Assembly: GCF_000445185.1 (NCBI RefSeq)
Contig: NZ_AVAF01000130.1
Span: 1-42,417, forward strand
Length of the DNA stretch: 42,417 nucleotides
From: Thermoanaerobacter sp. A7A
GTDB taxonomy: Bacteria > Bacillota > Thermoanaerobacteria > Thermoanaerobacterales > Thermoanaerobacteraceae
Direction of reading: 5' to 3'
The translations under genes and the position numbers were made by a program. This document shows positions 1 through 42,417 of this stretch, piece by piece (position 1 is the first letter of the stretch; every line of letters starts with the position of its first letter). The notes under the pieces are model-generated. The model ran no database searches. It saw nothing but the letters and a program-made list of their open reading frames with translations, and was not told where the DNA came from.

Positions 1-162
1 ACTGAACAAGTTTTCATCAGCAGGGATACACTTAGAAAATTTGAAAACGGTAAAGTCATACCCAAACAGGAAACTTTAGATCTTTTGTCCCATCTCTATG
101 AGTGCAAGTCAATTGCATCTTCTTCCCACAGTCAAACAAGGGGGACGGTTCCTTTTATCTGA
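1..162 (+). pseudogene. XRE/RRNPP-like regulator fragment, chimeric
   Basis: Frame 1 reads TEQVFISRDTLRKFENGK and continues to about SHLY (base 99). This matches residues 30-62 of the intact regulator at 4537-5502 (there INRDTLRKIENGK). The 5' part lies outside the window. After base ~99 the homology stops. The frame then runs through the antisense of a peptide-gene fragment and into a hairpin, ending at TGA 160-162. The whole TPR region is missing, so this cannot be a working regulator. It is best read as a decayed cassette copy joined to another copy by recombination. Confidence 0.75.
103..129 (-). pseudogene. 3' fragment of a secreted-peptide gene
   Basis: On the minus strand these bases encode WEEDAIDLH, matching GEEDAIDLH near the C terminus of the peptide encoded at 4286-4435. 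The frame then meets Ser and a TAG at 96-98, inside the regulator fragment. Only nine or so codons remain, with no start or signal sequence. Its place directly after a truncated regulator shows that two cassette copies have been fused here. Short match, but residue order and orientation fit. Confidence 0.6.
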
Positions 163-200
163 AAAAATCAGACAGAAGGAACCGTCCCTCCTGTTTGATT
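130..200. repeat. Long GGGACGGTTCC-type hairpin (REP-like palindrome)
   Basis: Two 32-nt arms (130-161 and 169-200) are inverted copies with a few mismatches around a 7-nt A-rich loop. The core is GGGACGGTTCCTT facing AAGGAACCGTCCC. Palindromes with this core occur scattered in many Clostridia, and some such families are linked to REP-associated Y1 transposases (general knowledge, not checked here). It sits exactly between two truncated genes, and its right end overlaps the stop codon of the MFS fragment, so it may mark a rearrangement point. It lacks a T-run, so it is not a standard terminator. Confidence 0.8.
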
Positions 201-402
201 ATGTATCAGCAAGAGCACCAGTTGGTATTTCAAATAATGTAACCGCTACATGATTTATAATTATGAGCAGTGAAATTTGTGCAAAATCCAAATTAATTCT
301 GTTAAAATATACTACCCAAAAAGGCGCCATTAAAGAGGTAAAAAGATTTGAAAATAATGGTACTGCCAAGAAAAATTGTATATTACCCTTTAAATTTTGC
401 AT
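199..402 (-). pseudogene. N-terminal fragment of an MFS transporter
   Basis: 67 residues starting MQNLKGNIQFFLAVPLFSNL and ending EIPTGALADT. The hydrophobic pattern (two membrane segments) and the ending ..EIPTGALAD are typical of the N terminus of a major facilitator transporter, where the next residues would be the R-x-G-R-R/K loop. A full transporter has about 400 residues; this frame stops where the 130-200 palindrome begins. An AGAGGAAG-like ribosome binding site precedes the ATG at 402. It is a truncated gene and non-functional as a transporter. Confidence 0.7.
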
Positions 403-530
403 TTATTTAAATCTTCCTCTTATTGAATCTAACTTCGATACCCTTTAAATAATAAAACTGTTTTTTCTCTTAAACCATTTTTATCTATTGATAAAAAAGA
501 AACATCCGAAAATATGAATATAAAAGTAGC

Positions 531-599
531 TTTACTTTTCCTTTCCTTATCTATATAATACATGGTAAAGGAAACAATTACAAGCCGATTTGAATTGGC
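531..599. promoter_or_regulatory. Orphan copy of the cassette promoter pair and leader hairpin
   Basis: Plus strand: TTTACT (531-536), 17-bp spacer, TATAAT (554-559), then the leader hairpin GCCGATTTGAATTGGC (584-599). Minus strand: TTGTAA-N17-TATTAT overlapping the same -10. The arrangement equals that at 4454-4521 and 8120-8188. Neither the regulator ORF nor the peptide ORF remains beside it. On the plus strand it now points into the 3' end of the ABC ATPase gene (628-1305), so if active it would make an antisense transcript. The unrelated minus frame at 429-530 (about 30 codons) is not recognised. Confidence 0.65.
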
Positions 600-627
600 A
601 TGGGTATTAAAAATAACCAAAACTGTG

Positions 628-1305
628 TTACTCTTCTATCTCCACATATCCATCCTTTATTCTGAATATCCTGTCACATCTTTTTGCAATAGCTTCATTA
701 TGTGTTACAATCAATAAAGTTTTACCCTTGTCTACCAAACTTTCCAGAATGTCCATGATTTTTTCCCCGTTTTCTGCATCTAACGAACCTGTCGGTTCAT
801 CTGCAAGGATTACCTCAGGGTCATTTATTATAGCTCTTGCTATTGCCACCCTTTGCCTTTCTCCTCCTGATAAGTTCCTGACCTTTTCGTTTATTTTAAC
901 TTCCAAACCCACTTTTTCCAAAACTTCTTCAACCATTTTTCTTTTCTCCGATTTTGTTTTCTTTGTCAAAGAGTACAAAAGAGGTATTTCTATATTTTGA
1001 AATACCGTGTCTTCTTCTACCAAAAGAAATTCCTGGAATACATAACCAAAAAATTTATTTCTGAGTTTTGCCCTTTCTTTTTCCTTTAAAGTTGATGCTC
1101 TTTTCCCAGCTAAGTAAACCTCCCCTTCTGTTGCGGGAAGTAATAATCCTATTATATTAAGAAGTGTTGTTTTGCCAGAGCCTGAAGGTCCTACTATAGC
1201 AATCTTTTCTCCCGCATTTATTTCTAAGTTTACTCCCTTTAAAACCAGATTCTTCTTCTTTCCACTCATGTATTCTTTTTTTACATTTTCTGTTTTTATG
1301 AGCAT
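628..1305 (-). CDS. ABC transporter ATP-binding protein (MacB/LolD-like)
   Basis: 225 aa, full length for a stand-alone ATPase subunit that energises FtsX/MacB-type permeases. Walker A GPSGSGKT at 39-46, Q-loop Gln91, signature LSGGE at 145-149, Walker B VILADE at 165-170 followed by the usual PTGSLD, H-loop His202. It starts 2 nt after the stop of the permease at 1308, with a GGAGGG site inside the end of that gene, so it is translationally coupled. It is the last gene of an operon with two permeases and probably the secreted protein at 3615-4058. The partner permeases suggest export or self-protection against a peptide or protein rather than nutrient import; the substrate is inferred only from context. 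Confidence 0.9.
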   Translation of the reverse strand: MLIKTENVKKEYMSGKKKNLVLKGVNLEINAGEKIAIVGPSGSGKTTLLNIIGLLLPATEGEVYLAGKRASTLKEKERAKLRNKFFGYVFQEFLLVEEDTVFQNIEIPLLYSLTKKTKSEKRKMVEEVLEKVGLEVKINEKVRNLSGGERQRVAIARAIINDPEVILADEPTGSLDAENGEKIMDILESLVDKGKTLLIVTHNEAIAKRCDRIFRIKDGYVEIEE

Positions 1306-1307
1306 GC

Positions 1308-2435
1308 TTAATTATCCCTCCTTAAAAATGCTGTTAAGTCTTTTTTGTTCAATCTCCCAACAGACAAAATGGATACAAATAATATTGTTATAAAATAAAA
1401 CGTAAAGACAAACCACCATACCCACTTGGTGCTTGGCAATAAAAGCATATTAGGTATAGCTAAAAATATAGCTAATGGCAAAATGACAACTAAAACCACA
1501 AAAATAGTTATGCGCAAATATAAATCTTTTTTAGTAGCCCCGTATATTTGATGAACAACATATTCTGTAAAGTTGCGATTTATCATTATATAAAGGAAAG
1601 AAACCAATCCAACTATTATGAATATCCCCATGCTTATAAGAAAGCTTGAAAAAAATATAAAATTTATGAAATCCTCATTATAGCCCTTTTCAACTATATT
1701 TCTTAAATTCAATTTTTCAGGAATTAAAGTAATTTTTTTGGTCTTATTTGCCATTTCTACAATTTTATCAATCTCGCCTTCCTCCGATTTTGTAATATGA
1801 ATATTTTGTATTAACTCAAGAAACCCTCCTACTTGGTACAATGTTGCTACTTCTCTTGATGAAGTCAAAACAAGCACTTTGTCGTCTAAACTTCTATATC
1901 TGCCTTTATTTATATAACCCTCTCCCTTTTCTAATCTGCCATCAACCTTGTACGTTTGCCTATTAAAAATTCCCAATTTAATTTCATCTCCAATCCTGAT
2001 GCTTTTTACATCAGAACCTATAAAAACGTATGAGGGTTTTTCTGTATCTTTGTATTTATCAATTCCAAAAATTTTATCAAAATTCCCCACCCCTATAACT
2101 ATTTTTGCATCGGGATGTTCTTGTGAAAATTCTACAGTACCTGCATTTTCCATTACGGAGTACGCATTACCACTCCTATCAAAAAGATTTTCAAAAAAAT
2201 AATATATCTCCTTGTCAATAAAAGGAGGTTCCCAGTTGTTTAAGTAATCTTTAAAAAAGATTATATTGTTATTTTTTATAATCTTTAGCATCTTGCTGTA
2301 GTGACTTAACTGTACAGACTGCTCTAAAATTATAATTGTAAAAAACAAAAAAATTGTCATTTGGAAAATAAATAAAAGAATTTTCCACTTATTTTTCCTA
2401 ATATCTTTAAAAGCCAATTTAAATTGCGTAATCAT
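1308..2435 (-). CDS. FtsX-like ABC permease, second half-subunit
   Basis: About 375 aa from the ATG at 2435 (GGATGGAG upstream); an in-frame ATG three codons earlier at 2444 is possible. One N-terminal membrane segment (about 18-37), a large extracytoplasmic region, then three membrane segments (about 261-284, 309-328, 338-359). The motif IYGATKKDLYL after the second segment is the cytoplasmic coupling region typical of FtsX/MacB permeases. It overlaps the upstream permease gene by 17 nt. The two half-size permeases resemble a split version of the ~650-aa eight-segment membrane proteins that accompany lactococcin 972-type bacteriocins; that comparison is inference from architecture. Confidence 0.8.
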   Translation of the reverse strand: MITQFKLAFKDIRKNKWKILLFIFQMTIFLFFTIIILEQSVQLSHYSKMLKIIKNNNIIFFKDYLNNWEPPFIDKEIYYFFENLFDRSGNAYSVMENAGTVEFSQEHPDAKIVIGVGNFDKIFGIDKYKDTEKPSYVFIGSDVKSIRIGDEIKLGIFNRQTYKVDGRLEKGEGYINKGRYRSLDDKVLVLTSSREVATLYQVGGFLELIQNIHITKSEEGEIDKIVEMANKTKKITLIPEKLNLRNIVEKGYNEDFINFIFFSSFLISMGIFIIVGLVSFLYIMINRNFTEYVVHQIYGATKKDLYLRITIFVVLVVILPLAIFLAIPNMLLLPSTKWVWWFVFTFYFITILFVSILSVGRLNKKDLTAFLRRDN

Positions 2436-3483
2436 ATACTCCATCCTTTCGGTTTAACCTGTAGTCAACAGTTAAAAAAGCCAAAAACCATATTGCATAT
2501 CCCAACAAGACATTTGCCAATACGACAATTGATAGTGTTTTGATCGAAACATCATAAACAGTACTGGCAAAAAATAGTTTGTAAAAAATTGTGACTAGCA
2601 CAGAGCTTAAAAATAAGTACTTCAATATTTCTCTTGTATACCTTACCAAAAGCTTTACATTTGTTGCTCCAAATATTGAATGTATAATCATAACTTTTTT
2701 CTGATTACGTAAAAGTATATAATAGAAAAAATACAAATTTACGCATACGAAAATAAAGGCTATAAACACAGGCAAATAAATTTTAGAAAGCAGCATTGAA
2801 GAGATAATATTTTTAAGATTGCCCCTGTAAAACCCTTCATCAGTAATGTCATATAAATACCCGTATTTTTGCAGCATTTTTTGAATATCACTAACAATTT
2901 GATTTACTTCTTCTTTTGAATTAGAATCAAAATAATAAAAGCCAAAAATATTATTAGCCTTGCTAAAATAGTTGTATATATACTCATGAGTTTTGTCATA
3001 CAGGGGATGTCTTGAGTCGTATACTCCTAATATGTTTAGTTTTTTGCCTTCTATCATGTCTTCAATATAATTTCTACCTAATCTTTTTACATTGTAATCA
3101 TAAGAATAAGAATCTTCCTTTATGATTATGTCTTTAACAGACACAGCAGAAAACATGTCCCCTTCTTTCAATAAGTTTGACTTATAAAAGTTTATTGGAT
3201 CATATAAACCAAGTCCAACATCCTCTATGTCCCAATATACCATTACGATATTTTTATTTTTAACAATTTTATACATTTCCTCTTTGACTTTATGGGCTAT
3301 TTCAACGTCTAAGGCCAGTTGAGGGTCAAAAGGAGGAGAAATTTGAAGTTCGACAAAATTCTCACTAAGCCCCAAAGGATTTTTTAAAATCGTATCTGCT
3401 CTGAAATATGTAAACAAAGAAAAAATGATAAATGCTACAGAAAAAATAAAAGTCAGTGTGAAAAGTATAAATTTGTTTTTCAT
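2419..3483 (-). CDS. FtsX-like ABC permease, first half-subunit
   Basis: 354 aa. N-terminal membrane segment (5-26), an extracytoplasmic domain of about 200 residues, then segments at about 235-258, 286-304 and 317-338. SIFGATNVKLL at 269-279 corresponds to QIYGATKKDLY in the next gene, so the two proteins are diverged paralogues and probably form a heterodimer with the ATPase at 628-1305. It is first of the three overlapping or abutting genes. A TATAAT box and a 19-bp palindrome lie just upstream (3501-3531). A GAGAGGAG site precedes the ATG. Substrate unknown; the neighbouring secreted protein is the best candidate. Confidence 0.8.
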   Translation of the reverse strand: MKNKFILFTLTFIFSVAFIIFSLFTYFRADTILKNPLGLSENFVELQISPPFDPQLALDVEIAHKVKEEMYKIVKNKNIVMVYWDIEDVGLGLYDPINFYKSNLLKEGDMFSAVSVKDIIIKEDSYSYDYNVKRLGRNYIEDMIEGKKLNILGVYDSRHPLYDKTHEYIYNYFSKANNIFGFYYFDSNSKEEVNQIVSDIQKMLQKYGYLYDITDEGFYRGNLKNIISSMLLSKIYLPVFIAFIFVCVNLYFFYYILLRNQKKVMIIHSIFGATNVKLLVRYTREILKYLFLSSVLVTIFYKLFFASTVYDVSIKTLSIVVLANVLLGYAIWFLAFLTVDYRLNRKDGVYDYAI

Positions 3484-3500
3484 TTTTTAATTCTCCTCTC

Positions 3501-3531
3501 ATTATATGAACTACAACATATACAATGTTGT
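3501..3531 (-). promoter_or_regulatory. Permease-operon promoter with palindromic operator
   Basis: Minus-strand TATAAT (complement of 3501-3506) lies 20 nt ahead of the permease start. Immediately upstream is a perfect inverted repeat ACAACAT-N5-ATGTTGT (3513-3531), exactly where a -35 box should be, and no TTGACA-like hexamer is visible. That geometry fits a regulator-dependent promoter. The regulator could be the RRNPP protein at 4537, but nothing in the sequence proves the pairing. Confidence 0.5.
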
Positions 3532-3614
3532 CTTCTCCGAACCGGAAAGCCCTATAAAAAGCCCCCCTTTTAAAACACTCTTATCTGCCAAGTGTAATAA
3601 ACAAGTGGTTTGTC

Positions 3615-4058
3615 TTATTTACCAATTTTTATTTCAAAAACTTCCACCATTGGTGTAGATATAGTAAATGGTAAAATTCCGCTACCATATGGTACAGAGT
3701 CAAATCCATATTCAAACCGTACTTTTTCAGCAAAGGGATTTAAGGTATCATAAAAAGTAATCTCTCTACTGACGAGTTCTCCATTTAGTGACCAGTCAGT
3801 ATAACATCTACCAGTATCTTTATCTGTATTAGGAATATAATACCTTATATAGCCTCGTAATCTACTCCAACCATTATCATTATAAGCTGAGGTCAATTGA
3901 ATGTAACCAACGTATTTGTATTGATAGTACTCCGTAGACTTAACTAGATTTGGACCTGACTGATATACAATCGTAGTAATTGCCGCATATGCAGAAGTAG
4001 TAAAAGTAACTATCAAAAGAATTACAAACAGGCATGTTATTTTCTTGTTCATCACCAT
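3615..4058 (-). CDS. Secreted protein, possible bacteriocin-like product
   Basis: 147 aa. The N terminus has a clear signal peptide: MNKK, a hydrophobic core, and SAYA before a likely signal peptidase I cut, leaving a mature chain of about 120 residues rich in Tyr and aromatic residues with a single Cys. I do not recognise the family. Context (split permease pair plus ATPase directly downstream, peptide/regulator pair upstream) resembles lactococcin 972-type bacteriocin loci, but I see no convincing sequence match, so this remains a guess. AAGGAG lies 4 nt before the ATG at 4058; GTG 4055 or ATG 4052 would have more usual spacing. TATAAT is present about 15 nt further upstream. Confidence 0.75.
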   Translation of the reverse strand: MVMNKKITCLFVILLIVTFTTSAYAAITTIVYQSGPNLVKSTEYYQYKYVGYIQLTSAYNDNGWSRLRGYIRYYIPNTDKDTGRCYTDWSLNGELVSREITFYDTLNPFAEKVRFEYGFDSVPYGSGILPFTISTPMVEVFEIKIGK

Positions 4059-4285
4059 TCATCTCCTTCTGAAATATTATAAAATTCAGGGGGGGCTTTT
4101 AATGAACTAATCACGAATTTAAATTATGAGTTATACACATTTATCACAATTTTTTATTTGGTCTATACCTTTTGATAGTCCTCTTCCTTTTTTGTGTATA
4201 TATTGAACAAAATTGTGTAAAATTTTAAAAATTGTCAGATTCACAGATTAACATCTAATTTTTTTGAAATTCGTATTTCATGGAG

Positions 4286-4435
4286 TTATACTGTATTATG
4301 AAAAACTATATAATGTAAGTCTATTGCATCCTCTTCTCCTAATGGTACTACCCCTCTATCTCCTAAGGAACTCAAGAAACAAGATGTAAATAAGATATTA
4401 ACAATAAAGAAAATAACCAGCAATTTCTTCTTCAT
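4286..4435 (-). CDS. Small secreted peptide, candidate pheromone precursor
   Basis: 49 codons, divergent from the RRNPP-like regulator. It starts MKKKLLVIFFIVNILFTSC, a signal peptide with a weak lipobox-like FTSC, followed by a short polar tail containing GEEDAIDLHYIVFHNTV. An AGGTGA site sits 7 nt before the ATG and a promoter TTGAAT-N16-TATTAT lies upstream. Two degenerate relatives occur in the window (103-129 and 7955-8102), both retaining the D-A-I core near the C terminus, which shows selection on this ORF. RRNPP regulators commonly sense a processed C-terminal fragment of such a divergently encoded exported peptide; the assignment follows from that layout. It was found by reading the sequence because it is short. 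Confidence 0.7.
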   Translation of the reverse strand: MKKKLLVIFFIVNILFTSCFLSSLGDRGVVPLGEEDAIDLHYIVFHNTV

Positions 4436-4453
4436 TCCATCTTCACCTGCCCT

Positions 4454-4521
4454 TTACATTTCCTTCTTTTAACTATATAATAGATAATAACCAACATAAT
4501 TTCAAGCCGATTTGAATCGGC
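4454..4521. promoter_or_regulatory. Overlapping divergent promoters and leader hairpin of the cassette
   Basis: Plus strand: TTTACA (4454-4459), 17-bp spacer, TATAAT (4477-4482), driving the regulator. Minus strand: TTGAAT (complement of 4500-4505), 16-bp spacer, TATTAT (complement of 4478-4483), driving the peptide. The two -10 boxes overlap, so the promoters should compete. GCCGATTTGAATCGGC (4506-4521) is a 7-bp-arm hairpin placed right before the regulator ribosome binding site GGGGTG; it could act as an operator or as a translational control hairpin. Copies at 584-599 and 8172-8188 keep the pairing despite base changes, which favours an RNA role. Confidence 0.7.
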
Positions 4522-4536
4522 ATGGGGTGTTAAAAA

Positions 4537-5502
4537 ATGGATGGGTTTTATTATGATTTAGAAGCTTTTGGTGAGGAACTTAAAAATATCCGCAAATCTC
4601 TAGGTCTTTCTCAAATCGATGTTTCTAAGCATGGCTTTATTAATAGAGATACTCTTAGAAAAATTGAAAACGGTAAGGTTCTACCCAAACAGGAAACTTT
4701 AGAATTATTATCACACCTTTATAAAAAAGATTTAAATGAGTTGCTCTTGAAATACAGATTAAAAGATTTTCCTACTTTCTTTGACATAAAATGCTCTCTT
4801 GAAAATAAGCTTGAAAGCGGAAATTTTGAGAGCTTGAAAGAAGATGTTGATAGGTTAAAGAAACTACTTGAAAAAGGCAATATGAGTTTATATTACTCTA
4901 AATTATTAAATCAACTTTTACTCCTTGCTGAATCTGTTTTTGAAAAAACAATTAACAAAGATCATGAAAAAGCCATGGAAAAACTTCAAAAAGCAATGGA
5001 AGTTACTATTCCTAATTTTTCTCTTTCTAATTATACCGATTTTGTCTACAGTGACATGGAAATTAGAATTTTAATGAATATGTCTTTAATTATCAAAAAA
5101 ACAGAGAATGTGCAAAAAAGCCTTGAAATGCTTTTATTCTGCTTAGAAAATTTATCTCCAGAAGAATGGGAAACAAAAATAAAAATTTATTACAACATAT
5201 CTTACAATTACCATATTCTTTCTCTTTACAAAGAATCTTTACATTATTCAAATCTAGGCATAGAAACCTGTATAAAAAATAACACTTTAAGTGGCTTGGG
5301 GCTTTTATACTTTAGAAAAGCAATTGCAGAGTACAATCTTGGCAAAGAAGAATACAAAGACTTTCTGGTTAAATCTATACATTTATTTGAAATGACTGGT
5401 CAGGAAAAACTTATAGAAACAACTATAGAGTCGTGCAGGAAATTTTATAATTTAGAAATTTCTAAGGAAAATAACATGCTTGTAATAAAAAGTCGTGAAT
5501 GA
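4537..5502 (+). CDS. XRE-family regulator with TPR-like domain (RRNPP type)
   Basis: 321 aa. Residues about 10-65 form a helix-turn-helix (LKNIRKSLGLSQIDVSKHG, NRDTLRKIENGKVLPKQET). The rest (about 75-310) is all-helical with TPR-like repeats such as KIYYNISYNYHILSLYKESL and LLYFRKAIAEYNLGK. This HTH-plus-TPR layout is that of peptide-sensing RRNPP regulators (PlcR, Rgg, PrgX and relatives), cytoplasmic DNA-binding proteins that respond to imported peptides. The divergent small secreted peptide supports this. The ATG at 4537 follows GGGGTG. Likely targets, by proximity, are the secreted-protein/permease operon on one side and the exporter operon on the other. An intrinsic terminator follows. 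Confidence 0.85.
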   Translation: MDGFYYDLEAFGEELKNIRKSLGLSQIDVSKHGFINRDTLRKIENGKVLPKQETLELLSHLYKKDLNELLLKYRLKDFPTFFDIKCSLENKLESGNFESLKEDVDRLKKLLEKGNMSLYYSKLLNQLLLLAESVFEKTINKDHEKAMEKLQKAMEVTIPNFSLSNYTDFVYSDMEIRILMNMSLIIKKTENVQKSLEMLLFCLENLSPEEWETKIKIYYNISYNYHILSLYKESLHYSNLGIETCIKNNTLSGLGLLYFRKAIAEYNLGKEEYKDFLVKSIHLFEMTGQEKLIETTIESCRKFYNLEISKENNMLVIKSRE

Positions 5503-5639
5503 AATTGGAATATTTAGAAATATTTCTTTTCTTCGATCTCCATGCATCCTAAGAGGAGATATAGTTATAATTACAAAAACTTTTCACACTTCTGTTTATG
5601 ATAACAGTGAAACAATATTTTTTAACAGACAATAGATAA

Positions 5640-5670
5640 AAAGCCCTCCTTTTTGTGGAGGACTTTTTTC
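5640..5670. terminator. Bidirectional intrinsic terminator
   Basis: AAGCCCTCC and GGAGGACTT form a stem around a T-rich loop, followed by TTTTTTC on the plus strand and by a T-run on the minus strand. It lies between the convergent ends of the RRNPP-like regulator and the ABC exporter and can serve both. Confidence 0.85.
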
Positions 5671-5708
5671 TTTTAGACAAGAGAAGTCATCTCTACAACT
5701 TGATTATT

Positions 5709-7439
5709 TCATACAGCTTCTTCTATGGTCTCCATTTCCTCTTTTTCATCAATCCCATAATTATACATATAATAGAAATATCCTCTCTTTTCTAATAGCT
5801 CATCTAATGTACCTCTTTCAATGATTTCTCCATCTTTCATCACAAATATTTCATCATACCTTTTCAGTATATCCGGGTCTAATTTATGGGTTACAGCAAG
5901 TACTGTCGCATCTAAATTTATAAGCGTCCTCTCTATATCACTCGCGGTAACTTTGTCTAAAGCTACTGTAGCCTCATCTATGAGCAATAGTTCCGCTTTT
6001 TTGATAAGAGCTCTTGCAATAGCTATTCTCTGCATCTCCCCTCCGGATAATTCTACTTCGCCTTCACCTATTACTGTATTAAGTCCATTTAGAAGTTTTT
6101 CAACAACCTGAACTAGACCAGATTGTCTTAATGCCTCATTTAGCTCTTCCTCCGTACAGTCGCTGTACAGGCAAATATTATTCCTTAATGTGTCTTTAAA
6201 CATAAAAACCTTTTGCTGTATAATACTAACTTTTTTGTAATAAGAGGCCGGGTCAAAGGACCTTATATCTACTCCGTCAATAAGTACTTGCCCCTCATAA
6301 TCAGTAATGTGGTTTAATAAGACTTTTAGTAAAGTAGTTTTCCCACATCCGCTTTCTCCAACTAGAGTGTACTTTTTCCCTTTATCTAATTTGATATTTA
6401 TGTTTGATAGAGCATTCCTCTTTCCATCATAAGAATAGGTTAAGCTTTTAATTTCTATGGAATTTTTGAATTCAAACTGCTTATCCCCTTGTGAAATTTC
6501 CTCTTTGCTGGCATCTATTATTTCTTTTTGAATCTTATCTGCTATTTTTTCAACAGACTTTATTTTTGTTGCATATACAGATGCGGAAATCAAAGGATTT
6601 ACTATATAGTTCATAAGCTGTACAGCAGCAATCATAGAACCTACTGTTATGTAACCTTTTATGACTAAATAGGTCGCTAGAAGAATATTCACAAAAAACA
6701 TTGCAAATCCTGAAACAATAGACAATGCCCCTTGAAATCCTTGAAATGCATCAGATTTATACCCTGCCATTTCTGCTTCTTTGTTATCTTTTGATGCCAT
6801 ATCGAGTATTTTACCCTCTATGTTGAAGGCTTTTATTACTTCAAATCCTTGAGCCATCTCTTTTATCCTGTTGGTGAATCTCTCAAGTTTTTTGAGGTAC
6901 TCTGCTTTTAGCTCTTGATTTATCTTTGTGAAAAGTTGAGGTATAATCACTGGAACCCATCCAAAAATAAAAATGATTATAGTGAGATAAACGTTTATAC
7001 GCAATAATAGATATAAAGACACGACAAATAGCAAAATATCCTCCATAATGCTAATCAAACTTGTGAGATAATTATTCTCTATCATTCTCACGTCATTGCT
7101 AAGCAAGGATATTAATTCAGAACTTGTAATTTTTCCCCTTCTCTTGGAATTGATAAAGCTTTCTATAATGGATTGTTTGTAGTCTATCATCACTTTTTTG
7201 TTAAAAGCTGCAGAAGCTGCTTTTGATAAGGTCTCAGCCGTAAATACAGCTACCAAAAACCCCACCGAATACCATATTAATGTAGAAATGCTGTAACTTA
7301 AATTTCCAACGGAAGTATCAACAATTGTTTTAAAAAGTATTGCCTGCAAGGCTTTAAGGGCTGATACAAAAATTACAAGTACAGCGTTTACTAGAATCAA
7401 AAATTTGTACTTTAAGATATACTTCTTTATCGTCTTCAT
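5709..7439 (-). CDS. Type-1 ABC exporter, fused membrane and ATPase domains
   Basis: 576 aa, typical half-transporter that works as a dimer. Six-helix membrane domain in residues 1-310; nucleotide-binding domain about 325-555 with Walker A GESGCGKT (361-368), Q-loop Gln409, signature LSGGE (464-468), Walker B LLLIDE (484-489) and H-loop His518. There is no N-terminal C39 peptidase domain, so it would not cut a double-glycine leader itself. AAGGAGG lies 8 nt before the ATG. Upstream on the same strand is a 26-aa ORF (7762-7842) with a strong ribosome binding site, which makes peptide export a reasonable guess. It could also be a multidrug-type exporter. Confidence 0.88.
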   Translation of the reverse strand: MKTIKKYILKYKFLILVNAVLVIFVSALKALQAILFKTIVDTSVGNLSYSISTLIWYSVGFLVAVFTAETLSKAASAAFNKKVMIDYKQSIIESFINSKRRGKITSSELISLLSNDVRMIENNYLTSLISIMEDILLFVVSLYLLLRINVYLTIIIFIFGWVPVIIPQLFTKINQELKAEYLKKLERFTNRIKEMAQGFEVIKAFNIEGKILDMASKDNKEAEMAGYKSDAFQGFQGALSIVSGFAMFFVNILLATYLVIKGYITVGSMIAAVQLMNYIVNPLISASVYATKIKSVEKIADKIQKEIIDASKEEISQGDKQFEFKNSIEIKSLTYSYDGKRNALSNINIKLDKGKKYTLVGESGCGKTTLLKVLLNHITDYEGQVLIDGVDIRSFDPASYYKKVSIIQQKVFMFKDTLRNNICLYSDCTEEELNEALRQSGLVQVVEKLLNGLNTVIGEGEVELSGGEMQRIAIARALIKKAELLLIDEATVALDKVTASDIERTLINLDATVLAVTHKLDPDILKRYDEIFVMKDGEIIERGTLDELLEKRGYFYYMYNYGIDEKEEMETIEEAV

Positions 7440-7654
7440 TCATATTACCTCCTTGGAATAGTAAACATTGTTTAGTGAATTCTTTATTACTCATTAACCA
7501 AAGTCTTTTGAATAATTTTTTGCAATATTTTCTCAAATACTTTATTGAGCTATTTACCACGATATTATTGACAAAAAAGTGAAGCTAAGCAAAAAGCAAT
7601 TTAAATAATAACAAGTAGATATAGATACGTTTTTAGATCCTCATTAATATCGTC

Positions 7655-7702
7655 ATTATTACGGTTTATAATTACTAAATTATTACAGTTTATAATTACT
7701 AA
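7655..7702. repeat. 24-bp tandem repeat, two copies
   Basis: Two head-to-tail copies of a 24-bp AT-rich unit (7655-7678 and 7679-7702) differ at one base (ACGG versus ACAG). A partial third unit follows (TAATTATAATT). The repeat sits between the 26-aa ORF and the exporter gene, on the upstream side of the exporter. A period of 24 bp is just over two helical turns, so it might hold two sites for one regulator. No clear promoter was identified within it. Confidence 0.7.
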
Positions 7703-7722
7703 CTAATTATAATTGGATTTTT

Positions 7723-7752
7723 CCTCCAAAGGGCAAAACAGCCCCTTGGAGG
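7723..7752 (-). other. Strong hairpin between peptide ORF and exporter gene
   Basis: Read on the minus strand, 12-nt arms CCTCCAAGGGGC and GCCCTTTGGAGG pair completely if one G-U is allowed, with a 6-nt loop. The opposite strand would have an A-C mismatch, so the RNA is probably the minus transcript. It lies 9 nt after the stop of the 26-aa ORF. It is followed by AAAAATCC, not a T-run, so it is more like a processing or 3'-stabilising hairpin than a full terminator. Such hairpins often separate a highly expressed precursor-peptide gene from its transporter gene. Confidence 0.6.
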
Positions 7753-7761
7753 TAATTTTGT

Positions 7762-7842
7762 TTACTTGTCTATTACCCCACATTCGAAAAATCCAAGGCA
7801 CCATCCCATCGGGGTAACAGAAGAAAATGTTATCTTCTGCAT
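7762..7842 (-). CDS. 26-aa peptide, candidate exported or modified peptide precursor
   Basis: 27 codons including stop, preceded by AGGAGGAGGTG at ideal spacing, the strongest ribosome binding site in the accessory zone. The peptide starts MQKITFSSVT and ends PMGWCLGFFECGVIDK: two Cys six residues apart in an aromatic, Gly-rich core. There is no signal peptide and no double-glycine leader. The next gene on the strand is an ABC exporter (5709-7439). This suggests a small ribosomal peptide (bacteriocin-like, or a signal) exported by that transporter; a regulatory leader peptide is the alternative. No modification enzyme is seen nearby. Family not recognised. Confidence 0.5.
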   Translation of the reverse strand: MQKITFSSVTPMGWCLGFFECGVIDK

Positions 7843-7875
7843 ATTTTCACCTCCTCCTAAGCAATTTTTATGTTG

Positions 7876-7918
7876 AGCACATCTCAAAACTTTTTACATA
7901 AAAGTTTTAAGATGTGCT
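7876..7918. other. Long AT-rich hairpin upstream of the 26-aa ORF
   Basis: AGCACATCT.AAAACTTTT and AAAAGTTTT.AGATGTGCT form an 18-19 bp stem with one internal mismatch. On the plus strand a short T-run follows (CTTTTTG at about 7924-7930). On the minus strand it lies at the 5' side of the 26-aa ORF, about 35 nt before its start, and downstream of the peptide pseudogene. It may end the peptide-pseudogene transcript or form part of the 26-aa ORF leader; the direction cannot be settled by eye. Confidence 0.55.
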
Positions 7919-7954
7919 TCTAGCCTTTTTGAAATACATTTTTGCTTTACTTTT

Positions 7955-8102
7955 TTACTTATCTACAACTACAGAATGATAATATATCGCATCCTTTTCT
8001 CCACATGGTCCCATACTTCCATCATTTCCTAGCACACTAATACACCATGAATATACTAAAAGAGTAACTATAGAAAAAATAACTAATAATTTTTCTCCTC
8101 AT
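7955..8102 (-). pseudogene. Frameshifted copy of the secreted-peptide gene
   Basis: The ATG at 8102 with a GGGGAGGT site opens MRRK, then a run of five A bases puts the frame off by one and it stops after 21 codons. Removing one A restores a 48-residue peptide of the same design as 4286-4435: MRRKLLVIFSIVTLLVYSWC followed by a tail with GEKDAIYYHSVVVDK. Length (147 nt plus 1), layout and the D-A-I core all match. The partner regulator at 8204 is also broken, so decay is the simplest reading; slippage on the A-run or a sequencing error are alternatives. Confidence 0.7.
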
Positions 8103-8119
8103 ACCTCCCCTTGCCTCCC

Positions 8120-8188
8120 TTTACTTTTCCTTTTCTTACCTATATAATATATGGTAAGTTAAACAATTTCAACCCGAATTGATTCTGG
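8120..8188. promoter_or_regulatory. Third copy of the cassette promoter pair and leader hairpin
   Basis: Plus strand: TTTACT (8120-8125), 17 bp, TATAAT (8143-8148). Minus strand: TTGAAA-N17-TATTAT with overlapping -10. The leader hairpin here is CCCGAAT-TG-ATTC(T)GGG (8172-8188): the arm bases differ from GCCGATT/AATCGGC of the intact copy, but both arms have changed so that pairing is kept, apart from a one-base bulge. GGTGGTG, the regulator ribosome binding site, follows directly. Confidence 0.65.
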
Positions 8189-8203
8189 GTGGTGTGTTAA
8201 AAA

Positions 8204-8395
8204 ATGGATGGATTTTATTACGATTTAGAAGCTTTTAGCAATGAACTAAGGGATAATAGTTTCAGGGCCAGTAAAATTAACTATTATAGGACTGAAAAAG
8301 GGCTGTTTAAAATAAATTGTCTGAAAATTCAAACTTTATTTGAATGTGAATATAAATATGTTCATTTTTTACATGATATAAAAGGCTGTCTATAG
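8204..8395 (+). pseudogene. Truncated, degenerate RRNPP-like regulator
   Basis: Starts MDGFYYDLEAF exactly like the intact regulator at 4537 and keeps four more similar residues (..NEL). It then departs into unrelated sequence and ends at 63 codons, where the intact protein has 321. The recognition helix and all TPR repeats are lost. Promoter, leader hairpin and ribosome binding site are still well preserved, so the loss is probably fairly recent. Confidence 0.75.
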
Positions 8396-8642
8396 ATTAA
8401 GGATTGAATCAGAAAGATAAATTTAGTTTTAAGGCCCTAGATTTTGAAAAAGCTTATGTCAGAAATATTAATTTCTGTTAGCAACCTTGATACTTTTAGC
8501 CATATTACTTTACCTACCACCACAATTGTAACTAGTTAAGTTTCGTATACATCGCAGCATGTACTAACATCTGCTGAGTATCGCTTATATTAGGTCCGTT
8601 AACTTATCCACACAGGAGGATTTTCAAATGGAATTACACCAA
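8396..8642. other. Gene-free stretch, degraded accessory DNA
   Basis: No ORF with a credible start and family is visible on either strand. A GGAGG-type site before ATG at about 8628 opens only 13 codons (MELHQLKLHSFKE). The stretch lies between the broken regulator and the fragment at 8643-8741, and probably holds remains of inserted and deleted elements. Confidence 0.5.
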
Positions 8643-8741
8643 CTAAAGTTGCACTCTTTCAAGGAGTGAATCAAGTAAAGAATCTGCGCTCAGAAGCCCT
8701 AGTTCTTCAAAACGTAGTCTGGCCTTTCCCAGGTCTATCAT
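8643..8741 (-). pseudogene. Short ORF, possible IstB-like helper ATPase fragment
   Basis: 32 codons with a good GGAGGTG site 8 nt before the ATG. It encodes an amphipathic helical peptide (KARLRFEELGLLSADSLLDS) that looks like the extreme N terminus of an IS21-family IstB-type ATPase. It stops far short of any P-loop. Flanking bases include repeated GGTGC motifs (8750-8780 on the minus strand) that could be an IS end. The assignment is a guess from composition; the ORF is too short for certainty. Confidence 0.3.
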
Positions 8742-8778
8742 AATCTTGACACCTCCATACGGGCACCAATTGAGCACC

Positions 8779-8820
8779 AAAAAAGGGTTCTGGTACCTTG
8801 CCGGATACCTAGAACCCTTG
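8779..8820 (-). terminator. Intrinsic terminator of the tmRNA/tRNA-Ala transcript
   Basis: On the minus strand AAGGGTTCTAGGTA pairs with TACCAGAACCCTT (one bulged A per arm region), followed by TTTTTTGG. It lies 8 nt past the 3' CCA of tRNA-Ala, so the smpB-tmRNA-tRNA transcript should end here. Confidence 0.85.
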
Positions 8821-8827
8821 ATTTTTC

Positions 8828-8903
8828 TGGTGGAGCTGATGGGACTTGAACCCACGACTTCCACAATGCCATTGTGGCGCTCTCCCAACTGAGCTACAGC
8901 CCC
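8828..8903 (-). tRNA. tRNA-Ala (anticodon GGC)
   Basis: 76 nt including an encoded CCA end. Acceptor arms GGGGCTG and CAGCTCC pair with one G-U. The D-arm is AGCTCAGTTGGGAGAGC, the anticodon stem CCACA/TGTGG encloses ATGGCAT (anticodon GGC), and the T-arm contains GGGTTCAAGTCCC. It lies 11 nt downstream of tmRNA on the same strand, with a shared terminator after it. Confidence 0.97.
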
Positions 8904-8914
8904 ATATTTATTTT

Positions 8915-9266
8915 TGGTGGAGGTGCGGGGAGTCGAACCCCGGTCCGAAGGCGTCACAGTAAAAGCTTCTCCGAGCGCAGTCGCTGTTTTAACTTTCCCT
9001 TAGCGGTTCTCCCAGCGACAGGATAACCCCTCGGTAGCTTCATAAGTTCCGGTTTTGCCCCGAAGCCTGAGCAAAACTAGTTCCCCACTGTTTTGACGCC
9101 CAATCCTGAAACGTGGGCATTTCAGGTTGGACGGCTACCTTAAATTAGGCAGCGTAAGCTAATTCTCTGTCTGCGTTTATTTTTACTCCACCATTTTTAC
9201 GAGCTGGCGGACAACTCGGCTCGCTACTTTTACCTCGACTGCCCCCGTCGAAACCAGTACACCCCC
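8915..9266 (-). ncRNA. ssrA: Transfer-messenger RNA
   Basis: 352 nt. The 5' end GGGGGTGTACTGGTTTCGAC and the 3' end GGTTCGACTCCCCGCACC plus TCCACCA form the tRNA-Ala-like domain (acceptor GGGGGTG pairs with CACCTCC). The internal tag frame, read from GCA at 9174 to TAA at 9145, gives ADRELAYAA, with the AYAA-type end recognised by ClpXP-like proteases. The exact resume codon is inferred from other tmRNAs. It rescues stalled ribosomes together with SmpB, whose gene ends only 3 nt upstream, so the two are probably co-transcribed and the RNA is cut out by RNase P. Confidence 0.96.
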
Positions 9267-9269
9267 ATG

Positions 9270-9740
9270 TTATATGCCTAATTGTTTTTCTTTAAAGTGC
9301 TTTTCTAATTCTCTTTTTGCATCTCTTCTCGCAATATCTTCTCTCTTATCGTAGAGTTTTTTACCTCTCGCTACAGCTAATTCGACTTTGACAAGGCCTC
9401 GCTTTAAATAAAGCTTTGTAGGAATTAAAGTGTAACCCTTCCTTGTCACATAACCAATTAGTTTATTAATCTCATGTCTATTGAGAAGTAATTTTCTAGT
9501 CCTTAAGGGGTCTTTATTAAATATATTGCCTTTTTCATAAGGACTTATATGCATATTATAAAGATAAACTTCGTTGTTTTCAACTCTTGCAAAGCTATCT
9601 TTTAAATTGACTTTCCCCATCCTAATAGATTTAACTTCAGTTCCACTAAGCACTATTCCTGCTTCATAAGTTTCTTCAATGAAGTAATCATGGTAAGCTT
9701 TTTTGTTTTGAGCGATTATTTTAATTTCTTCCTTCGCCAA
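9270..9740 (-). CDS. smpB: SsrA-binding protein SmpB
   Basis: 156 aa, normal length. Recognisable segments are [38 protein letters not shown] and the conserved C-terminal [18 protein letters not shown], which forms the basic tail that enters the decoding centre. It binds tmRNA and delivers it to stalled ribosomes. The start is TTG at 9740, preceded by AGGGTG; no ATG gives a better match. The gene lies directly before ssrA, a common arrangement, and is separated from rnr by a terminator. Confidence 0.96.
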
Positions 9741-9765
9741 ACTTTTAACACCCTCTTTAGGAGAA

Positions 9766-9796
9766 AATTGCCCTACTTGTGTGTCACAAATAGGGC
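9766..9796 (-). terminator. Intrinsic terminator after rnr
   Basis: Minus strand GCCCTATTTGTG and CACAAGTAGGGC form a 12-nt stem (one mismatch) with a 3-nt loop, followed by AATTTTC. The T-run is short. It separates rnr from smpB. Confidence 0.75.
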
Positions 9797-9828
9797 ACCA
9801 TCATCGCTCTTTATATTATAACACATTT

Positions 9829-12015
9829 TTAAATAGTGTCAATATATGTTTCTGCGCTTTTATGCTCCGCTAAGCCAATCTCTAAGTTATCTTTTTCCTC
9901 TTCTGCTAAAACAAAGTCTATTTCTCTCCTATCCACATCTACATCAACAACTTTTACATAAACCTCTTTACCTATAGAGTAAACTTTTTTGCTCTTTTCA
10001 CCAATTAAAACATATCTTTCTGGATCAAAATGGTAATAGTCATCCTCCAATGAAGCAACATCTACTAACCCTTCCACAGTATTGTCAAGCTCTACAAAAA
10101 ATCCGTAATTTGTCACGTTGGAAATTATCCCTTTATAAACATTCCCTATTCTATCTGCCATGTACTCTACTTTCTTTAATTCTTCTATTTCTCTCTCTGC
10201 AGCTTCTGCTGCTCTTTCTCTCTCAGAAGATTTTAAAGCAATGTCATTTAAGATTCTGTTGTAATGACGTTGTCTTTTTTCTGTTAATTTTCCATTTATG
10301 TATTCTTTGATTATCCTGTGAATTATAAGGTCAGGATATCTCCTTATAGGAGAAGTAAAGTGAGTATAATATTGGGTCGCCAAAGCATAATGGCCAATGT
10401 CTTCTGGACTGTATCTTGCTCTTTTTAAAGACCTTAAAAGCAAAGTTTCTACAACTCTTTGCTCACTCTTTCCTCTCACTTGTCTTATTAATTCTTGCAA
10501 AGACTTCGGATGTATTTGTCCTCCTTCAATTCCTTTTATATGATACCCCAAATTGTGAATAAACTTATTAAAAGCAATCAGCTTTTCTATATCCGGATGT
10601 TCATGAATTCTATAAACAAAAGGTATATTTACCCAATGCATGTGCTCCGCTACCGTTTCATTAGCTGCTAACATAAATTCTTCAATTATCCTGTGAGCTA
10701 TATTTCTTTCAACTTTTACAATATCTATTGGCTTACCTTTCTCGTCTACTATTACATTAGCTTCAGGAAAATCAAAATCTACACTGCCTCTTCTTTTCCT
10801 CTTCTCTAGCAAAACAAGAGCTAGCTCTTTCATTAGTTTAAAATCTTCCAATAGATACTGATACCTCTTTTTTAATTCTTCATCATTTTCTTCTAAGAGT
10901 TTGTAAACATTCGTATATGTCATTCTCTCTTTGCTCTTTATAATGCTTTCAAAAATTTCATGGTCTACAACTTCTCCTTGAGAGTTTATTTTCATTTTAA
11001 CAGTGAGAGTCAGTCTTTCTTCCTGCGGATTTAAACTGCAAATACCATTAGATAACTTAGGAGGTAACATTGGTATTACTCTATCAATGAAATATACACT
11101 ACATCCTCTCTTTAATGCTTCTTTATCTAAATGAGAACCTTCTTTTACGTAGTGGCTCACATCTGCAATACTCACATATAAAAGGTAATTTTCCTCTGAA
11201 AGTTTTTGTACACATACTGCGTCGTCTAAATCTTTTGCATCTTCTCCATCAATTGTGACAAAGTTTAAGTTAGTCAAATCAACTCTTCTCTTTTTTTCTT
11301 CTTCAGGAATTTCTGTAGATATATCTTCTGTTTCCTTTAAAACCTCTTTAGGAAAAACTTCAGGAATATCATATTCCCTTATAATGGACATTACATCTAT
11401 GCCAGGGTCACCTTTATACCCTAATACTTCTATAATCTCCCCTTCAGGGCTTCGCCTTCCTTCAGGCCATTTAGTAATTCTAACTACAACTTTCATACCA
11501 GTTTTTGCGTTTTTATCTTCTCCTTTAGGGATAAATATATCTTGATGGATCTTTTTGTTGTCTGGCACTACAAAGCCAAAATTTTTACTTTTTTCGTAAG
11601 TTCCAACAATAGTTGTATTTGCCCTTTTGAGAATTTTTACAACTTCTCCCTCTTCACTCTTTCCATCCACCCTTTTTGTAACTCTTACCAAAACAGTGTC
11701 ATCATGCATTGCACCGTTCATGCCGCTTACAGGTATGAATATGTCCTTTATATTGCTATCTTCGGGAATTAAAAAGCCATAGCCTCTTGAATGAAATTCA
11801 ATCTTGCCTTTGACCAAATCTAATCTTTCAGGAAGAGCATATTTACCTCGTTTTGTTTTAAAAACAAGGCCTTCTTTTTCCATCTCTTTTAATATTTTTT
11901 CTAAAATGCTTTTTTGACTATAGTCTATCCCTAATATTTTCATTATTTCCTCTATTTTGGAAGGCTTATAATCTCCTTCATTCATTAATTCTAAAAGTTT
12001 TTCCTTCACATTCAT
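9829..12015 (-). CDS. rnr: Ribonuclease R (VacB/RNase II family)
   Basis: About 728 aa, the usual RNase R length. Order of domains: N-terminal winged helix (about 1-65), cold-shock/OB domains with GKIEFHSRGYGFLIPE and GTYEKSKNFGFVVPD, catalytic RNB domain with the metal-binding TIDGEDAKDLDDAV (about 260-275) and HFTSPIRRYPDLIIHR, and an S1 domain (GIISNVTNYGFFVEL). It is a processive 3'-5' exonuclease that degrades structured RNA and acts in tmRNA-linked quality control, which fits its place beside smpB-ssrA. The ATG at 12015 has GAGGA at good spacing; another ATG two codons upstream (12021) is closer to the site. Confidence 0.95.
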   Translation of the reverse strand: MNVKEKLLELMNEGDYKPSKIEEIMKILGIDYSQKSILEKILKEMEKEGLVFKTKRGKYALPERLDLVKGKIEFHSRGYGFLIPEDSNIKDIFIPVSGMNGAMHDDTVLVRVTKRVDGKSEEGEVVKILKRANTTIVGTYEKSKNFGFVVPDNKKIHQDIFIPKGEDKNAKTGMKVVVRITKWPEGRRSPEGEIIEVLGYKGDPGIDVMSIIREYDIPEVFPKEVLKETEDISTEIPEEEKKRRVDLTNLNFVTIDGEDAKDLDDAVCVQKLSEENYLLYVSIADVSHYVKEGSHLDKEALKRGCSVYFIDRVIPMLPPKLSNGICSLNPQEERLTLTVKMKINSQGEVVDHEIFESIIKSKERMTYTNVYKLLEENDEELKKRYQYLLEDFKLMKELALVLLEKRKRRGSVDFDFPEANVIVDEKGKPIDIVKVERNIAHRIIEEFMLAANETVAEHMHWVNIPFVYRIHEHPDIEKLIAFNKFIHNLGYHIKGIEGGQIHPKSLQELIRQVRGKSEQRVVETLLLRSLKRARYSPEDIGHYALATQYYTHFTSPIRRYPDLIIHRIIKEYINGKLTEKRQRHYNRILNDIALKSSERERAAEAAEREIEELKKVEYMADRIGNVYKGIISNVTNYGFFVELDNTVEGLVDVASLEDDYYHFDPERYVLIGEKSKKVYSIGKEVYVKVVDVDVDRREIDFVLAEEEKDNLEIGLAEHKSAETYIDTI

Positions 12016-12024
12016 TCCCATTCC

Positions 12025-12576
12025 TCACAATCCTATCTTCGGTGCGATTTTTTTCATTTCATTAAGGGCAATCTCTAAAAATTCGTCTAAAGAAATTCCA
12101 AATTCTTCACAAGTTTTGATTTGGTCACGATTTGCTCCTTTAGCAAAAGTCTTATCTTTAAACTTTTTCTTTAATGATTTTAGCTGAACCTCTTCTAATT
12201 TTTTAGAAGGCATCACATAAGCTGTTGCAGTAATTAAACCCGATAAAGGATCTACTGCAAAAAGGGCTTTGTCAAGAAGAGTTATCCTCTCAATGCCATG
12301 AATTTCATTATGGGCCATAACTGCATGTACTATTTCCTCATCAAGACCATGTTCTCTTAAAATTTCTCCACCCCTTATACTGTGCAACTCTGGATTGTCC
12401 TTAGTTTCTTGGTAGTCTATGTCATGTAATATCCCTGTAACTACCCATCTTTCAACATCTTGCCCTAATCTTTCAGCTAACCCTCCCATTATAGCACCTG
12501 TCGCTATCATGTGATTTATTAAAGTCTCATCTGACACATATTCTTTGACAAGCGCTAAGGCCGTGTTGCTATCCAT
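12025..12576 (-). CDS. HD-domain hydrolase-like protein
   Basis: 183 aa. It has the HD phosphohydrolase signature: an early His (INHMIATGAIM), the HD pair in TGILHDIDYQE (about 47-57), H-x-x-x near AVMAHNEIHG, and Asp in DKALFAVDPLSG. Members of this compact HDIG-like group are metal-dependent phosphohydrolases; the substrate is unknown. GGAGGAG lies before the ATG. The stop is 9 nt from the rnr start, so the two are probably co-transcribed. A TATAAT box is visible about 50 nt upstream, with no good -35. Confidence 0.85.
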   Translation of the reverse strand: MDSNTALALVKEYVSDETLINHMIATGAIMGGLAERLGQDVERWVVTGILHDIDYQETKDNPELHSIRGGEILREHGLDEEIVHAVMAHNEIHGIERITLLDKALFAVDPLSGLITATAYVMPSKKLEEVQLKSLKKKFKDKTFAKGANRDQIKTCEEFGISLDEFLEIALNEMKKIAPKIGL

Positions 12577-12661
12577 TTAACTCTCCTCCTACTATTAAAG
12601 TTACCAATTTTACTTAATATTATAACATGAATGGTCAAAAAACAATAACCTTAAACAATGC

Positions 12662-12992
12662 TCAAAGGCAGCAAATTTGATTTGCTGCCTCAGTTTGTTG
12701 ACAAAGTTAAAAAATATTCAAAGGAGATATTTGCATCGTCGCTCCGATGTTTCCAAAGCGACAAAACTAACTCGACTTTCGGGTTCCGGCAGGGTACCGG
12801 GCACAATCGGCCTCCTTGCCTTAAGGTGCCCGCCTCCGCCATCCATGGCTTCGGCCCTGCCTCCACCCTCAGTCTCCCTAAGTTTTGTTAGCGCTTTGTC
12901 ACAAGTCGCACCGATTGCAAAATATCTACTTTACGAAAGTTTGTCAACAGTCTGCTTAAATGTTCAAAGGCAGCAAATTTGATTTGCTGCCT
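12662..12992. mobile_element. Structured MITE-like repeat, copy 1, with duplicated hairpin flanks
   Basis: Core 12691-12954 (264 bp), no credible ORF. The ends are imperfect inverted repeats (CAGTTTGTTGACAAA and its partner reading CAGACTGTTGACAAA on the other strand), and inverted similarity continues inward (GGAGATATTTGCATCG...AAAGCG). The inner part is GC-rich with nested stems (GGCAGGG/CCCTGCC, GGGCAC/GTGCCC, GCCATCCATGGC). A second copy, about 90% identical by eye, is at 28477-28742. Both flanks carry the same 29 bp (12662-12690 and 12964-12992), each a complete stem-loop around GGCAGCAAAT...ATTTGCTGCC that would end ppdK. This fills the whole gene-free gap before ppdK. Confidence 0.8.
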
Positions 12993-13002
12993 TTGAAATT
13001 AA

Positions 13003-15636
13003 TTATTTATTATCGTATTTTATTGCCGCCTGAGCAGCAGCCAGTCTTGCAATAGGTACTCTGTAAGGTGAAGCAGAAACATAATCAAGACCTACTTTGT
13101 GGCAGAACTCAATAGAAGATGGGTCTCCACCGTGTTCACCACATATACCTACTTCAAGGTCAGGTCTTGTCTGCCTTCCAAGCTTAGTACCCATTTCTAC
13201 TAACTTGCCAACACCCTCTTGGTCAAGCTTAGCAAATGGATCAAATTCATATATCTTCTTTTCATAATAAGTTTCAAGGAATTTGCCAGCATCATCCCTT
13301 GAGAAACCGAAAGTCATCTGAGTCAAGTCATTAGTACCAAAGGAGAAGAATTCTGCTTCCTTAGCAATTTGGTCAGCTGTAAGAGCTGCTCTTGGTACCT
13401 CTATCATTGTTCCTACAAGATATTTTATTTCAACATTGTTTTGTTTTATAACTTCGTCAGCTACTTTTACTATTATGTCTTTGAGGTATTTAAGCTCTTT
13501 AAGTTCACCTACAAGTGGTATCATAATCTGTGGTTTTACGTCATGCCCTGTTCTCTTCTTTACGTTTATAGCAGCCTCTATAATAGCTCTTGTCTGCATT
13601 TCAGCAATTTCTGGATAGGTTATAGCTAATCTACAGCCTCTATGACCTAACATTGGGTTAAACTCTTTTAAGCTTTCTACTGTTGCTTTTAACTCTTCAA
13701 AAGTTATCCCCATGTTTTCTGCAAGTTCTTTAATTTCTTCATCTGTATGAGGTAAGAATTCATGCAATGGTGGATCTAAAAGGCGTATAGTAACAGGGAA
13801 TTCACCCATAACCTCAAACAAACCTTCAAAGTCTGACCTTTGCATAGGCAATAGTTTTTCTAAAGCTTTTCTTCTTTGTTCTTCTGTCTTTGAGACAATC
13901 ATTTCTCTCATAGCAGGAATTCTATCTTCGTCAAAGAACATATGCTCTGTCCTGCAAAGGCCTATTCCTTCAGCACCAAACTGAACTGCAACTTTTGCAT
14001 CTCTTGGTATATCTGCATTAGTTTTTACTTTTAATTTTCTATATTTATCTGCCCAGCTCATGAGAGTTGCAAAATCTCCAGTTAACTCAGGTGTAACAGT
14101 CTTTATTTCACCAATGTACACATTACCTGTGCTACCATCTATAGATATGTAGTCTCCCTCATGAACTTCTATATCGCCAATTCTCATTACTTTTGCTTGC
14201 TCGTCTATCTTTGCATCGCCACAACCTACTACGCAAGCTGTACCCATACCTCTTGCCACAACAGCTGCATGAGATGTCATACCGCCACGAGTTGTAAGTA
14301 TTCCTTGTGCTACAGACATACCTTCAATGTCGTCTGGAGATGTCTCTGTTCTTACAAGAATTACTTTTTCTCCCCTTGATTTTGCAGCTTCTATTGCCTC
14401 ATCAGCAGTAAAGTATACTTTTCCTGATGCAGCACCAGGAGAAGCGGGTAAACCTTTTGCAACAGGCTTAGCAGCTTTCAACGCATTTGGCTCAAAGGTT
14501 GGATGCAATAACTGGTCTAACTGTTTCGGGTCTACTCTTAAGACTGCTGTCTTTTCATCTATTAAGCCTTCAGCCACTAAGTCTACAGCTACTTTCAAAG
14601 CTGCTTGAGCAGTTCTCTTTCCGTTTCTTGTCTGTAGCATGTAGAGTTTACCTCTTTCAATAGTAAACTCTATATCCTGCATGTCTTTGTAGTGTTTCTC
14701 CAATTTCTCAGCAATTTCTACGAATTGGTTATAAACTTCTGGCATAGTCTCCTTCAAACTTGAAATTGGCTGAGGCGTTCTAATACCTGCAACAACATCT
14801 TCACCTTGAGCATTCATCAAGAATTCGCCAAATAAAGCTTTTTCACCAGTTGCAGGATTTCTAGTGAAAGCAACACCTGTACCTGAATCATTGCCCATGT
14901 TGCCAAATACCATTGATTGAACATTTACTGCTGTACCCCAATCACTTGGTATGTCGTTAAGTCTTCTGTACACTATAGCCCTTGGATTATCCCAAGACCT
15001 AAATACCGCTTTTACAGCTTCTAGAAGTTGTTCTTTTGGATCTTGTGGGAAGTCTACTCCCATTTCTTTCTTATAAAGTTCTTTAAATCTTTTTACTACC
15101 TCTTTGAGGTTTTCAGCTGTTAAATCTGTATCAAATTTTGCACCATTTTCCTCTTTTACTTCATCTAAAATAGCTTCAAATTTATTCTTGTCAATTCCCA
15201 TTACAACATCTGAGAACATTTGAATAAATCTTCTATAGCTGTCATAGGCAAATCTTTCATTGTTTGTAGCTTTAGCAAGGCCTTCTACTGTCTCGTCGTT
15301 TAAACCAAGGTTTAAAATAGTATCCATCATACCTGGCATTGAAACTCTCGCGCCAGACCTTACAGATACTAATAAAGGATTTGTTGGGTCTCCAAATTTT
15401 TTACCTGTAATTTCTTCTAATTTAGCCATATATTCATAGATTTGTTCAACAATTTCTGGAGCTATAGTCTTACCATCTTGATAGTACCTTGTACAAGCCT
15501 CAGTGGTGACTGTAAATCCTTGGGGAACAGGTAAACCCAACTTCGTCATTTCAGCAAGATTTGCGCCTTTTCCTCCTAAGAGGTCTCTCATTGAAGCATC
15601 GCCTTCACTAAATAAATACACATACTTTTTACTCAT
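13003..15636 (-). CDS. ppdK: Pyruvate, phosphate dikinase
   Basis: 877 aa, the size of clostridial PPDK. N-terminal ATP-grasp part ([37 protein letters not shown]), central phospho-His swivel domain with [19 protein letters not shown] (catalytic His near residue 455), and C-terminal PEP/pyruvate TIM barrel ([37 protein letters not shown]). It interconverts pyruvate, ATP and phosphate with PEP, AMP and pyrophosphate in glycolysis or gluconeogenesis. Its start overlaps the stop of its regulator by 4 nt. The 3' hairpin has been duplicated by the neighbouring repeat. Confidence 0.97.
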
Positions 15637-16445
15637 GAAATCTCTCCTCCTTTTAATACGTTTAATATAACATTAGCTGTTTCTTCTACAGCTTTATTTG
15701 TAACATCGATTACAGTACACCCTAATCTTTTCATCACCTCCTCAGCATATTTTATCTCTTTTTTAACTCTTTCTTCAGTAGCGTATATAGCATTAGCATC
15801 AAGGCCAAGAGATTTTAATCTCTCTTTCCTTATTTTTACCAAAACTTCAGGGTCTATAGTCAACCCAAATATTTTTTTAGAGTTGATTTCAAATAATTCT
15901 TGAGGTGGTTCAATTTCTGGCACTAAAGGTAAATTAGCAGCTTTTATGTATTTATGAGCAAGGTACATGCACAAAGGTGTTTTGGATGTTCTAGAAACCC
16001 CTATAACAACTACATCTGCCAATAGTATACCCATTGCATCTTTACCATCATCATATTTTACGGCAAATTCTATTACTTCGATTTTTTTCAAATAATCTTC
16101 TTTATTATTTTTTGCTAAATTGGTATGGGGGGATATACCAGTACTATCTTCAATAGCATTTATCACTGGTCCCATTATATCTACTATTTTTATGCCAAAT
16201 TTCTGTGCTTTTTTAAGAAGATAATCTTTTAATTCCGGGACCACCATAGTATGGATTATTATGCTATTTGCATCATTAGCTGCTTCCATAATAATTTCTT
16301 CTATTTGATTTTTATCACCTACATACGGATATTTTTTTATTTTTTCTATAAAAGTATCAAAGTGGGCAGCAGCAATACTCGCAATGTTTTCTGCTGTATC
16401 TACATTAGAATCTGAAACCAAGTAAATTGATACTCCTTCTTCCAT
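15633..16445 (-). CDS. ppsR: Pyruvate, phosphate dikinase regulatory protein (DUF299 kinase/phosphorylase)
   Basis: 270 aa, standard length. Contains the DUF299 nucleotide-binding loop [15 protein letters not shown] and the N-terminal [16 protein letters not shown]. Family members phosphorylate (ADP-dependent) and dephosphorylate a Thr next to the catalytic His of PPDK, switching it off and on. The gene is translationally coupled to ppdK (4-nt overlap), which makes PPDK rather than PEP synthase the partner. GGGGGATT precedes the ATG. Confidence 0.94.
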
Positions 16446-16458
16446 TCAAGAAATCCCC

Positions 16459-17100
16459 CTAACCTTCCCCAAGCTTTACAAACAATTTAGTTATATTAGT
16501 TTTCGAAATTCTTCCTGTCACTTTGTATCCTTGTTTTCCATCACTTCCCATTACAGGTTCAACTACAGGAAGACTGTCTACTTCGTGCTCTATAATTTTA
16601 ACAGCAGCATTATACACAGGCTCATCATCATAAGTTGTAACTATGTTAGGCATACGGGTCATAATTATTCCCACCGGGACCTTATAAATATCAGTGTTGC
16701 CTATCGCGATTTTTAAAAAGTCTTTTCTTGAAACAGCGCCGGTTAAAAATCCTCCATCCTGTACAAAAATTGTCCCGACGTCCTTTAAAAAAAGTGTTAC
16801 AATGGCATCATACACTGATGTACTTTCCTCTACCACTACAGGTAAAGACTTGATATCTTTTACTTTTATGCTCTTTATATAATCTTCTACTAAACTGAGG
16901 GGTGATTTTCCTGTATAAAAATATCCCACTTTTGGCCTCGCCTCTAAAATCCCAGACATAGTTAAAATTGCCAAATCCGGTCTTAAAGTCGCTCTTGTGA
17001 CATTTAATTTCTCAGCTATTTGTTCCCCTGTAATGGGTTGATGTTTCTTCACAATGTCAATAATTATATGCTGGCGGTTTGTCAGTTGAATCTTTATCAC
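16459..17100 (-). CDS. CcpN-like transcriptional repressor, HTH plus two CBS domains
   Basis: 213 aa. Residues 1-65 form a winged helix (TGEQIAEKLNVTRATLRPDL). Two CBS domains follow (about 80-140 with VEESTSVYDAIVTLF and 145-205 with HEVDSLPVVEP). This is the CcpN/YqzB architecture; CcpN represses gluconeogenic genes and its CBS domains sense nucleotides. First gene of the ccpN-like-ppsR-ppdK operon, 13 nt before ppsR, so it probably controls its own operon. GGGGTGAT precedes the ATG; a TTGGTT-N17-TATAAT promoter and a small palindrome lie upstream. Confidence 0.9.
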   Translation of the reverse strand: MIKIQLTNRQHIIIDIVKKHQPITGEQIAEKLNVTRATLRPDLAILTMSGILEARPKVGYFYTGKSPLSLVEDYIKSIKVKDIKSLPVVVEESTSVYDAIVTLFLKDVGTIFVQDGGFLTGAVSRKDFLKIAIGNTDIYKVPVGIIMTRMPNIVTTYDDEPVYNAAVKIIEHEVDSLPVVEPVMGSDGKQGYKVTGRISKTNITKLFVKLGEG

Positions 17101-17137
17101 CCCTTTAAAGTTTTTGGCAATTTATACTTTCCTCTGT

Positions 17138-17207
17138 CGTTTCATAAACGTTTTCTATCGGTTTATCACTTTAGTATAATTATATCACAAGTTTATAAGA
17201 TAACCAA
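17138..17207 (-). promoter_or_regulatory. Promoter of the ppdK operon with possible operator
   Basis: Minus strand TTGGTT (complement of 17202-17207), 17-bp spacer, TATAAT (complement of 17179-17184). A palindrome CGTTT-CAT-AAACG (17138-17150) lies about 20-35 nt after the expected start site and is a candidate site for the CBS repressor encoded by the first gene. Confidence 0.6.
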
Positions 17208-17254
17208 CTTTCTTTTTCGTTTCCTTCTATTATATCACAAATTATTGCAACATA

Positions 17255-17292
17255 AAAAATCAAGGAAATCAGTTAGAAAGCCTGATTCCCTT
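17255..17292 (-). terminator. Intrinsic terminator of glyS
   Basis: Minus strand AAGGGAATCAG and CTGATTTCCTT pair around a short loop, followed by GATTTTTT. It begins at the glyS stop codon. Confidence 0.88.
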
Positions 17293-18679
17293 AAAAATTT
17301 AACCTTTCTTCAAGATATTTCTCTACTTCTTCAATTTTTATTCTCACTTGTTGCATAGTATCTCTATCTCTTATGGTTACACAGTGGTCATTTTCCGAAT
17401 CAAAGTCATAAGTAATACAGAAAGGCGTGCCTATCTCATCCTGTCTTCTATACCTTTTACCTATGCTTCCTGTCTCATCGTAATCTACTACAAATTTATT
17501 TCTCAACTGGTCATAGAGCTTATAAGCATTTTCTGATAATTTCTTGGATAACGGAAGCACTGCTGCCTTAATGGGAGCAAGAGCAGGATGAATCCTTAAA
17601 ACCACTCTAGTTTCTCCATCTTCTAATTCTTCTTCTTCATACGCATCTATTAAAAATGCCAACATTAACCTATCTACCCCAACAGAAGGCTCAATGCAAT
17701 ATGGTATGTACTTTTCTCCTGTTACAGGGTCCATATAAGACAGGTCAACTTCCGAATGTTCCATATGTTGCCTTAAATCAAAATCTGTTCTATTAGCTAT
17801 TCCCCACAACTCTCCCCATCCAAAGGGAAAATTATATTCTATGTCTGTGGTAGCAGTACTATAGTGAGATAATTCTTCTTTTTTATGGTCTCTAAATCTT
17901 AAATTTTCTTCTTTTAAGCCGAATTCTAAAAGCCAATCCATGCAATATTTTCTCCAGTAACTAAACCATTCCATATCTTCTCCCGGTTTGCAGAAAAATT
18001 CCAATTCCATTTGCTCAAATTCTCTTGTTCTGAATATGAAATTACCGGGAGTAATTTCATTTCTAAAAGATTTACCAATTTGTCCTATTCCAAAAGGCAT
18101 TTTCTTACGAGTTGTCCTTTGAACATTTTTAAAGTTCACAAAAATTCCTTGTGCGGTTTCAGGCCGCAAATACACTTCTGATTTAGAATCTTCTGTAACA
18201 CCTTGATAGGTTTTAAACATGAGATTAAACTTCCTAATATCAGTAAAATTATGGGCACCACATTTTGGACAGGGCACTTTATGCTCTTTTATAAATTCCA
18301 TCATTTGTTCATTTGTCCAACCTTCAATAGAAATATTTAATTCCTTTTCTTTAATGTAATCTTCAATCAATTGGTCAGCTCTAAATCTTGATTTGCACTC
18401 TTTACAGTCCATCAAAGGATCGCTAAAACTGCTAACATGACCTGATGCAACCCACACTTCTGGATTCATCAAAATTGCAGTATCAATTCCTACGTTATAG
18501 GGACTTTGTTGAATAAATTTTTTCCACCACATCCTCTTAATATTGTTTTTAAGTTCTACTCCCAGAGGTCCATAATCCCAAGTATTAGCAAGTCCTCCGT
18601 ATATTTCAGACCCTGGAAAAACAAATCCTCTGTTTTTTGCAAGGGCAACTATTTTATCCATTGTGACTGCTTGTGACAT
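17291..18679 (-). CDS. glyS: Glycine-tRNA ligase, dimeric class II
   Basis: 462 aa, the alpha2-type enzyme (one chain), not the alpha/beta bacterial form. N-terminal [20 protein letters not shown], zinc-type cysteines (CKECKSRF and CPKCGAH), motif 2 region [21 protein letters not shown], motif 3 region [14 protein letters not shown], and a C-terminal anticodon-binding domain starting near [10 protein letters not shown]. It charges tRNA-Gly. Single-gene unit flanked by terminators. AAGGAGTG precedes the ATG. No T-box is visible in the short leader. Confidence 0.97.
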
Positions 18680-18711
18680 TTAATAACACTCCTTTTTCTC
18701 TCGCAATTATA

Positions 18712-18747
18712 CAAAAACCCTTCATCCCTTTTGGGAAGAAAGGTTTT
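18712..18747 (-). terminator. Intrinsic terminator of the yqfC-recO operon
   Basis: Minus strand AACCTTTCTTCCC and GGGATGAAGGGTT pair across an AAAA loop and are followed by TTTTTG. It comes after the DUF4342 gene and before glyS. Confidence 0.87.
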
Positions 18748-18788
18748 TGACGTTACTTATTTAAGAATACCAAAGAGACAAGTTTCTG

Positions 18789-19199
18789 TCAATCTTTTTT
18801 CTTTTCTTCTTTTAATACGGTTACGCTTTTATCATGTTTTTCAACTTCAATTGTGCAATTAGCTAAAAGCGCTACTGCCGCTCCCACTAACGTCAACTGA
18901 GGAATGATAACTGCAGAAATAGCACCTGCAGTTACAGGAATCTCCAAAAGAACTTTGTCGTCTTTTTTTATTCTTATTTTTGTAACATTACCTTTTTTAA
19001 TTAATTCTTTTATTTTGTCCATAACTTCTGAACCTGCGACTGTAAAAGTCTCAGTCCAACTTTTTCTATTCTCTTCTATATATATCAATGCGTCTACAAC
19101 ACTGCCACCTGACTTTTCTAATGCTTCTTTTGCTTCTTTATAACTTACTCCCATTCTCTCTACTATCATATCTATTTTTTCTAATTCTTCATCTAACAC
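18789..19199 (-). CDS. UBA-like plus DUF4342-type protein
   Basis: 136 aa from GTG at 19199, chosen because AAGGAGGG stands 6 nt before it; a longer frame from 19217 would overlap recO. The N terminus (DMIVERMGVSYKEAKEALEK) resembles the UBA/TS-N fold of elongation factor Ts and NAC proteins. The rest resembles DUF4342, with GNVTKIRIKKDDKVLLEIPV and a hydrophobic helix (AGAISAVIIPQLTLVGAAVA). Function not known. It is the last gene of the operon, directly after recO. Confidence 0.75.
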   Translation of the reverse strand: MLDEELEKIDMIVERMGVSYKEAKEALEKSGGSVVDALIYIEENRKSWTETFTVAGSEVMDKIKELIKKGNVTKIRIKKDDKVLLEIPVTAGAISAVIIPQLTLVGAAVALLANCTIEVEKHDKSVTVLKEEKKKD

Positions 19200-19213
19200 G
19201 TTAAACCCTCCTT

Positions 19214-19960
19214 TCACATATTTTGTAACTTGTTAATAAAATCTTTTGATTTAAACTCTATTTCAAGATGTTCTTTCATATAGACTGTTATTATTTTATC
19301 CACTTCTTCTTTTATAACTCCTGAAACTTTAATATTTTGAAGCTTGTCATAATCTCTTTTAAGAAAATACTTTATAGCTTTTAATGTTACTCCATGTAAT
19401 GGCTTGGCGTCAAAACATTTATTTTTGCAGTTTATACACACTGCACCCCCGCAGGAATTAGAAAAATATTTTAAATTCTCTCCTTTTCCACACACAACAC
19501 AATTATCAAGTTGAGGCATATATCCCAATAAAGAAACTAATTTTAAGTTATAAGAAGAAATAAAAATTAAAGGGTCTATTTGTAGCTCATCAACTGCCTT
19601 TAAAGAATGTTTTAAAAACAGATACAGCCTCTCGCTTTTTTGATTTTCCTCTAAAATTTTGTTTATAGTTTCGGCAATATACGAAGCTACAGAAAATTTA
19701 ACTAAGTCTTTTTCTATATTTTTATGAGCTTCGATTAAGTCCCATTGGTCAATATAGTAATAATTTTGCCCCTCAAAAATAACATAATTGGCAACAACAA
19801 AAGGCCTTATTGCATTCACAAAGCGGCTCTTTGAGCGCCTTGCCCCTTTTGCCACTGCCTGAAGTTTACCATAGCTTTTAGTAAAAAGGGTGGCAATTTT
19901 GTCTGTTTCTCCTATTAAATTGTTTTTTAATACTATTGCTTCTGTTTTTAACAAGCGCAT
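19214..19960 (-). CDS. recO: DNA repair protein RecO
   Basis: 248 aa, normal size. N-terminal OB-fold ([38 protein letters not shown]) and a C-terminal helical part with the zinc-type cysteines CVVCGKGE and CINCKNKC. RecO helps RecR load RecA on SSB-coated single-stranded DNA and anneals strands. It lies 6 nt after deoC. The ribosome binding site is weak, so translation is probably coupled. Confidence 0.94.
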
Positions 19961-19966
19961 TTTTTA

Positions 19967-20638
19967 TCAACTCATTTTCAGTTTATTCCATTCCTCCACA
20001 ATTTTAACACCTGCACTTGCCCCAATCCGATTAGCTCCTGCTTTAATCATCGCCTTAGCATCTTCAGCAGTTCTTACACCGCCAGAAGCCTTAACACCAA
20101 AGTTTTCACCAACTGTCTGCCTCATTAATTTTACGTCCTCTACAGTAGCTCCACCTGGCCCAAAACCAGTAGAAGTTTTAACAAAATCAGCACCTGCTTC
20201 TCTTGTGAGCTGACACGCTTTTACCTTTTCTTCATCAGTGAGATAACAGGTTTCTAAAATTACTTTTACAACTATATCTCCATAGGATTTCACCGCTTTT
20301 ACAACTTCTTCAATTTCTTTTTTCACATAATCATAATCTCCACTCTTTAACATACTTACATTCAACACCATATCTACTTCTGTAGCACCTCTTTTTACTG
20401 CATCTACCGCCTCAAAAACTTTACTTTCAATAGTATTTGCACCTAATGGAAAACCTATCACTGTGCAAACTTTAACATCTGTATCTTTTAACATACTATA
20501 GGCAAGGTCTACAAAGCAGGGGTTTATGCAGACAGAAGCAAATCCATACTCTTTTGCCTCATTACAAAGCTTTTCTATCTCGCTTTTTGTCGCATTTGGC
20601 TTCAGTAGAGTGTGGTCAATCATTTTTGCTATGTTCAT
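19967..20638 (-). CDS. deoC: Deoxyribose-phosphate aldolase
   Basis: 223 aa from the ATG at 20638, where AAAGGAGGT is 6 nt upstream; the longer frame to 20662 lacks such a site. It shows the class I aldolase features of Deo[30 protein letters not shown], the Schiff-base Lys in [11 protein letters not shown], and [12 protein letters not shown]. It cleaves 2-deoxyribose 5-phosphate to glyceraldehyde 3-phosphate and acetaldehyde. It sits unusually but not uniquely between era and recO. Confidence 0.96.
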
Positions 20639-20673
20639 GACATAACCTCCTTTTGTTTTCACTAAATACTTTA

Positions 20674-21582
20674 CTATTCGTAAGTTTTCTTGTCAATGGC
20701 ATATCCTAATTTTTTAAGTAACGTTGTATTGTCTCTCCACCCCTTCCTCGTCTTTACCCATAGGTCAAGAAAAACCTGTTTTCCATAAAATTCTTCTAAA
20801 TCAAGTCGCGCACTTTGACCTATCTTTTTTAGCATTTGCCCATTTTTGCCTATAATAATTCCTTTGTGGGACTCTTTCTCACAGTAAATATATGCTTCAA
20901 TGTCTATTATATCTTTATCTTCCCTCTCTTTAATAGATTCTACTTCCACATAAACACCGTGAGGTACTTCTTCCTCTAAAAAGTGTAACATCTTCTCTCG
21001 AATTATTTCTGCCACTATTAATTTTTCGGGCTGATCTGTTATATAATCCTCTAAATAATATTTAGGACCTTCTGGCAAAAGTGATACAATTTTTTCTTTT
21101 AACAAGTCTATATTTTTATTTTCAATAGCAGAAATAGCCACTACATCTTTAAACTCATATTGCTCTTTAAAAATTTTTATAGTCTCTTCTACTCTTTCTT
21201 CAGGCACCAAATCTATTTTGTTGACTACAAGTATGACAGGTGTATCTACTTCTTTTAAATGCTCAATTATGTATCTATCTCCAGGTCCTACTTCCGTATC
21301 TGGTTCTATCATATACAAAATAAGGTCAACTTCCTTCAATGTTCTTTTAGCTACCTCAATCATAAATTCGCTTAATTTAGATTTAGGTTTATGAATGCCA
21401 GGAGTGTCAACAAAAATAACCTGGTATTCATCTGTTGTCAAAATCCCACGAATGGTATTTCGAGTAGTTTGGGGTTTTGGAGAAGTAATAGCAATCTTCT
21501 CTTGTAAAATTGCATTTAAAAGAGTAGATTTACCTACATTAGTTCTACCAACTAATGCTACAAAACCAGCTTTATGGCCCAT
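20674..21582 (-). CDS. era: GTPase Era
   Basis: 302 aa, full length. P-loop GRTNVGKST (12-20), [16 protein letters not shown], then a C-terminal KH domain with [15 protein letters not shown]. It binds the 3' end of 16S rRNA and assists 30S maturation. GGAGTGAT precedes the ATG. It follows the dgk-PAP2 gene by 11 nt in the operon, near ybeY, another rRNA maturation factor. Confidence 0.97.
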
Positions 21583-21593
21583 ATCATCACTCC

Positions 21594-22292
21594 TTATTTA
21601 ATTATTTGAAAAATCAACACTGTAATCAATATCCCAAATAAACCTCCCAAAAATACCTGAGAAAAAGAGTGGATTTTACCTTCTACTCTGCTTTCAGCCA
21701 CCATAAGAGCAAGTAAAAAGCCTAAAGTGGCAATAAAAGCATTTGCTGTCATAAAAGTTATAGCTGTCGCAGTAGCAAAAGCAATAGCACTATGAGCGCT
21801 GGGCATTCCTCCCCTCATAGGAGTTCCTTCTTTAAAATGTACCTTTAAAATTACAGTCAAAAACACTACAACTAAAAGACTTATAACTGTGATATGAATG
21901 GGTGACTCTCTAAGCTTTAATAAAATTATTTTTGTCCAAGGATTTACTCTATCAAAAAATATTAAATAAGCTACAAGAACGGCATTTATCGCAGATATAA
22001 GGACTGCTCCTGCAGCTACATTTTTCGCAACCTTAGCCAAAGGATTATAATTTTTAACCATCATGTCAATTGTGGTTTCAATAGCCGTATTTATCATTTC
22101 AGAAATTAAAACTAAAGAAATTGTAAATAAAATTACCACAAATTCTACTCTTGAAAGGTCAAAAAAAAGGCAAAAGAATAATACCAATATCGCTATGGCA
22201 AAGTGAACCTTCATGTTTCTTTGGGTCTTAAAAGCATGTAAAATACCCTCTATCGCATAATTAAAACTGTCAATTAAATTTCTCGATTTCAC
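21594..22292 (-). CDS. Diacylglycerol/undecaprenol kinase fused to PAP2-like domain
   Basis: 232 aa from GTG at 22292 (GGCGGTGA at 4 nt); a TTG five codons upstream is an alternative. The N-terminal half (about 1-115) is DgkA-like: [13 protein letters not shown] and the catalytic [15 protein letters not shown]. The C-terminal half is a PAP2/VanZ-like segment with [20 protein letters not shown] and SFSQVFLGG. Together about six membrane helices. DgkA proteins of Gram-positives phosphorylate undecaprenol; a PAP2 phosphatase domain on the same chain suggests both directions of lipid phosphate recycling. The fusion is known in clostridia. Confidence 0.88.
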
Positions 22293-22296
22293 AAAA

Positions 22297-22776
22297 TCAC
22301 CGCCCAATATTAAGCCTCGCCATAACTTCCTCTTCTTTTTCCCTCATAATTTTTCTTTCTTCTTCAGTTTCATGGTCATAACCCAAAATATGCAACATGC
22401 TGTGAGCTGTTAAATAAGCTACTTCTCTTTCAAAGGAATGTCCATATTCTATTGACTGCTCTAATGCTTTTTCTAAAGAAATAACTATATCTCCTATTGG
22501 CTGTACCCCTTCTGAATCTTCCTCTATTTTCTCAACTTCCCCATAAGTCTCTTCAAACTCTGCTAAAGGAAATGACAAAACATCTGTCGGCTTATCTATG
22601 CCCCTATAATATTTATTTAATTTTCTAATTTCCTCATTATCCACAAAGGACACACTTACTTCAACATTATCAATAACCTCTTCTACTTCTAATACTGTTT
22701 TTATGACTTTTTCAACTAATTCTTCCAAATTTGCTGCATCAACTTTATTTTGTCTGTTATCTATCAAAATGTTCAT
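22297..22776 (-). CDS. ybeY: rRNA maturation endonuclease YbeY
   Basis: 159 aa. Zinc-binding signature HSMLHILGYDHETEEER near residue 130 and the preceding NKYYRGIDKPTDVLSFPL identify YbeY, which takes part in 16S rRNA 3' processing and 70S quality control. It overlaps the pgpH stop by 4 nt (ATGA), and GAGGTGT lies upstream. Confidence 0.96.
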   Translation of the reverse strand: MNILIDNRQNKVDAANLEELVEKVIKTVLEVEEVIDNVEVSVSFVDNEEIRKLNKYYRGIDKPTDVLSFPLAEFEETYGEVEKIEEDSEGVQPIGDIVISLEKALEQSIEYGHSFEREVAYLTAHSMLHILGYDHETEEERKIMREKEEEVMARLNIGR

Positions 22777-24839
22777 TCTAACACCTCTTTATTTTGATTT
22801 GGTTCAATATCAGGATACTCAATTCTTTTATGAAACATACCAGTTAAAGCAGTCAAAAAAGAATTTTTTATAGTTTTAATATCTTTTAAAGTTAAATCGC
22901 TATCTTCCAACTGACCATCATTTAATCTATCTACCATGATTTTTTCAATCATATTCTTTATATTTTCCTCAGTAGGTTCAGGAATAGACCTCACAGCTGC
23001 TTCTACAGAATCTGCCAACATCAAAATGGCAGACTCTTTGGTAGAAGGTTTTGGACCTGGATATCTAAAGGATTCTTCTTCGCAAGATTCCTCTTCATTT
23101 TGTAAAGCCTTAGTATAAAAGTATTTCACTAAGGAAGTACCATGGTGTTCTTTTATCAAATCAATGACTTGTTGAGGAAGTTTATACTTTTTAGCTAATT
23201 CCACCCCATCTTTTACATGGGAAATTATTACTAATGTACTTAAATCAGGAGAAATTTTGTCATGCAAATTTTCTCCTGAAAGCTGGTTCTCTTTGAAAAA
23301 ATAAGGTCTTTTAATTTTACCTATATCATGGTAATAAGCCCCCACTCTAACTAACAAACTGTTCGCTCCAATAGCATCAGAAGCAGCTTCTGCGAAATTT
23401 GCTACTACCATGCTGTGGTGATAAGTCCCAGGAGCATCCATTATAAGTTTTTTAAGAAGCGGATTATTTGGATTTGACAGCTCTAAAAGTTTTAAAGGAG
23501 TTAAGATATCAAAAGCTGTTTCCCAAAAAGGCAAAGTACCAATAACCAAAATTATACTAAAGGTTCCACTGACAATTCCCCATAAACTGCTTTTTAATAC
23601 AGAAATTATATCATTGCTATTTAAAAGCCCTATTCCTACAATACTTACAAGATTTACCCCACTGACGTAAAGACCCGCTTTTACAAAATCTAAACGTTGC
23701 TTAGAATGAGAAAGTTTTACTGCACCAATCAATCCTCCCAGCAATGACATAAAAATAAATTCTTGGTTAAAACCCACCATTAAGCCTACTAAAAGAGAAT
23801 AAATTATGTCAATCATAATAGCAATATAAGGATCTATTAAAACAGAAATTAGCATAGGCAAAGTAGCAGAAGGAATTAAAAGAGGCTCAATCCCTTTAAA
23901 GGCAACAGCCAATAAAAGATAAAAAATACCTGTTAAACACAACAATTCAATGTAGATTTTTTTGGTAGTAATCTTTTTGTCCAATTTTATAATATAATAC
24001 ACTGATAAAAAGAGTGACAAGCCTAAAATCAAAAATAAGCCTATTATCATTCCATAATCAATCTTACTACTGTTTTTTAAGAGGCCCAAAGATTTCAAAA
24101 CTTCAATTTGTTGTTGTGTCACTACTTCTCCACTGACTACGATATTTTGTCCTTTTTTATACATAACCGGCTGCACTTTTTCCTCTGCTTCTTTTTTGGC
24201 AAGATTTGTCTCATAGGCATTATATATCATATTAGGAACAATGACAGAAGATAAAATCTTAACAGCTACTGGTTTTACTTCTGCAGAAATATCCGAACTT
24301 TCTACAACACTCTTAGCATCGTTTAAAACAGTAGGCAAAGCATCTTCCGTAATCTGCCTTGCCATAATTGCTTTTTCTGTCGATAATACCACCGATTCCA
24401 TGTTTATAAGGGTATTATCATCTATTTTTAAAAGCAAAGCCACGTCATTATCTTCTAAACCTATGGGACTTACAGCTTTAAAGTCTTTCAATTTCTTTTC
24501 TTCTGCTTCTGAGGATTTGCGCACCTCTCTTAATTTATTAAAAAAATCAACTAGCTTAAGATAAGATTCTTTTGCAATATTTTCATTATAATCATATTTA
24601 GGATTGACCGCATTTACTGCTTCTTGTATCTTCTTTTGAGTAGCTATTGTGTCCACTACGTCTTTAGGTGCCTTTATATCTTGAGTAGCTACATCCCCTA
24701 CCTTAAGGTCAAATTTGGGAGGCGTTACACTAGTATAAACTAAAGCATAGGAAGAAACAAAATAAAAAACAACAAAAAAAATGATTATCAATTGCTCATT
24801 TTTAATTATATTTTTTATATGTTTGTCCAGTTTTTTCAT
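22773..24839 (-). CDS. pgpH: HD-domain membrane protein, c-di-AMP phosphodiesterase PgpH/YqfF type
   Basis: About 688 aa from the ATG at 24839, preceded by GAGGGGA; the frame extends upstream into phoH but without a site. One N-terminal helix (about 15-37), an extracellular domain of about 230 residues, seven membrane helices (about 265-455), then a cytoplasmic HD domain with APGTYHHSMVVANFAEAASD, the HD pair in GAYYHDIGKIKRPYFF and KEHHGTSLVKYFY. Characterised relatives cleave c-di-AMP to pApA. Located between phoH and ybeY, the usual order. Confidence 0.94.
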   Translation of the reverse strand: MKKLDKHIKNIIKNEQLIIIFFVVFYFVSSYALVYTSVTPPKFDLKVGDVATQDIKAPKDVVDTIATQKKIQEAVNAVNPKYDYNENIAKESYLKLVDFFNKLREVRKSSEAEEKKLKDFKAVSPIGLEDNDVALLLKIDDNTLINMESVVLSTEKAIMARQITEDALPTVLNDAKSVVESSDISAEVKPVAVKILSSVIVPNMIYNAYETNLAKKEAEEKVQPVMYKKGQNIVVSGEVVTQQQIEVLKSLGLLKNSSKIDYGMIIGLFLILGLSLFLSVYYIIKLDKKITTKKIYIELLCLTGIFYLLLAVAFKGIEPLLIPSATLPMLISVLIDPYIAIMIDIIYSLLVGLMVGFNQEFIFMSLLGGLIGAVKLSHSKQRLDFVKAGLYVSGVNLVSIVGIGLLNSNDIISVLKSSLWGIVSGTFSIILVIGTLPFWETAFDILTPLKLLELSNPNNPLLKKLIMDAPGTYHHSMVVANFAEAASDAIGANSLLVRVGAYYHDIGKIKRPYFFKENQLSGENLHDKISPDLSTLVIISHVKDGVELAKKYKLPQQVIDLIKEHHGTSLVKYFYTKALQNEEESCEEESFRYPGPKPSTKESAILMLADSVEAAVRSIPEPTEENIKNMIEKIMVDRLNDGQLEDSDLTLKDIKTIKNSFLTALTGMFHKRIEYPDIEPNQNKEVLE

Positions 24840-24852
24840 AATATTATTCCCC

Positions 24853-25839
24853 TCACTCCGGGATTTCTGATTTGTTTTCCCCCATGTTCTTCTCATAAAT
24901 TTCATAAGCTTTTATGATTTTAGCTACAAGAGGATGCCTTATCACATCTTCTTCAGAAAGCATTACAAACTCTATACCTTCTATTCCTTTTAATATCTCC
25001 ATAACCTCTTTTAGCCCGGATTTTTTACCTCTTGGCAAATCTATTTGAGTAACGTCACCAGTTATAACTGCTTTAGAACCAAAACCTATACGGGTTAAAA
25101 ACATTTTCATCTGCTCAGGAGTGGTGTTTTGAGCTTCATCGAGTATTATAAAAGAATCGTCTAAAGTTCTACCTCTCATATAAGCTAGTGGTGCAACCTC
25201 AATTAAGCCTTTCTCCATGTATTTTTGGAAAACTTCTGCTCCTAAAATGTCGTAAAGCGCATCATATAAAGGTCTTAAATAAGGGTCAACTTTTTCTTGC
25301 AAATCTCCTGGCAGAAAACCTAACTTTTCTCCTGCTTCAACAGCCGGCCTTGTTAAAATTATACGACCTACTTCCTTATTTTTCATTGCGGTAATAGCCA
25401 TTGCCATAGCCAAATAGGTCTTGCCCGTACCGGCAGGTCCTATTCCAAATACAATCTGATTTTTTCTTATAGCTTCTACATACCTCATTTGCCCATAAGT
25501 TTTGCACCTTATCTGTTTGCCTCTAGCTGTTATACAAACAATATCAGACATTAAAGACTTTAGTTTTTCTTCTTCTCCTGCCTCAATCATATTCATAGTA
25601 TACAAAACATTTTGAGTAGTAATCACATCTCCCTTTTCAATCATTCCCATCAATTTGTTAAAAAGTTTATCAGCAGATTCCACGTTTTTTTCTTCCCCCG
25701 TTATCTTAATAGTTCCTCCTCTTAACACTATCTTGACATCTAATCCCTCTTCTATTAACTTAATATTTTCATCAAAGTTGCCAAACAAATTGGCAGCTTG
25801 CTCCATATCCTCAATATTAATAGCTAACTCCTTAATCAA
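24853..25839 (-). CDS. phoH: PhoH-like ATPase
   Basis: 328 aa. KH-like N-terminal region, then a P-loop GPAGTGKT (134-141), Walker B SFIILDEAQN and GDVTQIDLPRG. PhoH/YbeZ proteins are ATPases linked to RNA metabolism and often work with YbeY, which lies two genes downstream. TTG start at 25839 with GGAGGGG upstream, overlapping the yqfD stop by 4 nt. Confidence 0.95.
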   Translation of the reverse strand: MIKELAINIEDMEQAANLFGNFDENIKLIEEGLDVKIVLRGGTIKITGEEKNVESADKLFNKLMGMIEKGDVITTQNVLYTMNMIEAGEEEKLKSLMSDIVCITARGKQIRCKTYGQMRYVEAIRKNQIVFGIGPAGTGKTYLAMAMAITAMKNKEVGRIILTRPAVEAGEKLGFLPGDLQEKVDPYLRPLYDALYDILGAEVFQKYMEKGLIEVAPLAYMRGRTLDDSFIILDEAQNTTPEQMKMFLTRIGFGSKAVITGDVTQIDLPRGKKSGLKEVMEILKGIEGIEFVMLSEEDVIRHPLVAKIIKAYEIYEKNMGENKSEIPE

Positions 25840-27029
25840 TGTTCCCCTCCTATATAAGAAATTTTTTCTTTCATTCCTATTTCCTCTAAAACCTCTGCAG
25901 TAATATTGGCTCTTAATATTTTATCTTGTATAATCACATAACTTTCTTTTTTATTTACTATCTTACTTTGAGAGCCTAAAACCTTCTCCAACTCCTTTAG
26001 TGCTTTTTCAAAAGCAATATTTTTTGCTTCCTCTTTAGATAAAACAATAGTTTTAGGTTTGGTTTCATAGTATACTTCTTTTATTATTCTAACTGGAAAG
26101 TTTTTTGATATTATCTCTTTTTCCTCTTTTTCAAAATTCTTAAAGTCTACTTTTTTAGGGGATATAGTTATAGTATTGTTACCAAAGATTATTTTTGTAA
26201 CAGTTATTTTGTTGTTTGTCCTCTCAAAGACTTCTTTTTTGAGTTCGGCGTCAGCATAAACTTCATACCATGTCCTCCCAATAATTTGGCCATCAGCATG
26301 TACAAATCTTGTCCCTAGTCCTGGCTTTTCAATTATCCCTGTAACAATTATATCTCCCGCTTTTACTGTATCTCCAACTTTTTTTACCGCTTCCCCTTCT
26401 AAAACCGTCATCTTATAAATTATACCATCTTTTTTAGCTATTATATTGCATGGTTCATCTTTTGACAATACCTCTTGAGGTTTTGTTTTACCTACAACTT
26501 TTACAAAAGCATTAGTACCCTTTATATTTATTCCTATCCACGATATATCATTATTTTGTAATAAAAATTCTGTCTCTATTTTATTAACATCTATAGCAAA
26601 TTTAGAAACTCCTGGCTTTAATCCTAAGTATGAAAGCTTTTCTAAAACTACTTTTTCATTTACATTGTTGACGGTCTCTATATTAATTTCCCATATAAAA
26701 GTAGAAAATGCATAAATAAGTATAAGAGAAATTGCTGCCCCTAAAACCAATGCTTTTCTTCTTTTTAACCGAGAAATTACAAAAGGCAATCCTCTTTTAG
26801 AAATCACTGAAACACGACAATTAGTTTTTTTTGCCAAAAATACTGTTTCTTTAAACCCCTTTATACTTACTTTTGCGACTATAGTAGTATAATTCCTACG
26901 CTCAATATCCCAAATATAGACATCATTTACCATAATAAGATTTAAAAATTTTTCAATTGACAAACCTTCAATCTTAATAATAACATATCCTTTTAAAAAA
27001 TTCCATAATTTTATTGCAACCAAAAACAT
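25836..27029 (-). CDS. yqfD: Sporulation protein YqfD
   Basis: 397 aa. The N terminus (LKGYVIIKIEGLSIEKFLNL) and the segment around DIERRNYTTIVAKVSIKGFK are typical of YqfD. A single membrane helix (about 93-112, KALVLGAAISLILIYAFSTF) is followed by a large extracytoplasmic part. In Bacillus it is made in the mother cell under sigma-E and needed for sporulation. It lies 5 nt after yqfC. Confidence 0.93.
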   Translation of the reverse strand: MFLVAIKLWNFLKGYVIIKIEGLSIEKFLNLIMVNDVYIWDIERRNYTTIVAKVSIKGFKETVFLAKKTNCRVSVISKRGLPFVISRLKRRKALVLGAAISLILIYAFSTFIWEINIETVNNVNEKVVLEKLSYLGLKPGVSKFAIDVNKIETEFLLQNNDISWIGINIKGTNAFVKVVGKTKPQEVLSKDEPCNIIAKKDGIIYKMTVLEGEAVKKVGDTVKAGDIIVTGIIEKPGLGTRFVHADGQIIGRTWYEVYADAELKKEVFERTNNKITVTKIIFGNNTITISPKKVDFKNFEKEEKEIISKNFPVRIIKEVYYETKPKTIVLSKEEAKNIAFEKALKELEKVLGSQSKIVNKKESYVIIQDKILRANITAEVLEEIGMKEKISYIGGEH

Positions 27030-27034
27030 TCCTC

Positions 27035-27304
27035 CTATACCATCATTTCTATATTCATTATTTCGCCGCTAATCGTTATAATCTCTGTCATTATAGAATT
27101 CACAATCATATTTTTACCTAATATTCTAACAACACCTATTGTTGTATTTATCCTAATCCTTTCAGGAATATACTCAATAATTCCCTTGTGGTTTTCAATA
27201 GTAACATGGGTTTTCCCTATCAAAGTTATTTTAGGGAGATTAAGCAATACCTCTTTTGGAAAATCTATTGCATTTACAAGTTCGTTTTTTATCTCATCTT
27301 TCAT
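27035..27304 (-). CDS. yqfC: Sporulation protein YqfC
   Basis: 89 aa, full size for YqfC. Contains PKITLIGKTHVTIENHKGII and ILGKNMIVNSIMTEIITISG, the conserved core. It precedes yqfD in spore-forming Firmicutes. A GGGAGGTT site precedes the ATG. It heads the long minus-strand operon. Confidence 0.93.
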   Translation of the reverse strand: MKDEIKNELVNAIDFPKEVLLNLPKITLIGKTHVTIENHKGIIEYIPERIRINTTIGVVRILGKNMIVNSIMTEIITISGEIMNIEMMV

Positions 27305-27327
27305 ATTGTAACCTCCCTTCTCTTAAA

Positions 27328-27356
27328 ATTTTATGAGGAAAAAATTAAAAAAATTC
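27328..27356 (-). promoter_or_regulatory. Possible sigma-E type promoter of yqfC
   Basis: Minus strand GAATTTT, 14-nt spacer, CATAAAAT resembles the sigma-E pattern (GHATATT, 13-15 nt, CATACAMT), 23 nt before the yqfC start. yqfC is sigma-E controlled in Bacillus. The match is partial and the region is very AT-rich, so chance is possible. Confidence 0.3.
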
Positions 27357-27384
27357 TCTTGCTTTTTTATAGGCAATAGACCTT

Positions 27385-27413
27385 TTGAGTAATTAGAAAA
27401 TATGTATTATAAT
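27385..27413 (+). promoter_or_regulatory. Asparaginase promoter
   Basis: TTGAGT (27385-27390), 17-bp spacer, TATAAT (27408-27413). The -10 box contains the first two bases of the upstream in-frame ATG at 27412, so that ATG would not be transcribed. Expected start site near 27420. Confidence 0.75.
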
Positions 27414-27471
27414 GAAAGTAACAAAATTGAATAATTCTATTGCTGTAAATTATTTTTTGGGGGGATTTACA

Positions 27472-28455
27472 TTGGAGAAAATAGTAATAATTTTTACGGG
27501 TGGAACTATATCCATGAAAAATGACGCTAATTTAAATGCTGCTATACCCTCTTTATCAGGAAATGACATACTAAAAATGGTTCCCAACATAAAAGAAAAT
27601 TCCCAAATTGAAATAATTCAATTTGGGAATTTTCCAAGTCCCCACTTTACTCCTGAGCTATTGGTAAATTTGAAACTAGAAGTAGAAAACGTAATCAAAA
27701 AACAACAAGTAAAAGGAGTCGTCATTACTCACGGTACAGACACCATAGAAGAAACAGCATATTTTTTAGACTTAACAATAAATTCCGAAAAGCCAATAGT
27801 CTTGACTGGAGCCATGAAAAATTCTTCTGAAATCGGATACGACGGTCCCAGCAATTTAATCGCTTCTGTAATTACTGCTTCCTCAGAAAAAGCCAAAAAC
27901 AAAGGAGTGTTAGTAGTTTTCAATAACGAAATACATGCAGCACGAGATGTCACAAAAACTCATACTTCAAGTATTGACACCTTTAAAAGCCTTGAAACAG
28001 GTCCAATAGGTGTTGTAGATAATAACAAAGCGTATTTTTATAGGAACATTGAGACAAGAAATTATATACCAGTAGACCATTTAGAGCCAAGAGTAAGTCT
28101 TCTAAAAGTCGCCTTTGGTATGGAGGATAAAATTATCAGATTCCTTGTTGATAGCGGAGAAAAAGGAATAGTAATAGAAGGAACAGGAAGGGGAAATGTA
28201 CCTCCAAAATTGGCTGAGGGCATAGAATATGCTATATCAAAGGGAGTAATTGTAGTGTTAGTTTCAAGATGTCCTATGGGAAGAGTTGATGCCTCTTACG
28301 GTTATAAAGGTGGCGGAAAGCATCTTGAGTCCTTAGGGGTAATCTTTGGAGGTAATCTCTCAGGGCAAAAAGCTCGCATAAAACTCATGGCAGCTCTTGC
28401 TTATTCCAATAATTACAATGAAATCAAAAAATTATTTGAAGAAGAAAAGACTTGA
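27472..28455 (+). CDS. L-asparaginase, type I family
   Basis: 327 aa from TTG at 27472, preceded by GGGGGGA. A longer frame from ATG 27412 is unlikely because that ATG lies inside the -10 box. Both catalytic Thr motifs are present: GGTIS (10-14) and THGTDT (86-91), and the later Lys region (LTGAMKNSSE) is intact. It hydrolyses asparagine to aspartate and ammonia. No signal peptide, so cytoplasmic. Alone on the plus strand, convergent with yqeY. Its TGA lies inside the left hairpin copy flanking the repeat element. Confidence 0.93.
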   Translation: MEKIVIIFTGGTISMKNDANLNAAIPSLSGNDILKMVPNIKENSQIEIIQFGNFPSPHFTPELLVNLKLEVENVIKKQQVKGVVITHGTDTIEETAYFLDLTINSEKPIVLTGAMKNSSEIGYDGPSNLIASVITASSEKAKNKGVLVVFNNEIHAARDVTKTHTSSIDTFKSLETGPIGVVDNNKAYFYRNIETRNYIPVDHLEPRVSLLKVAFGMEDKIIRFLVDSGEKGIVIEGTGRGNVPPKLAEGIEYAISKGVIVVLVSRCPMGRVDASYGYKGGGKHLESLGVIFGGNLSGQKARIKLMAALAYSNNYNEIKKLFEEEKT

Positions 28456-28771
28456 TACCTAATGGCATCAAGTCCTCAGTTTGTTGACAAAGTTAAAAAA
28501 TATTTAAAGGAGATATTTGCATCGTCGCTCCGATGTTTCCAAAGCGACAAAACTAAAGCTCGACCTTGGGTTCCGGCAGGGTACCGGGCACAATCGGCAT
28601 CCATGCCTTAAGGTGCCCGCCTCCGCCATCCATGGCTTCGGCCCTGCCTCCACCCTCGGTCTTGTTAAGTTTTGTTGACGCTTTGTCACAAGTCGCACCG
28701 ATTGCAAAATATCTCCTTTACGAAAGTTTGTCTACAATTAGAGGACTTGATACCCAATAGCATCAAGTCCT
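28449..28771. mobile_element. Structured MITE-like repeat, copy 2, with duplicated hairpin flanks
   Basis: Core 28477-28742, nearly the same sequence as 12691-12954, including the conserved GGTACCGGGCAC and CCATCCATGGCTTCGG blocks. The left end is CAGTTTGTTGACAAA; the right end is more diverged. Flanks 28449-28476 and 28744-28771 are 26/28 identical to each other and each forms a stem-loop GACTTGAT...ATCAAGTC, unrelated to the flanks of copy 1. The left one overlaps the asparaginase stop codon and the right one abuts yqeY, so the original was the shared terminator of two convergent genes. Confidence 0.8.
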
Positions 28772-28775
28772 TTGT

Positions 28776-29219
28776 TTACTGTAGATACTTGTTTACCATG
28801 TCTTTAACAAGGTTGCCATCTGCTCTCCCTTTTACGATTGGCATTACCTTTCCCATCACTTTTCCTATATCGCTTTTAGTTTTAGCACCAGTTTCTTCGA
28901 TAGCTTTTTTTACTATTTCCTCTATTTCCTCTTCGGATAGCTGCTTCGGTAAATAAGAAAGCATAATCTCAATTTCTTTTCTGGCTTTATCCACTAAGTC
29001 TTGCCTTCCACTTTTTTCGTAATCCGGCAACACTTCTTTTCTTTGCTTTATTTCTTTAGAAATTACATTAATGACCCCTTCATCGTCTAATTCTTTTTGA
29101 GTATCTTTTTCAACTTGGAGAATAGCTGCTCTTACCATACTTAAAATATTCTTTTTAAAATTATCTTTGTTTTTCATGGCTTCTATCATATCTTTGTATA
29201 TTCGCTCTTTTAGGGTCAT
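28776..29219 (-). CDS. yqeY: GatB/YqeY domain protein
   Basis: 147 aa from the ATG at 29219 (GGAAGTG upstream); an in-frame GTG three codons earlier has no usable site. The YqeY core is clear: LKERIYKDMIEAMKNKDN, KEIKQRKEVLPDYEKSGRQD and IGKVMGKVMPIVKGRADG. It resembles the tail domain of amidotransferase GatB; the stand-alone role is unclear. It follows rpsU, as in many Firmicutes. Confidence 0.94.
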   Translation of the reverse strand: MTLKERIYKDMIEAMKNKDNFKKNILSMVRAAILQVEKDTQKELDDEGVINVISKEIKQRKEVLPDYEKSGRQDLVDKARKEIEIMLSYLPKQLSEEEIEEIVKKAIEETGAKTKSDIGKVMGKVMPIVKGRADGNLVKDMVNKYLQ

Positions 29220-29233
29220 GGCAAGCACTTCCT

Positions 29234-29419
29234 TTATTTATTATATTTATATTTTCTTTTTCTTGCTGCTTCGGATTTTTTCTTACGTTTTACACTGGGA
29301 CTTTCATAATGCTCTCTTTTGCGAACCTCTGATAAAACGCCTGCTTTAGAACATTGGCGCCTAAACCTTCTCAGAGCATTGTCCAATGATTCATTTTCGC
29401 CGACTCTTACTTCAGCCAC
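29234..29419 (-). CDS. rpsU: 30S ribosomal protein S21
   Basis: 61 aa, basic, with the S21 signature [20 protein letters not shown] and [20 protein letters not shown]. It binds near the 3' end of 16S rRNA. Strong GGAGGGAGGG site. Transcribed from a perfect consensus promoter (29499-29527) with a leader of about 70 nt. Confidence 0.97.
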
Positions 29420-29498
29420 TACTCTCCCTCCCTCCAGATAAACTGCTCAAGCTAAGCTGCGTATTCTGCTGCGATGTCTTGCTGAAAATTCTCATTTT

Positions 29499-29527
29499 AT
29501 TATACTCCTAAAGCCATAATGTGTCAA
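29499..29527 (-). promoter_or_regulatory. Consensus promoter of rpsU-yqeY
   Basis: Minus strand TTGACA (complement of 29522-29527), 17-bp spacer, TATAAT (complement of 29499-29504): a perfect housekeeping promoter. It starts only 3 bp past the hinT stop codon. Confidence 0.88.
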
Positions 29528-29530
29528 TGA

Positions 29531-29875
29531 TTAACCTGGTGGCCAAGTCATAAATCTACCGCCTAAAAGATGAAAATGTATGTGATATACCGTTTGTCCC
29601 CCGTCATTTCCACAGTTTGATACAATTCTATAACCTTTTTCGTCAATCCCCTCTTTTTTTGCTAATTCTTTTGCCACCATATAAGCATAAGATATTAAAT
29701 GTTTGTTATCCTCATTTAAATCTAACAATGTCGGTATATGTTCTTTTGGCACAATGAGGATATGTACAGGTGCTTGTGGGTTAATGTCTCTAAATGCTAC
29801 GACTAAATCATCTTCATATACTATATTGGAAGGTATCTCTTTATTTATAATTTTACAAAAAATGCAATCTGACAT
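29531..29875 (-). CDS. HIT family nucleotide hydrolase (HinT type)
   Basis: 114 aa. N-terminal CIFCKIINKEIPSNIVYEDD and the histidine triad HIHFHLL (His98, 100, 102) near the end. HinT-type proteins hydrolyse AMP-linked phosphoramidates. GAGGAGGTG precedes the ATG. It lies 36 nt downstream of mtaB, probably in the same transcript. Confidence 0.95.
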   Translation of the reverse strand: MSDCIFCKIINKEIPSNIVYEDDLVVAFRDINPQAPVHILIVPKEHIPTLLDLNEDNKHLISYAYMVAKELAKKEGIDEKGYRIVSNCGNDGGQTVYHIHFHLLGGRFMTWPPG

Positions 29876-29911
29876 CCTTTCACCTCCTCTTTTTATATTC
29901 TACACATCTGG

Positions 29912-31279
29912 TTAAATTCCTTCAATTTCTCCAATTAAGAAATTATCTTTTATTTCTTTTATTTTCACTGGAAAAATCTTATTTCTAAGTAACTGTATAT
30001 GCCCTTTGACAGCTACACTTAAATAATTATCAGTCAAGCCTTCTACGTAACTATCCATATTCTTAACAGTTTGTTCAAAAAGGACTTCCAAAGTCTTTCC
30101 TATAAAACTCTCCATGAATTTGCGTTCACACCTATTAGACAATTCTATGAGTTTTTTACTCCTATCTTCTTTTACATGATTTGCAACTTGATTTGGAAAG
30201 TTGTAGGCTCTTGTACCTTTTCTCCTTGAATATTTAAAAACATGCATTTTGCTAAAACAAATCTCTTCCACAAATTTGTAAGTCTTGAGAAACTCCTCTT
30301 CCGTTTCACCAGGAAATCCCACCATAACATCTGTAGTTATCGCCACATCCTTGATGTATTCTCTTAACCTATCAATTACACTTTTGTACTCCTTTGTAGT
30401 ATATCTTCTTCCCATTCTTTTTAAGGTTTCATCACATCCACTTTGAAGGGATACATGATAATGCCTGCACATCTTAGGCAAGTTAGCTATTTCTTTCACA
30501 AACTCTTCAGTTAAAAAAGTAGGCTCAATAGAACTAAGTCTTATCCTTTTTATGCCATCTATTTCATGAATCATCTTTATAATGTCCAAAAGCCCAATAT
30601 TTTTTAAATCTTTGCCATAGGAAGCTATGTGTATACCTGTGAGGACAATTTCTTTATACTCTGAATCAGCAAACCTCTTTACTTCCTCTATTACTTTTTC
30701 AGGCTCTCTGCTTCTCACCGGTCCACGGGCGTAAGGGATTATGCAGTAAGTACAGTATTGATTGCAGCCGTCTTGAATCTTTATATATGCCCTTGTCCTT
30801 TCTGTATAAGCTGTTACTCCAAATTCCTCATATTCTTTTTGAATCATTATATTATTTACCACACTCAACTTTTGACTTTTTTGCGTAAATTCCTCTACTA
30901 AATCTACTATTTTGTCTTTATCTTTTGTGCCGATCGCTATATCCACTTCCGGAAGAGAAAAAACTTCCGCTGGACTTACTTGCACATAGCAACCAACAGC
31001 TACTACCAGCGCATCAGGATTTTTCTTTCTAGCTTTTCGTATCTCCTGCCTTGACTTCATATCACTTCTATTTGTTACAGTACAGGTATTTATTACGTAA
31101 ACATCCGCTTTTTCATTAAAATCAACTACTTCATAACCAGCTTTTTTAAAAAGCTCAGCCATGACTTCTGTCTCATATTGATTTACCTTACACCCCAAAG
31201 TATAAAAAGCAACAGTTTTTTTATGACCATATCTTTCATAAAATTCATCATTACTAAGAGTTAAATCTACTTTTGCCAC
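29912..31279 (-). CDS. mtaB: tRNA t6A37 methylthiotransferase MtaB
   Basis: About 455 aa from GTG at 31279. UPF0004 domain (VAFYTLGCKVNQYETEVM), radical SAM domain with CNQYCTYC, and a C-terminal TRAM domain. It converts t6A to ms2t6A at tRNA position 37 with two Fe-S clusters. An ATG 12 codons upstream (31315) directly follows a TATAAT and has no ribosome binding site, while AGGAGG lies between it and the GTG, though at a long spacing (12 nt). The exact start is uncertain. Confidence 0.92.
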   Translation of the reverse strand: MAKVDLTLSNDEFYERYGHKKTVAFYTLGCKVNQYETEVMAELFKKAGYEVVDFNEKADVYVINTCTVTNRSDMKSRQEIRKARKKNPDALVVAVGCYVQVSPAEVFSLPEVDIAIGTKDKDKIVDLVEEFTQKSQKLSVVNNIMIQKEYEEFGVTAYTERTRAYIKIQDGCNQYCTYCIIPYARGPVRSREPEKVIEEVKRFADSEYKEIVLTGIHIASYGKDLKNIGLLDIIKMIHEIDGIKRIRLSSIEPTFLTEEFVKEIANLPKMCRHYHVSLQSGCDETLKRMGRRYTTKEYKSVIDRLREYIKDVAITTDVMVGFPGETEEEFLKTYKFVEEICFSKMHVFKYSRRKGTRAYNFPNQVANHVKEDRSKKLIELSNRCERKFMESFIGKTLEVLFEQTVKNMDSYVEGLTDNYLSVAVKGHIQLLRNKIFPVKIKEIKDNFLIGEIEGI

Positions 31280-31348
31280 TTTAAAAATGCTCCTCCTGTT
31301 AAATTTCTTTTTCATATTATATCACATATTATAACATGCTATTGCACG

Positions 31349-31373
31349 CAAAAAAACAGGCCCCGAAGGGCAC
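31349..31373 (-). terminator. Intrinsic terminator of the heat-shock operon
   Basis: Minus strand GCCC-TTCG-GGGC with a UUCG tetraloop, then CTGTTTTTTT. It lies after rsmE and before mtaB, marking the end of the hrcA-rsmE transcript. Confidence 0.85.
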
Positions 31374-31408
31374 TAAAAATATCTTTTTGTTCTTTGGTTA
31401 TTAACAAT

Positions 31409-32146
31409 TTACCCCATATCTCCTAATTCATATATTACTATTGAACAAACTGCGATGGCTGCTGTCTCAGTTCGCAAAATCCTGGGGCCTAAGCTTACAG
31501 GCTTAATACTTTTGTTTAAGGCTAATTCAATTTCCTCTTGAGAAAAACCTCCTTCAGGGCCTATAAAAATTCCAATTTTTTTTACGCCTTTTGCCTTTTT
31601 AAGCACTTCTTTTAATTTTGAAGTTTGTTCCTTTTCATATGGAATTATGCATAGATCAAACTTATCAACCTGATTTATAGCCTCTTCAAAGGAAATAGGC
31701 ATACAAATTTCGGGCACCCCAGTTCTGCCCGATTGTTTACAAGCTTCTTCGCTAATTTTTCTCCACCTAGCAATTTTTTTATTTATATTGCTTTTAGTTA
31801 TGTCTACAACCGTATAACGAGTCACAACTGGGATAAATTTTTTAACTCCAATTTCTGCACACTTTTGGATAATCAATTCCATTTTATCTGATTTAGGCAA
31901 ACCTTGGAACAAAGCAATTTCTAAAGGACTTTCTGTATTCGATTCTAATTTTTTTTCTAAAAATAAAATAAGCTTGTCTTTTTTTATCTCCTCAATGCGA
32001 GCAGCATATTCTTTTAAGCCATCCGATGCAACAATTTCATTACCTCTTTTAAGCCTTAAGACATTTACCAGATGATGAAAGTCTTCTCCTTCTATATAGA
32101 CAAATTCTCCTTTAATATTTTGCCGATCAATAAAAATTTTTCTCAT
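31409..32146 (-). CDS. rsmE: 16S rRNA m3U1498 methyltransferase RsmE
   Basis: 245 aa, SPOUT methyltransferase. N-terminal FHHLVNVLRLKRGNEIVASD, and the C-terminal knot with FIGPEGGFSQEEIELA and LGPRILRTETAAIAVCSI. It methylates U1498 of 16S rRNA. Last gene of the heat-shock operon, 6 nt after prmA, a usual arrangement in Firmicutes. Confidence 0.96.
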   Translation of the reverse strand: MRKIFIDRQNIKGEFVYIEGEDFHHLVNVLRLKRGNEIVASDGLKEYAARIEEIKKDKLILFLEKKLESNTESPLEIALFQGLPKSDKMELIIQKCAEIGVKKFIPVVTRYTVVDITKSNINKKIARWRKISEEACKQSGRTGVPEICMPISFEEAINQVDKFDLCIIPYEKEQTSKLKEVLKKAKGVKKIGIFIGPEGGFSQEEIELALNKSIKPVSLGPRILRTETAAIAVCSIVIYELGDMG

Positions 32147-32152
32147 AAGCTA

Positions 32153-33079
32153 TCACTTTTTCCTTGATAATATTGCACACCATTCTCCTTCTTCTCTAAT
32201 TTGCAATATTTCAAAAAATTCTTCAACTTTTTGCAAAACTTCTTCACATCTATCTTTAATTATTCCACTTAATAAAAATAAGCCTTTTTCTTTTAAGTAG
32301 TCTGGTACTTTAGAAGATAATTTAATTATAGCATCTGCAATAATATTAGCTACTATAATATCAGCTGTTCCCTCAAATCTTTCTAATAAATCACTTTTAA
32401 AAACTTTTACGTTGTGTAAATTATTAAGCTTCACATTCTGCCTTGCTACTTCCACAGAAACTTCGTCTATATCCGCCGCATAAACTTCCTTTGCTCCTAA
32501 TTTACTACTAGCGATACTAAGTATACCTGAACCACAACCTATATCAAAAACTATGCTTTCTGGCATCACAATTTCCTCTAAAAGTTCCAAACACATCTTT
32601 GTGGTCTCATGGGTGCCTGTGCCAAAAGCCATTCCGGGGTCTAACTCGATAATTATCTCTTCTCCTTGAGATACATATTCTTCCCAAGAAGGCTTAATCA
32701 CTATTTTCTTTCCTATTTTTAGAGGCTTATAATACTGTTTCCAATTATTTGCCCAGTCCTCTTCATCCACTTCTGAAACTTTTAAGTCAAAATTTCCTAT
32801 ATCAATTCCAAAAGATTTAAGTTCTACAATTCTATCTTTTAAAATATTTATTTTATCTATAGTATCTGAAGCAATAGGAAAATAGGCAAAAACCTTAATA
32901 TTTCCCTCTTCTTCAAAAAGAGAAGGCTCTATATAATCCCAATTATCACTTTGCGCCAATAGTTTTACATCATTCGGGTTTTTTATAACTACACCGCCAG
33001 CACCTAATTCGTGCATGATATTTGTCACAGCCTCTTCTGCTTCTTGTATAGTTGTAACTTGTACTTCAATCCATTTCAT
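32153..33079 (-). CDS. prmA: Ribosomal protein L11 methyltransferase PrmA
   Basis: 308 aa from the ATG at 33079 (AAAGGTG 8 nt upstream), giving the family-typical MKWIEV start. SAM-binding motif I is DIGCGSGILSIASSKLGA, preceded by DPGMAFGTGTHETTKMC. It trimethylates L11. It lies between dnaJ and rsmE. Confidence 0.96.
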   Translation of the reverse strand: MKWIEVQVTTIQEAEEAVTNIMHELGAGGVVIKNPNDVKLLAQSDNWDYIEPSLFEEEGNIKVFAYFPIASDTIDKINILKDRIVELKSFGIDIGNFDLKVSEVDEEDWANNWKQYYKPLKIGKKIVIKPSWEEYVSQGEEIIIELDPGMAFGTGTHETTKMCLELLEEIVMPESIVFDIGCGSGILSIASSKLGAKEVYAADIDEVSVEVARQNVKLNNLHNVKVFKSDLLERFEGTADIIVANIIADAIIKLSSKVPDYLKEKGLFLLSGIIKDRCEEVLQKVEEFFEILQIREEGEWCAILSRKK

Positions 33080-33106
33080 TCTTTTCACACCTTTAATTTA
33101 AATTTA

Positions 33107-34267
33107 TTATCCGCCAAAAGCATCCTTCATCCTTTGAAAAAAGGATTTTGATTCCGTCGAAGTCTCACCCTCTAATTTTCTCAATTCTCTCAGCAATTCT
33201 CTTTGCTTTTCTGTCAACTTTTTAGGCACATCAATATAAACTTCTACAATTTGGTCTCCGCGTCCTCTTCCATTTATGTGGGGAATTCCTTTTCCCCTTA
33301 ACCTAAACTTGGTCCCTGTCTGAGTTCCTTCTGGTATTGTAAAGCTAACTGGTCCATCCAGTGTAGGAATTTTTATTTCTCCCCCCAAAGCTGCATCAGT
33401 AAAACTTATAGGCATTTTCAAATACACATTGTATCCTTCTCTTTTAAACAACTCGTGGGGCTTTACGCGAATTATAAGATACAAGTCCCCTTTTGGACCT
33501 CCTCTTAAGCCTGGCTCTCCTTCCCCTCTTAAGGTAAGCATTTGTCCTTCGTCTATTCCTGCTGGTATAGTAACTCTAATTTTTCTCCTCCTTCTAATTC
33601 TACCTGTTCCACCGCATTTGTTGCAAGGGTCAGTAATAATTTTTCCTTCACCATGGCACCTATGACAAGTTCTTATATTTACAATTCTTCCAAAAGGAGT
33701 ATTCTGTGCAGTTCTCACTTCACCAGTTCCATGGCATACAGGACAAGTCTCCGGTTTGCTACCTGGCTTTGCCCCTGTTCCTTTACACACATCGCATTCT
33801 TCAAATCGCTCAACCTCTATCTCTTTTTCTGTTCCAAAAGCAGCCTCTTCAAAAGTTAAAGTAAGGTCATATCTTATGTCATTACCCTTTTGAGGGCCTG
33901 TTTCTGCTCTTCTCCTGCCAGTACCAAAGAAATCATTAAAAATATCGCCAAATATATCGCCAAATCCTCCAAAGCCTCCAAAATCAAAACCGCCCTCTCC
34001 AAAACCTCCTTGACCAAATCCACCTTGGCCAAAACCGCCTTGCTCAAAGGCTGCGTCTCCAAATTGGTCATATTGGGCTCTTTTTTGAGGGTCGGAGAGA
34101 ATTTCGTAAGCTTCGTTTATTTCTTTAAATTTTTGCTCTGCTTCCTTATCTCCTGGGTTCAAGTCAGGATGATATTTCTTAGCAAGCCGTCTATAAGCCT
34201 TTTTTATTTCTTCTTCTGTGGCATTTCTATCTACTCCTAATATTTCATATAAATCTTTTTTAGCCAC
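33107..34267 (-). CDS. dnaJ: Chaperone DnaJ
   Basis: 386 aa, full type I DnaJ. J-domain with HPD in [14 protein letters not shown] (about 30), Gly/Phe-rich linker (about 75-110, many GGFGQ repeats), four CxxCxGxG zinc motifs (about 145-215) and a C-terminal substrate-binding part. It stimulates DnaK ATPase. GTG start with AGGTGAG upstream. Confidence 0.97.
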
Positions 34268-34295
34268 TTTCTCACCTGCCTTTCATTACGCAAAT

Positions 34296-34320
34296 TAGAA
34301 CCAGGTAAAACCTGGTTCTA
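34296..34320 (-). other. Intergenic hairpin between dnaK and dnaJ
   Basis: TAGAACCAGG and CCTGGTTCTA form a perfect 10-bp stem with a TTTTA loop, 2 nt after the dnaK stop. No T-run follows, so it is probably an RNA-processing or mRNA-stability element that lets dnaK and dnaJ be expressed at different levels. Confidence 0.65.
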
Positions 34321-34322
34321 TA

Positions 34323-36161
34323 TTATTTATTATCATCATCCTCCACTTTATAGTTGGCTTCATAAACATTGTCCTGTGTTGTACCTTGTCCAGCACTACC
34401 TGTATTTGTAGCTCCTCCCGTTTGTCCTCCCGCTTGTTGGTATATTCTTGTAGAAACTTTGTAGAAGGCTTGTGAAAGTTTCTCAGAAGCATTTTTAATC
34501 GCTTCTATATCGCTTCCTTCAAGAGCTTTTCTCACATTTTCTATTTCTCTATTTATTTCATCTTTTTCGGCTTGCGTCATCTTATCTCCAAGGTCTTTCA
34601 TTGTTTTTTCAGCTTGATAAATGAGAGAATCTGCTTTATTCCTTATTTCGATTTCTTCTTTCTTCTTCCTATCTTGTTCTTCATACTGCTTAGCCTCATT
34701 AATCATTCTTTGTATCTCTTCTTCTGACAAATTAGTTGTAGAAGTAATAGTTATATCCTGAGATTTACCAGTACCTAAGTCTTTTGCAGAAACATGTACA
34801 ATTCCATTGGCATCTATGTCAAAAGTAACTTCAATTTGAGGTACTCCTCTTGGAGCTGGTGGAATCCCTGACAAAATAAACCTTCCGAGAGTTTTGTTGT
34901 CTTTTGCCATAGGCCTTTCGCCTTGTAACACGTGTATTTCAACAGAAGTCTGATTATCCGCTGCAGTGGTAAATATCTGGCTCTTTCTTGTAGGTATTGT
35001 GGTGTTTCTCTCTATAATCTTAGTAAATACTCCACCTAAGGTCTCTATACCCAAAGACAAAGGTGTTACGTCCAGTAAGAGAATATCTTTCACTTCTCCG
35101 GCCAATACTGCCGCCTGTATAGCTGCACCTATAGCCACTGCCTCATCTGGGTTAATTCCTTTGTGAGGTTCTTTACCCATTATTCTCTTTACTGTCTCCT
35201 GTACCAAAGGCACTCTTGTAGAACCACCAATGAGAATGACTTTATCAATATCAGAAGGTTTTAAACCTGCGTCGCTTAATGCTTGGTTAACAGGACCTAC
35301 AGTTGATTCTACAAGGTCGGAGATTAGCTCTTCAAATTTTGCCCTTGTAAGATTTACATCTATATGTTTTGGACCTGTAGCATCAGCAGTAATAAATGGC
35401 AAGTTTATATTAGTAACCGTTGCAGAAGAAAGCTCTATTTTTGCTTTTTCCGCAGCATCTTTTAGTCTCTGCAATGCCATCCTGTCATTTCTTAAGTCAA
35501 TTCCATATTCTTTTTTGAAGTTGTCAGCAAGCCAATCTATTATCCTTTGGTCGAAGTCATCCCCACCCAAGTGGTTATTGCCACTTGTAGCCAAAACTTC
35601 AAATACTCCATCTCCTATTTCCAAAATAGAAACGTCAAAAGTACCGCCACCTAAGTCGTAAACCATTATCTTTTGATTTCCTTCTTTGTCAAGGCCATAT
35701 GCCAAAGCAGCAGCTGTCGGCTCATTTATTATTCTCAAAACCTCAAGACCTGCAATCCTACCTGCGTCTTTTGTAGCCTGTCTTTGGCTGTCATTGAAAT
35801 AAGCAGGAACAGTAATTACCGCCTGTGTAACTTTTTCACCCAAGTAAGCTTCTGCATCAGCCTTGAGCTTTTGCAAAATCATTGCAGAAATCTCTTGAGG
35901 TGTATATTCTTTATCGTCAATTTTTACTTTGTAATCAGTTCCCATGTGTCTTTTTATAGACATTATAGTCCTGTCAGGATTTACAATTGCCTGCCTTTTT
36001 GCAACTTGCCCTACTAACCTTTCTCCTTCTTTAGTAAAAGCAACGACTGAAGGCGTAGTACGAGCTCCTTCTGCGTTAGGTATTACTACAGGTTGGCCTC
36101 CTTCCATAACAGCAACACAAGAAAAAGTAGTTCCTAAGTCAATTCCTATAACTTTCCCCAT
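34323..36161 (-). CDS. dnaK: Chaperone DnaK (Hsp70)
   Basis: 612 aa from the ATG at 36161 (AGGAGGTT upstream), giving [18 protein letters not shown]. ATPase domain to about 365 ([26 protein letters not shown]), linker with [18 protein letters not shown], substrate domain, and a Gly/Gln-rich tail ending EDDDNK. Works with GrpE and DnaJ encoded on either side; controlled by HrcA/CIRCE. Confidence 0.98.
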
Positions 36162-36178
36162 ATTTTTCAACCTCCTTT

Positions 36179-36769
36179 TTATTTTGCTACTTTAACCAAA
36201 CTTGGTCTTATTACTTTATCTTTTAGATAATACCCTTTTTGGAAAACTTCAATAATTTCATTTGGTTGTTTTCCTTCTACCTCTTCCTGCATTACAGCAT
36301 GGTGCTTATAGGGGTCAAAAATCTGCCCCTCTGCTTCAATTTCTTTTACACCAAATTTATCCAACATCTTTTTAAACTGCCTGTAAATTAATTCTATCCC
36401 TTCTTTTAGAGAATTATAATCTCCACTGCTCGCCAAAGCTCTTTCAAAATTATCCATAACAGGCAAAAGTTCTAAAATTACTATTTCTTTACCATATTCT
36501 ACCATTTCTGATTTTTCTTTTTCTGTTCTCTTCCTGTAATTTTCAAATTCTGCTTTCAATCTTTGTGCAATATCTAAATATTCTTGAGCTTCAGCCTCTT
36601 TTTGCTGAAGTTTTTGCTTTAATTCCTCTATTTCATCAACCGTTTGTTGCTGATGCTCTTGCTGTGTTTGTTCTTCCTCTTCAGGAGGCCCTTCCATTTG
36701 TTCATTTGATTCTAAATTATTTACATCATTTTCCTCCTCTTTGTTAATTTCTTTTTCCATCTCTTCCAC
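36179..36769 (-). CDS. grpE: Nucleotide exchange factor GrpE
   Basis: 196 aa. Acidic N-terminal segment, long coiled coil (about 45-100), and the GrpE core with [20 protein letters not shown] and [17 protein letters not shown]. It releases ADP from DnaK. GTG start at 36769 with GAGGTGA at 5 nt; the ATG three codons on would be too far from the site. Confidence 0.96.
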
Positions 36770-36782
36770 TTATATCACCTCG

Positions 36783-37814
36783 TTATATTTCATCATTGTA
36801 TATACTCGACAAAAGATTTGAAAGCTCTTTTGTCATCACATTGATTTCACTAATCAACTTCCTATAATCCATTCTTGTAGGTCCTATAATTCCTATTGTA
36901 CCCACCACACGGCCATTAATCTTATAAGTAGTTTTTATTACGCTTAAATCCTTCATCTCTTCAAACTTGTTTTCGCTTCCTATTCTCACATCTATAAAAT
37001 CTACTTCAGGCTCTAAAACTTCGTTCAATAACGACTTGTTGTCCAAAAGATTGAAGAAATTTTTTGCTTTGCCTAAATCCTTGTATTCAGGAAAATCTAA
37101 AATATGGGAAGTTCCATCCGCATAAATGTCTGTTTCCTGTAACTGCTTCAAGCTCAAAAGTATAGTGTTTATCAATTCGTCGGCTATAAAAGCCATCTCT
37201 CCCAACATCTGCCTTAAATCTTTTTGTAAAAACTCAAAAATATCTTTTTCGCTTTTGCCAGCAATTTTGTCATTTAACAAATTGTTTAAAAACTCAAAGA
37301 TAGTTCTATCTACATTTTGGCATAAATTTAGCAAGTAATTTTTTACAATTCCTGTGTCTGTCACTACTAAAAAGATCATTTTATTAGAAGCAACAGGTAT
37401 AAGTTGGATTTTCCTTATTCTATCAGGGTTCAACTTTGGCATTTTAGCAACTGTAGTATGGTGAGTTATGTTAGCCAAAATTCTTGCATATTTCTTTACA
37501 ATTTCATCAAACTCCGCTATTATTTCCTCGCGAGTATTATAGCTAATTGGAGGGTCATTGTTTATATAATTTCGAAGAATGCTGTCTACATAAAATCTAT
37601 ATCCTTTATCTGAAGGTATTCTTCCTGCGGAAGTATGAGGTTGCTCCAAATATCCCATTTCTTCTAAATCCGCCATTTCGTTTCTTATAGTAGCAGAACT
37701 TAATCCTATATTGTACTTCTTAGCTATTGTTCTCGACCCTATTGGCTCTGCCGTCATAATATAATCAGTAATAACCGCATATAGTATTTTTTTCTTCCTA
37801 TCATCTAACGGCAT
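36783..37814 (-). CDS. hrcA: Heat-inducible repressor HrcA
   Basis: 343 aa from the ATG at 37814 (GGGGTGG upstream). The frame runs further to a GTG inside the CIRCE operator, which cannot be the start. Winged-helix N terminus (AEPIGSRTIAKKYNIGLSSA, TIRNEMADLEEMGYLEQPHT, SAGRIPSDKGYRFYV) and the HrcA core. It represses the heat-shock operon through CIRCE, and GroEL normally keeps it active. Confidence 0.96.
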   Translation of the reverse strand: MPLDDRKKKILYAVITDYIMTAEPIGSRTIAKKYNIGLSSATIRNEMADLEEMGYLEQPHTSAGRIPSDKGYRFYVDSILRNYINNDPPISYNTREEIIAEFDEIVKKYARILANITHHTTVAKMPKLNPDRIRKIQLIPVASNKMIFLVVTDTGIVKNYLLNLCQNVDRTIFEFLNNLLNDKIAGKSEKDIFEFLQKDLRQMLGEMAFIADELINTILLSLKQLQETDIYADGTSHILDFPEYKDLGKAKNFFNLLDNKSLLNEVLEPEVDFIDVRIGSENKFEEMKDLSVIKTTYKINGRVVGTIGIIGPTRMDYRKLISEINVMTKELSNLLSSIYNDEI

Positions 37815-37834
37815 TTTCACCACCCCATGTATTA

Positions 37835-37861
37835 TTAGCACTCTACTCGATTGAGTGCTAA
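37835..37861 (-). promoter_or_regulatory. CIRCE operator
   Basis: Perfect TTAGCACTC-N9-GAGTGCTAA inverted repeat, the HrcA binding site. It lies between the hrcA promoter (-10 at 37873-37878) and the hrcA start, overlapping the expected transcription start region. Confidence 0.97.
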
Positions 37862-37872
37862 TTCATGTTTTT

Positions 37873-37901
37873 AAAATACCACTCTTATAATTTTTTGTCA
37901 A
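37873..37901 (-). promoter_or_regulatory. Promoter of the hrcA heat-shock operon
   Basis: Minus strand TTGACA (complement of 37896-37901), 17-bp spacer, TATTTT (complement of 37873-37878). CIRCE follows directly. No terminator is seen between hemW and this promoter, so some read-through from lepA-hemW is possible. Confidence 0.85.
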
Positions 37902-37908
37902 TACTCAT

Positions 37909-39036
37909 TTAGGGCAGAAATTCTTCAAAAATGACGTTAGAGACATCAATACCCCTCTCGGTAAGTTTTGCACACTCATTATCAATCTCAATTAGACCTT
38001 CATTTAAGTATTTTTGTATTACTTTTTTGTAAAATTCAAACAAACTGATACCAAATCTTTTCTTAAAATCCTTGTCACACACTCCTTTTGTCATTCTCAT
38101 TCCTAAAAACATAAACTCAGCCATTCTATCTTCTTTTGCCAACTTTATTTTTTCCTTAACTGCACTTTTTCTTTCTAAAATGCTCTTAATATAGTCTTTT
38201 ATATTTTCAATATTACTATATCTCACATCCTCCATATAAGAATGGGCTTCTGCACCAAATCCCAAATAATTTTTGCACTCCCAGTATAAAATATTGTGGC
38301 GACATTCAAATGTGGGCAATGCAAAATTAGAAATTTCGTAATGGTGATAACCTTTTTCTTTTAAAAACTCTATACCCCAATGATACATTTTAAGCTCTTC
38401 TTCCTCATCAACTATAGGCAACTGACCCTTTTCATAAAGTCTGTAAAAGGAGGTGTTAGGTTCTAAAATCAAGCTATAAGTAGAAACATGCGTCGGCTGT
38501 AATTTTACTACTTCTTTTAAAGTTTCTTGCCACTCTTTAAAGGTTTGAGTAGGAAGAGCATACATCAGGTCAATATTTATATTGTCAAAGAACTTTTTCA
38601 CTAACTCATAATTTTCAAAAAAATCTTCTATTGTATGAATTCTACCTATATATTTTAAAAGCCTATTTTGAAAAGCTTGAAGTCCAATACTTACTCGGTT
38701 TATCCCGTTGTCTTTATAAATTTTTAGTTTTTCTTCAGTTATAAAGCCGGGATTCATTTCAATAGTAATTTCGCAACCATCAAGTATTTTATAATTTTTA
38801 AATACAGACTTCAATATCTTCTCTATATAAGAAGGAGGCAAAAGGTTAGGGGTACCTCCTCCTATATAAACCGAAACCACATTATAATCTTTTGTAGAAT
38901 TTGATTCTATTTCCATAAGTAGTGCCCGAATATAGTCGTCAAAAAGATAATCATAGCCTGCATAAGAATTAAAATCACAATAATAGCATTTTCTTTTACA
39001 AAAAGGAATGTGAATGTATAATCCTATCTCCCTCAT
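37909..39036 (-). CDS. hemW: Radical SAM heme chaperone HemW
   Basis: 375 aa. N-terminal [20 protein letters not shown] with the CxxxCxxC iron-sulfur motif and the HemW-type wording after it, then [20 protein letters not shown] and [13 protein letters not shown]. The C-terminal HemN-like domain is present. The family was long annotated as coproporphyrinogen oxidase but carries heme. It overlaps the lepA stop by 4 nt, and the pair lepA-hemW-hrcA is a standard clostridial order. Confidence 0.94.
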
Positions 39037-40844
39037 TTTTCATCATCTAGCTTCAATATTGACATAAAAGCCTCTTGAGGTATTTCAACACTTCCCACCT
39101 GTCTCATGCGCTTTTTACCTTCTTTTTGCTTCTCCAAAAGTTTTTTCTTACGAGTTACGTCTCCTCCATAACACTTGGCAAGAACGTTTTTTCTCAAAGC
39201 TTTTACAGTCTCTCTTGCAATAATCTTAGAGCCTATTGCAGCCTGGATTGGAATCTCAAAAAGATGCCTTGGAATATTTTCTTTTAACTTTTCTACAATT
39301 TTTCTCGCTTTTTCATAGGCTTTATCTTTATGAACTATCATGGATAAAGCATCTACCAATTCGCCATTTATTAAAATATCAAGCTTTACCAAATTAGATT
39401 CTTTATACCCTTTAAGCTCATAGTCGAAAGAGGCGTAACCCCTTGTTCGTGATTTTAAAGCATCAAAAAAGTCATATATTATCTCATTTAAAGGCATTTC
39501 ATATTTTAAAAGTACGCGAGTTTGTTCTAAATATTCCATTCCTAAATATGCTCCCCGTCTATCCTGGCAAAGCTCCATAACTGCCCCTACATATTCAGTA
39601 GGCACCATAATAGTAGCTTCCACAATTGGCTCTTCAATATGATCTATTTGCGTAGGAGGCGGCATTTTTGTAGGATTGTCCAAATCCAATACCTCTCCAT
39701 TAGTTTTGTAAACTTTGTAAATTACACTTGGTGCAGTAGTGACAAGATTTAAGTTGTACTCTCTTTCCAACCTTTCTTGAACTATTTCCATGTGCAAAAG
39801 TCCCAAAAAGCCACACCTAAATCCAAAACCTAAGGCAGCAGAGGTGTCAGGTTCAAATACAAGTGACGCATCATTTAGCTGAAGTTTTTCTAAAGCTTCT
39901 TTTAAATTTTCATAATCTTGTCCATCCGCAGGATAAATTCCACAAAAGACCATTGGCACTACTTCTTTATAGCCAGGAAGTGGAGAATCGGCTGGATTAT
40001 CTGCATCTGTTATTGTATCTCCTACGCGAGTGTCTTTTACATTTTTTATGCTGGCAGCAATATATCCAACTTCACCTGCTTTAAGCTCTTCTACTGGATA
40101 AAGGTTAGGTCTAAACATACCCACTTCTGTAACTTCAAAAACTTTGCCAGTAGAAAACATTTTTATTCTCATTCCTGCTTTAACAATTCCATCTACTACC
40201 CTTACAAAGCTTATTGCACCTTTGTAGTTATCATAAAAAGAGTCAAAAATTAGCGCTTTTAAAGGCTTATTTTCATCTCCTTTTGGAGGGGGAATTCTAT
40301 TTACAATGGCTTCTAAAACTTCTTCTATACCTATGCCTTCTTTAGCAGAGGTAAGCAAAGCATCTTCTGCATCAATCCCAATCACGTCTTCAATTTCTTT
40401 TTTTACAAGTTCAGGATTTGCTGAAGGAAGGTCTATTTTATTTATCACAGGTACTATCTCTAAATCATGTTCTAAAGCCATATACACATTAGCAAGGGTT
40501 TGCGCCTCAATCCCTTGTGTAGCATCTACTACAAGGAGGGCCCCTTCACAAGCTGCAATACTTCGGGATACCTCGTAAGTAAAATCCACATGTCCAGGGG
40601 TATCAATGAGATTAAGCTCATATTCATTTCCATCTTTAGCTTTATAAATCATTCTTACAGGCTTTAACTTTATAGTAATTCCTCTCTCCCTTTCTAATTC
40701 TAAATTATCTAAAATTTGCTTATCTGTTTCCCTTTCAGAAAGAAAACCTGTTTTCTCAATAAGTCTATCTGCAAGAGTAGATTTACCATGGTCTATGTGA
40801 GCAATAATGCAAAAATTTCTAATATACTGCATCCTCTCTGACAT
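39033..40844 (-). CDS. lepA: Elongation factor 4 (LepA)
   Basis: 603 aa from the ATG at 40844 (GAGGAGGT upstream). P-loop AHIDHGKST (15-23), [26 protein letters not shown], and the LepA-specific C terminus ([39 protein letters not shown]). Ribosome-bound GTPase acting in translation quality and initiation. Confidence 0.98.
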
Positions 40845-40877
40845 TTTGTACCTCCTCAAAAATTAAAGACTTAGACC

Positions 40878-41147
40878 TCATTTCCAAAATCGCCCTTTAA
40901 AGTATTGGCTTAACCCTCCTATGTCAATAACTGACTCCTTACCAAAAATTTTAACGATCACCTTTTCGCTATTTGAATATACACCAAATATATTTACTTT
41001 CCTCACTCCAGTAGTAATTTCATTAAAGGAAGAATCAGCTATTACAAGTCCTACTACCATAATAACAATGTACAATAAAAGAGCAAAGATTACAAGTCTC
41101 TTTCTTTGAATCTGTTTCTTTCTCTCTCTTGTCCTTGTAAGCCTCAT
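40878..41147 (-). CDS. Small single-pass membrane protein
   Basis: 89 aa, not recognised. Strongly basic N terminus (RLTRTRERKKQIQRKRLVI), one membrane helix (about 19-38), then an extracytoplasmic tail with FNEITTGVRKVNIFGVYSNS. This is the topology of small N-in membrane proteins with a short outside domain. AAGGGAAG precedes the ATG. It sits 3 nt after the glycosyltransferase gene and 33 nt before lepA, where sporulation genes such as gpr/spoIIP are found in many relatives. Confidence 0.7.
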   Translation of the reverse strand: MRLTRTRERKKQIQRKRLVIFALLLYIVIMVVGLVIADSSFNEITTGVRKVNIFGVYSNSEKVIVKIFGKESVIDIGGLSQYFKGRFWK

Positions 41148-41150
41148 CTT

Positions 41151-42269
41151 TTATCTTCCCTTCAAGGTATCGTAAATCTTGTATATTTCTTCAATCATTT
41201 TATTGCAACTATATTTTCCCACACTTTCTTTTCCTCTTAAGCTTATATTTTTTCTCAATTCCTCATCTTTCAAAAATTTCTCTATAGCTTTTGCTAACTC
41301 TTCAGGACTTTCTTTTTCTACCAAAATTCCTTCAACGCCATCTTGTATAATTTCTGGAATACCTCCTACTTTTGTAGCTACGACAGGGACTCCTTCACTT
41401 AAAGCTTCAATTACAGAAATTCCAAATCCTTCTTCATGTGAGGGAAGCACAAATACATTGAGATTTCTCAAGAAAGAAGGGATGTCATTTCTATACCCCA
41501 ATAAAAAGAATCTGTCCTTTAAATTTAAACTATCAATCATTTTTTGTAATTCTTCTCTAAAAGGGCCATCTCCTGCTACAAAAAAGTAGGCATTTACATT
41601 TTTTAAAATTGAAGCCGCTTTTATTAAATCTTGAACACCTTTAGCAGGTATAAGCCTTGCTACACTTCCTACAATAAAAGAATCTTGTGGCAAATTGAAT
41701 TCTTCTTTTAAATTAAGAGTTGTTTCCTCGTAGAAAGAGGTATCAATACAATTGTACACCACTTTTATTTTATTTTCTTTTACATTTTGATTTAGAACTA
41801 AATCATCTTTTAATGCTTGAGAGACAGCAATAAACTGATGGGTTTTTTTGTCTAGAATTTTTGTTAAACTCAATAAAAGTTTCTTTTTGTAAAAACTCAT
41901 ATTATTGTAATTTGCAAAGTTGTGGACTGTCACTACTGTTTTTACAGGCATAGCAAAACATGCGACTCTTCCTACCAATGAAGCTTTTGCCCCATGCATG
42001 TGAACAATATCTGGCTTAAACTCATTTACTACCTTTCGTATAAACTTAATTGTCCTGTAATCTTTTTTTAAACTAATTCCGTCCCCAATGTCAATGTCAT
42101 ATACTGCAATCCCTAATTTTTTGAGATATTCTTGAGTTTTTTTGTCAAAAGAGCACAAAACAGCAATTTCATACTTATCTTTGTCTAACAATCTAACCAG
42201 TGATAATAAATGCTTTTTCATTCCTCCTTCTGATTTTCTTACAATTTGCAATACCTTCATTTTTACCAT
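41151..42269 (-). CDS. Family-4-like glycosyltransferase
   Basis: 372 aa, GT-B fold. N-terminal VLQIVRKSEGGMKKHLLSLV, and the donor-binding half with GSVARLIPAKGVQDLIKAA and EEGFGISVIEALSEGVPVVA (E-x7-E motif). It probably transfers a sugar to a lipid or polysaccharide at the cytoplasmic membrane face; acceptor unknown. AAGGTGG precedes the ATG at 42269; a second ATG lies three codons on. It follows a membrane-protein gene by 11 nt. Confidence 0.9.
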   Translation of the reverse strand: MVKMKVLQIVRKSEGGMKKHLLSLVRLLDKDKYEIAVLCSFDKKTQEYLKKLGIAVYDIDIGDGISLKKDYRTIKFIRKVVNEFKPDIVHMHGAKASLVGRVACFAMPVKTVVTVHNFANYNNMSFYKKKLLLSLTKILDKKTHQFIAVSQALKDDLVLNQNVKENKIKVVYNCIDTSFYEETTLNLKEEFNLPQDSFIVGSVARLIPAKGVQDLIKAASILKNVNAYFFVAGDGPFREELQKMIDSLNLKDRFFLLGYRNDIPSFLRNLNVFVLPSHEEGFGISVIEALSEGVPVVATKVGGIPEIIQDGVEGILVEKESPEELAKAIEKFLKDEELRKNISLRGKESVGKYSCNKMIEEIYKIYDTLKGR

Positions 42270-42280
42270 AAAACCACCTT

Positions 42281-42417
42281 TTAAGAGATTTCATCAATAA
42301 CAAGATGTATTAGCATAGGTCCTACAAACACCATCATTGTAGCTGCCGCTACAATTCCTGAATCATTAAAAACCAATGCAAGAATGCTTCCTATAATCGT
42401 CGCAACAAAGCATATTC
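42281..42417 (-). CDS. C-terminal end of a polytopic membrane protein (partial)
   Basis: Only the last 44 codons are in the window, cut by its right edge. They encode two hydrophobic helices around ALVFNDSGIVAAATMMVFVG, ending LVIDEIS. The NDSG-V/I-AAA pattern occurs at the end of several multi-pass envelope proteins, including alkaline-phosphatase-superfamily membrane proteins, but the fragment is too short to choose. It is upstream of, and likely co-transcribed with, the glycosyltransferase. Confidence 0.6.
   Translation of the reverse strand, partial: ICFVATIIGSILALVFNDSGIVAAATMMVFVGPMLIHLVIDEIS

Follow-up and report, generated by a model that had tools for sequence, protein, structure and literature searches.

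Several RRNPP systems resemble the locus described here. In the PlcR/PapR system of the Bacillus cereus group, the PapR gene begins some 70 bp downstream of plcR, and the signal corresponds to the extreme C-terminus of the peptide (PMC6753895, PMC6568020, PMC3519770). Our locus shares with this system a receptor composed of an HTH and five TPRs, matched over its full length both in profile and in fold, a presumably exported propeptide of about 45-50 aa with an acidic-hydrophobic core resembling ADLPFEF, and a palindromic operator. It differs by its peptide gene, which is divergent from the regulator gene instead of downstream in the same orientation, by the internal position of the core, by an operator that is not a PlcR box and by its presumed targets, the adjacent secreted-peptide clusters. 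PlcRa/PapRa of B. cereus also has a PlcR-type receptor, with a peptide gene upstream of the receptor gene and an internal heptapeptide, CSIPYEY, as signal; it differs in that it governs cysteine metabolism and oxidative stress and not a peptide cluster, and tandem-repeat precursors are not reported there (PMC3519770). In Streptococcus pneumoniae, TprA, an orthologue of PlcR, controls a lantibiotic cluster that lies downstream of its peptide gene, phrA (PMC6753895), but it is a repressor and the acidic-aromatic core is absent there. The streptococcal Rgg/SHP systems are described as RRNPP systems that adjoin and control radical-SAM RiPP (RaS-RiPP) clusters (PMC13361665, PMC8092268), but Rgg belongs to another five-TPR clade (PMC12700828) and SHP are exported via PptAB and not by a classical signal peptide (PMC10075063). 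Finally, the Phr propeptides of Rap phi3T and phi105 carry more than one pheromone (PMC11343458); they have two copies (phi105) and Rap receptors, whereas the PlcR-like module reaches eight copies, in relatives and not in the window (the whole stretch of 42,417 nucleotides that was analysed). Control of RiPP clusters by RRNPP systems is already known from TprA/PhrA, Rgg/SHP and the 196 candidates of RRNPP_Detector, in the main text of which Thermoanaerobacteraceae are not among the host families for RiPP-cluster candidates (PMC10075063).

Here, we propose, with a probability of about 0.78, that the locus is a PlcR-like RRNPP quorum-sensing module of divergent layout which activates adjacent secreted-peptide operons (Table 1). 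The 49-aa ORF and the 321-aa HTH-TPR regulator gene lie back-to-back exactly where the first-pass annotation had placed them. The ribosome binding site that it had assigned to the ORF is readable in the sequence (AGGTGA, 7 nt 5′ of the ATG), and so is the signal peptide, which was judged by composition from a basic N-terminus and a hydrophobic stretch. The ORF is more than a chance occurrence because its homologues keep the reading frame with low dN/dS values, 0.10-0.34 in near comparisons; at greater distance, with dS saturated, they climb to about 0.6. Judged by these substitution patterns, it is a real gene under purifying selection. Among 12 genus peptides, the signal peptide and the core are conserved and the final 6-8 residues are not; M1, K4, P31, E34, D36, I38 and H41 are invariant in the alignment, giving the core pattern P..E.D.I..H. 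The family comprises type A (VVPLGEEDAIDLHYIVFHNTV), type A′ (VVPLWEEDAIELHSYNSIGMK), type B (GPMGEKDIIDWHSVVVDK) and type C (APLGEEDLIRWHSVIPGR). A lipoprotein pheromone was ruled out, the cysteine of the would-be lipobox being unconserved and out of register between peptide groups. No tblastn match pointing to a plasmid or phage origin of the module was found in the plasmid and phage collections.

Table 1. Features of the module, of its neighbouring copies and of the adjacent genes in the window.
Feature	Positions	Strand	Basis or remarks
Regulator fragment (residues 33-63), neighbouring copy at contig edge	10-102	+	
Orphan promoter and operator remnant	530-613	+	operator 581-598
ABC ATPase	628-1305	-	best NCBIfam model TIGR03608 L_ocin_972_ABC, 244.2 bits vs cut-off 254.85
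378-aa membrane protein, putative second permease	1308-2444	-	
354-aa membrane protein, putative permease of bacteriocin-type ABC system	2419-3483	-	
147-aa exported protein, candidate bacteriocin, first gene of downstream operon	3615-4058	-	low-confidence beta model
49-aa propeptide gene	4286-4435	-	signal peptide, acidic core GEEDAIDLHYI and variable tail VFHNTV; homologues, dN/dS
Predicted core of mature signal, codons 34-41 (EEDAIDLH)	4313-4336	-	E34, D36, I38 and H41 invariant (12 genus peptides); same motif class in distant precursors
Sigma-A-type promoter, regulator gene	4453-4481	+	TTTACA-17-TATAAT, 11/12 matches; conserved in homologues
Sigma-A-type promoter, peptide gene	4477-4505	-	TTGAAA-17-TATTAT (4505-4477), 10/12 matches; spacing conserved in homologues
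Operator CAAGCCGATTTGAATCGGCATG	4503-4524	.	palindrome GCCGATT-TG-AATCGGC at 4506-4521, between the two promoters
321-aa HTH-TPR regulator, PlcR-like RRNPP receptor	4537-5502	+	Pfam, profile, AF2 model, structure alignment
Third peptide-gene copy, type B GPCGEKDAIYYHSVVVDK	7958-8107	-	frameshifted near start
Class-3 operator of third copy, CAACCCGAATTGATTCTG	8170-8187	+	
Degenerate regulator of third copy	8204-8395	+	

The regulator contains an HTH_3 domain (Pfam, 3.5e-10, above cut-off), also found in 20/20 homologues, and approaches RNPP_C with 24.3 bits against a gathering score of 26.5 (E 2.5e-5), a domain matched by 4/20 homologues at E 0.01. By profile, PlcR is its only full-length solved relative (2e-6, residues 9-299), and a profile built with 20 diverse homologues matches PlcR at 7e-10. 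The AF2 model (pLDDT 84) folds into a TPR superhelix whose top hit with Foldseek and VIA-align is PlcR; PlcR structures occupy ranks 1-3, with VIA Z values from 20 to 23, the highest spanning residues 8-303. The first-pass annotation had called the regulator RRNPP-like and would have dropped the idea had the model lacked a TPR peptide pocket; the model in fact best matches PlcR with PapR. N220 is conserved in all 30 diverse aligned homologues and aligns with Asn201 of PlcR, the groove residue that contacts PapR and holds the peptide backbone. The best reading is a PlcR-like RRNPP receptor of the five-TPR clade, and not PlcR/PapR proper, because the gene order differs and the operator sequence here (GCCGATT-TG-AATCGGC and variants) is not the PlcR box TATGNAN4TNCATA.

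We then considered the genus, represented by 10 genomes including Thermoanaerobacter and Caldanaerobacter. The peptide-family profile gave convincing matches in 9/10 of these genomes and in 0/27 genomes of other genera in the class. Regulator and peptide occur together: the nine genomes with a regulator all carry the peptide, at least one core-bearing copy being kept in each, and the single genome without the regulator also lacks the peptide. In nine of the ten genomes, peptide homologues are divergent from regulators or regulator remnants, which answers the doubt raised at first that the small ORF might not be conserved beside regulator homologues. The stronger expectation that the two always co-occur divergently stands in part, as a full-length peptide adjoins 5 of the 10 intact genus regulators and is truncated, fused, replaced or lost at the other five. 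At one locus (L055, 13654-14391, plus strand), the family signal peptide forms an in-frame fusion with a 245-aa secreted protein and a module operator precedes it, an apparent capture of promoter and signal peptide. The genome devoid of regulator and peptide (L090, L091) retains operator-like sites, one of which, together with a full promoter, precedes ABC transporter genes; these sites are possible remnants of the regulon.

Which part of the peptide would constitute the signal can be addressed by comparing its relatives. The mature signal had been derived from the tail that follows the signal peptide; it most likely does lie within this tail, but sequence comparison favours the internal core GEEDAIDLHYI over the whole 17-residue tail, because the final 6-8 residues are free to vary and because the core is the unit repeated in tandem precursors elsewhere. 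Regulators that are 92% identical are paired with peptides of wholly different tails (FHNTV vs SYNSIGMK) around a fixed core; therefore, the quorum-sensing reading fits only if the core is the signal, and the extreme C-terminal tail is disfavoured. The PhrA peptide of the TprA system differs from the peptide found here. The core resembles PapR7 (ADLPFEF; PMC6568020) and PapRa7 (CSIPYEY; PMC3519770).

Beyond the genus, the regulator profile finds homologues in other families of the phylum, at about 28-38% identity and with up to eight per genome. A divergent ORF with a ribosome binding site and a signal peptide accompanies 13/21 of these distant regulators, against 0/155 control genes of the same stretches (p ~1e-14). 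When only ATG starts are allowed, the counts are 8/21 and 1/155, the former being too low for the distant peptides since several start with GTG or TTG. The acidic-aromatic core motif occurs in 9/12 distant tails, for 2.5 expected from shuffles, as DIYEWH, DDDYEWN, DEDYEWF, DPVIEWH, EPEYEWN, DEDIEWH or EDIPRIF (EDAIDLH in the window). In four genomes outside the genus, the core is repeated inside the precursor: two of them (G045 and G328; L152, L153) have 48-bp tandem arrays encoding 6 and 8 copies of the GEEDIPRI type, with units GEEDIPRIFxxPxxPD, and the precursors of the other two (G191 and G286) hold two core copies each. This repetition is the best evidence, at the sequence level, that the core would be the signal.

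As annotated at first, the two promoters overlap at their -10 boxes, positions 4477-4481 being common to both. Promoter-like matches are not rare in this AT-rich DNA (17 found vs 11.9 expected), and both promoters are credible because they are conserved in related loci and not on account of match counts. The operator varies by locus, reading CCCGATT-TG-AATCGGG for type C and CCCGAAT-TG-ATTCTGGG for type B, against GCCGATT-TG-AATCGGC here. The differences among paralogues are symmetric compensatory double substitutions which track the peptide type; the covariation score is 0.288 vs 0.115 in shuffles, with 0/500 as high, and sliding the pairing abolishes the signal. When up to one mismatch is allowed, a genome contains 3-8 sites, the reversed control giving mostly 0. 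At distant regulators, the palindrome test is a modest positive (p 1e-4) that partly reflects the AT-rich background, which is why we rely only on the covariation within the genus. Because peptide, operator and regulator are physically linked, common descent accounts for much of the correlation between them; a strict co-adaptation of the three is therefore not claimed, and at least one combination (L051, 9882) is mismatched.

In nearly every copy, the operator adjoins the -35 box of the peptide promoter and sits within the leader of the regulator gene; here, as estimated from the promoter boxes, its centre falls at about -43.5 relative to the start point of the peptide gene and at about +25.5 relative to that of the regulator gene. 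This position suggests leftward activation and rightward autorepression, and we favour an activator of the peptide side since the predicted operator is upstream of the target -35, abutting it, and inside the regulator's own leader. The opposite wiring, in which the regulator would repress the leftward promoter and the peptide would act as an anti-repressor instead of a PlcR/PapR-like co-activator, seems unlikely to us: it is the one reported for the closest functional analogue, TprA/PhrA, where the bacteriocin cluster downstream of phrA is up 5- to 73-fold in a tprA mutant (PMC6753895), but the geometry is that of a peptide-side activator and PlcR, the nearest structural relative, is an activator.

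With activation retained, the module could operate as follows. The signal peptide would export the peptide, which would be cleaved around the conserved core EEDAIDLHYI. An oligopeptide permease may then re-import the core oligopeptide, which the regulator would bind in its TPR groove; five oligopeptide-binding (Opp-type) proteins are encoded in the genome. The regulator, probably dimeric, would bind the palindrome and activate the leftward promoter, raising the expression of the peptide gene and of the secretion/bacteriocin-type operon in a positive feedback loop. Through the same operator, it may restrain its own rightward transcription.

The presumed targets are the genes that follow the peptide gene. 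The gap between it and the 147-aa gene is 227 nt, and a search of this gap for a transcription terminator found none, which is consistent with a possible co-transcription. The 147-aa protein matches no Pfam or NCBIfam model, and no Lactococcin_972 bacteriocin domain was found in it; its identification as Lactococcin 972 was set aside, Foldseek with the pLDDT 61 model being uninformative. Among relatives, the radical-SAM/SPASM clusters that follow the module comprise small Cys-containing ORFs, S41 peptidases and exporters, and a neighbouring copy heads a radical-SAM peptide cluster both in one relative (L054) and on another contig of the same genome (C129). Elsewhere, the module stands before a YcaO thiazole/oxazole cluster or genes for secreted proteins. 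At a few loci, the target gene itself has taken the place of the peptide or is fused to it. From these gene positions, we infer that the module would control the adjacent secreted-peptide clusters.

Since the peptide gene heads bacteriocin-like or RiPP operons, its product could itself be a secreted effector, a bacteriocin or the RiPP substrate of the neighbouring clusters, and not a signal. At L056 the peptide promoter directly drives a RiPP-like ORF (32 aa, before the rSAM gene), and the L055 fusion described above points the same way. We nevertheless consider this quite improbable: the rSAM and YcaO clusters have candidate precursors of their own besides the peptide, no Cys, Ser or Thr is conserved in the genus core except a near-invariant Ser after H41, and a PlcR-like receptor partners the peptide whatever the cluster, with a core that resembles those of PapR and PapRa. 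Apart from this, Cys-rich ORFs of 62-66 aa (..GPCVCWGPYCW..CRP..) lie beside Clo7bot-like rSAM/SPASM proteins, S41 peptidases and ABC exporters in three loci (L057, L056, L050), which likely represent an uncharacterised type of RiPP cluster. In two others (L054, about 14842-14925, plus strand; L111, 4317-4406, minus strand), a 27-aa ORF, MVRKINFDPIVNPAFCGLAKICGVEIK, precedes an rSAM/SPASM protein.

Returning to the signalling module, we lean, with reserve, towards a broader view. The regulators would form a new PlcR-like receptor subfamily of Clostridia-type bacteria, thermophiles included, with one peptide code (an acidic stretch, then D-x-[IYP]-[EDR]-[WLFI]-[HFN]) and divergently encoded precursors, some with up to 8 tandem copies; the module would be a portable, duplicating switch placed before unrelated RiPP and bacteriocin clusters, its operator and peptide types diverging together. 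The novelty of this subfamily is provisional: in the literature searched, with surveys represented by their main text, we found no description of it, of a divergent layout with a co-varying operator, of the acidic-aromatic core or of six- to eight-fold pheromone repeats with a PlcR-like receptor, and the main text of these surveys does not name Thermoanaerobacter systems. If this view is correct, thermophilic anaerobes would gain a defined cell-to-cell signalling code, and a synthetic peptide would offer a handle to switch on silent RiPP and bacteriocin clusters. As both the signal and its DNA target can be predicted from sequence, through the tandem-repeat precursors and the co-varying operator classes, the specificity between receptor, signal and operator is directly testable within one family.

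The window holds two further, degraded copies of the module (10-613 and 7958-8395), which, like the operator palindrome, the first-pass annotation had missed, and many copies in the genus are degenerate or pseudogenes. It could be argued that the module now does little in this genome and is a remnant in decay, selfish or duplicated in origin, two of the three copies of the window being broken and pseudogene copies being numerous in the genus. This we regard as very improbable, given the purifying selection on the peptide in intact copies and the retention of the regulator with a core-bearing peptide in 9/10 genus genomes.

Two minor elements accompany the degraded copies. A 26-aa ORF (7762-7842, minus strand; MQKITFSSVTPMGWCLGFFECGVIDK), located between an ABC exporter gene (5709-7439) and the broken third module, has a strong ribosome binding site (AGGAGGAGGTG) and is followed by a hairpin-like stretch; it is a candidate RiPP precursor, and at L095 an ORF nearly identical to it precedes an IS1380 transposase. 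Palindromic repeat sequence (GGGACGGTTCC...GGAACCGTCCC) is also present at 130-200, beside a regulator remnant. At L056, where the regulator remnant starts at 16106, a regulator is interrupted by a comparable stretch, which reads RRDGSFYLKKSDRRNRPSC as protein; the repeat is possibly a MITE-like element.
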